Positions 1 through 51,490 of a DNA stretch of 51,490 bases are shown piece by piece. The notes under the pieces were generated by a model. The model was given only the letters and a program-made list of their open reading frames with translations, had not been told where the DNA came from and did no database searches. The stretch is from NCBI RefSeq assembly GCF_021729155.1, contig NZ_JAJQYA010000037.1:1-51490 (forward strand), in the 5' to 3' direction. Both the position numbers and the translations under genes were made by a program. This stretch comes from Membranihabitans marinus (GTDB lineage: Bacteria > Bacteroidota > Bacteroidia > Chitinophagales > Saprospiraceae). Every line of letters begins with the position of its first letter. The stretch's first letter is position 1.

Positions 1-366
1 ATAGTTGGTTATGAGTTGGATGACAATATGAATATTGATGGTGTGTCATTGGTGAGTCAGTTTAATGGTGAATCAGGGCAGGAAATGGAGGGTGAACGAG
101 ATATGTTTTGGTATTACCCTCATTATGCACCACAAGGAAATTCACCAGGAGGATCGATTATTTCAGGTGATTATAAGTATATCGAGTTTTTTGATCCGAT
201 TAAAAATGAGTTGTATAATATTAAGTTAGATCCAAGTGAACAACGGGATTTGTCTAATGATATGCCCGAAAAAATTATTGAATTGAGTGGTAAATTCAAC
301 AAATGGATTCATGATGTATGTCCGATTCTACATACTGTCAATCCTAATTATACCAAATCGAACTAA
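1..366 (+). CDS. Sulfatase (S1 family), C-terminal part only
   Basis: The frame is open from base 1, so the gene begins left of the window and only about 121 codons are present. The visible part is the C-terminal subdomain of a type I sulfatase (alkaline phosphatase superfamily): FWYYPHY, then GGSIISGDYKYIEFF, then ELYNIKLDP, the usual sequence where sulfatases list 'Y-L-YDL..DP.E'. The catalytic CxPxR motif lies outside the window. It matches the last 75 or so residues of the broken sulfatase at 41205-42563 closely, at DNA level too, so the two are paralogues. A sialidase-like gene follows 37 bp downstream on the same strand, probably in the same transcript. The role, removal of sulfate esters from a glycan in the periplasm, is inferred from the family. 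Confidence 0.85.
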   Translation: MVGYELDDNMNIDGVSLVSQFNGESGQEMEGERDMFWYYPHYAPQGNSPGGSIISGDYKYIEFFDPIKNELYNIKLDPSEQRDLSNDMPEKIIELSGKFNKWIHDVCPILHTVNPNYTKSN

Positions 367-403
367 ATTAATTTATTATCAATTTTTATAAATTGAACTT
401 TAT

Positions 404-1612
404 ATGAATAACCCAATAAAATACTCTATGGATCTTAAGCTAATAAATATTAAAAGAGGAGCGAGTATAATTTTTCTTTTAGTTTTTGCTTCGTGTAGCG
501 CTAGATTAAAGGATGATAACAAAATTGCTGAAAGAAAAATAGAGCATGGTATTGTTTACTATGAGGAAGGTAGATTTGCGGGTTGGCCTGCAAATAATGG
601 AATGTGGAATTGGGGGAATGAAATTTTAGTAGGGTTTGTGGTTTCAAATCATAAAGAAACGGATAAAACACATACATATGATAATAAAGCCGCAAGAAAT
701 ATGTATGCTAGAAGTAAGGATGGAGGTAATAGTTGGACATTAGAGAATCCTTTTGAGAATGGGCAAAAAGGAATCGCTTATGATAATTTTTTATCTAAAG
801 AGGAAGCTGTAGATCCAACTATCTTAAGTTCTAATATGCCTGACTTTACAGATCCTAATTTTATAATTACATTTTATAGGCACAACAATAGTGATGGCCC
901 TACACAATTTTACTTTTCAAAAAATAAAGGAAAGTGGTGGAATGGTCCCTATTGGTTTCCCAATTTAGGAACAAATGGGGTAGCTAGTCGAACAGATTAT
1001 ATTGTAAATGGAGAAAATGATCTTTTTGCTTTTCTTACAGTAGCTAAATCAAATAATAGAGAAGGTAGAGTAGTATTATCTCAAACAAAAGATGGAGGAT
1101 TAAATTGGGATCTGGTTTCTTGGATAGGATCAGAACCGGATAAATTTGAAATAATGTCGTCAAGTGTACGATTATCCGCAAAAGAATTATTAACCGTTAT
1201 AAGAAAAAGAAATATAAATAATAAAAGTTGTTTATCAAGTTACCTTTCAAAAGATAATGGTCAAACTTGGGAAAAACTTAAAAATCCTGTTGAGGATACT
1301 GGAAATGGAGGGTCCCCACCTGCATTGGTGAAAATGAAAGATGGTCGGTTGGCATTAGCGTATATTTACAGAAGTAATGAAGGATCTCGAGTGAACGTCA
1401 AATTTAGTGGTGACAATGGAAGATCTTGGAGTAAAGAAATAGTCTTGCGACAGGGTGATGGGGCTACACGAGATGTAGGATATCCCAGAATGATTCAAAG
1501 ACCTGATGGAAAATTATTATTGACGTATTATTGGAATAATGCACTGAAGAAACCAGATGCTCCATATCGATACATAGCAAGTACTCTTTTTGATCCCATG
1601 ATTGAAGATTAA
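404..1612 (+). CDS. Sialidase-like (BNR/Asp-box) exo-glycosidase, lipoprotein
   Basis: The 402-residue protein has a hydrophobic N-terminus ending in FASC (Cys31), a likely lipoprotein attachment site. Four Asp-boxes (S/T-x-D-x-G-x-x-W type) are visible at residues 104-111, 228-235, 282-289 and 335-342, which is the mark of six-bladed sialidase-type beta-propellers. A GRFAGWPANNG stretch near residue 57 sits where the first strand of these propellers begins. True sialidases need an Arg triad that I cannot assign confidently, so the substrate could be another sugar. ATG at 404 is used; a second ATG nine codons in (428) would also leave a signal sequence. It follows a sulfatase in the same direction and is probably part of a glycan-degradation operon that starts left of the window. 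Confidence 0.8.
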   Translation: MNNPIKYSMDLKLINIKRGASIIFLLVFASCSARLKDDNKIAERKIEHGIVYYEEGRFAGWPANNGMWNWGNEILVGFVVSNHKETDKTHTYDNKAARNMYARSKDGGNSWTLENPFENGQKGIAYDNFLSKEEAVDPTILSSNMPDFTDPNFIITFYRHNNSDGPTQFYFSKNKGKWWNGPYWFPNLGTNGVASRTDYIVNGENDLFAFLTVAKSNNREGRVVLSQTKDGGLNWDLVSWIGSEPDKFEIMSSSVRLSAKELLTVIRKRNINNKSCLSSYLSKDNGQTWEKLKNPVEDTGNGGSPPALVKMKDGRLALAYIYRSNEGSRVNVKFSGDNGRSWSKEIVLRQGDGATRDVGYPRMIQRPDGKLLLTYYWNNALKKPDAPYRYIASTLFDPMIED

Positions 1613-2298
1613 ATGGTTTAGAATCTAAAGTTTTATTTTGAGTCGATTTTAAGCTTTGTATAGATTTATTTCCTAAATGGTAATTAATAGAAATCCAATT
1701 TGAGAATAAACTTTTTTTTAACGAAAAACTAGAATTTTGAGATCAGCTATTAACAGGAGTGGGACTTTTTTAGTCGTTGAGCTTATGATTTTAGATTAAA
1801 AGCATACTTTCTTTGATTATATGTGGATATATATGATGGTTGTTTTTTGTGAAAGGTAATTAAAAACTTGACAGTTGAATATTTATTAATTTTAAGTCTT
1901 GTCCTATCTCTGTTTTCTGATACTAAAATTTTTGTATATCAAGACGTGAATTTAATAGTTTAGATAAACGACAGATTATATTATTGGCTTTTCCGAGTTT
2001 CTCAGATCTTAATATTCAATTGCGTTTTAGACATGGAAGGATTAAAATGTGTATTGCTCAACATCATCTTTTTCTTTTCAATGTTCTCATGAGAAGATTT
2101 CTTTTCTTAGGGTAGATTGAACCAGTTGGTAGAACTAAAAGTGTTGACCATTGATATTTTGTTTAAAAGTTAAATTGTTAATTTTTTATCTTTCAAATAT
2201 AGTCCTAGGGTAAATAGCATTTTATTTTCTTTAAATAATTGTTATTTTTATCGAAATTACGGCATAGTTTTAATTAACAAGTCGATTAACCTTGGATA
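1613..2298 (+). other. Non-coding gap between the sialidase-like gene and sigma factor 1
   Basis: These 686 bases are AT-rich with no convincing open frame, RNA gene or long repeat. The last 60 bases probably hold the promoter of the sigma-factor gene (see 2265-2272). No clear terminator for the upstream gene was found. Confidence 0.5.
2265..2272 (+). promoter_or_regulatory. Possible -7 box for sigma factor 1
   Basis: TAGTTTTA matches the Bacteroidota -7 consensus TAnnTTTG except for the last base. It ends 27 bases before the ATG, the same distance as the better matches upstream of the other two sigma genes in this window. No good -33 TTTG is at the expected distance, so the call is weak. 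Confidence 0.25.
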
Positions 2299-2883
2299 AT
2301 GAAGAGAAAAATAAAGTATCAAGACCTGTCCGATCAGGACTTGCTTGCCAAGATGCAAGCTGATGATGCTTTGGCTTTTAACTGTATCTATGAACGCTAT
2401 TGGGATGCCATGTACGGGAAAGCTTTTCAACGATTACAGGACAATGCTTCCAGTAAGGATGCAGTGCAAAATGTATTTATCGACCTCTGGTCAAGGCGTA
2501 AAAAATCAAATATCACTAATCTTCGATCCTATTTATATGGAGCCATTCGGTTTCAAGTCTTTAAACAAATCGATACTTCTCGAAAATTCGATACCTTCTT
2601 CGAGGTTTTCGAAGATATGATGGTCTCACCCATTCAGACCGATGGAGAAATCATTCGAGACGATTTGGCCCACCTCCTAGTCCTTTGGGTAGAAACCCTT
2701 CCCCAAAAACGCAGAGAAATTTTTGTGATGCATTATCAACGCCAACTTTCGGTTGCAGAAATCGCTGATGAGTTGAAAATCACCCAAAAAACAGTGTACA
2801 ATCAATTGAATACCAGTATTAAAGAGCTGCAATGGAATTTGGCAAAATTCATTGGAATAATACTCTTTATTGTGTTTTTTTGA
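2299..2883 (+). CDS. ECF RNA polymerase sigma factor (SusC-associated, set 1)
   Basis: This 194-residue protein has the two-domain ECF sigma-70 layout: region 2 at about residues 27-95 (FNCIYERYWDAMYGKAFQ, then the DAVQNVFIDLWSRR core-binding helix) and region 4 at about 135-180 (LPQKRREIFVMHY, then a helix-turn-helix with LSVAEIADELKITQKTVYNQL). It belongs to the Bacteroidota family found beside FecR/SusC sets. The last 10 residues (IGIILFIVFF) are strongly hydrophobic. It starts an apparently co-directional operon with FecR (110 bp later), SusC and SusD. It likely activates the susCD operon when released by the FecR protein. Confidence 0.92.
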   Translation: MKRKIKYQDLSDQDLLAKMQADDALAFNCIYERYWDAMYGKAFQRLQDNASSKDAVQNVFIDLWSRRKKSNITNLRSYLYGAIRFQVFKQIDTSRKFDTFFEVFEDMMVSPIQTDGEIIRDDLAHLLVLWVETLPQKRREIFVMHYQRQLSVAEIADELKITQKTVYNQLNTSIKELQWNLAKFIGIILFIVFF

Positions 2884-2993
2884 CGACAAAAACCCGCGCT
2901 TCTAAACTTTACAGTAAATTAATTTTAAAAAATATGACTTTCTCTTGGGAATAATTAGGGAGATGTCGTACTCCTTATTGACAAAGATAAAGT

Positions 2994-3989
2994 ATGACTA
3001 ATATATCCAATAGAGAAGAATTTCAGAAGTTAATCAATAAGTACGTCCAAGGGATAGCTACTGCAGAGGAAATTAATTTTCTAGAGGAATATTATACTCA
3101 ATTCGATGACAAGAGCAAGGGCTTGTCTCATCTTTCTGATCTTCAAAAAAAGGAATTAAAAGATGAAATGAGGGGTGTGATTCATCGCTCAATTACAAAG
3201 GATAATACCATACAGAGAAAACTAAATATTTTTAAAATTGCAGCAGCTGTAACAGTGCTCATTCTTTCTACACTGTTTCTTCTGCGAGGACCTTCTTCAG
3301 AAGATATAGTGGGAATAGAGGAGACTACAGTAAGTAATGATTTAGTATACGTTGAGACGACTTCAGCAGAAAAACATATCTATCTATCTGACGGTAGTTA
3401 TGTGCTCTTAAGCCCAGGGAGTAGTTTGACCTATATAGAGAATTTTGATTCCAATATTCGTGAAATAGAATTGGTTGGTGAAGCATTCTTTGATATTTAC
3501 AGAGATACCTTACGACCTTTTATTGTCCATAGCAATGGTGTGGAGACCGAAGTCTTGGGGACGGCCTTTAGCATTTCATCCTACAGTAAAACAGATTCAT
3601 TTCGCCTTGTAGTATCCCATGGGAAAGTACAGGTATCGGCTGATGAAGTGAGTTTGGGCATATTAGAGAAACAAGATGAAATGATATTGAATAGAGCCAA
3701 TGGTGAGGTTTTGCGTAGAAAGATTGAAGATGAAAAAATAGCCCATATAGAACCAGAAGAATTTGTAATGGATGATATGGAAATTGCTAAGGCCATCGAT
3801 ATAATTGCCAAGCGCTGGGATTGTTGGGTAGAGTTGGAGAGTCAAGCACTCGGACAATGTCGGTTTACTACCTCATTTATGCGAGGGGATAGTTTGGAAG
3901 AGATTATGGCGGTAATATCAGGAGTAGTGGGTGCGGAGTATAGGATAGAAGGGAATGTAGTATATCTAAAAGGTAATGGATGTAATTAA
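2994..3989 (+). CDS. FecR-family anti-sigma factor (set 1)
   Basis: The 331-residue protein has a helical cytoplasmic N-terminal part (residues 1-75), one membrane segment at about 79-97, a FecR beta-rich domain at about 115-215 (the ELVGEAFFDIYRD block and VLGTAFSIS are typical) and a C-terminal STN-interacting domain (DUF4974-like) at about 258-330. By family knowledge it sits in the inner membrane, holds the ECF sigma factor and receives the signal from the STN domain of its SusC partner. It lies between its sigma gene and susC, the standard order. Confidence 0.92.
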   Translation: MTNISNREEFQKLINKYVQGIATAEEINFLEEYYTQFDDKSKGLSHLSDLQKKELKDEMRGVIHRSITKDNTIQRKLNIFKIAAAVTVLILSTLFLLRGPSSEDIVGIEETTVSNDLVYVETTSAEKHIYLSDGSYVLLSPGSSLTYIENFDSNIREIELVGEAFFDIYRDTLRPFIVHSNGVETEVLGTAFSISSYSKTDSFRLVVSHGKVQVSADEVSLGILEKQDEMILNRANGEVLRRKIEDEKIAHIEPEEFVMDDMEIAKAIDIIAKRWDCWVELESQALGQCRFTTSFMRGDSLEEIMAVISGVVGAEYRIEGNVVYLKGNGCN

Positions 3990-3995
3990 AAAAAA

Positions 3996-4052
3996 GGCAT
4001 CAAGGGTGGAGCCAAGATGCCTGGATAATTTAAATAGTATAGGATAATTTAA
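3996..4052 (+). promoter_or_regulatory. Intercistronic hairpin plus repeated GGATAATTTAA motif before susC 1
   Basis: Just after the FecR stop, GGCATC (3996-4001) pairs with GATGCC (4016-4021). Two copies of GGATAATTTAA follow at 4023-4033 and 4042-4052, 19 bp apart, ending 20 bases before the susC ATG. The same 11-mer, also preceded by a small hairpin, occurs before susC 2 at 22666-22676. It could separate expression of the regulators from that of susC by RNA processing, attenuation or an internal promoter. The role is inferred. Confidence 0.4.
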
Positions 4053-4072
4053 CCATTTAAACACTCAAAATT

Positions 4073-7000
4073 ATGAAAAATTTATTTCCGACAGGGAATA
4101 ATAGGTGGACTATTTTTGCGCCACCTATAAACCAAATTGGCTTTTGGATGAAAGTGAGTATGACTGCGATCTTATTATTTGCGTTTTGCCTTCAATTTTT
4201 GACGGCACATACCGGATATAGTCAAGGTTTAAAAGACGAAATAATTAATCTGGAAGTCAAAGACCAAGCCTTGGTCGAAGTATTTCAACAGATCGAAAAG
4301 CAGACGGATTTTAGATTTGCCTACAATGTGGCTTCTTTGAACAAGTATCAGGTCAGTCTAGAATCTGGTAAGCGCTCTTTGGAAGAGACCTTAAATCTAT
4401 TGCTCAAGGACAAGCCGTTGAAATACAAGGTGGTCAAGGACAAATTTATTGTCTTGAGCTCTATTCCTACTGTTGAAAGATTACCATCGGTCAATTTGCT
4501 TAATAGGAATAATAGTATTAGCCTTCTTGCTAAGAAATTAGCTATCAATATTTCCGGTATCGTTACCAATGATGCAGGAGAACCTTTGATTGGGGTAAAT
4601 GTATTGGTTCAAGGAACGGATAAAGGGACGGCGACAGATTTTGATGGTCGATTCGTTTTAAATGATCTCGACGAACAGGCCGTGTTATTGGTTTCTTATA
4701 TCGGATATCAAACTCAGGAAATTCCATTAAATGGAAGACGGAACCTGACCATTACCTTGACAGAGGATTCACAAACTTTGGACGAACTCGTTGTCGTTGG
4801 TTATGGAACACAAAAGAAAGTGAATTTGACGGGGGCAGTAGAAGTTATTTCTGATGATCAAATCGTCGATCGTCCCGCTACTACGGTTTCGCAAATCTTA
4901 CAAGGACAGTCTCCGGGATTGAGCTTGGAAACCGGAAGTGATGGATATGAACCAGGTGCTAAATTAAACGTGAGTGTTCGGGGAATCGGTTCTTTAAATG
5001 GAGGAAGCCCTTATGTGTTAATCGATGGATTTCCCGGAGATATGGATTTATTGAATCCTGAAGATGTTGAGTCCATTTCGGTATTAAAAGATGCAGCAGC
5101 TTCTGCCATCTATGGTGCACGAGCACCTTACGGGGTGATTTTAATCACTACAAAAAGTGGTAAAAGAGATCAACCAATTTCATTCACTTATTCCAATAAT
5201 ATTGCCATCAGTGAATCTAATAGTACTTTCGATCAATTAGACTCTTATACTTTCGCTAGGTATATGAATGAGGCTGGAGACAATTGGGGTGGACGTTCGT
5301 ATACCAATGATGTTGTCGATCGTATTATTGCCTATCAAAATAAAGATTGGGATTATTTAAGTCAATTCGTTCCCGATGGAGCTACTCATTTTGAAACGGT
5401 TGCCGGTCCTGATGGAAGATGGGCTAGAGGAAATTCAGCTCATGCGGATTACGATTGGATGGATGAAATTTATGGTTTTGGATTTAATCAAAGACATAAT
5501 ATTTCGGTAAAAGGAGGGTCGGATAAAGCTACCTATTATTTATCTGGAGGATTTCAAGACCAAAATGGGGTGTTAAATTATGGTACCGATACCTATAAGC
5601 GTTTTAATATTATGGGGAAAATTAATGCCAAGGTCACCGATTGGATGGATTTTCGGTATGAAACAAGGTTCGTAAAAAGTCCACGAGAGAAATTTAATGG
5701 AGGTCTTTATTATCCCAATAACAGTACCTACACTTCAACCTTCCGTCAGATTAGTCGACAACTACCTACTCAAGGGTATTACGATCCCTTTGGAAATTTG
5801 AATGGTACATTTACTGTGGACTTGGATCAGGGAGGTACCAATCTTTATGAAACAACAGAAAATTGGCAGACATTAGCCACTGAAATTAGACCTTTAAAAG
5901 GATGGAAAATAAATGCTGATTTTGCTTATCAAAATACTGGAGTAGAAGGAACGGTAACCAAATATACCATGTATCGATTTGACGTAGAAGGAAATAAGTA
6001 TCCTACTTTTAGTTCCTCTAATCAGATTGGTCGATCAAAAAGTACACAAAACTATTGGGTTTCCAATGTATATACTTCTTATGATTTAAGTATTCTAGAT
6101 AAACATAACTTTTTTGTAATGGCAGGGATGCAGTACGAATACAATAAGTATAGTTATCTGGATGCTAGTAAGCTAAACCTTATTGTGCAGGAAATTCCTT
6201 CTTTAGAGACAGCTACAGGAGATCCTATTGCCTATGAAAGTCTGTATGATTGGTCTACACAAGGGTATTTTTCTCGATTTATTTATAATTATGATGAAAA
6301 GTACTTGTTCGAAGCCAATGTTCGATATGATGGGACTTCTCGATTCAAAGATGGAAACAGATCTGGTTTCTTCCCTTCTTTCTCTATGGGATGGAATATA
6401 GATAAAGAGCCATTCTGGAAGAATATAGAAAATGTGGTTAATACATTTAAAATTAGGGGATCTTGGGGCCAATTGGGTAATCAACAAGTGGGATTATATA
6501 GCGATTTAGCTTTAATACCTTTAGAAACTGGAAAATTAGATTGGATCTTTGATCAGGGGAGTAACAGACCTATTGGATATACCTCTATACCTCGTTTGGT
6601 AAGCCCTAGTCTGACTTGGGAAACAGCCACCACAACCAATGTGGGGATTAATTCAACCTTCTTTGATTCTAAGCTTAACTTTGATTTCGACGTTTTTGAA
6701 AGAACAACGGAAAATATGATAGGTCCATCTGAACCGGTACCTGGTTTACTTGGAACCAATGTGCCTCAGTCTAATAATGCCAAGCTTCAGTCGCGAGGAT
6801 GGGAACTTTCACTGCGATATGCCCAGACGGTTCAAGGAAAAGATTTTGATTGGTTTGTGTCCTTTAATTTAAGTGATGTAAAAACCAAGGTAACAGAGTA
6901 TTTAAATCCTTCGGGATTGATTTCTAGTTGGTACCCTGGTAAGGAGGTCGGTGAGATTTGGGGATACCAAGCTAAAGATTTATTTCAAACAGCGGAAGAG

Positions 7001-7708
7001 GTTCAAGCCTATACCGAAGATGTAAATCTTTCCTTTATTTTTAATAGTTGGGTGCCTGGAGATGTAAAATATTTGGATTCTAACGGAGATGGCGCTGTTA
7101 ATAGTGGTGCTAATACCATCGATAACCCTGGGGATTTAAGTATTATTGGGAATAATACACCTAGGTTTTTGTATGGCTTAAGTGGGGGTGTAAATTATAA
7201 AGGATTTGATTTGTCTCTTATGTTTAGAGGGGTAGGAAAAAGAGATTATTTCTTTAATGATGCGAGTACAAACATCCGATTTTGGGGTCTACAGCGTCTG
7301 CCTTTTACTGCTCTTTCCCCTCAACATCTTGATTACTTTAGAGATCAACCAGGAGATAAATATGCAGGATTGTACGAAGGTGATGCCAATATTAATTTGG
7401 ACGCTTATTGGCCTAGACCCTATGCAGAAGTCAATCAGAATGGCAAGAATAGAAAGCCTTCCACTAAATACTTAGTCAATGCAGCTTATTTGAGATTACA
7501 AAATGTACAATTAGGGTATGAAATTGATAAAAATCTTTTAGAAAAGGTTAAAATCAAAAAGCTCAGAATTTACGTTGCCGGTGAAAACTTATTTACTAAA
7601 TCATCCATGTTGGATGGAATTGATCCATCTGCTATTGGAGTCTATGGAGCTGGCCTTACATATGGTTCAGACAAAGTTTATTCTGTCGGTGTTAATCTAT
7701 CTTGGTAA
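4073..7708 (+). CDS. SusC/RagA-type TonB-dependent transducer (set 1)
   Basis: A 1211-residue outer-membrane importer. In order: signal segment (about 25-50), STN domain (about 58-130, with EVKDQALVEVFQQIEKQTDFRF at its start), CarboxypepD_reg-like domain (about 157-222, with PLIGVNVLVQGTDKGTATDF), TonB-box/plug start LDELVVVGYGTQKK (about 236-249), plug (to about 355) and beta-barrel to the C-terminus, which ends in VGVNLSW with a terminal aromatic. The STN domain marks it as a transducer that signals to the FecR upstream. The ATG at 4073 gives an unusually long N-terminal region ahead of the hydrophobic segment; Met27 (MKVSMTAILL) is a plausible alternative start. SusD follows after 20 bp. 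Confidence 0.95.
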   Translation: MKNLFPTGNNRWTIFAPPINQIGFWMKVSMTAILLFAFCLQFLTAHTGYSQGLKDEIINLEVKDQALVEVFQQIEKQTDFRFAYNVASLNKYQVSLESGKRSLEETLNLLLKDKPLKYKVVKDKFIVLSSIPTVERLPSVNLLNRNNSISLLAKKLAINISGIVTNDAGEPLIGVNVLVQGTDKGTATDFDGRFVLNDLDEQAVLLVSYIGYQTQEIPLNGRRNLTITLTEDSQTLDELVVVGYGTQKKVNLTGAVEVISDDQIVDRPATTVSQILQGQSPGLSLETGSDGYEPGAKLNVSVRGIGSLNGGSPYVLIDGFPGDMDLLNPEDVESISVLKDAAASAIYGARAPYGVILITTKSGKRDQPISFTYSNNIAISESNSTFDQLDSYTFARYMNEAGDNWGGRSYTNDVVDRIIAYQNKDWDYLSQFVPDGATHFETVAGPDGRWARGNSAHADYDWMDEIYGFGFNQRHNISVKGGSDKATYYLSGGFQDQNGVLNYGTDTYKRFNIMGKINAKVTDWMDFRYETRFVKSPREKFNGGLYYPNNSTYTSTFRQISRQLPTQGYYDPFGNLNGTFTVDLDQGGTNLYETTENWQTLATEIRPLKGWKINADFAYQNTGVEGTVTKYTMYRFDVEGNKYPTFSSSNQIGRSKSTQNYWVSNVYTSYDLSILDKHNFFVMAGMQYEYNKYSYLDASKLNLIVQEIPSLETATGDPIAYESLYDWSTQGYFSRFIYNYDEKYLFEANVRYDGTSRFKDGNRSGFFPSFSMGWNIDKEPFWKNIENVVNTFKIRGSWGQLGNQQVGLYSDLALIPLETGKLDWIFDQGSNRPIGYTSIPRLVSPSLTWETATTTNVGINSTFFDSKLNFDFDVFERTTENMIGPSEPVPGLLGTNVPQSNNAKLQSRGWELSLRYAQTVQGKDFDWFVSFNLSDVKTKVTEYLNPSGLISSWYPGKEVGEIWGYQAKDLFQTAEEVQAYTEDVNLSFIFNSWVPGDVKYLDSNGDGAVNSGANTIDNPGDLSIIGNNTPRFLYGLSGGVNYKGFDLSLMFRGVGKRDYFFNDASTNIRFWGLQRLPFTALSPQHLDYFRDQPGDKYAGLYEGDANINLDAYWPRPYAEVNQNGKNRKPSTKYLVNAAYLRLQNVQLGYEIDKNLLEKVKIKKLRIYVAGENLFTKSSMLDGIDPSAIGVYGAGLTYGSDKVYSVGVNLSW

Positions 7709-7728
7709 ATCTTTAATCTAATACAACT

Positions 7729-9432
7729 ATGTTATATCGAAATAATATTTTATATCTACTTATATTTTTTATAATTACATCCTGTAGCGATGATTTTTTA
7801 GATCGTCCTCCCTTGGATAAAATTGGGACTGATTCCTATTGGAGAACCAGTAATGATTTAGAGAATTATGTTATCCAATTTTATGGTATTTTGCCTACTC
7901 ACTTAGGTTATGATAATGCCATTGGCTATGAGATTAGGAATTCGGATAATCTTATTTACATCGCTCCCAATAATGAAATGAATGGAACGCGGGGGGCATC
8001 GAGTGGAAGATGGACCAACGACTGGTCAGAAATAAGAGGGGTGAATATCTTTTTTGACAATTACCAGAAATGTGAAGACGATTTTGAGAATTACAAACAA
8101 TACCTGGGCGAGGCTCATTTCTTCCGTGCTTGGTTTTATTTTGAATTGGTAAAGAAATACGGGGATCTCCCTTGGGTGAATACTGAGCTTTTTCCCGAAT
8201 CAGTGGAGGAACTGTTGCAGAGTCGTCAACCGAGAACTGTCGTAGTGGATTCAATTCTTGCCGATCTTGAAAAAGCAAAGGAATATCTTCCATTATTATC
8301 AGAAGGTTCAAATTTAAGATTGAATAAAGAAACGGCACTTGCTTTTATATCAAGAATTGCCTTGTATGAAGGAAGTTGGCAAAAATACCATGCTGGTACT
8401 GATTTTGCGACTTCGGGTGCAGATCCCAACAAGTATTTTCAGGCAAGTGTCACCGCAGCAGAAGAATTGATGAATGGAAACTATTCTGTCGGACTGTTTT
8501 CAGATTACTATGAATCATTTGGTCAAGATGATATGTCTGATAATGAAGAAATCTTTTTTCATCGGGCTTATAATTTGTCAGATGGTTTTGGAAATGATGT
8601 TCAATATGCTACGATTACCAATCCTGTAGGGAATGGGATTACTTGGTCTATGGTTTCTTCTTACTTAAATAAAAGTGGTCAACCTTTTGATTATTTGGAA
8701 GCTTCCAAAACATTAAAGGGGAATGCATTCCTGTCTCATCTTGAAGATCAAGTTGATCCGAGATTTTTTGCAACTATCTGGACTCCTGGCGCCTTGATGA
8801 TTGATGAAGACCAACGTTTTTTTGATAAACCTTTTCTCGATCAAGTATCTTTAAATCATAACCCTACTGGTTTCCAACTTAAAAAGTTTTCTAATCCAAG
8901 TTCCATAGGAGCTGGAAAAGGAGGAGCGTTTAGTGGGGAAACTGGGTATATATTCTTTAGACATGGTGAAGTTTTGTTGAATTATGCGGAGAGTTTATAT
9001 GAATTGAAGGGTGAAGTAGCTTATGAAGCACTCAATCAATTAAGACTGAGAGCAGGGATGCCTGAGTTTAAAATTATTCCTCAAGATCAAGATCCCAACT
9101 TGGAAGAGTATGGCTATTCTATTTCTGATGCTCTGTATGAAATAAGAAGAGAGCGAAAGATTGAATTGGCTTATGAAGGTTTTAGAGCAAATGATTATAA
9201 GCGATGGGCTGCTCATGCTTTATTTAAAAATAAAAGACCCAAAGGTTATCCCTTTGATCAATCAGAATTTCCAAATCTCAATGTTTTATTAGATGAGAAT
9301 GGTTTGATTGATTATTTTCAAGAGGCTATGCCCAATGGTTATCAGTTTAGAGAAAATCAGGATTATTTAAATTCTATTCCACTTGAGGAATTGACCTTAA
9401 ATCCTAGTTTTACACAAAATCCAGGTTGGTAA
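7729..9432 (+). CDS. RagB/SusD-family nutrient-binding lipoprotein (set 1)
   Basis: The 567-residue protein has a lipoprotein signal ending ITSC (Cys19), then DDFLDRPP, the usual SusD N-terminus. GEAHFFRAWFYFELVKKYGDLPWV at about residue 126 is the family's TPR-like core, and a RERKIELAYEGFRANDYKRW block near the C-terminus is also typical. By family it forms the lid over the SusC barrel and captures the oligosaccharide at the cell surface. It lies 20 bp after susC 1 and ends the set 1 operon. Confidence 0.95.
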   Translation: MLYRNNILYLLIFFIITSCSDDFLDRPPLDKIGTDSYWRTSNDLENYVIQFYGILPTHLGYDNAIGYEIRNSDNLIYIAPNNEMNGTRGASSGRWTNDWSEIRGVNIFFDNYQKCEDDFENYKQYLGEAHFFRAWFYFELVKKYGDLPWVNTELFPESVEELLQSRQPRTVVVDSILADLEKAKEYLPLLSEGSNLRLNKETALAFISRIALYEGSWQKYHAGTDFATSGADPNKYFQASVTAAEELMNGNYSVGLFSDYYESFGQDDMSDNEEIFFHRAYNLSDGFGNDVQYATITNPVGNGITWSMVSSYLNKSGQPFDYLEASKTLKGNAFLSHLEDQVDPRFFATIWTPGALMIDEDQRFFDKPFLDQVSLNHNPTGFQLKKFSNPSSIGAGKGGAFSGETGYIFFRHGEVLLNYAESLYELKGEVAYEALNQLRLRAGMPEFKIIPQDQDPNLEEYGYSISDALYEIRRERKIELAYEGFRANDYKRWAAHALFKNKRPKGYPFDQSEFPNLNVLLDENGLIDYFQEAMPNGYQFRENQDYLNSIPLEELTLNPSFTQNPGW

Positions 9433-9524
9433 AATTTTGAAACAAGCTTTTTTATAATAATACTTGCTTACTACAATACATATTAATAAATAGCCAATGG
9501 CAGTAACTAAAAATAAATTACCAT

Positions 9525-9581
9525 AGATTATAGACCATAGAATCAGCCCATGGACAAAGGCAATGATTCTATGGTCAATCT
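9525..9581 (+). repeat. Long imperfect hairpin downstream of susD 1
   Basis: GACCATAGAATCA (9533-9545) and TGATTCTATGGTC (9564-9576) are exact reverse complements. The stem extends by AGATT/AATCT (9525-9529 and 9577-9581) across a 3-nt bulge, with an 18-nt loop. No long T-run follows, so it looks more like a 3'-end RNA stabiliser or processing structure than a terminator. Confidence 0.55.
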
Positions 9582-9719
9582 AATATTTTCATTACCTATT
9601 GACCAGTAATTACATTCAAGGTTAGCTATTTATGGATAAAATTACTGATGCCATGCTATATTAAACAGGAAAATTTTATTTCAATTGTATTTTCAGGCAT
9701 TGAAAAGTTTTCATCTTAC

Positions 9720-9753
9720 AACAACCACGAAGTCGATAGCGTGGTTGTTTTTT
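9720..9753 (+). terminator. Intrinsic terminator of the set 1 susCD operon
   Basis: AACAACCACG at 9720-9729 (the first base pairs with T9749) forms a stem with CGTGGTTGT at 9740-9748 around a 10-nt loop, followed directly by TTTTTT (9748-9753). It lies about 290 bases after the susD stop and 55 bases before the next gene, so set 1 mRNA may have a long 3' untranslated tail containing the hairpin at 9525-9581. Confidence 0.8.
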
Positions 9754-9807
9754 AATATATTAATGTTTTTTTTGGAAAGTGATAAAGTGAGTTAATAATT
9801 TAAGCCG

Positions 9808-11244
9808 ATGAAAAATTTATTAAGCGTAATTATCGTATTGATTTTAGGAATTCAACCTATCCTAGCCCAGAATCAACAACTGTTAGCTGGTGCTTCATTT
9901 AGTAATATTACACCAGATTTGGGAGAGCCTTTAGCTGGCGGCTGGAGCTCCACACCGACCGACTATGTTCACGATCAACTATATGCTAAATCCTTAATAC
10001 TAAATGATGGTTCGACTACTTTGGTCATGGTTATCGTAGACAATGTCAGTTTGAATCGCGAAGTGTACGATGCGGCCAAAGCGATGATTGAGAATAAATT
10101 GGGAATCCCCAAAGAGAATATTTTAATGGCATCGACCCATACTCATTCAGCGACTAATGCCGATAAGCCGGGTAAGAGAAATGGATGGTCGGTGGGTGAA
10201 ATGCTGGAAGGCTACCAAAGAACGGTGGTTAAGAGAATAGCTGATGGGGTCAAAGTAGCTTATGCTAATTTGGAACCTGCCAAAATAGCATGGGGCAGTG
10301 TGGATATTCCAGATCATGTATTTAATAGAAGGTGGATCATGAAAGAACCTGTAATTAATCCTTTTGGCGAAATGGATAAGGTGAAAATGAATCCTGGAAG
10401 ACAAAACCCTAATGCATTGAAACCGGCAGGTCCTGTAGATCCAGAGGTTTCATTTGTCGCAGTAGAGGCATTGTCTGGACGGCCCTTGGCAGTACTTAGT
10501 AATTATTCTTTGCATTATGTGGGTGGAGTACCTAAAGGCCATATATCCGCGGATTACTTTGGTGAATTTGGCAGAAGTATGGAGTCTTTATTGCAAGCTC
10601 ACAATCAGTTTCCTCCCTTTGTGGGCATGATGTCCAATGGAACGAGTGCCGATATAAATAACAACAACTATGCAGAAAAAGCAGAAAAATATGAACCTTA
10701 TGTGAAAATGAAAATGGTGGCCGATGATGTCGCCAATAAAGTCTTCCGTGAATATAAGAAATTGAAGTTTCAAACCCATGTTGATTTAGGAGTTCAAACC
10801 TCAGAATTGAAATTGGAAATTAGACGAATGGATGAGGATATGAAATCCTGGATGAAGGCGGTGGAAAAGAAATCCAATAAGGACAAACCTGTTTTTCACA
10901 AGTCAGAAGACAATTTTGTAAATCGAGTCAAAATGTTAGAAGCTGAATGGCCAGATACCATTGCTGTAGTCATTCAAGCATTGAAAATCGGGGATTTGGG
11001 CATTGCCGCTGTTCCGTTTGAGATGTTCGCAGAAGCGGGCTTGGAAATTAAAGAAAAAAGCCCTTTTGAAGATACTTTTACCATCGGTTTGGCCAACGGA
11101 GGATACGGATACTTGCCCACGGCAGAACAACACGAGTTGGGTGGGTATGAAACTTGGTTGACCATTAATCGAGTAGAGAAAACTGCCTCTCAAAAAATAA
11201 TAGATGAGCTGATGAGATTAATGCAAGAGAACCTAGATCGATAA
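9808..11244 (+). CDS. Neutral/alkaline non-lysosomal ceramidase-family hydrolase
   Basis: The 478-residue protein has a signal peptide cut near LAQ (about residue 21). Family motifs of the neutral ceramidase N-terminal domain are present: AGASFSNITPD at the mature N-terminus, the metal-binding STHTHSA at 109-115, NYSLHYVGG with His236, and NGTSADINNN from residue 277. True neutral ceramidases have an extra C-terminal domain and are longer; this is only the catalytic part, as in many proteins encoded in Bacteroidota and Planctomycetota glycan loci. The substrate is therefore uncertain: it may cleave an amide or ester in a glycan or glycolipid. It is flanked by the set 1 terminator upstream and a GH115 gene downstream. 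Confidence 0.85.
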   Translation: MKNLLSVIIVLILGIQPILAQNQQLLAGASFSNITPDLGEPLAGGWSSTPTDYVHDQLYAKSLILNDGSTTLVMVIVDNVSLNREVYDAAKAMIENKLGIPKENILMASTHTHSATNADKPGKRNGWSVGEMLEGYQRTVVKRIADGVKVAYANLEPAKIAWGSVDIPDHVFNRRWIMKEPVINPFGEMDKVKMNPGRQNPNALKPAGPVDPEVSFVAVEALSGRPLAVLSNYSLHYVGGVPKGHISADYFGEFGRSMESLLQAHNQFPPFVGMMSNGTSADINNNNYAEKAEKYEPYVKMKMVADDVANKVFREYKKLKFQTHVDLGVQTSELKLEIRRMDEDMKSWMKAVEKKSNKDKPVFHKSEDNFVNRVKMLEAEWPDTIAVVIQALKIGDLGIAAVPFEMFAEAGLEIKEKSPFEDTFTIGLANGGYGYLPTAEQHELGGYETWLTINRVEKTASQKIIDELMRLMQENLDR

Positions 11245-11721
11245 TTTGTTTCGTAATAGAAACCAGAAGTTTGGAATATTCAATGTCTTGAACAAGACTT
11301 GTTGAAAAATTAAAGAAGAGACTTTTGAAAGTATTGTCGGTATGACTGCCTTTGGAGAAGGATAGTTCGGGATAGTATACTTCTGGGAATTAAACTGGAA
11401 GGTCAAAAATTGATTTTGAAAGTTTAAGGAGTCAAATTCATGTTTCCCTCACTTAATTTTTTAGGCCGAGGGCTGGATTTTATCATATTCTATAGAATTT
11501 ATTCGGCATATGGCCGGAATCATCCTTTATCCTTATTGTGTGCAATGAGACATCATGTAGCCTAGGAGGCCAAAATGGAGGGTGAATGAAAAAGGATCTT
11601 TACTAAAGATTTTTAAAGTGCATATGGTGTAAATAGTGAAAAATATAAAAGAGATAGTACTGAAGTATTATCTATTACTGACAAAAAAATATAAGAATTG
11701 AAATCTATAAATTTAATATTA
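11245..11721 (+). other. Non-coding gap before the GH115 gene
   Basis: This stretch of about 480 bases has no open frame of note. A short perfect palindrome (GTCTTG, two bases, CAAGAC) lies at 11285-11298. The last 80 bases, AT-rich, probably hold the promoter of the GH115 gene, but no clear TTTG/TAnnTTTG pair was found. Confidence 0.4.
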
Positions 11722-14700
11722 ATGTTTAGGTCGGTGAGGGTAACCTTGCCTTATCTCGTGATGATTTTGATATTCTTTACTTCCTCGAAAGTATATGGAT
11801 CATCTACCTCTATGGATCAGGATACTACCTTATTTGAATTGGTAAAAGGGACGACACCAGCTTATATCGTACTTGCGGAGGATGAACAGCCTGGAGTTAT
11901 GGCTGCAGCGCTGGATCTTCAACGTGATATTACAAAAATATCTGGGGTGACGCCCAATATTGTACACTCATTGAATCAAGCGGGGCCTCATTGTGTTGTT
12001 ATCGGAAGTGCTGACAATCCGAAGGGGAAGAGTTTATTGGAATCAGTGGGGATGAAGGTCAATGATTTGGAAGGGAAATGGGAGGTATTTAAATACCAAA
12101 TATTGGACAATGTCAAAGGAAAGGAGAAAGTGCTGGCCATTGCGGGCAGCAATTTAAGGGGCACTATTTTTGGAATTTATGACTTTGAGCATAAGCATTT
12201 AGGCGTAGATCCACTTTGGTTTTGGGCGGATAATGAACCTCCTCGTCAAGGTCAATTGGTATTTGATTCCAGTATTAATTATAACTCATTAAAAGAGCCT
12301 ACTTGGAAATACAGAGGGTGGACTTTAAATGATCATCCCCAATTGATCGAATGGATGCAGACCGGTATCGTCCAGAGAGCACGGTATGGTCGCTATATGT
12401 TTGCCATACATCCCGAAGTATTTGATCGAATCTACGAGGCAGCCTTGAGATTGAAAATGAATATGTTTACTTGGTATTTTATCGATATCGACTGGAAACC
12501 GGATTGGCAGCAATTGGAGCGACAAGTGGATCGCGGGTTATTTTTAACCCAACATCAAATGGAAGGTTTGGGGGCCGATGCTGGTTTTTGGGATCACTAT
12601 TGGGATAATCACAATCCAGAGGGCAAGCCAGATCAATTTTCCTATATAAAATACCCCGAAAAATTTAAAGAATTTTGGTCGTATTACATTACTCGATTGT
12701 CTGAATTTTCACCTAATGTGGTTTGGGAATTGAATCAGCGAGGATGGGCAGATGCACAATATTACGATCCCGCTTTACCCAATGGAGGTACGCGGAAGCA
12801 GAGAGGGCAATTGGTGAGTGAAATAATCACAGAACAAGCCAAATTGGTTAGAAAAATTGACCCCAACCCCGATCTAGAAATGATGACGACCCTCTATCAT
12901 GAAATGGGGGATTATTACGATTCGGGATGGATTAATCTACCCAAAGATGTAACCACAGGATTTGCTGATGATGGAATGAATGGCATGTCTTATTCCGACA
13001 AATTTTGGACGGAAAAGCGTGATCCCAATCGAAAATACGGACAATATTTTCACACCAATTATTTTGGAGGAGGACCTCAAATCGCAAAAGCGACACCATT
13101 GGATACTTATATTAAAGTTAATATGGATGCCATGTATGAGCGCGGAGATACACAACACATGTTGTTGGCGATGAATGTTTTGCGACCCCAGCAAATGGAG
13201 TTGAGAGGTATAGCTGAGATGCTTTGGGATTATCCTGGATTTGATTATGAAGAATATCTTTTAAAATACTGTCGAGAAGAATTTGGCGAAGAGGCAAGTG
13301 CTCGAGTGGCGAATCTTTATCGTGAATATTATGATAAATATCCACATAAAATGCGCAATGATGGGTATAAAGAATATCCATACTATTATAAAGTCATGGA
13401 ATCGCTGTTTAATACCATTGCCAATTTAATAAATATTGAGGCGGGCTCAACGGATGGGTTGATATTTGATAAATATTACAATCGAGAGAAATATCAAGAG
13501 GGCATAGTAGAAATGAAAAAAGTTCTTGACCATGCCTGGGAAATTCGCCCATCGATTCCCGACCATAGAAAATACTTTTTTGATTATGAATTTATTGATG
13601 CGATTCGATTGATTAGGGGTATATATAAACTTACGGTGAATACAGAAGATGCTATTAATTATCTTAAAGAAGGAAATCGATCTGCCGCTCTTTCATCATT
13701 AAACGATGCCAAACATTTGGTTGATGAAATGTATGATGCTTTCGAAAATCAAAAATCGACAGATAAATGGAAGTACTGGTTTCGAAGTGGGACGAATAAA
13801 GATTTTTACCTTTTGTATAATATGTATCAGAAGGCGCGGTTGAGTTTAGAAGTTGAGACCATGAATGCTGTGACGGAGATATCGCCCCAGCGCCGACCAT
13901 ATAGAGGAAATGTCGTGATGCACGATGTGACCAAAGCAGGAGACGCTGTTTATGAGGCACAGGGGGATCGATTAAATAGAAGTCAATGGGATGGTGCGAA
14001 ATATTCGATAATTGATTTTCCTTTGACTAAAGCCTTTCAGATAACTGGTGTTCAGGGATTGTATGGGAAGGAAAAATGGTTAGAAATAGGGACGGATTAT
14101 GGAAGTCATTATGGTTTCAATCTCAGATCCAAAGCAAAGGTTTATGTGGCTTATCAAAAAGGGGAAGATTTAACTTGGCTAAAAGATATGGGCTTTAAAC
14201 CCACCGGACAATCTATGACTGTAGGGGAATGGGGTTGGCCTTATCGCTATCAGAATCGACCCTCAGATTCACTCTATGTATTGCAACTCTATGCTAAAGA
14301 TTTTGAATCGGGGCCAGTGGTTCTCGGTAAAAATCCTGAGAGTAAAGATTTACTCCCTTACATAGTCTTTGTCCAGCCTTCGTTAATCATGTATGAGAAT
14401 TTTAGAGATACTGAAATTGGTGAACAACCCAGTAATTGGATGATAGAAGAATCAACAGGCCGAGCGGAAGTGGTAGATATTGTAGAATACGATGGTGAAA
14501 TGCGGCCGACAGTTTTTGATATAACGACTGTGCCAAGATATCAGACTTTAGATTTAAGAGGGCTGAAATTAGAGTCGAGTACTGAGGAAGGTTGCGGTGC
14601 AAAATATTTCTTTGAAGAAATGGTGAATGGCGATTTTGTTTTAGATGTCAGATTAAAGACGGGGCAAATCGATCATTTATCTGAAATAATTTTATTGAAT

Positions 14701-15012
14701 CAAGATGAAAAACCTAACACAAGCATTCAATTTGATAATAGGGGCAAAATAGTCATGTTGTCGCCTGATGGCAAGAAGGTAGAACTGAGTTCTTATCGAG
14801 CGAATGAATGGTATAATATCAAACTACGAGTACAGTCAAGTCGTGGAAAGTTTTGGGTGGAAGTACAGGATGGAGACCTTCAACAATCTAAATCTGAGAT
14901 CATGAATTTCAATCCTCGAAAGGGAGGTATGAAAGGCATTCAATTAAACCATTCTAAAGGAAGGGATGGAGCATGGATTCTCTACAATGGATTGAGTGGT
15001 TATGTGGAGTAA
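11722..15012 (+). CDS. GH115 family alpha-glucuronidase, secreted
   Basis: The protein is 1096 residues from ATG 11722; TTG at 11698 is an in-frame alternative adding 8 codons, but the ATG gives a cleaner signal peptide (MFRSVRV, then a hydrophobic run ending VYGSS). The N-terminal domain (ALDLQRDITKISG, then GSNLRGTIFGIYDFEHKHLGVDP), KYRGWTLNDHP and the TIM-barrel region (LRLKMNMFTWYFIDIDWKPD, WELNQRGWADAQYYD) match GH115 enzymes, which remove alpha-1,2-linked (4-O-methyl)glucuronic acid from polysaccharide side chains. Residues from about 888 to the end form an extra domain of about 210 residues (ENFRDTEIGEQPSNW, NEWYNIKLRVQ) resembling LamG/concanavalin-type modules, possibly glycan-binding. 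A repeat element begins right at its stop codon. Confidence 0.88.
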   Translation: MFRSVRVTLPYLVMILIFFTSSKVYGSSTSMDQDTTLFELVKGTTPAYIVLAEDEQPGVMAAALDLQRDITKISGVTPNIVHSLNQAGPHCVVIGSADNPKGKSLLESVGMKVNDLEGKWEVFKYQILDNVKGKEKVLAIAGSNLRGTIFGIYDFEHKHLGVDPLWFWADNEPPRQGQLVFDSSINYNSLKEPTWKYRGWTLNDHPQLIEWMQTGIVQRARYGRYMFAIHPEVFDRIYEAALRLKMNMFTWYFIDIDWKPDWQQLERQVDRGLFLTQHQMEGLGADAGFWDHYWDNHNPEGKPDQFSYIKYPEKFKEFWSYYITRLSEFSPNVVWELNQRGWADAQYYDPALPNGGTRKQRGQLVSEIITEQAKLVRKIDPNPDLEMMTTLYHEMGDYYDSGWINLPKDVTTGFADDGMNGMSYSDKFWTEKRDPNRKYGQYFHTNYFGGGPQIAKATPLDTYIKVNMDAMYERGDTQHMLLAMNVLRPQQMELRGIAEMLWDYPGFDYEEYLLKYCREEFGEEASARVANLYREYYDKYPHKMRNDGYKEYPYYYKVMESLFNTIANLINIEAGSTDGLIFDKYYNREKYQEGIVEMKKVLDHAWEIRPSIPDHRKYFFDYEFIDAIRLIRGIYKLTVNTEDAINYLKEGNRSAALSSLNDAKHLVDEMYDAFENQKSTDKWKYWFRSGTNKDFYLLYNMYQKARLSLEVETMNAVTEISPQRRPYRGNVVMHDVTKAGDAVYEAQGDRLNRSQWDGAKYSIIDFPLTKAFQITGVQGLYGKEKWLEIGTDYGSHYGFNLRSKAKVYVAYQKGEDLTWLKDMGFKPTGQSMTVGEWGWPYRYQNRPSDSLYVLQLYAKDFESGPVVLGKNPESKDLLPYIVFVQPSLIMYENFRDTEIGEQPSNWMIEESTGRAEVVDIVEYDGEMRPTVFDITTVPRYQTLDLRGLKLESSTEEGCGAKYFFEEMVNGDFVLDVRLKTGQIDHLSEIILLNQDEKPNTSIQFDNRGKIVMLSPDGKKVELSSYRANEWYNIKLRVQSSRGKFWVEVQDGDLQQSKSEIMNFNPRKGGMKGIQLNHSKGRDGAWILYNGLSGYVE

Positions 15013-15281
15013 TACGAATTACATTTATAATTAACGGAAATCTTTCGATTTATTGTAGAGACGCAATGATTGGGGCCAGTACGAAAGCTATGCCTGTCTA
15101 GCCATTCGCGAGCAAAGTGGCAATTCGCTACCGAATTGAAGTGTAATCTCGCCTCGGCATGGTAGCCTCGGTTTCTTCACCAAAGGTCGATTTACGACCT
15201 TTGATTGCCCTAAAGGGCAACTGCGTTCAGTCATTCAAAATCTTTTCCGTCATCATAAAATGTAAATCGTATAATACGAAT
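15010..15281 (+). mobile_element. MITE-like element with inverted ends and three internal hairpins
   Basis: The left end (about 15013-15040: ATACGAATTACATTT, then AACGGAAA) matches the reverse complement of the right end (about 15241-15273: ATACGATTTACATTTTAT, then GACGGAAA) with a few mismatches. TAATACGAAT is repeated directly at 15010-15019 and 15272-15281 and may be a target duplication; its first three bases are the GH115 stop. The interior is more GC-rich than its surroundings. It carries GTAGAGACGCAATG (15055-15068, half of a palindrome common in Bacteroidota genomes) and three compact hairpins: CAATTCG/CGAATTG (15121-15138), CAAAGGTCG/CGACCTTTG (15181-15203) and TTGCCC/GGGCAA (15205-15220). 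It has no open frame. It could instead be a structured 3' RNA of the GH115 transcript. Confidence 0.45.
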
Positions 15282-15390
15282 AAATTTTTTGAAATAACTA
15301 TGGGGAATTTGGTGTAATATAGTGGCTGACGAATCCTCCCCTAAAATTATTTGAATATTGATTTGCCATTTTTCATAATATATTAAAGCT

Positions 15391-16956
15391 ATGAAACGAA
15401 GAGATTTTATTTTAAAAACGGCTATGACGGCAACTGCTTTTTCTCCCATTCTAAATTCGGCCTTTATAACAATGAAATTACATGGTTCAAATATCGAGGG
15501 TAAGGAAAATAGTAGGGAGAATGGAGATGGCTATCAATATATTTTTCCAACCGTTGAAAACAGACGGGACAGACCCATTCCAGCTGGTAAACGGTTGCCC
15601 TTTAATTGGGAGGCAATAACCATTCCTGCTAAATCAAGTAAAAAAAGTCCGATTTTAAAGTGGAGTTCCAATATTGAAACCCATAAAACATGCAGCCTTC
15701 GGTTTTCTGTAGCCATTGATGTAAGAGAGGAGAAACAAATCGATGTTGTCTTAGCGGAGTCTGGTAAAACCATAGCTTCTTTTGATGTTCGATTTGCACC
15801 GGTCAATCAAGTTCAAAGTGTTTTGATTGAGAGCCAATATCTGCCTGACCTTTTTAGCCAAGGTGTTCAATTGCGAATGACAAAGGGGGAAAAGCCCTTG
15901 TGGATATTATCCCCCGATAGTCAAATTAATGGCGATGCTCGGGGATTGCTCCCTCACCTAATGATACCGGGTGAAATGAATGATGCGAAGCAATCTTTTT
16001 ATGATCGTCTATTTTCCCTAGATTCTATTCAGCAATTTGGATGGATGGAAGGTTGTGTCTTAGATGCGCTTTGGGATCTTAGGGAAATAGAAAAGTATAA
16101 AGAACGGGCGGATAAAGCTCTGCAGGTTCATTTAAATCATTTTTTACCCGATGAAAATTTATTGTATGAAAATCCACGAAGTGAAAGCTCAGACAATAAG
16201 ATTTATGGGGTAGAATGTACCTTGCCTTTTAGTGTGATTACCAGAGAGAGGTCAGGTCATCCGTCAGTGAAATTAACTCAAGCATATTGGACAGAAAAGT
16301 ATAGTCGAGTAGTCAATGACCCATCCAATGATAATTATACAGCAGAAGGATCTTATACGGTGGCTTTTCCCATGATGGTCATTGGAATGAGTCAAAACGA
16401 TTCATTTCTAATCGATTTATCATTGGAGCAATTGAGGTTGCGGAAGCAGTTTTTAAAATACAATGGCGCTGTTTATCTCCGGTATTTTGGGGATGGACGA
16501 CGCACATTCCGAAACTGGGCGAGAGGAATCGCATGGTATATGCTGGGATTGGTAAGAACGCTTATCCTTCTCGAGCCTCACCAACGCCCCAATGATTTAG
16601 TGGAGGAATTGGCAGAGATAAGTGAATGGGCAATGAGTTATCAAATGTCTACGGGATTGTGGCGATGTTTTGTAGATGAGAGGGAGGTTAGATATGATAC
16701 TTCTGGATCTGCAGGGATAGCTGCGGCTCTCGCCTTGGGTGCAAAGTATGGAATGCTACCTTCAGAAGCTAGGTTGTCTGCCCAGGCTACATTGAATGCA
16801 TTATTAGATCATTTGACCGATGATGGTTTTTTGACTGGCGTCGCTCAATCCAATAGGGATGGAGAGCGATTGCAAAGAGATGATTACCGGGTGATATTTC
16901 AGATGGGGATGGGATTAATGGGGCAATTAATGGCAGCATTGGAAAGGACAGATTAA
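15391..16956 (+). CDS. GH88/GH105-like unsaturated uronyl hydrolase
   Basis: The 521-residue protein starts MKRRDFILK, a twin-arginine-type motif followed by a hydrophobic stretch, so it is probably Tat-exported. Residues from about 215 onward look like the (alpha/alpha)6 barrel of GH88/GH105: GWMEGCVLDALWDL, RNWARGIAWYMLGLVRTL at about 374-391 (the W-A-R-G-x-x-W signature) and DTSGSAGIAAALALGAKYG. The N-terminal 200 residues form an extra beta-rich domain. Such enzymes remove the unsaturated uronic acid left by a polysaccharide lyase, so they fit beside GH115. The exact family is not certain from sequence alone. It ends 82 bp before a gene on the opposite strand. Confidence 0.72.
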   Translation: MKRRDFILKTAMTATAFSPILNSAFITMKLHGSNIEGKENSRENGDGYQYIFPTVENRRDRPIPAGKRLPFNWEAITIPAKSSKKSPILKWSSNIETHKTCSLRFSVAIDVREEKQIDVVLAESGKTIASFDVRFAPVNQVQSVLIESQYLPDLFSQGVQLRMTKGEKPLWILSPDSQINGDARGLLPHLMIPGEMNDAKQSFYDRLFSLDSIQQFGWMEGCVLDALWDLREIEKYKERADKALQVHLNHFLPDENLLYENPRSESSDNKIYGVECTLPFSVITRERSGHPSVKLTQAYWTEKYSRVVNDPSNDNYTAEGSYTVAFPMMVIGMSQNDSFLIDLSLEQLRLRKQFLKYNGAVYLRYFGDGRRTFRNWARGIAWYMLGLVRTLILLEPHQRPNDLVEELAEISEWAMSYQMSTGLWRCFVDEREVRYDTSGSAGIAAALALGAKYGMLPSEARLSAQATLNALLDHLTDDGFLTGVAQSNRDGERLQRDDYRVIFQMGMGLMGQLMAALERTD

Positions 16957-17038
16957 ATCGTTTATAAAAATACATTTCGTATTAAATAGATTGAAAGCTG
17001 CTGGTTCGAAAATTCTTTTTCAGAGATCGAAACTGAGA

Positions 17039-18289
17039 TCATTCTAATTTTACCAGTTTTTTGGGGATTAAATGGTTGTCGATATTTATAATAAGGATAT
17101 AAGTCCCATTATTGAGATGACTAATGTTCCATTCCGTTTGATTGTAAGTTTTGGAAACCTGTTGGCCATTTAGATTATAGATTGAAATTTGGAGATCTTG
17201 ATAGGGTTGACTAATATCCACTTTAAGTAATCCCTTCGATGGATTAGGGTAGAGATTCACTCCTACTTTGACGGGAAGATTATCTTCGTTAGTCGATAGA
17301 ACAGAACAAGTGTCTGATGGGGTAAATGCGGAATCGGCCCATGAGTTGAAATCCTGCATAAGGCTGTCATGAGTTCGATGTTGAAATTCATATGGCCAAG
17401 GTTCAATATATCGAATACCCAATTGTTTGGCTTGAATAAATACCGAGCCATAATCACTGTTTTGAAATCGCTCTTCTTGGTTTGATCTTCCAATGACTTG
17501 GGCATATTTATCACCAGGAAAATTTTTAATAAATTCAAGTAATGCCGGTTGGTATGATGTTTTACCCGATATCCACCACATCCCTAGACCGAGTCTATTG
17601 CATAGACTTTCATTGTTGTACAAATTATTGATTATAGCAGCGGGAAGTAAAGTGTCGCGATCGATCTCATGCACTTCGAACACAATGGGTTTATAGGGGA
17701 AGGCATGGGCAAAGGCCATGGCTGTATTTCGAGCCTGATCCATCCACTTTTGGTTTGTAAATCCATCCGTGGTAAAGTTAACCATATTGACTCCATTTAA
17801 ATGACCTTCAATGCCATTTACCGTCATTTGGGTGACGTAAATATGGGACAGAAGCGAATCGGAACTATATTGATTTCCCAATTGTGCAATTAAGCTAGTT
17901 AATTTTTCGGCACAAGTAGGGTCCCACCACAATGGCAATCGCCAGTTTTGACCCTGGTACTGAAAATTATGATATTCAACATTGAGGGAGTCGATCAACC
18001 AATTTGGGCTGCCAAAGGCCCCACCAGCAATGGCCAACGCGTATTTTAATCCTTTTGCTTTTACCGCATCAATTTTTTGGTTCAATAAGGAAAAATCATA
18101 CTCGTCTGGTTTGACTTCAATATCCGACCATTTTTCGATTAGTAAAACACCTCTAACTTCTTCGTGTGTGAGGACAGATGGGTGAGTCCCATTAGTTCCT
18201 GCAAAGCAGCCAATTGGTTTGTCAATGATCTGAGCAAATGACAATATGGGGAGTAAAATGAATAAAGGGTTAAGAAGTAATTTTATCAT
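17039..18289 (-). CDS. Secreted TIM-barrel-like protein (possible GH42/GH5-type) with T9SS sorting domain
   Basis: The 416-residue protein has a signal peptide ending FAQ (about residue 20). Residues 25-330 look like a TIM-barrel glycoside hydrolase: WSDIEVKPDEYDFSLLNQ and AKGLKYALAIAGG resemble the first strands of GH42/GH5-type barrels. I cannot name the catalytic acids with confidence. The last 75 or so residues are a type A T9SS C-terminal domain: VNLYPNPSKGLLKVDI, IYNLNGQQV, LNNGTYILII and the final KKLVKLE. It is the only gene in the enzyme block on the minus strand and the only one there with a visible T9SS signal, so it is likely released or attached at the surface and regulated separately. 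Confidence 0.7.
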   Translation of the reverse strand: MIKLLLNPLFILLPILSFAQIIDKPIGCFAGTNGTHPSVLTHEEVRGVLLIEKWSDIEVKPDEYDFSLLNQKIDAVKAKGLKYALAIAGGAFGSPNWLIDSLNVEYHNFQYQGQNWRLPLWWDPTCAEKLTSLIAQLGNQYSSDSLLSHIYVTQMTVNGIEGHLNGVNMVNFTTDGFTNQKWMDQARNTAMAFAHAFPYKPIVFEVHEIDRDTLLPAAIINNLYNNESLCNRLGLGMWWISGKTSYQPALLEFIKNFPGDKYAQVIGRSNQEERFQNSDYGSVFIQAKQLGIRYIEPWPYEFQHRTHDSLMQDFNSWADSAFTPSDTCSVLSTNEDNLPVKVGVNLYPNPSKGLLKVDISQPYQDLQISIYNLNGQQVSKTYNQTEWNISHLNNGTYILIINIDNHLIPKKLVKLE

Positions 18290-18755
18290 ATGGGGATAAT
18301 GGTTTTAGTCATTAATTATTCAAAAATATATGCTATTGCTTATGCGACTTAACTTAAATGTTCTATGTCACAGTTTACCCCATTATTGTGAATCGACTGA
18401 TTTCAAATGTACTTGATTTGTTTCCTTATTCCAAAACATCGTTAAGATATTTGTGGCTATTCTTTATGATTGTGTTGGTGTTAATAAATAAATAGAATCA
18501 ACGATATATTTTTGATGGGATTAATCCTTCATTCTTCACAATATTTAAAAACATTGGTTTAACTTGGTAAGCCAATACAATAGATGGTTTAGGATAGGTT
18601 ATAGACGGTGTAAATCTTGGATTTACGACCCCTATTATTAGGAGACTTGGTGATTGCTTCAGCATTCCTTGTGAAAAGAGTATAGTGGTATAATATTTTT
18701 TGCTTGAAAGATTTTTACAAGTATTTTAAGTTGATATTTTAATTAAATAGAAACC
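18290..18755 (+). other. Divergent non-coding region between the T9SS protein and the propeller gene
   Basis: This region must hold the start signals of both flanking genes, which point away from each other. A small hairpin GTAAATC/GATTTAC (18610-18626) is followed by ACGACCCC; its GATTTACGACC string recurs in a hairpin of the element at 15181-15203. A near match to the -7 box with one extra T (TATTTTTTG) lies around 18704. No open frame was found. Confidence 0.4.
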
Positions 18756-20036
18756 ATGGAAATTAAAAAAAATAATGATCGTCGGCAATTTTGTAAACTT
18801 GCCACGGCTGTTGCAGGTGGTATAATGTTGCCAGGTATAGATGTTTGGGCCGGCAGTAATGCATTTCAAATTGAAGGTAGTGGATCAACTCCTCACTTTT
18901 ATTATCGAAAACCATCGAATATTCCATACGTCGATTCCCAAAATAAAAATATGGCCTTCGCTTTTAACGAATCTGAAGTCCTATTTTCTATTGACAATAG
19001 CCATACTTGGAAATATAGAAAAGCATTTCCAGATGCCCAGAAAATAACTTTTAGCCATATTTTTGATAATGGTAACGTCCTTTTTGCCACCGATCAGAAA
19101 ATTTATTTAGGCAAAAAAAGACTGAAATCGATTAAGGAAATCACGGTTAAGGACGTGGATGGCTCTGACTATATCCCCCATACTCCCAAAAATCCAGAAA
19201 ACCCGGGGTGGTATTTTCATACCATTGCCGGGGTCAATTCATGGCAAATTGATGGCAAAGAAATCTTGGTTTGGGGCACCTATGCCAATGTGAAAGGTGG
19301 GGCAACTCCACTCAATATTTATTACTCTACGGATAATGGAAAGTCGGTAAAAATTGCCTATTCATTTGGACAAAATCCCTATTTTTCTGATAATGGATCT
19401 GCCGGTGGGGGATTGGATGGAAATCTGATCGGAAATGCCAACAACCCGATTATTTGTCGACATATTCACTGTGTGGCCTATAATCCGGCTGAAAACGCTT
19501 TTTATGCCTGTACTGGAGATCGGAATAGACCCAATGAAGATGAAGTGCATTGGTTGAAGGGCAGATATGATGGTTCTAGTGATACATGGGATTGGAAGGT
19601 TATTCTTTCGGAAAAGTGGAATTCGAGATACAAGGCAGGTGGGATAAATTTTGTCGATGGTCAGATGTATTGGATTAGTGATGCCAATGGAGAAGAACCC
19701 TATGACCGGGGGATTTTTCGATGTGACCCAGCTGATCTTGCCAATCCCGAGGCTCACACTATGTTATTTAACCCTAAATACGAGTCTTCTCGAATGATTA
19801 TTCAAGATGGTTTTATCCTTGCCGTACAAATGGCTGTGGCATCTCCTTATACCCTTGGTTTTGTAGTTTCGCCCGACTTGGGCAAGACTTGGGTGGAATA
19901 CGATATTCAGGATTTTGGTCCTTACTCTCCATCACGCATCCATAAAATGAACGACGAAGGGTGGTTTCGCTGTGATTTGAGGAAGGGATGGATCGATCGA
20001 GCGGAATATATGTTTTTAAAACCCAAGAAGGTATAA
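18756..20036 (+). CDS. Secreted Asp-box beta-propeller protein, function unknown
   Basis: The 426-residue protein's N-terminus has DRRQFCKLATAVAGG, a twin-arginine-type signal. Three Asp-box-like motifs (residues 78-85, 191-198 and 372-379) and repeated short aromatic strands suggest a beta-propeller like sialidases and some polysaccharide lyases (for example PL24/PL25-type propellers). No family signature is clear. An HIHCVAYNPAENAFYACTGDRNRP segment in the middle (around residue 237) contains conserved-looking His and Arg residues that could be catalytic. Its place between the uronyl hydrolase and an SGNH hydrolase suggests a role in glycan breakdown. I do not assign an enzyme activity. Confidence 0.6.
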   Translation: MEIKKNNDRRQFCKLATAVAGGIMLPGIDVWAGSNAFQIEGSGSTPHFYYRKPSNIPYVDSQNKNMAFAFNESEVLFSIDNSHTWKYRKAFPDAQKITFSHIFDNGNVLFATDQKIYLGKKRLKSIKEITVKDVDGSDYIPHTPKNPENPGWYFHTIAGVNSWQIDGKEILVWGTYANVKGGATPLNIYYSTDNGKSVKIAYSFGQNPYFSDNGSAGGGLDGNLIGNANNPIICRHIHCVAYNPAENAFYACTGDRNRPNEDEVHWLKGRYDGSSDTWDWKVILSEKWNSRYKAGGINFVDGQMYWISDANGEEPYDRGIFRCDPADLANPEAHTMLFNPKYESSRMIIQDGFILAVQMAVASPYTLGFVVSPDLGKTWVEYDIQDFGPYSPSRIHKMNDEGWFRCDLRKGWIDRAEYMFLKPKKV

Positions 20037-20154
20037 TTGTTAGTGGAGATGAATTCATTGGGTTCGATTATTAATAATTGCGATATTCTCAATAATTAAT
20101 CGACGATGTCGAATATATTCTTAGTAATAAACATCAGATTTAATAATCGTAAAA

Positions 20155-20886
20155 ATGAAAACAAGACAAATAATTTTAATATTCTTAATAATGAAAACTA
20201 TAACAGCCTTTGGTCAGCCAACGTTTGAAGTATTGAATCGAGGAATCAACGGAAATACAACCGCAGATTTATTGCAGCGCTTGGATAAAGATGTGATTGC
20301 AGAATCACCTGACCTAGTAGTGATTATGGTGGGGACCAATGATATGTTGAACACTGACAGGATGATCTCTTTAGAGGATTATCTGCTCAATATGCGGACA
20401 ATATTGAAAGCATTAAAAGAACATTCGATTGAATTTGTATTGTTAAGTCCTCCGCCCGCAGATACTGTTTATTTATTTCAACGTCACGATCCTCATAAAT
20501 TTTCATTGCCTCCCAATGTGAAATTAGAAAAGGTTGGAAATGGGTTGAAAGATTTATGTCTGGAATTCAATAGTTTGTTTATTGACGTTCACGGTTACTA
20601 CAAAGAAAACGGACTTCCGGATCACAATCGAGATGAAATTATAATGAATGAAAATAATAACAATGCTAGAGATGGAGTGCATATGACGAAGGAAGGAAAT
20701 GTCTTTTTGGGTTCTTTTATTTTTAAATCTCTGTTAGAAAATGATAAACTTAAAAGTAATTCCAGGATCCTATGTTTCGGGGATTCTATCACTTATGGAT
20801 ATCGTATGATTGGCGAAGGAACATCTACTGGGGATACTTATCCCAGTGTGTTGAAGAATGCTATGCAAGATTATTTTCAAGAGTAG
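20155..20886 (+). CDS. SGNH/GDSL-type hydrolase with circularly permuted motif order
   Basis: The 243-residue protein has a signal peptide ending FGQ (residues 1-21). SGNH blocks are all present but in the order II-III-V-I: Gly30 in NRGINGNTT (II), GTND at 60-63 (III), DGVH with Asp173 and His176 (V), and only then ILCFGDSITYG with nucleophile Ser211 (I). In ordinary SGNH proteins block I is at the N-terminus. The C-terminal tail TYPSVLKNAMQDYFQE is the helix that normally joins block I to block II, so the new ends fall exactly between blocks I and II. By family it is probably a sugar O-acyl (acetyl) esterase. It sits 118 bp after the propeller gene and 57 bp before the convergent sigma gene. 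Confidence 0.85.
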   Translation: MKTRQIILIFLIMKTITAFGQPTFEVLNRGINGNTTADLLQRLDKDVIAESPDLVVIMVGTNDMLNTDRMISLEDYLLNMRTILKALKEHSIEFVLLSPPPADTVYLFQRHDPHKFSLPPNVKLEKVGNGLKDLCLEFNSLFIDVHGYYKENGLPDHNRDEIIMNENNNNARDGVHMTKEGNVFLGSFIFKSLLENDKLKSNSRILCFGDSITYGYRMIGEGTSTGDTYPSVLKNAMQDYFQE

Positions 20887-20943
20887 GATGCATTCAATCT
20901 ATGGTTAACTCGCTTTTTTAAAAGTCCTATATTTTATTATTAA

Positions 20944-21519
20944 TTATAATTGAGAGAGGCTGTTACATATAACCAATACTAGGAACGCATCATTGGTTGT
21001 CATTAATTCTTTGATCAAAAATTTGCCTTTGGTCAAGTGGTTTTGAACGGTATTGACAGAAATGTGCAGTTCGGCAGCGATTTCTTTAAGAGATTTATCC
21101 ATGATGAACTTCATTTTAACCACCTTTTGGCATTTCTCTGGCAATTGTTCAATCGCTTGTTCTAAGGCAGAAAGCTGAATTTCACGCAATAAGACTTCAT
21201 CGCTTTCCATTTCTTCACGAAAATAGAATTGGAAAAATTTTTCTCTTTTTACAGAGTTTTTGGAGAGGGTTTTTAGGTAGGTTATGGCTGTATCTTTGCT
21301 GATTTTATAGAGTAAACCCACTATATTTTCATATTTCAGTAAAGATTCCCTTTTTTTCCAAAGCGTTAAAAATACTTCGGCGGTGAGGTCTTCTGCTGCG
21401 GCAGGATTGTGGACGATGGATTCGATATAGTGATATACTCGATCTATATTCTCTTGGTATATAGTTTCAAATGTTTCATCGAGGTCTGGTAAAGACTTCC
21501 TTAATTCCCAATCTGCCAT
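20944..21519 (-). CDS. ECF RNA polymerase sigma factor (SusC-associated, set 2)
   Basis: The 191-residue protein has region 2 at about residues 15-80 (FETIYQENIDRVYHYIESIV, EDLTAEVFLTLWKKRE) and region 4 at about 120-170 (LPEKCQKVVKMKFIMDKSLKEIAAELHISVNTVQNHL as a helix-turn-helix). The last residues (AFLVLVICNSL) are hydrophobic, as in the other two sigma factors here. It is read away from the FecR gene 165 bp away, so the shared gap probably holds two promoters. It likely activates the set 2 susCD genes and perhaps its own promoter. Confidence 0.92.
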   Translation of the reverse strand: MADWELRKSLPDLDETFETIYQENIDRVYHYIESIVHNPAAAEDLTAEVFLTLWKKRESLLKYENIVGLLYKISKDTAITYLKTLSKNSVKREKFFQFYFREEMESDEVLLREIQLSALEQAIEQLPEKCQKVVKMKFIMDKSLKEIAAELHISVNTVQNHLTKGKFLIKELMTTNDAFLVLVICNSLSQL

Positions 21520-21544
21520 TAAGTTAAGGTTTTATTATTTTTTT

Positions 21545-21552
21545 CAAAATTA
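21545..21552 (-). promoter_or_regulatory. Likely -7 box of sigma factor 2
   Basis: On the minus strand TAATTTTG matches the Bacteroidota TAnnTTTG consensus exactly, 25 bases ahead of the start codon. A good -33 TTTG is not seen, which fits regulation by an activator or an alternative sigma factor. Confidence 0.4.
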
Positions 21553-21684
21553 CAATAGTATTTGGGAATATGAAATAAGGCTAAAAAAATTTTGAAATCA
21601 AATAGTACATCGGTATATGATTGTTGGTATATGAGTAGGAATGTGTAAAAAAGATGTTGAGGAGTCATTAAAGTAGACCAAATT

Positions 21685-22635
21685 ATGTCAAAATATTATC
21701 AAAATTTATTTGAAAAATTTCTAAATCGGAATATCTCTCCCCAAGAGTTGGAGGATTTACTGAATTGGATTAATGAAAATGAAAATTTTAATGATGTTGA
21801 AGTTTTAAAGAAAATTTGGGTCAATCTCGAAAAATCTGAAGCGATAGATGGATCTAAGGCTGCTAGAATACAGCATAAATTGCAAAGTAGAATTCGACAG
21901 CATGAGTCAAATAAAAGAGCTAAAATTCGAAAGTGGACTTCGCATTGGCCTCGAGTGGCAGCTGCCATAGTATTACTTATTGTCTGTGGATTGGGATATT
22001 ATCTGAATACTCCGGTAGTGATTAAGGCTGATTTTGGTGAAATTGTTGAAGTGGTACTGCCCGATCATTCTGTGGTACGTCTTAATGCCAATTCACAAAT
22101 CAGTTATCCTCGTCTGTGGAATAGACAGGATGTTCGAAATTTATCCTTGGACGGTGAAGCTTTTTTTGAGGTAAGTAAAGATTTAAAAGACCATAAGAAA
22201 TTCATTGTTCATACAAAGGATTTAAGTGTAGAGGTCTTGGGTACAGTGTTCAATGTCAATGCTAGGAATAAATCAACTAAGGTTTTTTTGGAAAGTGGTT
22301 CGGTAAAACTCAATGCCCTCAACAGGGAAGGTTTCTTGATGATGGAGCCAGGAGAAGAGGCTGGCTTTGACGACAATGGGGAATTGGCTAAATTGAAAAT
22401 TAATAATCCATTGAATCATGCCGACTGGAAAGATGGTTCGATGACATTGAAGGATAAGGCTCTAGCAGAGATTTTAAGAGAATTTGAAATAGTTTTTGGT
22501 CAAAAATATCATGTTGAAGACGAAGTCTTACTCAATCAATCATTTACTATTGTATTTCCGATAACGGATGAAAAAAAATCTCTAGAAATATTACAGAATT
22601 TGGTTGGTCAATCAATCATAATGGATAGGAATTAA
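21685..22635 (+). CDS. FecR-family anti-sigma factor (set 2)
   Basis: The 316-residue protein has a cytoplasmic helical part 1-88, a membrane segment at about 91-108, a FecR domain (VVLPDHSVVRLNANSQISYP, LDGEAFFEVSKD, VEVLGTVFNVNAR) at about 115-215 and a C-terminal domain (LAEILREFEIVFGQKYHVED onwards) that contacts the STN domain of SusC. It is transcribed away from its sigma gene and followed after 51 bp by susC 2. Confidence 0.92.
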   Translation: MSKYYQNLFEKFLNRNISPQELEDLLNWINENENFNDVEVLKKIWVNLEKSEAIDGSKAARIQHKLQSRIRQHESNKRAKIRKWTSHWPRVAAAIVLLIVCGLGYYLNTPVVIKADFGEIVEVVLPDHSVVRLNANSQISYPRLWNRQDVRNLSLDGEAFFEVSKDLKDHKKFIVHTKDLSVEVLGTVFNVNARNKSTKVFLESGSVKLNALNREGFLMMEPGEEAGFDDNGELAKLKINNPLNHADWKDGSMTLKDKALAEILREFEIVFGQKYHVEDEVLLNQSFTIVFPITDEKKSLEILQNLVGQSIIMDRN

Positions 22636-22637
22636 GG

Positions 22638-22676
22638 GGATTGCAACTGCAGTCCAAATAATACAGGATAATTTAA
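22638..22676 (+). promoter_or_regulatory. Intercistronic hairpin plus GGATAATTTAA before susC 2
   Basis: GGATTG (22638-22643) pairs with CAGTCC (22650-22655) with one G-T pair. GGATAATTTAA at 22666-22676 ends 10 bases before the susC start. The order and motif match the junction before susC 1 (3996-4052); set 3 lacks it. Confidence 0.4.
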
Positions 22677-22686
22677 AAAGTAGAAG

Positions 22687-25600
22687 ATGAAATTAATTAA
22701 ACTTAATTTAAGGGGTATTCTATGCGTAATACTCTTTACAATGACGCTGTCACAATCTTATGGAAAAGAGGATCAATTTCCAGATTGTGATCCATGCAAG
22801 CTGGAAATAGCATTAAACAGTTTGAGTGAACATTATGCAGTATTGTTTTCATACAAGACGAGCTTGGTGAAAAATGTTGAAGTATCTTTTAGGATCGATG
22901 AAAAGGAGGATTTTGATGCGGCTTTAAACCGATTGATTTCTGGGCTTAATCTAAAGTATAAGCCCATCGATTCCAAATACTATTTATTATACGCTCAAGG
23001 CAGTGAGAACGATAAAAACGTCAGACGTATGGAGCGAAAAATTAAATCCCTGCGAAGTTTGGAAAATGAAACTGGGATTAAATTGTTCCGTAAAAATGAA
23101 GACAATAGTTTGACCTTGCAAAATATATACGAGTCCGCTCAATTTCAACAAACTGGTATTGAGGTATCTGGGACGGTAGTCAATTCAGAGAATGAGCCAC
23201 TCATTGGGGTCAATGTTTTGGTCAAAGGAACAGACAATGGAACCGCGACCGACTTCGATGGCAAATTTATTCTAAAGAATGTAGAGGAAGATGCGGTCTT
23301 AGTGCTTTCGTATATTGGATACGTATCGCAAGAAATTGCATTAGCCGACAATACCTCTCTAACAATAGTCTTACAGGAAGATTCTCAAACCTTAGACGAG
23401 ATAGTGGTTATAGGATATGGAACCCAGAAAAAAAGTGACTTAACGGGATCTGTTTCGCAGATTGATGCTAAGTCCTTTGAAAATCAAAGTATGACGCAGT
23501 TTTCTGATATGATAACTGGTACAGTAGCCGGATTGAATACCAGTCAGAATACTTCGGCCAAAGGGGGTAGCTCACTTCAAATCAGAGGCCCGAAATCATT
23601 GAATGCCGCTACCAATCCCATGATTGTGTTGGATGGATCTATTTACAATGGTAGTATCAATGATATTAATCCAGCAGATATAGAATCTATTGATATTTTA
23701 AAAGATGCTTCCTCGGCTGCCATATTTGGAGCAAGGTCAGCAGCTGGTGTGATTATAGTGACTACAAAAAGAGGAAAGTCAGGGAAACCAGTTTTTAATT
23801 TTTCAGGAAGTACGGGGATTACTGAGGTGAACAATGACTTAGAACCATTTAGTGCATTGGGGTATCTTGATTTTAGAAGGGATGTTTTAATTGACATGCA
23901 AACCGGAAATCCCAATTACTACTTTTTTAATCCCAATCAACTTCCAGACGGAGTTAGTTTGGATCAATGGCGGAGTGCAAATAGTAATTCTCAACAGGAT
24001 AATGAACAAGAATGGTTAAGTCGACTTGGATTTTTTGATATAGAGATTGAAAATTACTTGGCTGGAGAGACTGTAGATTGGTATAATGAAGTAATCAATA
24101 GAGGAATAAGACAGGATTATAATATAAGTATAGGTGGGGGATTGGGTAAATCCAATTATTATTGGTCGATAGGTTACACCAACAACGAAGGAGTGATTCT
24201 CGGAGATAAATTTTCCACGTTGAGATCAAAATTAAATTTTGATTTCGAAGTTACAGATTGGTTGGATATAGGTATGAATGCCCAGTTGGCGCAAAGTGAT
24301 GAAAGTGGAGTGCCGGCAAGTTTGTCTTATATGTACTTAATGAGTCCATATGGCTCGATATACAATCCAGATGGTTCACTAAAGTGGTATCCGAACGATT
24401 ATAATGTTCAAAATCCACTTCTTAATTCAGCGCTTCAGCAAAGACTAAATCAAAATACTTCCTTGTTTGTCCCTTTGTTTGCAAAGTTTAAACTTCCATT
24501 TGGGATTGATTATAAATTGTCATTTCAACCGCAATATGTTTTTGGAAAGAGTTATAATTTTTGGCCATCAACTACCATTGTTGGAGGATCGAGTCATTCC
24601 AAAGGATATGGTACTAGGTACGAAGCTTCGAGTTTCACTTGGATATTGGATAATCTAATCCATTGGACCAAAGAATTTGATGTTCACAGTTTCGATTTAA
24701 CCTTGTTGTATAGTTCAGAAAAGGCTAAGAGTTTTTCTTCGAATACGACGAATGAGACCTTTCTCCCCAATGAAAATCTATTGTACAATGGATTGCAGTT
24801 TGGGACTAATCCTTCTATATATTACAATGATCAGCAAGTTAATGGTGATGCTGCCATGGCGAGATTAAATTATACTTTACTCGATAAATATTTGGTTACA
24901 GCATCAATCCGAAGAGATGGTTATTCTGCGTTTGGAAAGGAAACGCCTCGAGCGGTATTTCCCGCTTTAGCTTTGGCTTGGAAAATATCTGAAGAAGAAT
25001 TCTTCAATGTCGATTGGATCAGTCAAATGAAGATTAGGTCTTCCTGGGGTATTAATGGTAATAGATCTATTGGAGCTTATTCTGCTTTGGCTCAGGTTAG
25101 TTCAAATTTGTATTTCGACGGTACGAATACGCAAATAGGAGTTCGAAATAGTTCATTGGAAAACTATGGCCTGGCGTGGGAAAAGACGGAGTCCATCAAT
25201 GTTGGACTTGATCTTGGCATCTTTCAGAATCGAATAGAATTAAGTGCAGATTATTATGATATCACGACGAACGATTTGTTAATGAATCGATTATTGCCTG
25301 CATTGACTGGATTTGATAACATTACTACAAACCTGGGAGAGTTGGGCAATAGAGGATTTGAATTTACTTTGAATTCGTACAATGTCGTTAGCTCTAATTT
25401 CAATTGGGAATCAGATTTTACATTTTCACTTAATAGAAATAAGATTAAAAAGTTATTTGGAGATTACGAAGAAGTGGTTGTCGATGGTCAGACAATAAGT
25501 CGAGAAGTACCTGATTACTCTAATGAATGGTTCCCTGGAGAAGCTCTCGATAGAGTTTGGAATTACGATGTTGTAGGAATTTGGCAGGCGGATGAGGCCG

Positions 25601-26163
25601 ATGCAGCGGCTCAATATCGGTTAGAGCCAGGGGATTTTAAAGCCGTCGATGTCGATGAAAATGGAGTTTATGAAGCATTGTCGGATAAACAATTTATCGG
25701 ATATAGTGCTCCTCGATTTCGATTTGGATTGAGAAATCAATTTACGTTTTTTAAATATTTTACGGCATCTCTATTTATCCGTGCTGATTTGGGACATCTC
25801 GGTGCATTTGGTGAAGCTCTCAACAATGGAGGTGCAACTTATGATAAAAGAAATCGACAAGCCATACCGTATTGGACACCTGAAAACCAAAGCAATGACT
25901 ATGCTCGATTGTTGACCAATACTACTTCTTTTGGAGGGGGGCTGATGATCTACCGTTCTCGTTCCTTTGTGCGAATTCAAGATTTTACTTTCTCATACAA
26001 TCTTCCAGAATCGATGATGAGTAATATTAAGCTTCAAAATTTGCGCTTGTACGGATCCATTAGAAACTTATATTCCTTTGACAACTGGCCTGGCTGGGAT
26101 CCTGAATCTGGAAATATTCCTATGCCAAGGAATTATAGTATAGGCCTCGCTTTCTCATTGTAA
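22687..26163 (+). CDS. SusC/RagA-type TonB-dependent transducer (set 2)
   Basis: The 1158-residue protein has a signal peptide (about 1-26), an STN domain at about 35-104 (LEIALNSLSEHYAVLFSYK), a charged linker of about 50 residues (RRMERKIKSLRSLENE), a CarboxypepD_reg-like domain at about 158-224, the plug start LDEIVVIGYGTQKK at about 236 and then plug and barrel, ending SIGLAFSL. The plug includes LKDASSAAIFGARSAAGVIIVTTKRG, a family hallmark. It carries its substrate through the outer membrane and, through STN, signals to the FecR upstream. SusD follows after 34 bp. Confidence 0.95.
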   Translation: MKLIKLNLRGILCVILFTMTLSQSYGKEDQFPDCDPCKLEIALNSLSEHYAVLFSYKTSLVKNVEVSFRIDEKEDFDAALNRLISGLNLKYKPIDSKYYLLYAQGSENDKNVRRMERKIKSLRSLENETGIKLFRKNEDNSLTLQNIYESAQFQQTGIEVSGTVVNSENEPLIGVNVLVKGTDNGTATDFDGKFILKNVEEDAVLVLSYIGYVSQEIALADNTSLTIVLQEDSQTLDEIVVIGYGTQKKSDLTGSVSQIDAKSFENQSMTQFSDMITGTVAGLNTSQNTSAKGGSSLQIRGPKSLNAATNPMIVLDGSIYNGSINDINPADIESIDILKDASSAAIFGARSAAGVIIVTTKRGKSGKPVFNFSGSTGITEVNNDLEPFSALGYLDFRRDVLIDMQTGNPNYYFFNPNQLPDGVSLDQWRSANSNSQQDNEQEWLSRLGFFDIEIENYLAGETVDWYNEVINRGIRQDYNISIGGGLGKSNYYWSIGYTNNEGVILGDKFSTLRSKLNFDFEVTDWLDIGMNAQLAQSDESGVPASLSYMYLMSPYGSIYNPDGSLKWYPNDYNVQNPLLNSALQQRLNQNTSLFVPLFAKFKLPFGIDYKLSFQPQYVFGKSYNFWPSTTIVGGSSHSKGYGTRYEASSFTWILDNLIHWTKEFDVHSFDLTLLYSSEKAKSFSSNTTNETFLPNENLLYNGLQFGTNPSIYYNDQQVNGDAAMARLNYTLLDKYLVTASIRRDGYSAFGKETPRAVFPALALAWKISEEEFFNVDWISQMKIRSSWGINGNRSIGAYSALAQVSSNLYFDGTNTQIGVRNSSLENYGLAWEKTESINVGLDLGIFQNRIELSADYYDITTNDLLMNRLLPALTGFDNITTNLGELGNRGFEFTLNSYNVVSSNFNWESDFTFSLNRNKIKKLFGDYEEVVVDGQTISREVPDYSNEWFPGEALDRVWNYDVVGIWQADEADAAAQYRLEPGDFKAVDVDENGVYEALSDKQFIGYSAPRFRFGLRNQFTFFKYFTASLFIRADLGHLGAFGEALNNGGATYDKRNRQAIPYWTPENQSNDYARLLTNTTSFGGGLMIYRSRSFVRIQDFTFSYNLPESMMSNIKLQNLRLYGSIRNLYSFDNWPGWDPESGNIPMPRNYSIGLAFSL

Positions 26164-26197
26164 TATATAGTATTAAAATTTATATAAAATATAAGTC

Positions 26198-27958
26198 ATG
26201 ATAAATATCTTTAAAAGTAACTTGACATCAATTTTTGTTCTATTGCTTTTCGCTTCATGTACGAGCGAATGGTTAGAGCCAGTACCTCTTTCTTTTCACA
26301 CTCCTGAAAACGTATATACTGATAAGGCCGGTTTTGAATCTCTTCTCGTCACGATGAGGAAAAACATGAAAAAACAAAATACAGGCCATATGAATTATTT
26401 GGTAATGGATTTTGCAGCCTCCGATCTTGGATCTCCTTGGTCTCAACTCGATTATTATAAATTAACCCCCAATTCAGATAGATACTATAGATTTTTGGAT
26501 GAATTTAATGAAGTTTATGAGTCTATAAAGGATGCCAATGTATTGATATCTAGAATTGATGACATTGAGTGGGATGTAGAAGCGGATAGAAATGCCGTTT
26601 TAGCAGAAGGATTATGGCATCGCGCATACTGGTATTATCTCCTTGTAAATGAATATGGAGATGTTCCTTTTGTAGGAGAAGAAGTAACTGATGCCAAGCT
26701 CGATTTTACAACAAATAGCAGATGGGCCATCCTCGATAAAATTCAAAAGGATGTGGAGTTTGCTGTTGAATGGCTTCCTGAATTCACCAATCCCGGGGTG
26801 ATCTCTCGTGGTGCTGGTTATCATTTATTGGCAAAAATTTATTTAGCGAATGCCAAATTTGATGAGGCTATTTCCGCTACCACTAAGGTGATTGACGATA
26901 GATATGAGTTGATGACAGAACGATTTGGTATCGATCTAAACGATAGTAAACGGAATTTGATTTGGGATCTTCACAGACCTAAAAATTTTAATTTGCCCAA
27001 CAATACAGAGACCATTCTGGCTACCGTAGATAGATTTGAAGCACCTCCAGAAGCTAAATCTTCTGGGTTGTACACCATGCGGATGTATGGCCCTACTTGG
27101 CATTTAAGTTTGACCAAAGATAGCGAAGGGAAGAATGGAATGGTGGCTAGTGGATTGCAATATGATAGTCTGGGAAGAGGAAATGCCAATGTTCGTCTCA
27201 GTCCATATTATCAGTACGGTCTATGGAATACGGATCAGGATCATTGGTCCAATACGACGGATATGAGGCGAAGTGATCTCAACTGGGTGGATAAACATGA
27301 ATACAAATACAATAACCCCTCCTCAGTTGATTTTGGGAAGCCGGTTAATCCAGATTATTTTCTCAATCCTCTCGATACAGTCTTAGCTCTGTATGCTGTC
27401 CCTCACTATATATTGTACGTACCTATGGATGATAAATCTGCAGTTCCCGTTGGTGGAAATGGGGATTGGTATGTATTTAGATTAGCTGAGACTTATTTGT
27501 TGAGAGCCGAGGCTTATTTTTGGAAAAATGATTTGGCTAATGCCGCTCGCGATATTAATATGGTAAGGGAAAGAGCTCAGGCCATTCCAATATCGGCCGA
27601 TGAAGTCACCATTGATTATATATTTGATGAACGGGCTCGTGAATTGTTGGCTGAAGAACCTCGTCATGCAGAATTAACTAGGGTATCTTACCTATTAGCT
27701 AAAATGAATTTACAGGGTTATTCCCTCGATAATTTTAGTGAGAAAAACTATTTTTACGATAGAGTAATAAAGTATAATATCCTGTACAGTCAAAATATAA
27801 GTTACTTTGGTAACGATGCCGCAATTGCGCCATTCCACGTGCTTTGGCCAATTCCCGCATCTGTGATTTTGGAAAATACCCTAGGAGTGGTGAATCAAAA
27901 TATTGGATATGATGGGGCTGAGAGAAACATTCCTGCTGATACCTCACCGATTGAATAG
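26198..27958 (+). CDS. RagB/SusD-family nutrient-binding lipoprotein (set 2)
   Basis: The 586-residue protein has a lipobox ending FASC (Cys21) followed by TSEWLEPVP. The WHRAYWYYLLVNEYGDVPFVGEEV segment is the SusD TPR core and ERARELLAEEPRHAELTRVSYLL is the typical C-terminal block. It partners SusC 2 at the cell surface. The operon appears to end after it, with two inverted repeats at 27987-28078. Confidence 0.93.
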   Translation: MINIFKSNLTSIFVLLLFASCTSEWLEPVPLSFHTPENVYTDKAGFESLLVTMRKNMKKQNTGHMNYLVMDFAASDLGSPWSQLDYYKLTPNSDRYYRFLDEFNEVYESIKDANVLISRIDDIEWDVEADRNAVLAEGLWHRAYWYYLLVNEYGDVPFVGEEVTDAKLDFTTNSRWAILDKIQKDVEFAVEWLPEFTNPGVISRGAGYHLLAKIYLANAKFDEAISATTKVIDDRYELMTERFGIDLNDSKRNLIWDLHRPKNFNLPNNTETILATVDRFEAPPEAKSSGLYTMRMYGPTWHLSLTKDSEGKNGMVASGLQYDSLGRGNANVRLSPYYQYGLWNTDQDHWSNTTDMRRSDLNWVDKHEYKYNNPSSVDFGKPVNPDYFLNPLDTVLALYAVPHYILYVPMDDKSAVPVGGNGDWYVFRLAETYLLRAEAYFWKNDLANAARDINMVRERAQAIPISADEVTIDYIFDERARELLAEEPRHAELTRVSYLLAKMNLQGYSLDNFSEKNYFYDRVIKYNILYSQNISYFGNDAAIAPFHVLWPIPASVILENTLGVVNQNIGYDGAERNIPADTSPIE

Positions 27959-27986
27959 GCGGTTGATTTATGCTATATGATTTTAT

Positions 27987-28016
27987 AATTGACCAATGTT
28001 AACCACGTGGTCAATT
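27987..28016 (+). repeat. Inverted repeat downstream of susD 2
   Basis: AATTGACCA (27987-27995) and TGGTCAATT (28008-28016) are exact reverse complements with a 12-nt loop. A 10-bp palindrome ACCACGTGGT (28002-28011) overlaps the right arm, so two alternative folds, or a protein site, are possible. Confidence 0.45.
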
Positions 28017-28034
28017 CGTAAAAGAAATATTTAA

Positions 28035-28078
28035 GTTAAGCCCAGTAATCTTCTATTTGATAGATTACTGGGCTTAAC
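28035..28078. terminator. 16-bp perfect hairpin downstream of susD 2
   Basis: GTTAAGCCCAGTAATC (28035-28050) and GATTACTGGGCTTAAC (28063-28078) are perfect complements around a 12-nt loop. No T-run of five or more follows on either strand, so termination may be weak or Rho-assisted, or the hairpin may protect the 3' end of the susCD mRNA. It separates set 2 from the amidohydrolase promoter just downstream. Confidence 0.55.
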
Positions 28079-28094
28079 AAATTAGGCTAGAAAT

Positions 28095-28127
28095 TTTGAA
28101 AGTAGCCATGTATAATTGGTAAATTTG
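28095..28127 (+). promoter_or_regulatory. Bacteroidota-type promoter of the amidohydrolase gene
   Basis: TTTG at 28095-28098 and TAAATTTG at 28120-28127 match both halves of the Bacteroidota sigma-A promoter (TTTG, 19-21 bp, TAnnTTTG), with a spacing of 21 bp. The start codon lies 48 bases downstream. This is the best promoter match I found in the window and implies expression apart from the susCD operon. Confidence 0.6.
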
Positions 28128-28175
28128 AATGAGTTCGGAATTTTCTAACCTCGAATTTTAATACCTCATTGATAT

Positions 28176-29867
28176 ATGCTTAGTACAACTAATATTTTGA
28201 AGATATCCATTACTTCCGTTTTTAGTATAGTATTCTATTTTACTGGAAATTATTTGCATAATTCTGGAAATAGAATAGATTTTAAATCGGTTAAAGATTT
28301 AGTGGAGGTCGATGCCCAATCTACGGCAATACTAGATGAGAAACCCTTTGTGATTGATGTAAATGTGGGTTTGGGAAGGTTTACAAATGGTATAGGGGCG
28401 GATTTTCCCAATACTGAATCTAGTTTAGAACATCTGGATAAGGAAGGGGTAGGGACAGCCGTGATTTACAGTGTGCTATCTAGAGAAAGCGATGCTGAAG
28501 AAGGCAATGCCATTGTGATGGAAGAGTATGAAAACCATCCGGAATTGATACCCAGTTCTGTGATTAATCCCTATGAAACAAATTTAGAGGAAGCTTTAGC
28601 CGATATGGATAAATACAATATCCAAATTGTTAGATTATTTCCCGTTGTAGGGCATTATTCGGTTTATCCTTCAATTATTGGTCCCGTGGTGTCAAAACTT
28701 CAAGAAGCCAATAAGATACTATTTATTGATTTCGAAGCGGGGCATTGGTCCAGCGATGCCATTAACTATGATGGTGTTTTTCAACTTAGTCAGGCCTATC
28801 CCGAGATACCTATTGTCCTTATTGGACCTACCATAACCGGGACAAGAAATTATGTCAACCTGCTTCGTGAATGTGAAAATGTATATTTGGAAATTAGCCA
28901 AATGTTCCAGCCGGAAGAGGTTTATCGATTGGTAAAAAAAGGCTATGGCAAACGCTTGATATTTGGCTCCGATTTTCCAATAAGAAAACCGGGGGCCTTG
29001 ATCAATATGCTTTTGAACAGTGGGTTGTCTCAGGATGAATTAAATAATATTTTTTCACAGAATATCTTAAACCTATTGGAAAAGCCCTCTGCCTCCAAAT
29101 CCTTTTCTATGCCGGATTTTGAGGATGAAAAAATTATCGACTTACATGTGCATCAGGGTAAAATTAATCCTACGGTAACAGGTACTGAAAAGGCTGAAGA
29201 TATAGTGAGGAATATGGATCGTTGTGGAATAACGGCAGGCATAGTTACTTCGATGTGGAGCATACATGGAGATGTGGCAAGGGGGAATAAGGCCGTAAGT
29301 GAGGCTTGTGCTGCATATCCAGATCGATTGTATGGATATATTACTTTGGATCCTAAATATCCTGAAGAAGTTAAAAGTCAATTGGAATTGTATGGAGATA
29401 ATCCTTCTTTTAGGGGGATAAAATTGCACGCTATTCAAGGAGTGGATATCAGTGATCCTAGACATGATATTATCTTTTCATTTGCCGACAAAAAAGGATG
29501 GGTATTGTTGTGTCATGCGAGTAATGATTATAGAAAATGGGATAAAATATGTGCCAACTATAGAAATGCCAATTTTCTCATTGCTCATTCGGGAACTGGG
29601 GATCCCAAAGTCCATTCAGTACTTCAATTAGCGGAGTTGACTAAAAAGCATAAAAATTTGTACTTCGATACCGCTGGTTCGGGAATGCCTCCCATGGCAT
29701 TGGAGCGATTGGTTGAAGTCGCAGGAGTAGACCATGTTACCTATGGTAGTGATTATCCAATGTTTGATTTTTCATATGAAACTGGGAGGATTCTATATAG
29801 TTCCCTGACTAAAAAAGAAAAGAATGCGATCTTGTATGAGAATGGCAGAAAGTTACTTGGCTTGTAA
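28176..29867 (+). CDS. Double-domain amidohydrolase (amidohydrolase_2 family)
   Basis: The 563-residue protein has an N-terminal hydrophobic segment (residues 8-27), so it is exported or anchored. Two TIM-barrel amidohydrolase_2 domains lie in tandem. Domain 2 (about 318-563) has the metal motif DLHVH at 322-326, further His residues in LLCHASND and IAHSGTGDP, and GSDYP with Asp526. Domain 1 (about 57-300) keeps GSDFP (Asp266) but has DVNVG at 61-65 in place of D-x-H-x-H, so it probably lacks normal metal binding. Members hydrolyse or decarboxylate small ring compounds and lactones; the substrate here is unknown. The last 167 bases are duplicated as a gene remnant at 38988-39157. Confidence 0.82.
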   Translation: MLSTTNILKISITSVFSIVFYFTGNYLHNSGNRIDFKSVKDLVEVDAQSTAILDEKPFVIDVNVGLGRFTNGIGADFPNTESSLEHLDKEGVGTAVIYSVLSRESDAEEGNAIVMEEYENHPELIPSSVINPYETNLEEALADMDKYNIQIVRLFPVVGHYSVYPSIIGPVVSKLQEANKILFIDFEAGHWSSDAINYDGVFQLSQAYPEIPIVLIGPTITGTRNYVNLLRECENVYLEISQMFQPEEVYRLVKKGYGKRLIFGSDFPIRKPGALINMLLNSGLSQDELNNIFSQNILNLLEKPSASKSFSMPDFEDEKIIDLHVHQGKINPTVTGTEKAEDIVRNMDRCGITAGIVTSMWSIHGDVARGNKAVSEACAAYPDRLYGYITLDPKYPEEVKSQLELYGDNPSFRGIKLHAIQGVDISDPRHDIIFSFADKKGWVLLCHASNDYRKWDKICANYRNANFLIAHSGTGDPKVHSVLQLAELTKKHKNLYFDTAGSGMPPMALERLVEVAGVDHVTYGSDYPMFDFSYETGRILYSSLTKKEKNAILYENGRKLLGL

Positions 29868-29942
29868 AAATATTTTAAGGTCTTTTTTACTCAGCCATCC
29901 AAAGGGCATCTTCTTTCGGCCATTATTAAAATGCATTTGGTA

Positions 29943-30473
29943 CTATACCGCACATTGCATAAATAAAATGATAAAGGAAAGAGTATCGAGGTTTGTCTTT
30001 TCTCTGAGATATTTCATCGCGTAATACAATTGATTGCGAACCGATTTATTGGTAATATTAAGCTGCTCAGCGATCTCATCGTGGGAAAGTCCTTTGTCTC
30101 TGCTGAGCTGAAAAATTTCTTTTTGTCTTGCAGGTAGTTCTTTTAACAATTCATTGAGGGTGTTTTGATATTCTTTATGGATGATATTATCTAATGCTTT
30201 TGGAGAATGAATTTTAATATGTTGAACAATGGCATTGCGATATTCTTGTTCGCTTTTTGCTTTTCTCAAATGATCTATTACATGATTTTTAGCGATGGTA
30301 AAAACAAAACTGTCCATATTTTGAACCGTTTTCAATGTATTTCTGCGAATCCATAATTTCATGAGTACATCTTGGGTAAGATCCTCAGCAACAGTGGGAA
30401 GTTTTATATTCTTGAGAAAGAATGCATAAATTCTTTTTTCATAGATTTTAATGATTTCTTCTATTGGGTTCAT
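29943..30473 (-). CDS. ECF RNA polymerase sigma factor (SusC-associated, set 3)
   Basis: The 176-residue protein has region 2 at about residues 1-72 (EDLTQDVLMKLWIRR, SFVFTIAKNHVIDHLRK) and region 4 at about 110-160 (LPARQKEIFQLSRDKGLSHDEIAEQLNITNKSVRNQL). The C-terminus (SFIILFMQCAV) is hydrophobic. It is read away from FecR 3, with start codons 180 bp apart, and converges with the amidohydrolase gene (75-bp gap). Confidence 0.92.
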   Translation of the reverse strand: MNPIEEIIKIYEKRIYAFFLKNIKLPTVAEDLTQDVLMKLWIRRNTLKTVQNMDSFVFTIAKNHVIDHLRKAKSEQEYRNAIVQHIKIHSPKALDNIIHKEYQNTLNELLKELPARQKEIFQLSRDKGLSHDEIAEQLNITNKSVRNQLYYAMKYLREKTNLDTLSFIILFMQCAV

Positions 30474-30495
30474 TTTTCATGAAATTATTATTTCT

Positions 30496-30503
30496 CAAAT
30501 ATA
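30496..30503 (-). promoter_or_regulatory. Likely -7 box of sigma factor 3
   Basis: TATATTTG on the minus strand matches TAnnTTTG exactly and lies 22 bases ahead of the start codon, almost the same position as the box upstream of sigma factor 2. No matching -33 TTTG was seen. Confidence 0.4.
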
Positions 30504-30652
30504 AAAAAGTGTGGTGTAATTCATTGGTTTGATAAATATTTAAAAAATATTAAAATACAAAGGGACAAATGTAGGATATTTACGTCTACCCGATAAATAT
30601 TTGTAAAACGTTAATAATAAGTTAGCAATATGCTCATCAACTATTGAAAGGA

Positions 30653-31612
30653 ATGACAGAAAATACCAAAAATACCAATCATTTTGAGATGCTTTATAGA
30701 AAGTATTTAAACGATGATATTTCAGTTGAAGAGTTTCATGAGATGTTAAAATGGGCCGACAATGAAAAAATAAAAGAAATTATTGACCATCCAATTAGGG
30801 AAAATTGGAAAGAAATAATAGAACAATACCCCATATCGGAGACTCAGTTGTTAGTGCCAGATAAAAGGAAAAAGGTTTGGAATATTATCGGTTGGTCGGT
30901 AGCAGCATCAATTATGTTGTTGGTTGCTACCACACAATGGATGTGGAATCGTGAAATAGTTTGGGAAGAATACTCAACCGGCAATGGGGAGACACGATTG
31001 ATTCATTTATCGGATGAGAGTAAGGTTATTCTGAATGCTAATTCAACCATACGATGGAATCCGGATTGGGAAACAGAGGGGCAAAGGAAAATTGATTTGG
31101 TCGGAGAAGCATTTTTTGATATTACCCATGTGGATAAAATACCTTTAACGGTTCAGAGTAGCCATGCGATGATTGAAGTATTGGGTACTTCATTTAATGT
31201 TCGAGAAGATGCCTTGGGTACTGATATCTATTTACACGAAGGTAAAATTAAACTAGACCTCAGTGGAGTAGAGGGAGATTCATCTCAGATGGTGATGAAA
31301 AGTGGGGATTGGGTGGTGAAAGAGTTGAAAAGTCCTAAAGTAAAGGTACAGAGTGATGTTTCAAAAAGGGATGCCGCTTCATGGACAGAAGGCGAATTGA
31401 GGTTTAGGGACCAATCTTTAGGTGATATATTAATCCAGCTGGAGCGAATATATGGCAAGCATTTTTTAGTCGAAGACAGCACAATGTTGTCCATGGTCAT
31501 GGATTTGGGCGTGCCTTATGCCAATTGGGAAGTAATGAGCAGTGTGCTAGAATTGTCACTCGGTGTTGAAATTGAAGAAAGTGAAGAAATTGTCAAACTC
31601 AAAAACAAGTAA
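30653..31612 (+). CDS. FecR-family anti-sigma factor (set 3)
   Basis: The protein is 319 residues from ATG 30653, which is preceded by AAAGGA; an in-frame TTG at 30644 is less likely. It has an N-terminal helical part, a membrane segment at about 76-94 (IIGWSVAASIMLLVATTQW), a FecR domain with IHLSDESKVILNANSTIRWN, LVGEAFFDITH and IEVLGTSFNVRE, and a C-terminal domain starting near LGDILIQLERIYGKHF. It faces away from its sigma gene and is followed by susC 3 after 43 bp. Confidence 0.9.
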   Translation: MTENTKNTNHFEMLYRKYLNDDISVEEFHEMLKWADNEKIKEIIDHPIRENWKEIIEQYPISETQLLVPDKRKKVWNIIGWSVAASIMLLVATTQWMWNREIVWEEYSTGNGETRLIHLSDESKVILNANSTIRWNPDWETEGQRKIDLVGEAFFDITHVDKIPLTVQSSHAMIEVLGTSFNVREDALGTDIYLHEGKIKLDLSGVEGDSSQMVMKSGDWVVKELKSPKVKVQSDVSKRDAASWTEGELRFRDQSLGDILIQLERIYGKHFLVEDSTMLSMVMDLGVPYANWEVMSSVLELSLGVEIEESEEIVKLKNK

Positions 31613-31655
31613 CTTCAGAATTAGTAAAAATTAATTGACTCAAAATAATGTTAAA

Positions 31656-34600
31656 ATGAAACGAAAATTCACCATGGGCTTCCCAATGGTAATAGGACTG
31701 TTGTGTCTATGTCTGCTGGGAATACAGGAATTAAAATCTGAGACACTTGATGTTTCTCATTATGCGTATAATAAAGAAAAAAAATCTTTACTTGAATTGA
31801 TCCGGGAATGGGAAATGAAATACGATGTTTTGTTTTCCTATGATCGGAGTATAGTAGAATCAGTTGATATTGATGTTCCTGATAAAGAAATGGATAGCAT
31901 TGATGATTTACTTCAATTAGCATTAGAAAAGACAGATTTGAAATATACCATTTTAGAAAATAGGTATGTGGTTTTGTATAAGAACGATGCTGGAGGGATT
32001 AAGTCATTGGAAAATATGATTGAACATTTAAATAGAATCATTGAAACTGAAAAAAGGTCTCTGGCTAGAAAAAAAATAGAGATTGATCATCAATTTGAGA
32101 CGATAAAGCAATTGGATCAATTAGTTCCACAGCAGGTAGAATTCAATGTTTCAGGGCAAGTAGTTAATGCTGTGGGTGAGCCATTAATAGGGGTCAATGT
32201 ATTGATTAAGGGCAGAGATATAGGAACGGCCACTGATTTTGATGGAAATTTTGTTCTCAGTGATGTAGATGAAAATGACATCTTAGTTTTTTCTTATATT
32301 GGATATCAGTCCCAAGAAGTTGCTATTGCCAGCAAATCTGAACTAAGGGTAACCTTATTAGAAGATTCTCAGACCCTGGAAGAAGTTGTGGTAACTGCTT
32401 TGGGAATGAAAAGAGAGAAAAAGGCATTAGGGTATGCTGTGGGTGAAATTACTACTGAAGAAATAAACCTTGTTCCACAGGAAAACGTATTAAGTGGTTT
32501 GTCCGGAAAAATAGCAGGATTGGATATTAGGCGTGGGGGTAATGATTTAAATAGCGAAATTTATGTAAACATTAGAGGGAAAACATCTTTAACTGGTAAC
32601 GATCAACCATTGGTTGTGATTGACGGATCACCTATTGGCGGGACTAATGTTATGGGCGATATTAGTGCTATGGATATTGTAAATATATCTGTATTAAAAG
32701 GAGCTAGTGCAGCAGCATTGTATGGTTCGCGAGCTGGAAATGGGGTGATATTAATTACGACCAAGTCAGGAAGTAATGCTAAAAAAGGAATTGGTGTAAC
32801 GTTTAATACCACGACTACATTTAACACTCCGTATAAATATATGGATTTGCAAAACAGGTTCACTAATGGGCAAAAAAATCAGTTCGATGAAGCTACATGG
32901 CAACATTGGTACGGACCAGAGGAAGGAACTCCAGCCGTACAATGGAATAGTGACGGTCAAGAAGTGCCGTTGCAGTTTTATGATAATAGTTTACAGGATT
33001 ATTTTAAAACAGGTATAACGACGATTAATGATGTAAGTATTTCGGGTGCTAATGAAAACGGAAGTTTTCGTCTATCATTATCTCATTTGCAAGGAGAAGG
33101 ATTTACCCCTGGCACTGAACTTAAAAAAATTGGAGCCAATTTAAGTACTAACTATAAAATAACTAATAATGTATCTATATCAACCAATATCAATCTCTCT
33201 AATCCAAACTCAAACAACTATCCTATTCAATCTTTGGGTGGAAATGACCAATATTTTGATATTTACAATATTGCTCCTCATATTAATATCAATGATTTAA
33301 AAGATAATTATTGGGAAGTGCAAAATTCTCAGCAGCGGAAAGTGACAGAGGGGTATAATAATCCTTGGTTTTCTGCAAATGAAAGAAGAAATACTTTTGA
33401 TAAGTTGAGAGGTTTTGGAAATATTAAATTAGACTGGGAAATTACTCCTGGTTTAAAAGCCATGGCTCGAGTTTCCAATAGTAGCAATAACAATAAGACA
33501 GAGATTATTAGACCGTGGTCCTTTGATGGCTTTGGAGCGAGTAAACCGTTTGGGTCTTATGAATTGAGCAGCACCAATTCAAGAGAAACCAACATAGATG
33601 CACTATTTTCTTACCAGAAACAATTAGGGGATTTACGCATAGATCCTTCTGTGGGGGGAAATATTCTCAATTATAGGAGTAATTCAATTAATTCGGGAGG
33701 TGACAATTTAGTTTTGCCAAGTCTGTATACATTGTCAAATGTCGAAAGAGGAGGTTTGTCTTATGAAAGTGCTACGTATAAAAAAGCCATATATAGTGTT
33801 TATGGTATGATCTCCATGGGTTATAAAGATTTTGTGTACGTTGATGTAACTGCTCGTAATGATTGGTCAAGTACTTTGCCCAAAGAAAATCGATCGTATT
33901 TTTATCCATCGGTCTCAGCAAGTGTGTTGGTGTCGGAGTTTGTCGACATGCCTCAATGGATATCTCTTTTGAAATTTAGATCTAGTTGGGCTCAGGTAGG
34001 AAAGGATACGGATCCCTATTTAATAAACCCTTCACTTACACAAGGGTATTGGGGGAATGATTTTACTTATTCATTGCCAAACAGTATGCCCAATACAAAT
34101 TTAAAACCAGAAATTGCCACTTCTTACGAAGTAGGAACAGATGTTAAATTATTTCACGGCCGATTAGGTTTTGATGCTACCTACTACAAAACGCAGAATA
34201 AAAACCAAATTTTAAATGTTGCCGTATCTCCGTTAACAGGGTATACTAGTACGACTATTAATGCTGGAAATGTTGAAAACTATGGTGTAGAATTGGGTTT
34301 AAACATCGTTCCTATTAAAACAGAAGATCTGATTTGGGACTTAAATTTTAATCTTACCAAACAGCGAAATAAGTTGGTTGAATTGGTAGATGGTATTGAC
34401 CTTGTTTCATTTGGTGGAGGTACAGACATGGGAGCTTTTACAAAAGTAGGAGGTGTCATTGGAGATTTATATTCACCTTATGTTAGAAAAGTTGAAGAAG
34501 GCGAATACAAAGGTTGGAATTTATTAGATGCTAATGGAAGATGGGATGTAGATAGAACTAGAGAAAATCAGATCAAAGTGGGTAACTTTAACAACGATTT

Positions 34601-35300
34601 TACGGTGGGTTTCAACTCATCTGTGTCCTATAAAAGATTCACCCTATCGGCAAGTATAGATTGGAGACAAGGAGGTGATTTTTTCTCGGAATCTATGAAA
34701 AGAATGGCTCGTTCTGGAAAGATTGAAAGTTGGAATAATGGAATAAGTACCAGTACTTTTACCGGAGTTCTAAATGCTAATTCCTTTGGAGGGGATAGAG
34801 ATGCTTTGGCTGATGAAATTAAATCTAATCCAGTTTATAGAGATAACAATGTTTGGGTTGGGGGTAGAAATCAAGATCTTGGAGGTTTTCTTTACAATGG
34901 AAACTACAATGGTGCTTTCTTTCCAGGTGTGATTGACAATGGAGACGGAACTTATACCGAAAACTTTGGAGGTCCAGAAACAAAATTCTTTGATGCTTAT
35001 CGAGTGGTTGAGTCTAGTGGAAGTTTTTGGCGAACTGGAAGTACGTTTATGTACGACGCATCTTTTGTAAAATTGAGAGACATTACACTTACCTATCAAC
35101 TTTCAGAAAACAGCGCGAAATTGATAGCTGCTCAAAATATTTCAATTTCTATATATGCAAAAAACATTATGCTATGGACAAAAGCAGATATCGGTATAGA
35201 TCCCGAGTTGGCTTTTAACAATGGAGATCAAGGTTTTGAAAAATGGAACCTTGCTCCTTGGTCTGCACCAATTGGAATTAGACTTAATGTTAGTTTTTAA
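31656..35300 (+). CDS. SusC/RagA-type TonB-dependent transducer (set 3)
   Basis: The protein is 1214 residues from ATG 31656; an in-frame TTG at 31635 would add 7 codons. It has a signal peptide (MKRKFTMGFPMVIGLLCLCLL), an STN domain at about 35-105 (SLLELIREWEMKYDVLFSYD), a helical charged linker of about 55 residues (LENMIEHLNRIIETEKRS), a CarboxypepD_reg-like domain (PLIGVNVLIKGRDIGTATDF), then LEEVVVTALGMKREKK leading into plug and barrel. The ALGMKREKKALGYA plug start differs from sets 1 and 2 and is the type usually paired with SusD-like_2 proteins, as here. It ends RLNVSF. Confidence 0.95.
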   Translation: MKRKFTMGFPMVIGLLCLCLLGIQELKSETLDVSHYAYNKEKKSLLELIREWEMKYDVLFSYDRSIVESVDIDVPDKEMDSIDDLLQLALEKTDLKYTILENRYVVLYKNDAGGIKSLENMIEHLNRIIETEKRSLARKKIEIDHQFETIKQLDQLVPQQVEFNVSGQVVNAVGEPLIGVNVLIKGRDIGTATDFDGNFVLSDVDENDILVFSYIGYQSQEVAIASKSELRVTLLEDSQTLEEVVVTALGMKREKKALGYAVGEITTEEINLVPQENVLSGLSGKIAGLDIRRGGNDLNSEIYVNIRGKTSLTGNDQPLVVIDGSPIGGTNVMGDISAMDIVNISVLKGASAAALYGSRAGNGVILITTKSGSNAKKGIGVTFNTTTTFNTPYKYMDLQNRFTNGQKNQFDEATWQHWYGPEEGTPAVQWNSDGQEVPLQFYDNSLQDYFKTGITTINDVSISGANENGSFRLSLSHLQGEGFTPGTELKKIGANLSTNYKITNNVSISTNINLSNPNSNNYPIQSLGGNDQYFDIYNIAPHININDLKDNYWEVQNSQQRKVTEGYNNPWFSANERRNTFDKLRGFGNIKLDWEITPGLKAMARVSNSSNNNKTEIIRPWSFDGFGASKPFGSYELSSTNSRETNIDALFSYQKQLGDLRIDPSVGGNILNYRSNSINSGGDNLVLPSLYTLSNVERGGLSYESATYKKAIYSVYGMISMGYKDFVYVDVTARNDWSSTLPKENRSYFYPSVSASVLVSEFVDMPQWISLLKFRSSWAQVGKDTDPYLINPSLTQGYWGNDFTYSLPNSMPNTNLKPEIATSYEVGTDVKLFHGRLGFDATYYKTQNKNQILNVAVSPLTGYTSTTINAGNVENYGVELGLNIVPIKTEDLIWDLNFNLTKQRNKLVELVDGIDLVSFGGGTDMGAFTKVGGVIGDLYSPYVRKVEEGEYKGWNLLDANGRWDVDRTRENQIKVGNFNNDFTVGFNSSVSYKRFTLSASIDWRQGGDFFSESMKRMARSGKIESWNNGISTSTFTGVLNANSFGGDRDALADEIKSNPVYRDNNVWVGGRNQDLGGFLYNGNYNGAFFPGVIDNGDGTYTENFGGPETKFFDAYRVVESSGSFWRTGSTFMYDASFVKLRDITLTYQLSENSAKLIAAQNISISIYAKNIMLWTKADIGIDPELAFNNGDQGFEKWNLAPWSAPIGIRLNVSF

Positions 35301-35318
35301 TTTATAAATACTGAAACA

Positions 35319-37046
35319 ATGAATAATTATATAATTACAATTTCAATAGCATTTATCACTCTTCTTGCTAGTTCTTGTAGTGAATCTTTAGACGAAATCA
35401 ATATAAGTCCAAATACACTGCCAGACACAGAAGTCGATATAAAATTTGTCCTTACAGGAATTCTTTCAGAATCGGCAAAAATCAACAGTAAGTTGTCTTA
35501 TGACTGGGGAGAGTTGTCCGCGGCAACTCAATATTTACAGAGAGATTTTACCAGTTACGAGGAAAACAACTATCAATGGGGTGCTGTAAGTTATAGCAAC
35601 TTTTTTAAACCTCTAAAAGATAGTGAGTATGTTTACCAGAGAGCAGAATCTGAAAAAACAGGTGAAGTAAAAAACTATTATCAGGCCGTAACGCTAATTT
35701 TAAAATCTTATCATTTTGGATTTTTAACCTCTGCATTTGGTGATGTACCATATAGCAAAGCCTTGCAGGCAGAAAAAGGAGGTGATGAATATTTTTCGCC
35801 TGAATACGATGCTCAGAAGGATGTCTTTATGGGAATTCTTAACAACTTAAAGGAAGTGAATAACCTCCTAAAAAACACATCTATTATTTCAGAGGCTGCA
35901 GATAGCGATGTAATGTATCATGGAGATGGACAAAAGTGGAGAAAATTTGCAAATTCATTGCGGTTAAGATTCTTGATGCGTTTGTCAGAAAAAAATGATT
36001 CAGACATAAATGTGTCCTCTGAAATAGCCAGTATAGTTAACAATCCTAGTGAGTACCCTATCTTAGAAAATAATTCCGATAATGCTGTGGTTGCGTTTGT
36101 CGGTACAGATAGTGAGAATAGTTGGCCAGGTGGGGCTTTAAATTGGAGCAATAGGTCAGAATTTTACAGAAGAAAACCATCTGCAACCATTGTAAATGAT
36201 TTAATTGAGCTAAAAGATCCTCGTTTAACCAAATGGGTCAAACCTGTTGATGTTCAATTAGCACAAGGAAATTCTAATAGTGTGGTTTTGGAAAATAATA
36301 GAATTAAGCGCTATGTTGATATTGATATTAATGCAATAAATAATGATGCTGATTTAGAAAATGACATTAATACTAATTTGTTTGTAGGATTGCCTATTGC
36401 TTTAAGTGCGCCTAATGACTATAATCTGGGAGGAACACTAAGTGATGTAAAAAATGATATTACCAGTATCGATGGCAATATTTATCTAAACGCAGCTGCT
36501 AATCCACACACTTCTTATTTGACAGATATGTATGCTGAAAACAGTCATGATTTGGTAAAATCTATTTTCATGACATCAGCAGAAGTTCAATTTTTACTAG
36601 CCGAGGCCGCAGTGCGCGGTTATGTTAGTAATGATGCCTCTCAATATTACCAGAAAGGAATTGAGTTATCTTTTGGTCAATACCAGATAAATGATGGCGA
36701 TGGTAACGCAGTTTACGATGTAGCTAACAACACCTTAACCAACTTTGACCAAACAGCTTATTTAGCTAATGCAAAACAAATTTTTGATGACGCTGGTAAT
36801 AAATTAGAGCCTATTATGCATCAAAAATGGATAGCACTTTGGTTAACTCATGAGTCATGGTTCGATTTTAGAAGGACGGGATATCCAAATTTAAATAGCA
36901 ATATAATTTCAGGAACAAAAGGTCAAAATACACCAGTAAGGTTTTTGTATTCCGATCCTTTTAATGAAGAAAATATGTTAGAAGCTGTTCAGAAACTACA
37001 GCCTAGTACAAATGATCAGTGGTCTAATATGTGGTTGTTGCAATAA
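35319..37046 (+). CDS. SusD/RagB-like outer-membrane lipoprotein (SusD-like_2 type, set 3)
   Basis: The 575-residue protein has a lipobox ending SSC (Cys20) followed by SESLDEINISPN. The phrases ELSAATQYLQRDFTSYEEN, AFGDVPYSKALQAEKGG, FANSLRLRFLMRLSEKN and MHQKWIALWLTHESWFDFRRTGYP are characteristic of the SusD-like_2 branch rather than classic RagB. It partners SusC 3, whose gene ends 18 bp upstream. The operon is closed by a strong terminator at 37232-37261. Confidence 0.93.
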   Translation: MNNYIITISIAFITLLASSCSESLDEINISPNTLPDTEVDIKFVLTGILSESAKINSKLSYDWGELSAATQYLQRDFTSYEENNYQWGAVSYSNFFKPLKDSEYVYQRAESEKTGEVKNYYQAVTLILKSYHFGFLTSAFGDVPYSKALQAEKGGDEYFSPEYDAQKDVFMGILNNLKEVNNLLKNTSIISEAADSDVMYHGDGQKWRKFANSLRLRFLMRLSEKNDSDINVSSEIASIVNNPSEYPILENNSDNAVVAFVGTDSENSWPGGALNWSNRSEFYRRKPSATIVNDLIELKDPRLTKWVKPVDVQLAQGNSNSVVLENNRIKRYVDIDINAINNDADLENDINTNLFVGLPIALSAPNDYNLGGTLSDVKNDITSIDGNIYLNAAANPHTSYLTDMYAENSHDLVKSIFMTSAEVQFLLAEAAVRGYVSNDASQYYQKGIELSFGQYQINDGDGNAVYDVANNTLTNFDQTAYLANAKQIFDDAGNKLEPIMHQKWIALWLTHESWFDFRRTGYPNLNSNIISGTKGQNTPVRFLYSDPFNEENMLEAVQKLQPSTNDQWSNMWLLQ

Positions 37047-37231
37047 TGCTTCATTGGGAAATCTGCGATTTCACGAATATTTAATACTGCATTTGACTCA
37101 CTGTATCATGGTTATGTCAGAAGTTTCGATGGTTGAGTTCTGCAATATGTCTAGCCAAAAGAGTTGTTGTTAGATTAAGTAATGTGGTCAATTCAAAGAC
37201 GGATTATAGCTTTATCTTGTAAAAATGTATT

Positions 37232-37261
37232 GGGCTTTGAGTTTTTCTCAAAGCCCTTTTT
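37232..37261 (+). terminator. Intrinsic terminator of the set 3 susCD operon
   Basis: GGGCTTTGAG (37232-37241) and CTCAAAGCCC (37247-37256) form a perfect 10-bp stem with a five-T loop, followed by TTTTT (37257-37261). It lies about 185 bases after the susD 3 stop codon. Confidence 0.9.
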
Positions 37262-37728
37262 GATAGTCCAATAATGTAATAGATGTTCGAATGCAAAGAT
37301 ATTGAATTCGCGATCTTGAGTAAATAAGAAACAGATAACTAATATATCTAGAGATGAGCTTTTGATTGGTAGTCAAAATTATGTTAGGTAGGTACTGAAA
37401 TCTCCGGTCATACTAATATATACTACAGTTGATTGGATCTTACAATGGTATGAGAAGGTGAGTTCAAATAAGTATTGTAGGTATATTAATGTAGATGGAG
37501 TTATTCCGTTTTGTTTAACCTTTGAAAGAGGGGGGCAAGAGAGTTTTATTTGATAATGAGTTTGTTATTTTTTGCGAAGAGTCCAAATTTGAACGTTGTG
37601 GAATACGTACATAGAGAACTCTATGTATAGAGGAATGATGATGAATTTAGATGCGGATGATGAAGAGAGGATATAGAGTTGATAGTGTTTGATATATAAT
37701 TATATTATGTTTGAATAAATTCTTTTCC
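37262..37728 (+). other. Non-coding gap before the alpha/beta hydrolase, with one palindrome
   Basis: No open frame of note. A 20-bp palindrome, TACATAGAG, two A, CTCTATGTA, lies at 37608-37627, about 100 bases upstream of the hydrolase start, and could be an operator. TATGTTTG at 37706-37713 fits the -7 box but has no -33 partner at the right distance. Confidence 0.4.
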
Positions 37729-38967
37729 ATGAATTATAAATTTATTTTTAGCATTAAAATACTGATTTGTGTTACTTTGCAATTGTCTGCTCAAAATTTT
37801 ATTATTTCACAGCAAGAAGAATATCGAAATAAAATACGATCCACTTTGTTTGTGCCCGATCAATTGCCAGCGTTAAATTCAAAATCTTATGGAAGCTTTG
37901 AGCCTTGTGACGGAGTAATAGCCGAGCGCATAAGTTATAGTACGTCCTATGGTCTGGAAGTTCCAGCAATCTTATACTTGCCAAGTCCAAGACCTACAGG
38001 TAAAATTCCTGCATTGGTTATTGTTAATGGCCACGGAGGTGATAAATATTCATGGAATTCTTATTACGCAGGTATGATTTATGCAAAAGGAGGTGCTGCA
38101 GTGCTAACCTATGATCAGATTGGGGAGGGAGAAAGAAATATTAATCGTAATTCAGGAACTAGGGCTCATGATGTTTTTGAGGAACCCTCGGAATTGGCGC
38201 TGAGGCTGAGTGGTTTGATGATGGCAGATGTTATGCAAGCGGTGTCTTATTTATCAGAGCGCAAAGAAGTTGATAAGAGTAAAATAGCTGCATTAGGACA
38301 TTCCATGGGATCATTTGTTCTTTCAATTACTGGAGCAGTGGATACAAGGATTCATTCAGTGGTTTTGAGTGGAGGTGGTAATCTTGATGATATTGATGGT
38401 TATTGGGATAATAGTAAACAAATGTGCCAAGGTATTCCATATAAAGCATTGCGGTTTTTAGGTGATCGTGCAAAAGTAATTTACTCTTTACAAGTGCTGA
38501 GAGGGCCTTTGTATGTATATAATGGTCTGCAAGATAGTGTGGTATCAATTCCAGAATTGGGAACATGGTCATTTTTTGATGACTTATACGATAGAGCATA
38601 TGATTTGATAGGAGATTCAGTGAAATTATTTGATTATAATTTTGAAGAAGGGGGGCACCGGCCTTATTTTTTAACCAAATCAGTTGGTATTTGGCTTGAA
38701 AAACAAATAGACTTTCCAAATTGGACAGAGGAAGAAATTAAGGCAATGGATGTTACCCATATTGGTGAATGGGCAAAGAAGGATAATATTATCGATGGTT
38801 ATTATGCTAGTGAATTGCATGCGGGAGGCACAAGGGCGTTGGGAGTCGGTATCCCAGTATTGGATAGGGATAGTCTTCATGCTATTCCGTTTAATATCTG
38901 GGAGGAGTTTAAGGAAGGATTTGTTTACGAAGGATGGCTAAAAAATGCTAAACTTCGACAGCGCTGA
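37729..38967 (+). CDS. Secreted alpha/beta hydrolase (acetyl xylan esterase-like)
   Basis: The protein is 412 residues from ATG 37729 (TTG 37711 is in frame but less likely), with a signal peptide ending LSAQ. The alpha/beta-hydrolase features are HGG (102-104, oxyanion region), GHSMG with nucleophile Ser192, and likely Asp269 (GLQDSVV) and His310 (EEGGHRPYF), giving a complete triad. Length and fold resemble the esterases (acetyl xylan esterase/AXE1-like) found in Bacteroidota polysaccharide loci. It probably removes acyl groups from a glycan, but a peptidase- or lactonase-like role is not excluded. It is followed by a decayed amidohydrolase fragment and a sulfatase on the same strand. Confidence 0.75.
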   Translation: MNYKFIFSIKILICVTLQLSAQNFIISQQEEYRNKIRSTLFVPDQLPALNSKSYGSFEPCDGVIAERISYSTSYGLEVPAILYLPSPRPTGKIPALVIVNGHGGDKYSWNSYYAGMIYAKGGAAVLTYDQIGEGERNINRNSGTRAHDVFEEPSELALRLSGLMMADVMQAVSYLSERKEVDKSKIAALGHSMGSFVLSITGAVDTRIHSVVLSGGGNLDDIDGYWDNSKQMCQGIPYKALRFLGDRAKVIYSLQVLRGPLYVYNGLQDSVVSIPELGTWSFFDDLYDRAYDLIGDSVKLFDYNFEEGGHRPYFLTKSVGIWLEKQIDFPNWTEEEIKAMDVTHIGEWAKKDNIIDGYYASELHAGGTRALGVGIPVLDRDSLHAIPFNIWEEFKEGFVYEGWLKNAKLRQR

Positions 38968-38987
38968 TTCTAGATTACGAGTTATAG

Positions 38988-39157
38988 TATTGGAGCGATT
39001 GGTTGAAGTCGCAGGAATATACCATGTTACTTATGGCAATGATTATCCGATGTTAGATTTTTAATATGATATTGGGAGGACGGTATATAGTTCGCTGACT
39101 GAAAAAGTAAAGAATGCGATCTTGTATGAGAATGGCAGGAAGTTACTTAGCTTGTAA
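38988..39157 (+). pseudogene. Remnant of an amidohydrolase gene (3' end only)
   Basis: The 167 bases from 38991 align without gaps to 29701-29867, the last 55 codons of the double amidohydrolase, with about 18 mismatches counted by eye (roughly 89% identical). In the original frame one codon has become TAA (TCA to TAA at the serine after MFDF), and GSDYP has changed to GNDYP. No start or upstream part of the gene is present, so it is a dead fragment left by duplication or recombination. Confidence 0.85.
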
Positions 39158-39237
39158 AAATATATAAACGTACTTTTATGTATATTATTGCATAGGTTTA
39201 AATTATTTCATTGGATGTAAATATTTATTTTTTAAAA

Positions 39238-40758
39238 ATGAAAATATCTAATCTTAAATTCTTGTACTTTTCTCTTTGTTGGGTGTGCATTTTAGCCTCT
39301 TGTGAAAGATCAAAAGATGAGGAGAAACCCAATTTTGTGATAATTCTCGTCGATGATTTGGGCAAAGAATGGATCGGGGCATATGGAGCTGAAGATATCG
39401 AAACTCCAGAAATCGACAGACTTGCGAAGACTGGTATTCTTTTTACCAATGCCTATTCTATGCCTCAGTGTACTCCGAGTCGATTGGCTCTTTTAACGGG
39501 GCAGTATCCATATAATAATGGATGGATAAACCACTTCGATGTGCCACGATGGGGCCATGGTGCCAGGTTTGATCCAGATCGGTATCCGGTTTTTGCCAAA
39601 GCCTTAAGAAATGCGGGGTATAAAACCTGCGCTGTAGGAAAGTGGCAGATCAATGATTTTAGATTAGAGCCAGAAGCTATGGTCCATGCCGGTTTTGATG
39701 AATATTTTATGTGGACAGGTGGTGAAGGTGGTAATGAGGAAGTAAGTGATAAACGATATTGGAATCCATATATTCATTCAAAAGAAGGCAGTCGGACCTA
39801 TGAAGAGCAGTTTGGTCCCGACTTGTTTTCTGACTTTGCCATTGATTTTATGGAGAAAAATAAGGACCAAGCCTTCCTAGTGTACTATCCTATGGTGCTG
39901 ACTCATACTCCATTTGTAGCTACACCGCATGAACCTAACGTGGAATCTAATTTCGATAAGCACAGAGCAATGGTTCGCTATACCGATTTTATAGTGGGGA
40001 AACTGATGAAGGCATTGGATGATATGGAAATCCGCAAAAACACATATGTGGTTTTTACAACGGATAATGGGACGGTTCCTGCTATTGCTGGTCGAAGAGA
40101 TGGAAAGTTTGTTATTGGAGGAAAATCATACTTGACAGAGAATGGAATAAATGCTCCATTTGTGATAAATCATCCAGGTGTGATTCGGGCGGGAAAGGAG
40201 TCTGATGCACTCGTAGATTTTACCGATCTATTTCCTACTTTGTTGGAATTATCTGGTGTTGAAATATCCAAAGCTGAGCATTCTATCGATGGCAAGTCAT
40301 TTGCTTCTGTTGTAAATGGGGAGGAGGTAGACTTGGGAAAGGAATGGGTGATTTCGATGGGGAGTCATCCCACTTCAATTAATAATGACCATAGACTTGA
40401 GAATTATTACGACTTCCGTGACCGTATCTTGCGCAATGACCGCTTTAAAATTTATGTAGATACATTAAAGAAAATAGATAAGATTTATGATCTATCCCTC
40501 GATCCTTTTGAGACGGTTAATGTCATTGATGTTGAAAGTGAATCTATCGCAACGGTTAAAGATCAGGTTAATGGATTGCTGAATGAAATGCCGCAAAAAG
40601 ATCACCATCCCGATTATCGACCAGCGAATAATTCACTATTCGATATTCCTTCAGAAAGATTAAATCTGATGTCTAAAAAAGGCAGTAAAAGGAATAACCA
40701 GTTAGGGCCACTAATCTCTGAGGAAAAGTATCTTGAAATGAAGGGAGATCCCAGATGA
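39238..40758 (+). CDS. Type I sulfatase, lipoprotein
   Basis: The protein is 506 residues from ATG 39238 (an in-frame TTG at 39211 adds 9 codons and is less likely). The signal ends ILASC (Cys22, lipoprotein). Sulfatase motifs: metal-binding VDD at residues 38-40, the formylglycine site CTPSR at 78-82 with Cys78, LTGQYP just after it, VGKWQIND, a TDNGT block for the second metal site, and the C-terminal KIYDLSLDPFE. The Cys-type motif needs oxidation by a formylglycine-generating or anaerobic maturation enzyme, not encoded here. It removes sulfate from a polysaccharide at the periplasmic face. Substrate unknown. Confidence 0.92.
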   Translation: MKISNLKFLYFSLCWVCILASCERSKDEEKPNFVIILVDDLGKEWIGAYGAEDIETPEIDRLAKTGILFTNAYSMPQCTPSRLALLTGQYPYNNGWINHFDVPRWGHGARFDPDRYPVFAKALRNAGYKTCAVGKWQINDFRLEPEAMVHAGFDEYFMWTGGEGGNEEVSDKRYWNPYIHSKEGSRTYEEQFGPDLFSDFAIDFMEKNKDQAFLVYYPMVLTHTPFVATPHEPNVESNFDKHRAMVRYTDFIVGKLMKALDDMEIRKNTYVVFTTDNGTVPAIAGRRDGKFVIGGKSYLTENGINAPFVINHPGVIRAGKESDALVDFTDLFPTLLELSGVEISKAEHSIDGKSFASVVNGEEVDLGKEWVISMGSHPTSINNDHRLENYYDFRDRILRNDRFKIYVDTLKKIDKIYDLSLDPFETVNVIDVESESIATVKDQVNGLLNEMPQKDHHPDYRPANNSLFDIPSERLNLMSKKGSKRNNQLGPLISEEKYLEMKGDPR

Positions 40759-41204
40759 TAGTGTTAGGTATAATTTTATTTTAATAGATCTTGTTAAGGA
40801 AATAAGATTGGTTTTTTAATAGAATTAGCGATTTATAGAAATTTCACAAATGAAAAAGAAACTAATGCGATTCGGAATAGAATCAGAGGTCATATGTAGA
40901 AATGGACGTTTTATGTAGGAAGGGATGAAAGCTGCTGTGTAAATAAAATCTATAACGTCAGTGTTTAATTTTTATTGTGATGATTGAAAAGTATTTTTTG
41001 ATTCTAGATTTTTTCCTCATTGAATATTTGAATTTTATTACCGACTAAAGTCGATAACTAGCTTATCAATGTATTGCATATTATAGAAATGTAGGTATTT
41101 AACAGTCGTAATAATGGAGGGGAAATAGTTATTGGATTGTAAATTAATGTATGGTATAAGCCGTATATTATGTTGTTTTAGCGGGTAAAAAGTCTGTTTT
41201 ACTT
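40759..41204 (+). other. Non-coding gap between the two sulfatase genes
   Basis: 446 AT-rich bases with no open frame, clear terminator or repeat. The end of this gap should hold the promoter of the broken sulfatase gene, but no convincing box was found. Confidence 0.4.
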
Positions 41205-42563
41205 ATGAAAAAAATGTATTTCTTGCTCGTCTTTGTATTTTGGGTCTTGTCTCAAATTTCTGCCTAAAATAATGTCAATTTTCTGGTTGTTTTAGTCGAT
41301 GATTTAGGAAAAACAGATCTTGGAACTTATGGGAATCAATTTATTGAAACCCCGAATATCGATCAGTTGGCGAAGGAAGGAATGAAATGGGAAAATGCCT
41401 ATGCTGCAGCTCCAGTTTGCTCCCCTTCTCGTGCTGCATTTTTAACTGGTCAGAATCCTGCAAGAGTCCATTTTACTGGACATATTACTGCGATAGGAAG
41501 GCATCGACACCCTGAGAATAGTCTGATCATCCCTCCCAATGATTTGATGTTTATACCATTGGAAGAAATAATTTTGCCTGAACTGGTGAAACCATCAGGT
41601 TATAAAACCATCAGTATTGGTAAATGGCATGTGGGGCCTACTGGGTATTGGCCCATGGATATGGGATTTGATGAAAATATTGCAGGCTGGACCCATGGCA
41701 GTCCCCCTTCCCATTTTTATCCTTATGAAGATGAAAATAAGAAATGGAACCCAGCTATTCCAACATTAGAGGGTGGAAAGAAAGGGGAGTATTTGTCCGA
41801 TCGGTTGACCGATGAAACGGTGAATTATATAAAGCGAAATAAGAATAATCCATTTTTGATTTATCTACCTTATTACGCAGTTCATTCCCCTTTGCAAGCC
41901 CCACAGGATTTGGTTAAAAAATACCAAGACAAACAGTTGTCATCCAAAGGAAACTCCTCAATTGATCCTGTTTATGCTGCCATGGTTGAAAGGTTGGATT
42001 ATAATATTGGTCGTTTAATGGATGCATTGAAAAAAGAGGGTTTAGAGGAAAATACCGTGGTGATTTTTGCCTCAGATAATGGTGCTGTAAAGAAATCTTC
42101 TGATATGATGGGATATAGAGAAGGCAAGGGACATCTCTATGAAGGAGGGATTCGCGTACCTTTCATTATGAAATGGCCCAATAACATAAAACCGAATACG
42201 GTGAATGAAAATAGAACTAAGTCCGAGGATATATTTGCAACCATAGCCGATATAGTGGTATACAAATCTGAACCTGGTCATATAATTGATGGAAAATCAC
42301 TTCGTCAACAGTTTTTAGATCCGAATGTGGAGGAGAGTCGAGATATGTTTTGGTATTACCCTCATTATTCTCCACAAGGCAATGCTCCAGGAGGCGCTAT
42401 TATTTCTGGAGATTATAAATATATCGAGTTTTACGATCCAGTGGGATACGAATTGTATAATTTAAAATTAGATCCGAGAGAGGAGAACAATTTATTTTCT
42501 ACCATGCCGGAAAAGGTGATTGAGATGAGTGGTATATTTAATAAGTGGTTTCAAATGGATTGA
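41205..42563 (+). pseudogene. Type I sulfatase gene interrupted by a stop codon in the signal peptide
   Basis: From ATG 41205 the frame reads MKKMYFLLVFVFWVLSQISA and then TAA at 41265-41267, where a CAA (Gln, the usual first mature residue) is expected. Straight after the stop the same frame continues as an intact sulfatase: VVLVDDLGKTDLGTYGN, CSPSR (codons 72-76 from the ATG), a GKWHVGP block, SDNGA, and a C-terminus nearly the same as the partial sulfatase at 1-366. Translation from the TTG at 41367 would miss the first metal-binding aspartates and the signal peptide, so the product would be inactive. One base change separates it from a working gene, so loss is recent, or the base is a sequencing error. 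Confidence 0.8.
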
Positions 42564-42600
42564 TAGCGTATTTCGGTGGTATATATTACCATATAATTTT

Positions 42601-43396
42601 TACAGATTTAGCTCAGATGCTTTTCACCACAGATGGCCGCAGATTCGCACAGATTTAGCACAGATGGTTTTCACCACAGATGGCCACAGATTCACACAGA
42701 TTTAGTACAGATGATTTTCACCACAGATGGCCACAGATGGACACAGATTCAGCCCAGATGATGTTCATCACAGATGGCCACAGATTCACATAGATTTAGT
42801 ACAGATGATTTTCACCACAGATGGCCACAGATTCACACAGATTTAGTATAGATGATTTTCACCACAGATGGTCACAGATGAACACAGATTCAGTACTGAT
42901 GATATTCACCACAGATGAACACAGATAAACAGAGATTTAGCAGGGATGATATTCACCACAGATGGCCACAGATTCACACAGATTTAGTACAGATGATTTT
43001 CACCACAGATGGCCACAGATGGCCACAGATTTAGTACAGATGGTTTTTACCACAGATGGCCGCAGATGGACACAGATTTAGTACTGATGGATTTCACCAC
43101 AGATGGTCACAGATAGACACAGATTTAGCACAGATGATTTTCACCACAGATGGTCACAGATACACACAGATTTAGCACAGATGCTTTTCACCACAGATGG
43201 CCGCAGATACACACAGATTTAGTACAGATGATTTTCACCACAGATGGCCGCAGATACACACAGATTTAGTACAGATGATGTTCACCACAGATGGCCACAG
43301 ATTCACACAGATTTAGTACAGATGATTTTCATCACAGATGGCCACAGATTCACACAGATTTAGTACAGATGATGTTCATCACAGATGAGTTCAGAT
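42601..43396 (+). repeat. Tandem array of a 47-bp repeat (left array)
   Basis: The CACC/CATC that begins each unit occurs at 42625 and every 47 bases after that to 43377 (42672, 42719, 42766, 42813, 42860 and so on) with no indel: 16 full units plus partial units at both ends. Each unit holds four (A)CAGAT boxes: CACCACAGAT, GGCCACAGAT, TCACACAGAT, TTAGTACAGAT, then GATTTT. The boxes are 10, 10, 11 and 16 bases apart. Units differ by point changes (GGCC/GGTC/GAAC, TTTAG/TTCAG). The array lies at the 3' side of the GxxExxY gene. It is not a CRISPR: there are no unique spacers. Confidence 0.95.
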
Positions 43397-43449
43397 ATTT
43401 TTATAAGGTCTAAATTAAAAAGCAATAGGTGTAGGAGTAAAAAGTTATA

Positions 43450-43821
43450 TTACATGATAATTCGGTTGATTCCTTTTTTCATATCGATAACGTTAAAATT
43501 TAGGAGTAAGCCTAGTTTTATTCCTGATAATTTTAAATATGTCATTAACTGTGCTCTATGAATTGGAGCGATTTTATCTACAGATTTTAATTCAATAATA
43601 ATTTGATTTTGAACCAATAAATCTATTCGATACCCAATTTCCAATTTTATATTGTCATAAATTATAGGAAGTGGTTTTTGTTTTTCTACTAACAATCCCG
43701 ATTTTATTAATTCATAAGCTAGACATTCTGTGTAGGTCGATTCTAAAAGACCAGGCCCCAGTTCGGAGTGGGTTTTATATACACAGCCAATAATTTTGTA
43801 GGTTAAATCATTTAATAACAT
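43450..43821 (-). CDS. GxxExxY protein (PD-(D/E)XK nuclease-like)
   Basis: The protein is 123 residues from the ATG at 43821; a TTG at 43854 would add 11 residues, but MLLNDLTYKIIGCVYKTH is the usual start for the family. GLLESTY is the name-giving GxxExxY motif. RIDLLVQNQIIIELKSV supplies the D...(E)xK core of the PD-(D/E)XK superfamily, and the C-terminal GLLLNFNV is also typical. The biological role is unknown; a nuclease acting on DNA or RNA is inferred from the fold. The gene is read against the direction of the flanking tandem repeats and sits alone between them, which suggests that gene and repeats form one unit. Confidence 0.9.
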   Translation of the reverse strand: MLLNDLTYKIIGCVYKTHSELGPGLLESTYTECLAYELIKSGLLVEKQKPLPIIYDNIKLEIGYRIDLLVQNQIIIELKSVDKIAPIHRAQLMTYLKLSGIKLGLLLNFNVIDMKKGINRIIM

Positions 43822-43950
43822 GTTGATTACATTGTGAGGATAATTATTATCCAATGTAGATTGATTAATGTAATTCGTATTAGCTCAAAGAATCTCTTAG
43901 GTAATTACTTAGCATTAAAACAAAGTGCTTAATAATTTGTTTTAAAAATA

Positions 43951-44157
43951 TTTCAGCACAGATGCTTTTCACCACAGATGGTCACAGATAGACACAGATT
44001 CAGCACAGATGGATTTCACCACAGATGGTCACAGATACACACAGATTAGCACAGATGATTTTCACCACAGATGGTCACAGATACACACAGATTTAGCGCA
44101 GATGGATTTCACCACAGATGGCCACAGATAGACACAGATTTAGAAGTGATGGTTTTT
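43951..44157 (+). repeat. Tandem array of the same 47-bp repeat (right array)
   Basis: Unit starts (CACC) are at 43970, 44017, 44063 and 44110, so the spacing is 47, 46 and 47; the second unit has lost one T. Sequence and orientation match the left array. A partial unit precedes 43970 and the last unit decays after TTTAG. The array lies upstream of the GxxExxY start codon and could include its promoter region. Confidence 0.93.
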
Positions 44158-44266
44158 GATATTGATAGAGCAGTATAATTGTAATTATCTACTATTCCTT
44201 TATCAATTTTTGGTCATCATGTTATGGTTTTGGTATATTTACTCGTATTAAAAAAATATATTATCT

Positions 44267-45970
44267 ATGACCTATTTCAAGTTGTCCATTTTTTTACTTT
44301 TTTTCTTGTTTCTGCAAAAAGGCTATGGTCAGCCTCCCGGTGAAACGATGGTCAATCCCCACGCGGTAGCGACTTATGAATGTGCTGGTCTGTATTGGAA
44401 AACCATGGAGTCTGGACCATGTACGGTTAGGTATAGAGCTGTAGGTAGTGAAATCTGGCAGGATGGATTGGACTTGGTCTATGATGAGAGAGAGGGAGAA
44501 TACAGGGGGAGTATAATAAATCTAAAACCCTATACCAAGTATGAGGCGGAATTGTCACATCGATCAGAAAATACAAAGATGGAATTTACGACCAGGAATG
44601 ATGATTTTTCAATTGGAAAAACGACTGTCATACCTGCGGGGGAATCAGATCAAACCATAACTATAACCGAATCAGGTAGGCCTGATGCCTATCATTTGGT
44701 AACTGTGCCCGCAGAGACTAGGTCGGTGCTGAATATCAAAAATGTGTACGACGCTGGTATAATTATCGATGCGGATTACGTCATTGTTCGGGGGATAGAG
44801 GTGAGAAATGCAAGGAAGGATGGGATTCGGATTAAAAAGGGACACCACAATATCGTCATAGAAGATTGTTACATTACTTTTTGGGGCCGTATAGGTGGAT
44901 CGATAACCAATGGCAATATGGAAGGTAATTACGATAGTGGTATTTACGCCGAGAATGATTGCTGGAATCTTACCATTCAGCGCAATCTTATCGAAGAACC
45001 CAGAGGGGCTTCTAATGACTGGGAAACTGGTCATCCCGCAGGTCCACAAGGTATTTCCATTTTTCAAAGTTTAGGTGGTAATGTGATTAGGTACAACGAT
45101 ATCGTATCCACTGAAGATCATGGATTCAATGATGGTATTGGAGGAGGAAGTAATTATTCCACCGTGGGCAATATGAATCGCGATTCCGATATCTATGGCA
45201 ATTTGATTCGAAGCGTATGGGATGATGCCATTGAAGTAGAGGGAAGCAATAAAAATGTAAGGGTTTTTGGAAACTATGCTGAAAAGTTTTTTAACGGTGT
45301 GGCTACGGCTTCCACTACTCATGGACCGATTTATATATTTAGAAATGTCATGGGAGAAAGCCGAACAGGACAAAGAAATACAATGGGAGGAGCATTTGTC
45401 AAGACGGGAGAAAGAGAACCCTATAATGGTGGTCGAAGATATGTGTTTCACAATACGATATTACAGCCCAACGGGGTAAAGGATGCTTTCACAGGCCATG
45501 TAAATCCCAATTGTGTGACTCGTAACAATATTTTTGACCTACCTGGACGATTGGCCACTCACCGTGAAAAAGAACCTGCCAGTGACTATGACTATGATTA
45601 TTTTTCTGGTTTGTCGAAAGGGACAGCTGAAGAAGAACACGGTATTGAATTTTACACCACCCCTGCGGGGACGAGATTATATGTGTCGTCCACTGGTCTC
45701 GAATTTTATCCAAGACTCTATATCAATAGTATCGCCTGGGGTAAATATCCCTATGAATTTGGCGATAAAAAAAGAAATATCACCGACCCAATGATACAGC
45801 TTAAAAATCCTTTAATCGATGGAGGCATTGTGCTTAAAGGGTTTAATGATGATTATCGAGGCGATGGTCCAGATCTTGGTGCTTTCGAAACAGGGGAGCG
45901 GGCATTGGAATTTGGTCGTCGCGCTTACTTGAGTTATGATGAAGGCTGGTGTCCTTGGGAAAAATATTAG
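44267..45970 (+). CDS. Secreted right-handed beta-helix protein (possible polysaccharide lyase or glycosidase)
   Basis: The 567-residue protein has a signal peptide ending GYGQ (about residue 22). Residues 30-115 resemble a fibronectin type III-like module (CTVRYRAVGSEIWQDG, LKPYTKYEAEL). From about 125 to 480 there are repeated short strands with Asn ladders (DYVIVRGIEVRNARKDGIRI, HHNIVIEDCYI, WNLTIQRNLI, GGNVIRYNDI, DSDIYGNLIRSVWDDAIEVEG), the pattern of a parallel beta-helix. Such folds occur in pectin/alginate-type lyases, epimerases and some glycosidases. No catalytic signature is clear. It is followed 81 bp later by a GH-like propeller gene on the same strand. Confidence 0.75.
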   Translation: MTYFKLSIFLLFFLFLQKGYGQPPGETMVNPHAVATYECAGLYWKTMESGPCTVRYRAVGSEIWQDGLDLVYDEREGEYRGSIINLKPYTKYEAELSHRSENTKMEFTTRNDDFSIGKTTVIPAGESDQTITITESGRPDAYHLVTVPAETRSVLNIKNVYDAGIIIDADYVIVRGIEVRNARKDGIRIKKGHHNIVIEDCYITFWGRIGGSITNGNMEGNYDSGIYAENDCWNLTIQRNLIEEPRGASNDWETGHPAGPQGISIFQSLGGNVIRYNDIVSTEDHGFNDGIGGGSNYSTVGNMNRDSDIYGNLIRSVWDDAIEVEGSNKNVRVFGNYAEKFFNGVATASTTHGPIYIFRNVMGESRTGQRNTMGGAFVKTGEREPYNGGRRYVFHNTILQPNGVKDAFTGHVNPNCVTRNNIFDLPGRLATHREKEPASDYDYDYFSGLSKGTAEEEHGIEFYTTPAGTRLYVSSTGLEFYPRLYINSIAWGKYPYEFGDKKRNITDPMIQLKNPLIDGGIVLKGFNDDYRGDGPDLGAFETGERALEFGRRAYLSYDEGWCPWEKY

Positions 45971-46051
45971 TCAAAGGTAAGTTCGTTGATTGAATGGGCA
46001 GAATTCATATTTTTTAGAGTAAAGTAATTGTATTATAAAAAGAAGTTCATC

Positions 46052-47539
46052 ATGAAAGGTATTTACAATAAAGTGAAAAGAAATATTTCCATTTTTAAAC
46101 TAAAGCTAATTTCTATAGTCTTTATGGTCGGCTTTGCTCTATATTTTTATTCTCCATCCCAAGCTTTGTCCACCAGTGAAAATTTTACCGTCAATCAAGG
46201 TAGCGATTCGCTAAAAGATGATTTGGTCGAGGAATCTAGGCGTAAATATTTGTTATTAGATCGACGCATTATTCAACAAACAGAAAATGCGGTGTTAAAA
46301 GTGGGCAGGGTGGAAAAGTATGCGGGGAATCCACTGTTTGTAGAGGATAAAGAATGGGAAAATCGGTATGATAATTTTTATGGAAATGTAATCTTCGACA
46401 AAGAAGAAAATCTGTACAAGTGTTGGTATAGTCCATTTATTATTGATACTTCTGCAAAAGGAATGACATTGGAAGAGCGAAATGCGGAATACTCTCCGCC
46501 AAAGGGGCGTCGAATGGGGATTTGCTATGCGACCTCAGTAGATGGGATAGTTTGGGATAAGCCCAATCTTAATCTTGTCGATTACCAGGGCAGTAGTGAA
46601 AATAATATTCTCTGGATGGGACCTCATGGAGCGGGAATATTTAAAGATGAGAAAGCATCAGATCCATCGACTAAATACAAGGCAATATTTCAAGGGTTAA
46701 GTGTTGGATTTTCAGAAGATGGCATCCATTGGTCGGACAGGATACATATCGATGGGTTGAAAATTCCTGGAGATACCCATAACAATGCTTTCTGGGCCCC
46801 TAATCTCAATAAGTATGTCGGAATCACCAGAACATTTGGGGATAAAGGGCGTCAGGTTACTCGGATAGAAAGTGATGATTTTTTACACTGGGACAATGAG
46901 GAGGTAGTTATGCAAGGAGAAAATGCCAATCTTCAGCCATACTCTATGCCGGTTTTCTATTATGCCGGACTATATATCGGTCTTGTGGCCATCCATAATC
47001 AAGAAAGTGATCGGGTGTGGACGGAATTGGCATGGAGTCCAGACAGTAAAGAATGGATTCGCATTTCGCCGGGAAGTCCACTTATTCCGTGTTCAGAGAC
47101 AGCATTGGATTATGATTATGGATGCGTTTATGCTTGTGCCAATCCCGTATTTTTAGATAACGAAATTCGTTTGTATTACGGAGGAAGTGATTGGAAGCAC
47201 TTTGGATGGCGAAATGGATGTCTCGCCATGGCGACATTGCGACCCGATGGTTTTGCCGGTTACCAAGGTCTAAGTGACCATAGTCCGTCCAAAATCACGA
47301 CCATTCCGTTGGCATATTCAGGGCAGTCCATTCAGATCAATGCTGATGTAGAGCCAGGTGGTTGGGTAAATATCGGTCTTTATGATGGTGAAAAGGGGGA
47401 TTTATTGGCTGAAAAGAGAATGACGACAACGGCTAATAATACCACCGTAGATTTTGGACAAGATATCGATGTTGATAGTATTCAATTAAAATTTGAGTTT
47501 AGCCAGTCCAAGGTATACTCCTTTACTTTTGTGGAGTAA
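46052..47539 (+). CDS. Secreted GH32/GH43-like five-bladed propeller protein
   Basis: The protein is 495 residues from ATG 46052 (TTG 46028 is an alternative adding 8 codons). It has an N-terminal basic region and a hydrophobic segment ending near SQALS. The blades start with RVEKYAGNPLFVEDKEWE, then NFYGNVIFDKEENLYKCWYS, GICYATSVDGIVWDKPNLNL, VGFSEDGIHWSD and ELAWSPDSKEWIRISPGSPL. These are the 'strand-SxDGxxW' repeats usual in glycoside hydrolases with five-bladed propellers. The C-terminal 90 residues look beta-sandwich-like. The exact family and substrate cannot be given. It probably shares a transcript with the beta-helix protein. Confidence 0.7.
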   Translation: MKGIYNKVKRNISIFKLKLISIVFMVGFALYFYSPSQALSTSENFTVNQGSDSLKDDLVEESRRKYLLLDRRIIQQTENAVLKVGRVEKYAGNPLFVEDKEWENRYDNFYGNVIFDKEENLYKCWYSPFIIDTSAKGMTLEERNAEYSPPKGRRMGICYATSVDGIVWDKPNLNLVDYQGSSENNILWMGPHGAGIFKDEKASDPSTKYKAIFQGLSVGFSEDGIHWSDRIHIDGLKIPGDTHNNAFWAPNLNKYVGITRTFGDKGRQVTRIESDDFLHWDNEEVVMQGENANLQPYSMPVFYYAGLYIGLVAIHNQESDRVWTELAWSPDSKEWIRISPGSPLIPCSETALDYDYGCVYACANPVFLDNEIRLYYGGSDWKHFGWRNGCLAMATLRPDGFAGYQGLSDHSPSKITTIPLAYSGQSIQINADVEPGGWVNIGLYDGEKGDLLAEKRMTTTANNTTVDFGQDIDVDSIQLKFEFSQSKVYSFTFVE

Positions 47540-48748
47540 TTCATTATGATCAGTGGTTTAAATTATTGTAGATTCTAGATCCTATACCAAATCATTTAGG
47601 TATAAATACATCTGGTTGTGGTATATTTCAATGTTTTATCGGTTTAATAACCGTATAGTTACATATTAGCCTATGGTTGAATAACTCCTTTTTATCAATA
47701 TATAACACACATTTTATTTGAATCTGTATTTCTATTTATTATGTAACCTTGCATTTATTTTATTATTAATAAATGTGAATATTTTAATTAAATAAAAATC
47801 TAATTTTTTTATCTAATTTTTTTATCTAATTTTTTGGGTATTGCATTATTGTAAATAGAAAACATTTATTTTCAAGTCGTCGAATTTTGATCCATTTTAT
47901 GGAATCAATGCTTCCCTAAGAAACATTGTGATTACATCAAGTAGCTTAAATGTAAATTTTTACTAGGTTTATTCATCCACAGATATATAACTAACCCTAT
48001 TTTTCTTCAATTTCGCTTGGATTTATGGATAAGATGTCACAGAAATTAGAGCTATAATGATTTGTAATAATGTGTTTTTATGTATGGGGTATTTATGTAA
48101 TTTGATTTTTATTGTCAAGAAAAATATGGAATACTTTTTGTCGACGTATTACTTTTTATGTCATGTAAATTGCATTGAAAATCAACAAGAAAAATAACTA
48201 TAATTTACATATGTAATTCTTTTTCTGATAGTTAAACGATAAAGAATTGCTATTTAGCTTATAAATTTTATGATTTCAATTGGCCTAATCGCTAACATTT
48301 TCTTAAGGAAATTGGATGTTGCATTCTAAAAAGTAGTGATTATATGTAATAATAGATCGATTCTATTGTAGTACAAAAGTTACAGAATGTAGAATTATTT
48401 CTACTGGTAATATATATTATTTCTACATACTATTTTACTTAATTGTAATATTATTACGTCTGTAATGCTGTTTTTAACAATAAACAAACTATTGTATTTA
48501 AGCTTGAATTTTTACAGGTGTTAAATATTTAAGGGTGAAAATTTAAAAGTAAATGACTTTTATGTTATTTTAATTCAATGGTTTTGATTTAATTATTATT
48601 AATGCATAATGTGATCAATGTTTGCACTATGATTATATTATGTTTTAATGGATGCTGAAAGGAGTTTGTTTGTTGTAAAAGATGTTGTTGATTATATATT
48701 AAACTACAGTCTCTATATTATAATTATTTGTTTTAATATTTATTTAAT
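47540..48748 (+). other. Long AT-rich non-coding region before the surface-protein gene
   Basis: 1.2 kb without an open frame of note. It holds three copies of a 13-bp unit (ATCTAATTTTTTT) at 47798-47835 and a small hairpin GTAGAA/TTCTAC at 48389-48404. It is likely to contain the promoter and leader of the large gene at 48749. No RNA gene was recognised. Confidence 0.5.
47798..47835 (+). repeat. Three tandem copies of a 13-bp AT-rich unit
   Basis: ATCTAATTTTTTT is repeated at 47798 and 47811 in full; a third copy at 47824 is one T short. It probably arose by slippage and may be variable between strains. Confidence 0.8.
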
Positions 48749-51490
48749 ATGAACAAGAACTCTACCCCTACACATTTCTTTTTTAAGAAAAATTTGAGTC
48801 TAGTCCACCTTTCGACTGCCATTAGAAAAGAATTTTGGAATCATCAGTGGAATAGTAATCTTTTAAAGTCTTGGCCTTCTACTGCAGTGTTTTTATCTGT
48901 CCTCCTGGCTATGGTATTTACCACTCCCGTTTTAGCTCAACAGACTCAACCAGTATTGGATTGGTCGACATATTTCGGAGGTAGTACCAGAAATGATGTA
49001 ATTAAATACAGTGTCGATGATGATGGATCGATTTGGTTTTCAAACCTGGTTCAAAACCCTGGTACCGGAATGCCTACTTCACCTGGAGCCTGGCAAGGTA
49101 ATTATGTCTATTCTGGTGCAAATGGGAATAATTTTAATTCTTATATTGGAAAGATAACGCCAGATGGTCAGTTTGAGTATGGTTCCTATTTTGCAACTAA
49201 TCGAGGTGATTTACCGGCTGCTATTGCCCAGGATGATGATTATGTCTATGCATTGAATAATATTTGGTCTAAGCCGGTTAATCTGGGAGTTACATTCCCT
49301 CAAACAGGGAATAATTATGGAGCGGTTAATGCCCATGAACGACACGGATATCTCAATTTGGTTAAAATAGATAAATCCACCAATACCCAAGTATTGGTGA
49401 CATCGTTGCCCGGTACAGAATACATATTAAGTAATACCCAAGGTTCCGCCTACTGGGGGCAAGGTGCAAATTCTACTACAACGAACATAATAACCCAAGA
49501 TGGCTATGCTTATTTTGCGGGAGCGTGTGCGAGATATCCGCGGAATGCACATCAAGAATCATGGGCATACATTATTAAGCCAGATCATACTGGTACTCTT
49601 ATTAGACTAAATCGAGTCAATGTTGCTGAGCATGCCATTCGTCTAGCACGAATTGATGTGGCACAAAATGGAGACCTGCTTATGGTGGGAGGAGCGAGAG
49701 GATCTGGTACGAATTTTTCTACCACAGATGGAACTACATTGACCAATCCTCTTGGTAATTGGGATATGTTTTTAAGAAGATACGATCGGAATGGGATTCT
49801 AATCTTTTCTACGCTTTTGGGAGGAACAGAGCACGAAAATGTCTTTGATGAGGCCAATGTAAATGTAACCAAAGTCATGGAATTGCCCAATGGGAATATA
49901 GTAGTTAGTGGAGTGACAATGTCAACTGATTTTCCCTATACTGACGGTACTGTGGATGGCAATGGAACCGGTGATATATTTTTAGCGGCTTATGCTGCCG
50001 ATGGGACAAAATTATGGGTGAAGAGTTTTATTTCAGATGGACTAAATTTGAGTAATTTTGCTATGAAACCTCATCCCGATGGTCAGCAAATTATCGTATA
50101 TACCTATGGTGATGAGACCAATAATTTTGTTATTACTCCAGATGCCGCCCAGCCCAATTATGGGGGCGGAGTGACAGATCAATACATTGCCTTTCTCGAT
50201 CCCAATACAGGCAATGTCAATTATGGCACTTATTACGGCGGTTCGGGAGAAGAATATCCGGTATTGGGTGCTGCCGAGGGTGAAGATATTCACATCTATG
50301 GCAACGATATATTGTTTAGTGGGGTTTCTACTTCTACCGATTATCCAGCCACACCAGGAGCTACCAATAAGCATTCTGGTAGTTTTTTAGTCCTCGATGG
50401 TAATGGTCAATTGCAAATGGCGACTACGACCAACATCCAAACAGGCAAAGTCTATATGGATGACGACGTTATCTATGCCTATGGGAGTTATTATAATGGT
50501 GAAACTCATCATACTACATTAAATGCTTTTCAAGCAGAATCTAATGCCTCAGGGACTAATCAGCAAGGGGTTTTTCTCAAAATAAGGAGGTGTGATGGCA
50601 AGGTGGTTTACCAGACATTTATGGGAGGACTAAGTGAAGCCTCACCTAATGGAACTCCGTCTTATAGTTTTAGAAATACAGCCTATCTCAGTGAACGTCA
50701 GCCAGAATTTGTCAATGGTAAGTTAATAGGAGCAGAAGAAGTATATACCCCATCAGTACGCCATCCTACAACAGAAGGGGCGATGCAAACCTCACCTGGA
50801 GGAGATGTAGATGTCACATTCTTTGCATTTGACATGGAAAAAGAGGTGACTTGGGAAGAGAATGTACTCATACCAGCCACACAGTCCACTTGTACCAATG
50901 GGATAGTGGGGCCTATCGATGGGAGTCGTGTCACCATCGATCCCGATGATTTGCCCAAAATTAATCGCGGTAGTTTACAGTCTTATCCAGAGCAAAAGGC
51001 TACTTATCAATGGCAGATAGCTTCCACTGCATCCGGTCCATGGATGGATATTAATGGTGCGGTACAGGAGGATTATCAACACAATGATATTGGAGGGGAC
51101 GATATTTACCTTCGAAGATTGGCTTTTAATCCCAATTCTTCTTACTGCGATGATACCTTGTCTATATCCAATGTACATTCTATTTTAGTGAGTAGTGATA
51201 TTGCACCATCAGCTGTAGCCGGAGATCCAGCGCGAATATGCCCTGGAGAGACCTGGCCATTGGGTGGTGCGCCAACAGCGACTGGAGGAGTAGGTCCCTA
51301 TACCTATCGCTGGGAGCCAGGAACTGGATTGACGGATTTAACAGATACCATAGCAGAGAATCCCACGGCCCAACCTTCCGTATCCACCATATATACGGTA
51401 GAGGTAACCGATAATAATGGCTGTATTGCCTTAGATCAAGTAACGGTCAATGTATGGTCCTATACGGCGGGCGAAGATCAAGCCATGTGT
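48749..51490 (+). CDS. Large secreted SBBP/PKD-type surface protein, N-terminal part
   Basis: From ATG 48749 the frame stays open for 914 codons to the right edge, so the C-terminus is missing. A 44-residue basic leader precedes the hydrophobic signal segment (TAVFLSVLLAMVFTTPVLA, cut after about residue 63), an extended signal peptide as seen in very large exported proteins. SBBP-type repeats are visible as YFGGSTRND (about 75), LLGGTEHEN (about 356), YYGGSGEEY (about 495) and FMGGLSEAS (about 624). From about residue 860 a PKD/Ig-like module begins (YTYRWEPGTGL, YTVEVTDNNGC). The family commonly ends in a T9SS domain, not visible here. Probable role: adhesion or glycan contact at the cell surface. 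Confidence 0.82.
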   Translation, partial: MNKNSTPTHFFFKKNLSLVHLSTAIRKEFWNHQWNSNLLKSWPSTAVFLSVLLAMVFTTPVLAQQTQPVLDWSTYFGGSTRNDVIKYSVDDDGSIWFSNLVQNPGTGMPTSPGAWQGNYVYSGANGNNFNSYIGKITPDGQFEYGSYFATNRGDLPAAIAQDDDYVYALNNIWSKPVNLGVTFPQTGNNYGAVNAHERHGYLNLVKIDKSTNTQVLVTSLPGTEYILSNTQGSAYWGQGANSTTTNIITQDGYAYFAGACARYPRNAHQESWAYIIKPDHTGTLIRLNRVNVAEHAIRLARIDVAQNGDLLMVGGARGSGTNFSTTDGTTLTNPLGNWDMFLRRYDRNGILIFSTLLGGTEHENVFDEANVNVTKVMELPNGNIVVSGVTMSTDFPYTDGTVDGNGTGDIFLAAYAADGTKLWVKSFISDGLNLSNFAMKPHPDGQQIIVYTYGDETNNFVITPDAAQPNYGGGVTDQYIAFLDPNTGNVNYGTYYGGSGEEYPVLGAAEGEDIHIYGNDILFSGVSTSTDYPATPGATNKHSGSFLVLDGNGQLQMATTTNIQTGKVYMDDDVIYAYGSYYNGETHHTTLNAFQAESNASGTNQQGVFLKIRRCDGKVVYQTFMGGLSEASPNGTPSYSFRNTAYLSERQPEFVNGKLIGAEEVYTPSVRHPTTEGAMQTSPGGDVDVTFFAFDMEKEVTWEENVLIPATQSTCTNGIVGPIDGSRVTIDPDDLPKINRGSLQSYPEQKATYQWQIASTASGPWMDINGAVQEDYQHNDIGGDDIYLRRLAFNPNSSYCDDTLSISNVHSILVSSDIAPSAVAGDPARICPGETWPLGGAPTATGGVGPYTYRWEPGTGLTDLTDTIAENPTAQPSVSTIYTVEVTDNNGCIALDQVTVNVWSYTAGEDQAMC

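Follow-up and report, generated by a model that had tools for sequence, protein, structure and literature searches.

A GxxExxY gene of Membranihabitans marinus lies between two arrays of one 47-bp repeat, which raises the question of whether gene and repeats belong together and what the protein would do with them. The locus is part of a window of 51,490 nucleotides (the whole stretch of DNA that was analysed, contig NZ_JAJQYA010000037.1). A first-pass annotation had described the arrangement from the letters of the window and suggested a gene-plus-repeat unit. The features of the locus were as follows:

42602..43387, + strand: left tandem array (TRF: period 47, 16.7 copies, 89% matches, 0% indels, score 1166)
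43450..43854, - strand: GxxExxY gene, PD-(D/E)XK (PDDEXK_3), from the ORF list, TIGR04256/PF13366, alignment and AlphaFold2 model
43950..44143, + strand: right tandem array (TRF: 47 bp, 4.1 copies, 89% matches, 2% indels; one unit of 46)

The GxxExxY gene was the sole ORF of at least 80 aa between 42564 and 44266, in agreement with the first-pass annotation, which had named it the only gene there. The annotation had also reported same-orientation arrays of a 47-bp repeat on both sides and, on the left, sixteen units with exact 47-bp spacing and drifting bases. Both observations were reproduced with TRF and a pattern search. Unit-pattern matches in the left array followed each other at a constant step of 47 over 16 units, from 42629 to 43334; the steps in the right array were 47, 46 and 47. 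The + strand reading of both arrays was ACCACAGATGGYCACAGAT, giving them one shared direction. The 47-bp unit represents one 'arm' with four ACAGAT words at steps of 10, 10, 11 and 16 (TRF consensus and spacing counts). The left array lies downstream of the gene, in the orientation that right ends usually have; the right array lies upstream, where relatives mostly carry the opposite orientation. Counts of the word CRCDRAK, which is treated below, were 0 (+) and 3 (-) upstream and 0 (+) and 5 (-) downstream of the window gene. With up to two mismatches, the unit pattern had 21 matches in the 5.4-Mb genome, all 21 inside the two arrays, and the reversed control pattern had none. The same-direction arrays of 47-bp units represent a local expansion, in which the arms have probably grown in tandem to 16.7 and 4.1 units via slippage or unequal exchange. 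Array expansions were detected with TRF at other GxxExxY genes as well. A CRISPR-like array was rejected, since TRF showed the 47-bp unit to recur along the whole array at 89% matches, leaving no spacers. No cas genes were noticed on reading through the ORF list between 38 and 48 kb, and Rfam gave no match across 41000-46000 at E up to 1.

The window protein was a full-length member of TIGR04256 (GxxExxY; 152.1 bits, cut-off 35) and PF13366 (PDDEXK_3; 148.2 bits, cut-off 22), which upheld the annotated GxxExxY, PD-(D/E)XK-like identity. The listed start is a TTG at 43854, giving 134 aa; judged from the sequence, the ATG at 43821, giving about 123 aa, appears to be the likelier start. The reading frame was intact and E38, D78, E88, K90, Q102 and Y106 were all retained. 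These six residues are among 14 invariant columns in an alignment of 22 GPGLLE-type sequences, and we take the invariant E, D, E-x-K and Q-xxx-Y residues to be the pattern of RecB/Cas4/lambda-exonuclease nucleases. The AlphaFold2 model of the protein had a pLDDT of 92.6. The closest folds in Foldseek were SSO0001 (4ic1, a Cas4), LHK-Exo and lambda exonuclease, all of them weak matches (best E 0.0097, none at or below 0.001). A PDB sequence-profile search yielded no matches at an E-value of up to 1. The protein is therefore predicted, from the modelled fold and the invariant residues, to be a small single-domain nuclease of the RecB/Cas4-type PD-(D/E)XK group. Unlike Cas4, GxxExxY comprises only about 125 residues and the array is without spacer structure. 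Cysteines hold the iron-sulphur cluster of Cas4; no cysteine was invariant in the 22 sequences, and thus there was no sign of such a cluster. A second GxxExxY gene of the same genome (C3:5583-5924) had no TRF rows within 1.5 kb and hence no such array. The literature search found no function for the widespread GxxExxY family, and the two passages found on the name mention no repeat partner.

Loci of related genes were compared to see how far the arrangement extends. The sample comprised 80 contig-search loci, which were the best 80 of 584 confirmed candidates with seeds favouring the GPGLLE type, and a further 80 regions from relatives, which were the top-scoring rows of the listed matches plus the second gene of the window genome. 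Twenty lower-scoring rows, chosen from multi-copy genomes, formed a held-out set. Genes with short flanks were dropped, so that 140 of 164 genes were used for a k-mer test, 149 for an inverted-flank test and 153 for a word count. The three-word CACAGAT pattern had more than two matches only in the window genome among 100 genomes, the window genome included. Other GxxExxY loci carried TRF arrays of different sequence and similar design, with periods other than 47 bp. Within the best 80 of 584, tandem-repeat coverage was 9-10% within 250 bp of the GxxExxY gene versus 0.5-1.1% beyond 1 kb, and 23 of the 80 loci had an array at most 700 bp from the gene (TRF). K-mer repeat measures exceeded the control 99th percentile at 57 of 140 GxxExxY genes versus 27 of 732 control windows.

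Reading the flanks of 20 loci revealed that many genes without a TRF array have short inverted arms adjoining start and stop. An example is L069, with the arms TTAACCGCAGAG-AACGCGGAG-GTTCGCAAAG ... CTCTGCGCATCTTAGCACTCTCTGCGGTTAA. When the upstream flank was locally aligned to the reverse-complemented downstream flank, 71 of 149 genes exceeded the 99th percentile set by 1115 control ORFs. Inverted arms flanking the gene, rather than same-direction arrays, were the usual layout in relatives. The words in the arms were summarised as CRCDRAK and scored as at least two words upstream (+) or downstream (-) within 150 bp of the gene. On either side, they were present at 94 of 113 GPGLLE-type genes (83%) versus 72 of 1132 control ORFs (6%), a count that is no blind test since CRCDRAK had been chosen by visual reading of 20 of these loci. 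Both sides carried them at 46 of 113 GPGLLE-type genes versus 2 of 1132 control ORFs. Among the 20 held-out, more divergent loci, CRCDRAK was detected at 7 of 13 GPGLLE-like genes. The spacing of the words was mostly 8-10 bp with a mode of 9. Variants in other genomes included CGCAAAG, CACAGAG and CGCAGAT, among others, and the variant of the window genome was CACAGAT.

The arm motif was specific to the protein type. In the comparison of types, based on 149 genes with four split genes also excluded, GPGLLE-like genes had CRCDRAK in 98 of 116 cases and the word GTCTGA in 3 of 116, whereas GNGFQE-like genes had GTCTGA in 18 of 28 cases and CRCDRAK in 2 of 28, both of which also had GTCTGA. GTCTGA was chosen from the same loci as those tested, and occurred at one of three GNGFQE-like genes of the held-out set. 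Several genomes with both protein types kept the two words separate. One of them was the window genome, with CACAGAT at the window gene and one GTCTGA at its second gene. Protein and motif divergence were correlated over 106 loci (Mantel r 0.40, p 0.0005), and of the three nearest relatives of the window protein in this set, the nearest, L064, had CACAGAG and the other two, L097 and L063, had CACAGAT. Within a locus, distal motif clusters and those beside the gene were alike (28 loci, p 2e-4). Part of this signal and of the Mantel correlation could stem from common ancestry and from base composition.

The arms also occurred without a gene. In 61 genomes of a second genus, 50 of which had GxxExxY, an arm pattern had 1137 matches versus 36 for the reversed pattern, 11 of these 36 in the single genome G154. 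Genomes with GxxExxY (n=50) had up to 147 matches with a median of 8, and genomes without it (n=11) had at most 4 with a median of 0. At least five matches were found in 35 of the 50 gene-bearing genomes versus 0 of the 11 others (p 1.8e-5). The number of matches also correlated with genome size; a per-Mb test still held (p 5.5e-5). Five of the 50 gene-bearing genomes had no matches, including G173 with six genes and G168 with two. A second pattern was applied to 100 genomes around the window genome, representing 91 genera, of which 61 had GxxExxY and 60 had it above the family cut-off. It had 364 matches versus 24 for the control pattern, and at least four matches were present in 19 of 61 genomes with the gene versus 0 of 39 without (p 3.3e-5). 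One of the 19, G077 with 16 matches, had only a weak gene match (E 1.2e-5); scored as gene-less, it changes the counts to 18 of 60 versus 1 of 40. Permutation within families gave p 7.5e-4 for the 100-genome set, and phylogeny is controlled only in part in this association of gene and abundance. The first-pass annotation had proposed to check how often gene and repeat occur together. Most GPGLLE-type genes indeed had cognate repeats; however, many repeats lay far from the gene, in genomes that bear it. Type-specific repeats in relatives, together with the finding that copy-rich genomes nearly always bear the gene, indicate an unrecognised gene-plus-repeat system.

The gene-less elements were analysed for structure. 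The findings on dispersed inverted doublets apply to relatives of the window genome. Of 67 gene-less elements from the sampled loci, some of them copies inside one tandem array, 56 folded with z below -3, and 62 of the 67 lay outside ORFs of at least 100 aa. A 94-nt example folded as DNA with -42.1 kcal/mol (z -13.9). The outer ends of the listed elements were mostly TAACC...GGTTA, with T-rich and A-rich outer flanks. The dinucleotide between the first two words varied among elements and was equal in both arms in 24 of 47 pairs versus 7.5 expected. These 47 pairs were hand-picked from the listed matches of four genomes and comprised pairs up to about 230 bp apart, leaving out the periodic tandem array in G160. 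The match between arms means either that pairing is selected or that the arms are corrected against each other, and it could arise from passive quasi-palindrome correction. The array in G160 consisted of whole hairpins in tandem and lay some 23 kb away from the closest GxxExxY gene listed, with 7 of its 9 matches listed. Gene-less elements were also present in the metagenome-derived loci L086, L113 and L114, labelled as Sedimentisphaerales, Zetaproteobacteria and Methanosarcinales, respectively.

One site could be followed through a genus. At the site between hemW and a cyclase gene, 33 loci of one genus (L084 being labelled Flavobacterium) were examined, 31 of which had both neighbours. Five loci were gene-bearing, and five had only 63-74 bp and no clear element, with a possible remnant in L266. 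At the remaining loci there were arm-loop-arm hairpins lacking the gene, hairpins of a different flavour, or small genes of other kinds. No clean empty site was found among the compared loci; the closest pairs of unlike state, for example L251/L264, were not clean insertions. Target-site duplications showed no excess in 65 elements (k 2-6, offsets 0-5; threshold observed >1.5 x expected + 3). In a DNA-level search of 40 genomes, the window genome included, both flanks of the window site were matched in no other genome, and G002 matched its left neighbour gene only. The near-identical gene copies L223/L224 in G020 (1022 bp, 97%) provided no boundary information, because their homologous block extends past the inverted repeats. 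Median identity of GxxExxY copies was 38% within genomes and 38% between genomes, and only 1 of 121 within-genome pairs reached 90%. Copies within a genome are thus as divergent as those between genomes, so the GxxExxY gene does not multiply like an insertion sequence. A classical transposon or insertion sequence was rejected on these two grounds, the lack of excess target duplications in 65 elements and of gene proliferation in all but 1 of 121 pairs.

We consider it fairly probable that the window gene and its arrays form one module, belonging to a REPIN/RAYT-like system that would operate with a RecB/Cas4-type nuclease. The core of the first-pass suggestion of a gene-plus-repeat unit thereby stands, given the 94 of 113 flanked genes, the motif that tracks protein type and the gene-bearing state of copy-rich genomes; in its literal form, as a CACAGAT array, it did not extend beyond 1 of 100 genomes. 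Against the reading of a module stand the failure to see movement in the comparisons above, the divergence of gene copies, the genes without arms, the gene-bearing genomes without matches and the unusual orientation of the right array of the window. In the proposed mechanism, the GxxExxY protein would recognise a short word particular to its lineage, which is CRCDRAK in the GPGLLE type and, in the window genome, CACAGAT. Repeated every 9-10 bp or so, the word would make up an arm, and the basic layout of arm, gene and inverted arm would place the gene in the loop of a potential hairpin. The gene-less arm-loop-arm hairpins would be the dispersed form, dependent on the gene-bearing one. If REPINs and their RAYT transposases are taken as the model, the likeliest role of the nuclease is to process the hairpins in single-stranded or extruded form. 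Hairpins could in this way be copied, or moved, to AT-rich intergenic positions and retained there, with GxxExxY proteins in the role of RAYTs and a different chemistry. Binding of the word, cutting of hairpin or single-stranded forms and mobilisation are activities that we infer for the protein. Among the roles offered by the first-pass annotation, that of a protein spreading the repeat is favoured, on the REPIN analogy.

The main rival is a host function. Here the repeats would be Chi-like or self-marking recognition or stop sites for a RecB- or lambda-exonuclease-like nuclease of repair, recombination or defence, and would be kept by selection, not by copying. This fits the predicted RecB/Cas4-type fold, and constant words with spacers that vary among elements would be expected if binding sites were under selection. 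A search with the window protein matched just 7 of 72,556 plasmid records and 0 of 50,697 phage records, and the gene has not multiplied within genomes, both of which suit a host function. However, the number of matches was very uneven across gene-bearing genomes, from 0 to 147, the sites surround the GxxExxY gene itself, and gene-less hairpin and absence alternate at the hemW-cyclase site. We regard a host function as unlikely, though deserving of attention.

Autoregulation is quite improbable. If the arms regulated the GxxExxY gene as operators or mRNA hairpins, this would account for their position immediately ahead of the start and behind the stop, where pairing in the transcript is expected, but not for dozens of matches in gene-bearing genomes, far above the number of GxxExxY genes, nor for the 62 of 67 gene-less elements outside ORFs. 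Still more improbable are ordinary tandem repeats made by slippage that lie near the gene by chance and have no functional link to it. The window arrays are certainly tandem expansions (TRF), the CACAGAT array was found in no other of the 100 genomes by the pattern used, and the second GxxExxY gene of the genome is without an array. Nevertheless, this explanation is largely contradicted by the controls, as the cognate word occurred at 83% of the sampled subfamily versus 6% of control ORFs, the motif tracked protein type and dispersed copies were linked to the gene in two genome sets.

The repeats could also belong to an HUH Y1 (RAYT-type) transposase, with GxxExxY as a passenger in ordinary REPIN or TIR elements. 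The loci are built like the REPtrons and TIRtrons set out in passages of two sources (PMC3733652; PMC3116915), Y1_Tnp was found in 41 of the 61 genomes of the second genus, and 7 of 24 Y1_Tnp genes had inverted flanks of their own scoring >17. This is the least probable of the alternatives and a RAYT partner was rejected within this one genus, since the arm word was present in the flanks of 0 of 24 Y1_Tnp genes (24 of 30 loci used), 13 genomes with GxxExxY and without Y1_Tnp had up to 131 matches, 4 genomes with Y1_Tnp and without GxxExxY had at most 4, and Y1_Tnp made no clear difference among gene-bearing genomes (medians 9 and 5, p 0.21).

The preferred reading, a repeat system served by the GxxExxY protein, can be extended to a broader proposition, to which we give slightly less than even credence. 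GxxExxY proteins might constitute an HUH-independent class of repeat-dispersing enzymes, each using a lineage-own word of about 7 nt, several per arm, and maintaining a private hairpin population. These populations might be among the largest unrecognised superfamilies of palindromic repeats in Bacteroidota and beyond, and the same plan might recur with four-helix-bundle and GIY-YIG-like genes. The literature covered, which lay outside most subscription papers and all preprints, contained no description of a link between GxxExxY and repeats. As protein types are tied to their own words, a direct biochemical question follows, namely which DNA each type binds and cuts. If GxxExxY disperses or maintains the hairpins, the REPIN/RAYT lifestyle arose more than once, here with an unrelated nuclease; if the hairpins are sites of a repair or defence nuclease, they represent a new kind of genome-wide mark. 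Either reading supplies a candidate partner protein for many unexplained intergenic repeats of environmental bacteria.

Among known systems, REPIN-RAYT is the closest in plan. Its hairpin doublets are described as extragenic, with each flavour beside its own RAYT and tandem clusters near the gene and elsewhere (PMC3116915, in the passages concerned), and TIR-flanked variants of REPtrons are described as TIRYT/TIRtrons (PMC3733652, likewise in part). As far as these descriptions go, the shared traits are a small nuclease-type gene between repeats, dispersed extragenic gene-less hairpins, flavours tied to the protein and tandem clusters. Repeats flanked the partner gene here too, on both sides at 46 of 113 genes and on either side at 94 of 113, and inverted dispersed doublets were present in relatives, where 56 of 67 folded and 62 of 67 were outside ORFs. 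Unlike in REPIN-RAYT, the partner is a PD-(D/E)XK protein instead of an HUH Y1 tyrosine transposase, the arms contain several 7-nt words separated by spacers of variable sequence instead of one conserved REP, and the ends are mostly TAACC...GGTTA in place of the REPIN tag GTAG (or CGTC). With an unrelated enzyme and different end tags, the elements do not qualify as members of REPIN-RAYT, although they would work in a similar way. The Cas4/RecB-type and lambda exonuclease-type proteins are alike in having the nearest folds to the prediction and in the invariant residues E, D, E-x-K and Q-xxx-Y. A constant period despite sequence drift is also a trait of the constant-length tandem repeats of Bacillus (20-21 and 52 nt); the Discussion of that source puts forward nucleoid proteins or small RNAs and mentions no gene linked to the repeats (PMC8161180). 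The present repeats differ from them in having a linked gene, and in their period, which is 47 bp here and different at other loci.

A gene within a repeat hairpin has a further parallel. The intervening-sequence elements of 23S rRNA genes carry the gene of a four-helix-bundle protein within a hairpin, and thus have in common with the GxxExxY loci an ORF placed in the loop of an inverted repeat. They differ in their unrelated protein, in the other word found in L085 and in the location of the present elements, which are intergenic rather than in rRNA genes. Four-helix-bundle genes were also encountered in the sampled loci, and the inverted flanks of five of six of them scored above the control 99th percentile.

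In genome G160, a whole gene-less hairpin was repeated six times in tandem at G160:C1:1506474-1507512, with a period of about 177 bp. Among the matches listed for this genome (seven of nine), no GxxExxY gene lay within about 20 kb of the hairpin array. In genome G020, a GxxExxY gene lay in a block of 1022 bp that occurred at two places, in inverted order and with 97% identity:

L223:4674-5693, GxxExxY-bearing duplicate block, G020
L224:4644-5662, GxxExxY-bearing duplicate block, G020

The homology between these blocks extended past the inverted repeats and into an adjoining gene.

Plasmid and phage records were searched with the window protein as the sole query. Matches were obtained in seven of 72,556 plasmid records; one of these carried thrA and radA and resembled a fragment of a chromosome. 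None of the 50,697 phage records was matched by this query.

Genes resembling subunits of type I restriction-modification systems, as judged by eye, often adjoined GNGFQE-type genes (loci L148, L168, L179 and L188). The GNGFQE-type loci beside restriction-modification-like genes had the arms TTGTCTGAATT...AGGATT.

Inverted repeats also enclosed six genes that we take to be four-helix-bundle (IVP-like) genes: L085:8451-8798 and five others in the sampled loci. The repeats around the L085 gene were built on a different word, TGTTCAGT / CTGAACACT. The inverted-flank scores of the six genes were 31, 27, 25, 20, 18 and 16, with a 99th percentile of 17 for the control ORFs.

The hemW-cyclase site held further elements. 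A small gene, GIY-YIG nuclease-like by eye and with an inverted repeat of its own, was present at this site in L248, L255 and L263; the repeat in L248 was TTTCAGCATCT / AGATGCTGAAA. In related species (L243, L244, L246, L249, L253, L258 and L272), the site was occupied by repeats or hairpins of another flavour, with the words ACGCAGA / ATCCGCGT.

Two other features of the window were recorded. One was a short array; the other was a sulfatase-like gene to the left of the 47-bp arrays, to which several other places in the same genome (G000) gave partial paralogous matches, at 74-82% DNA identity:

Window 47798-47835, short array of ATCTAATTTTTTT, 2.9 copies
Window 41367-42563, sulfatase-like gene
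G000:C35, partial paralogous match
G000:C78, partial paralogous match
G000:C40, partial paralogous match
G000:C30:97-311, partial paralogous match
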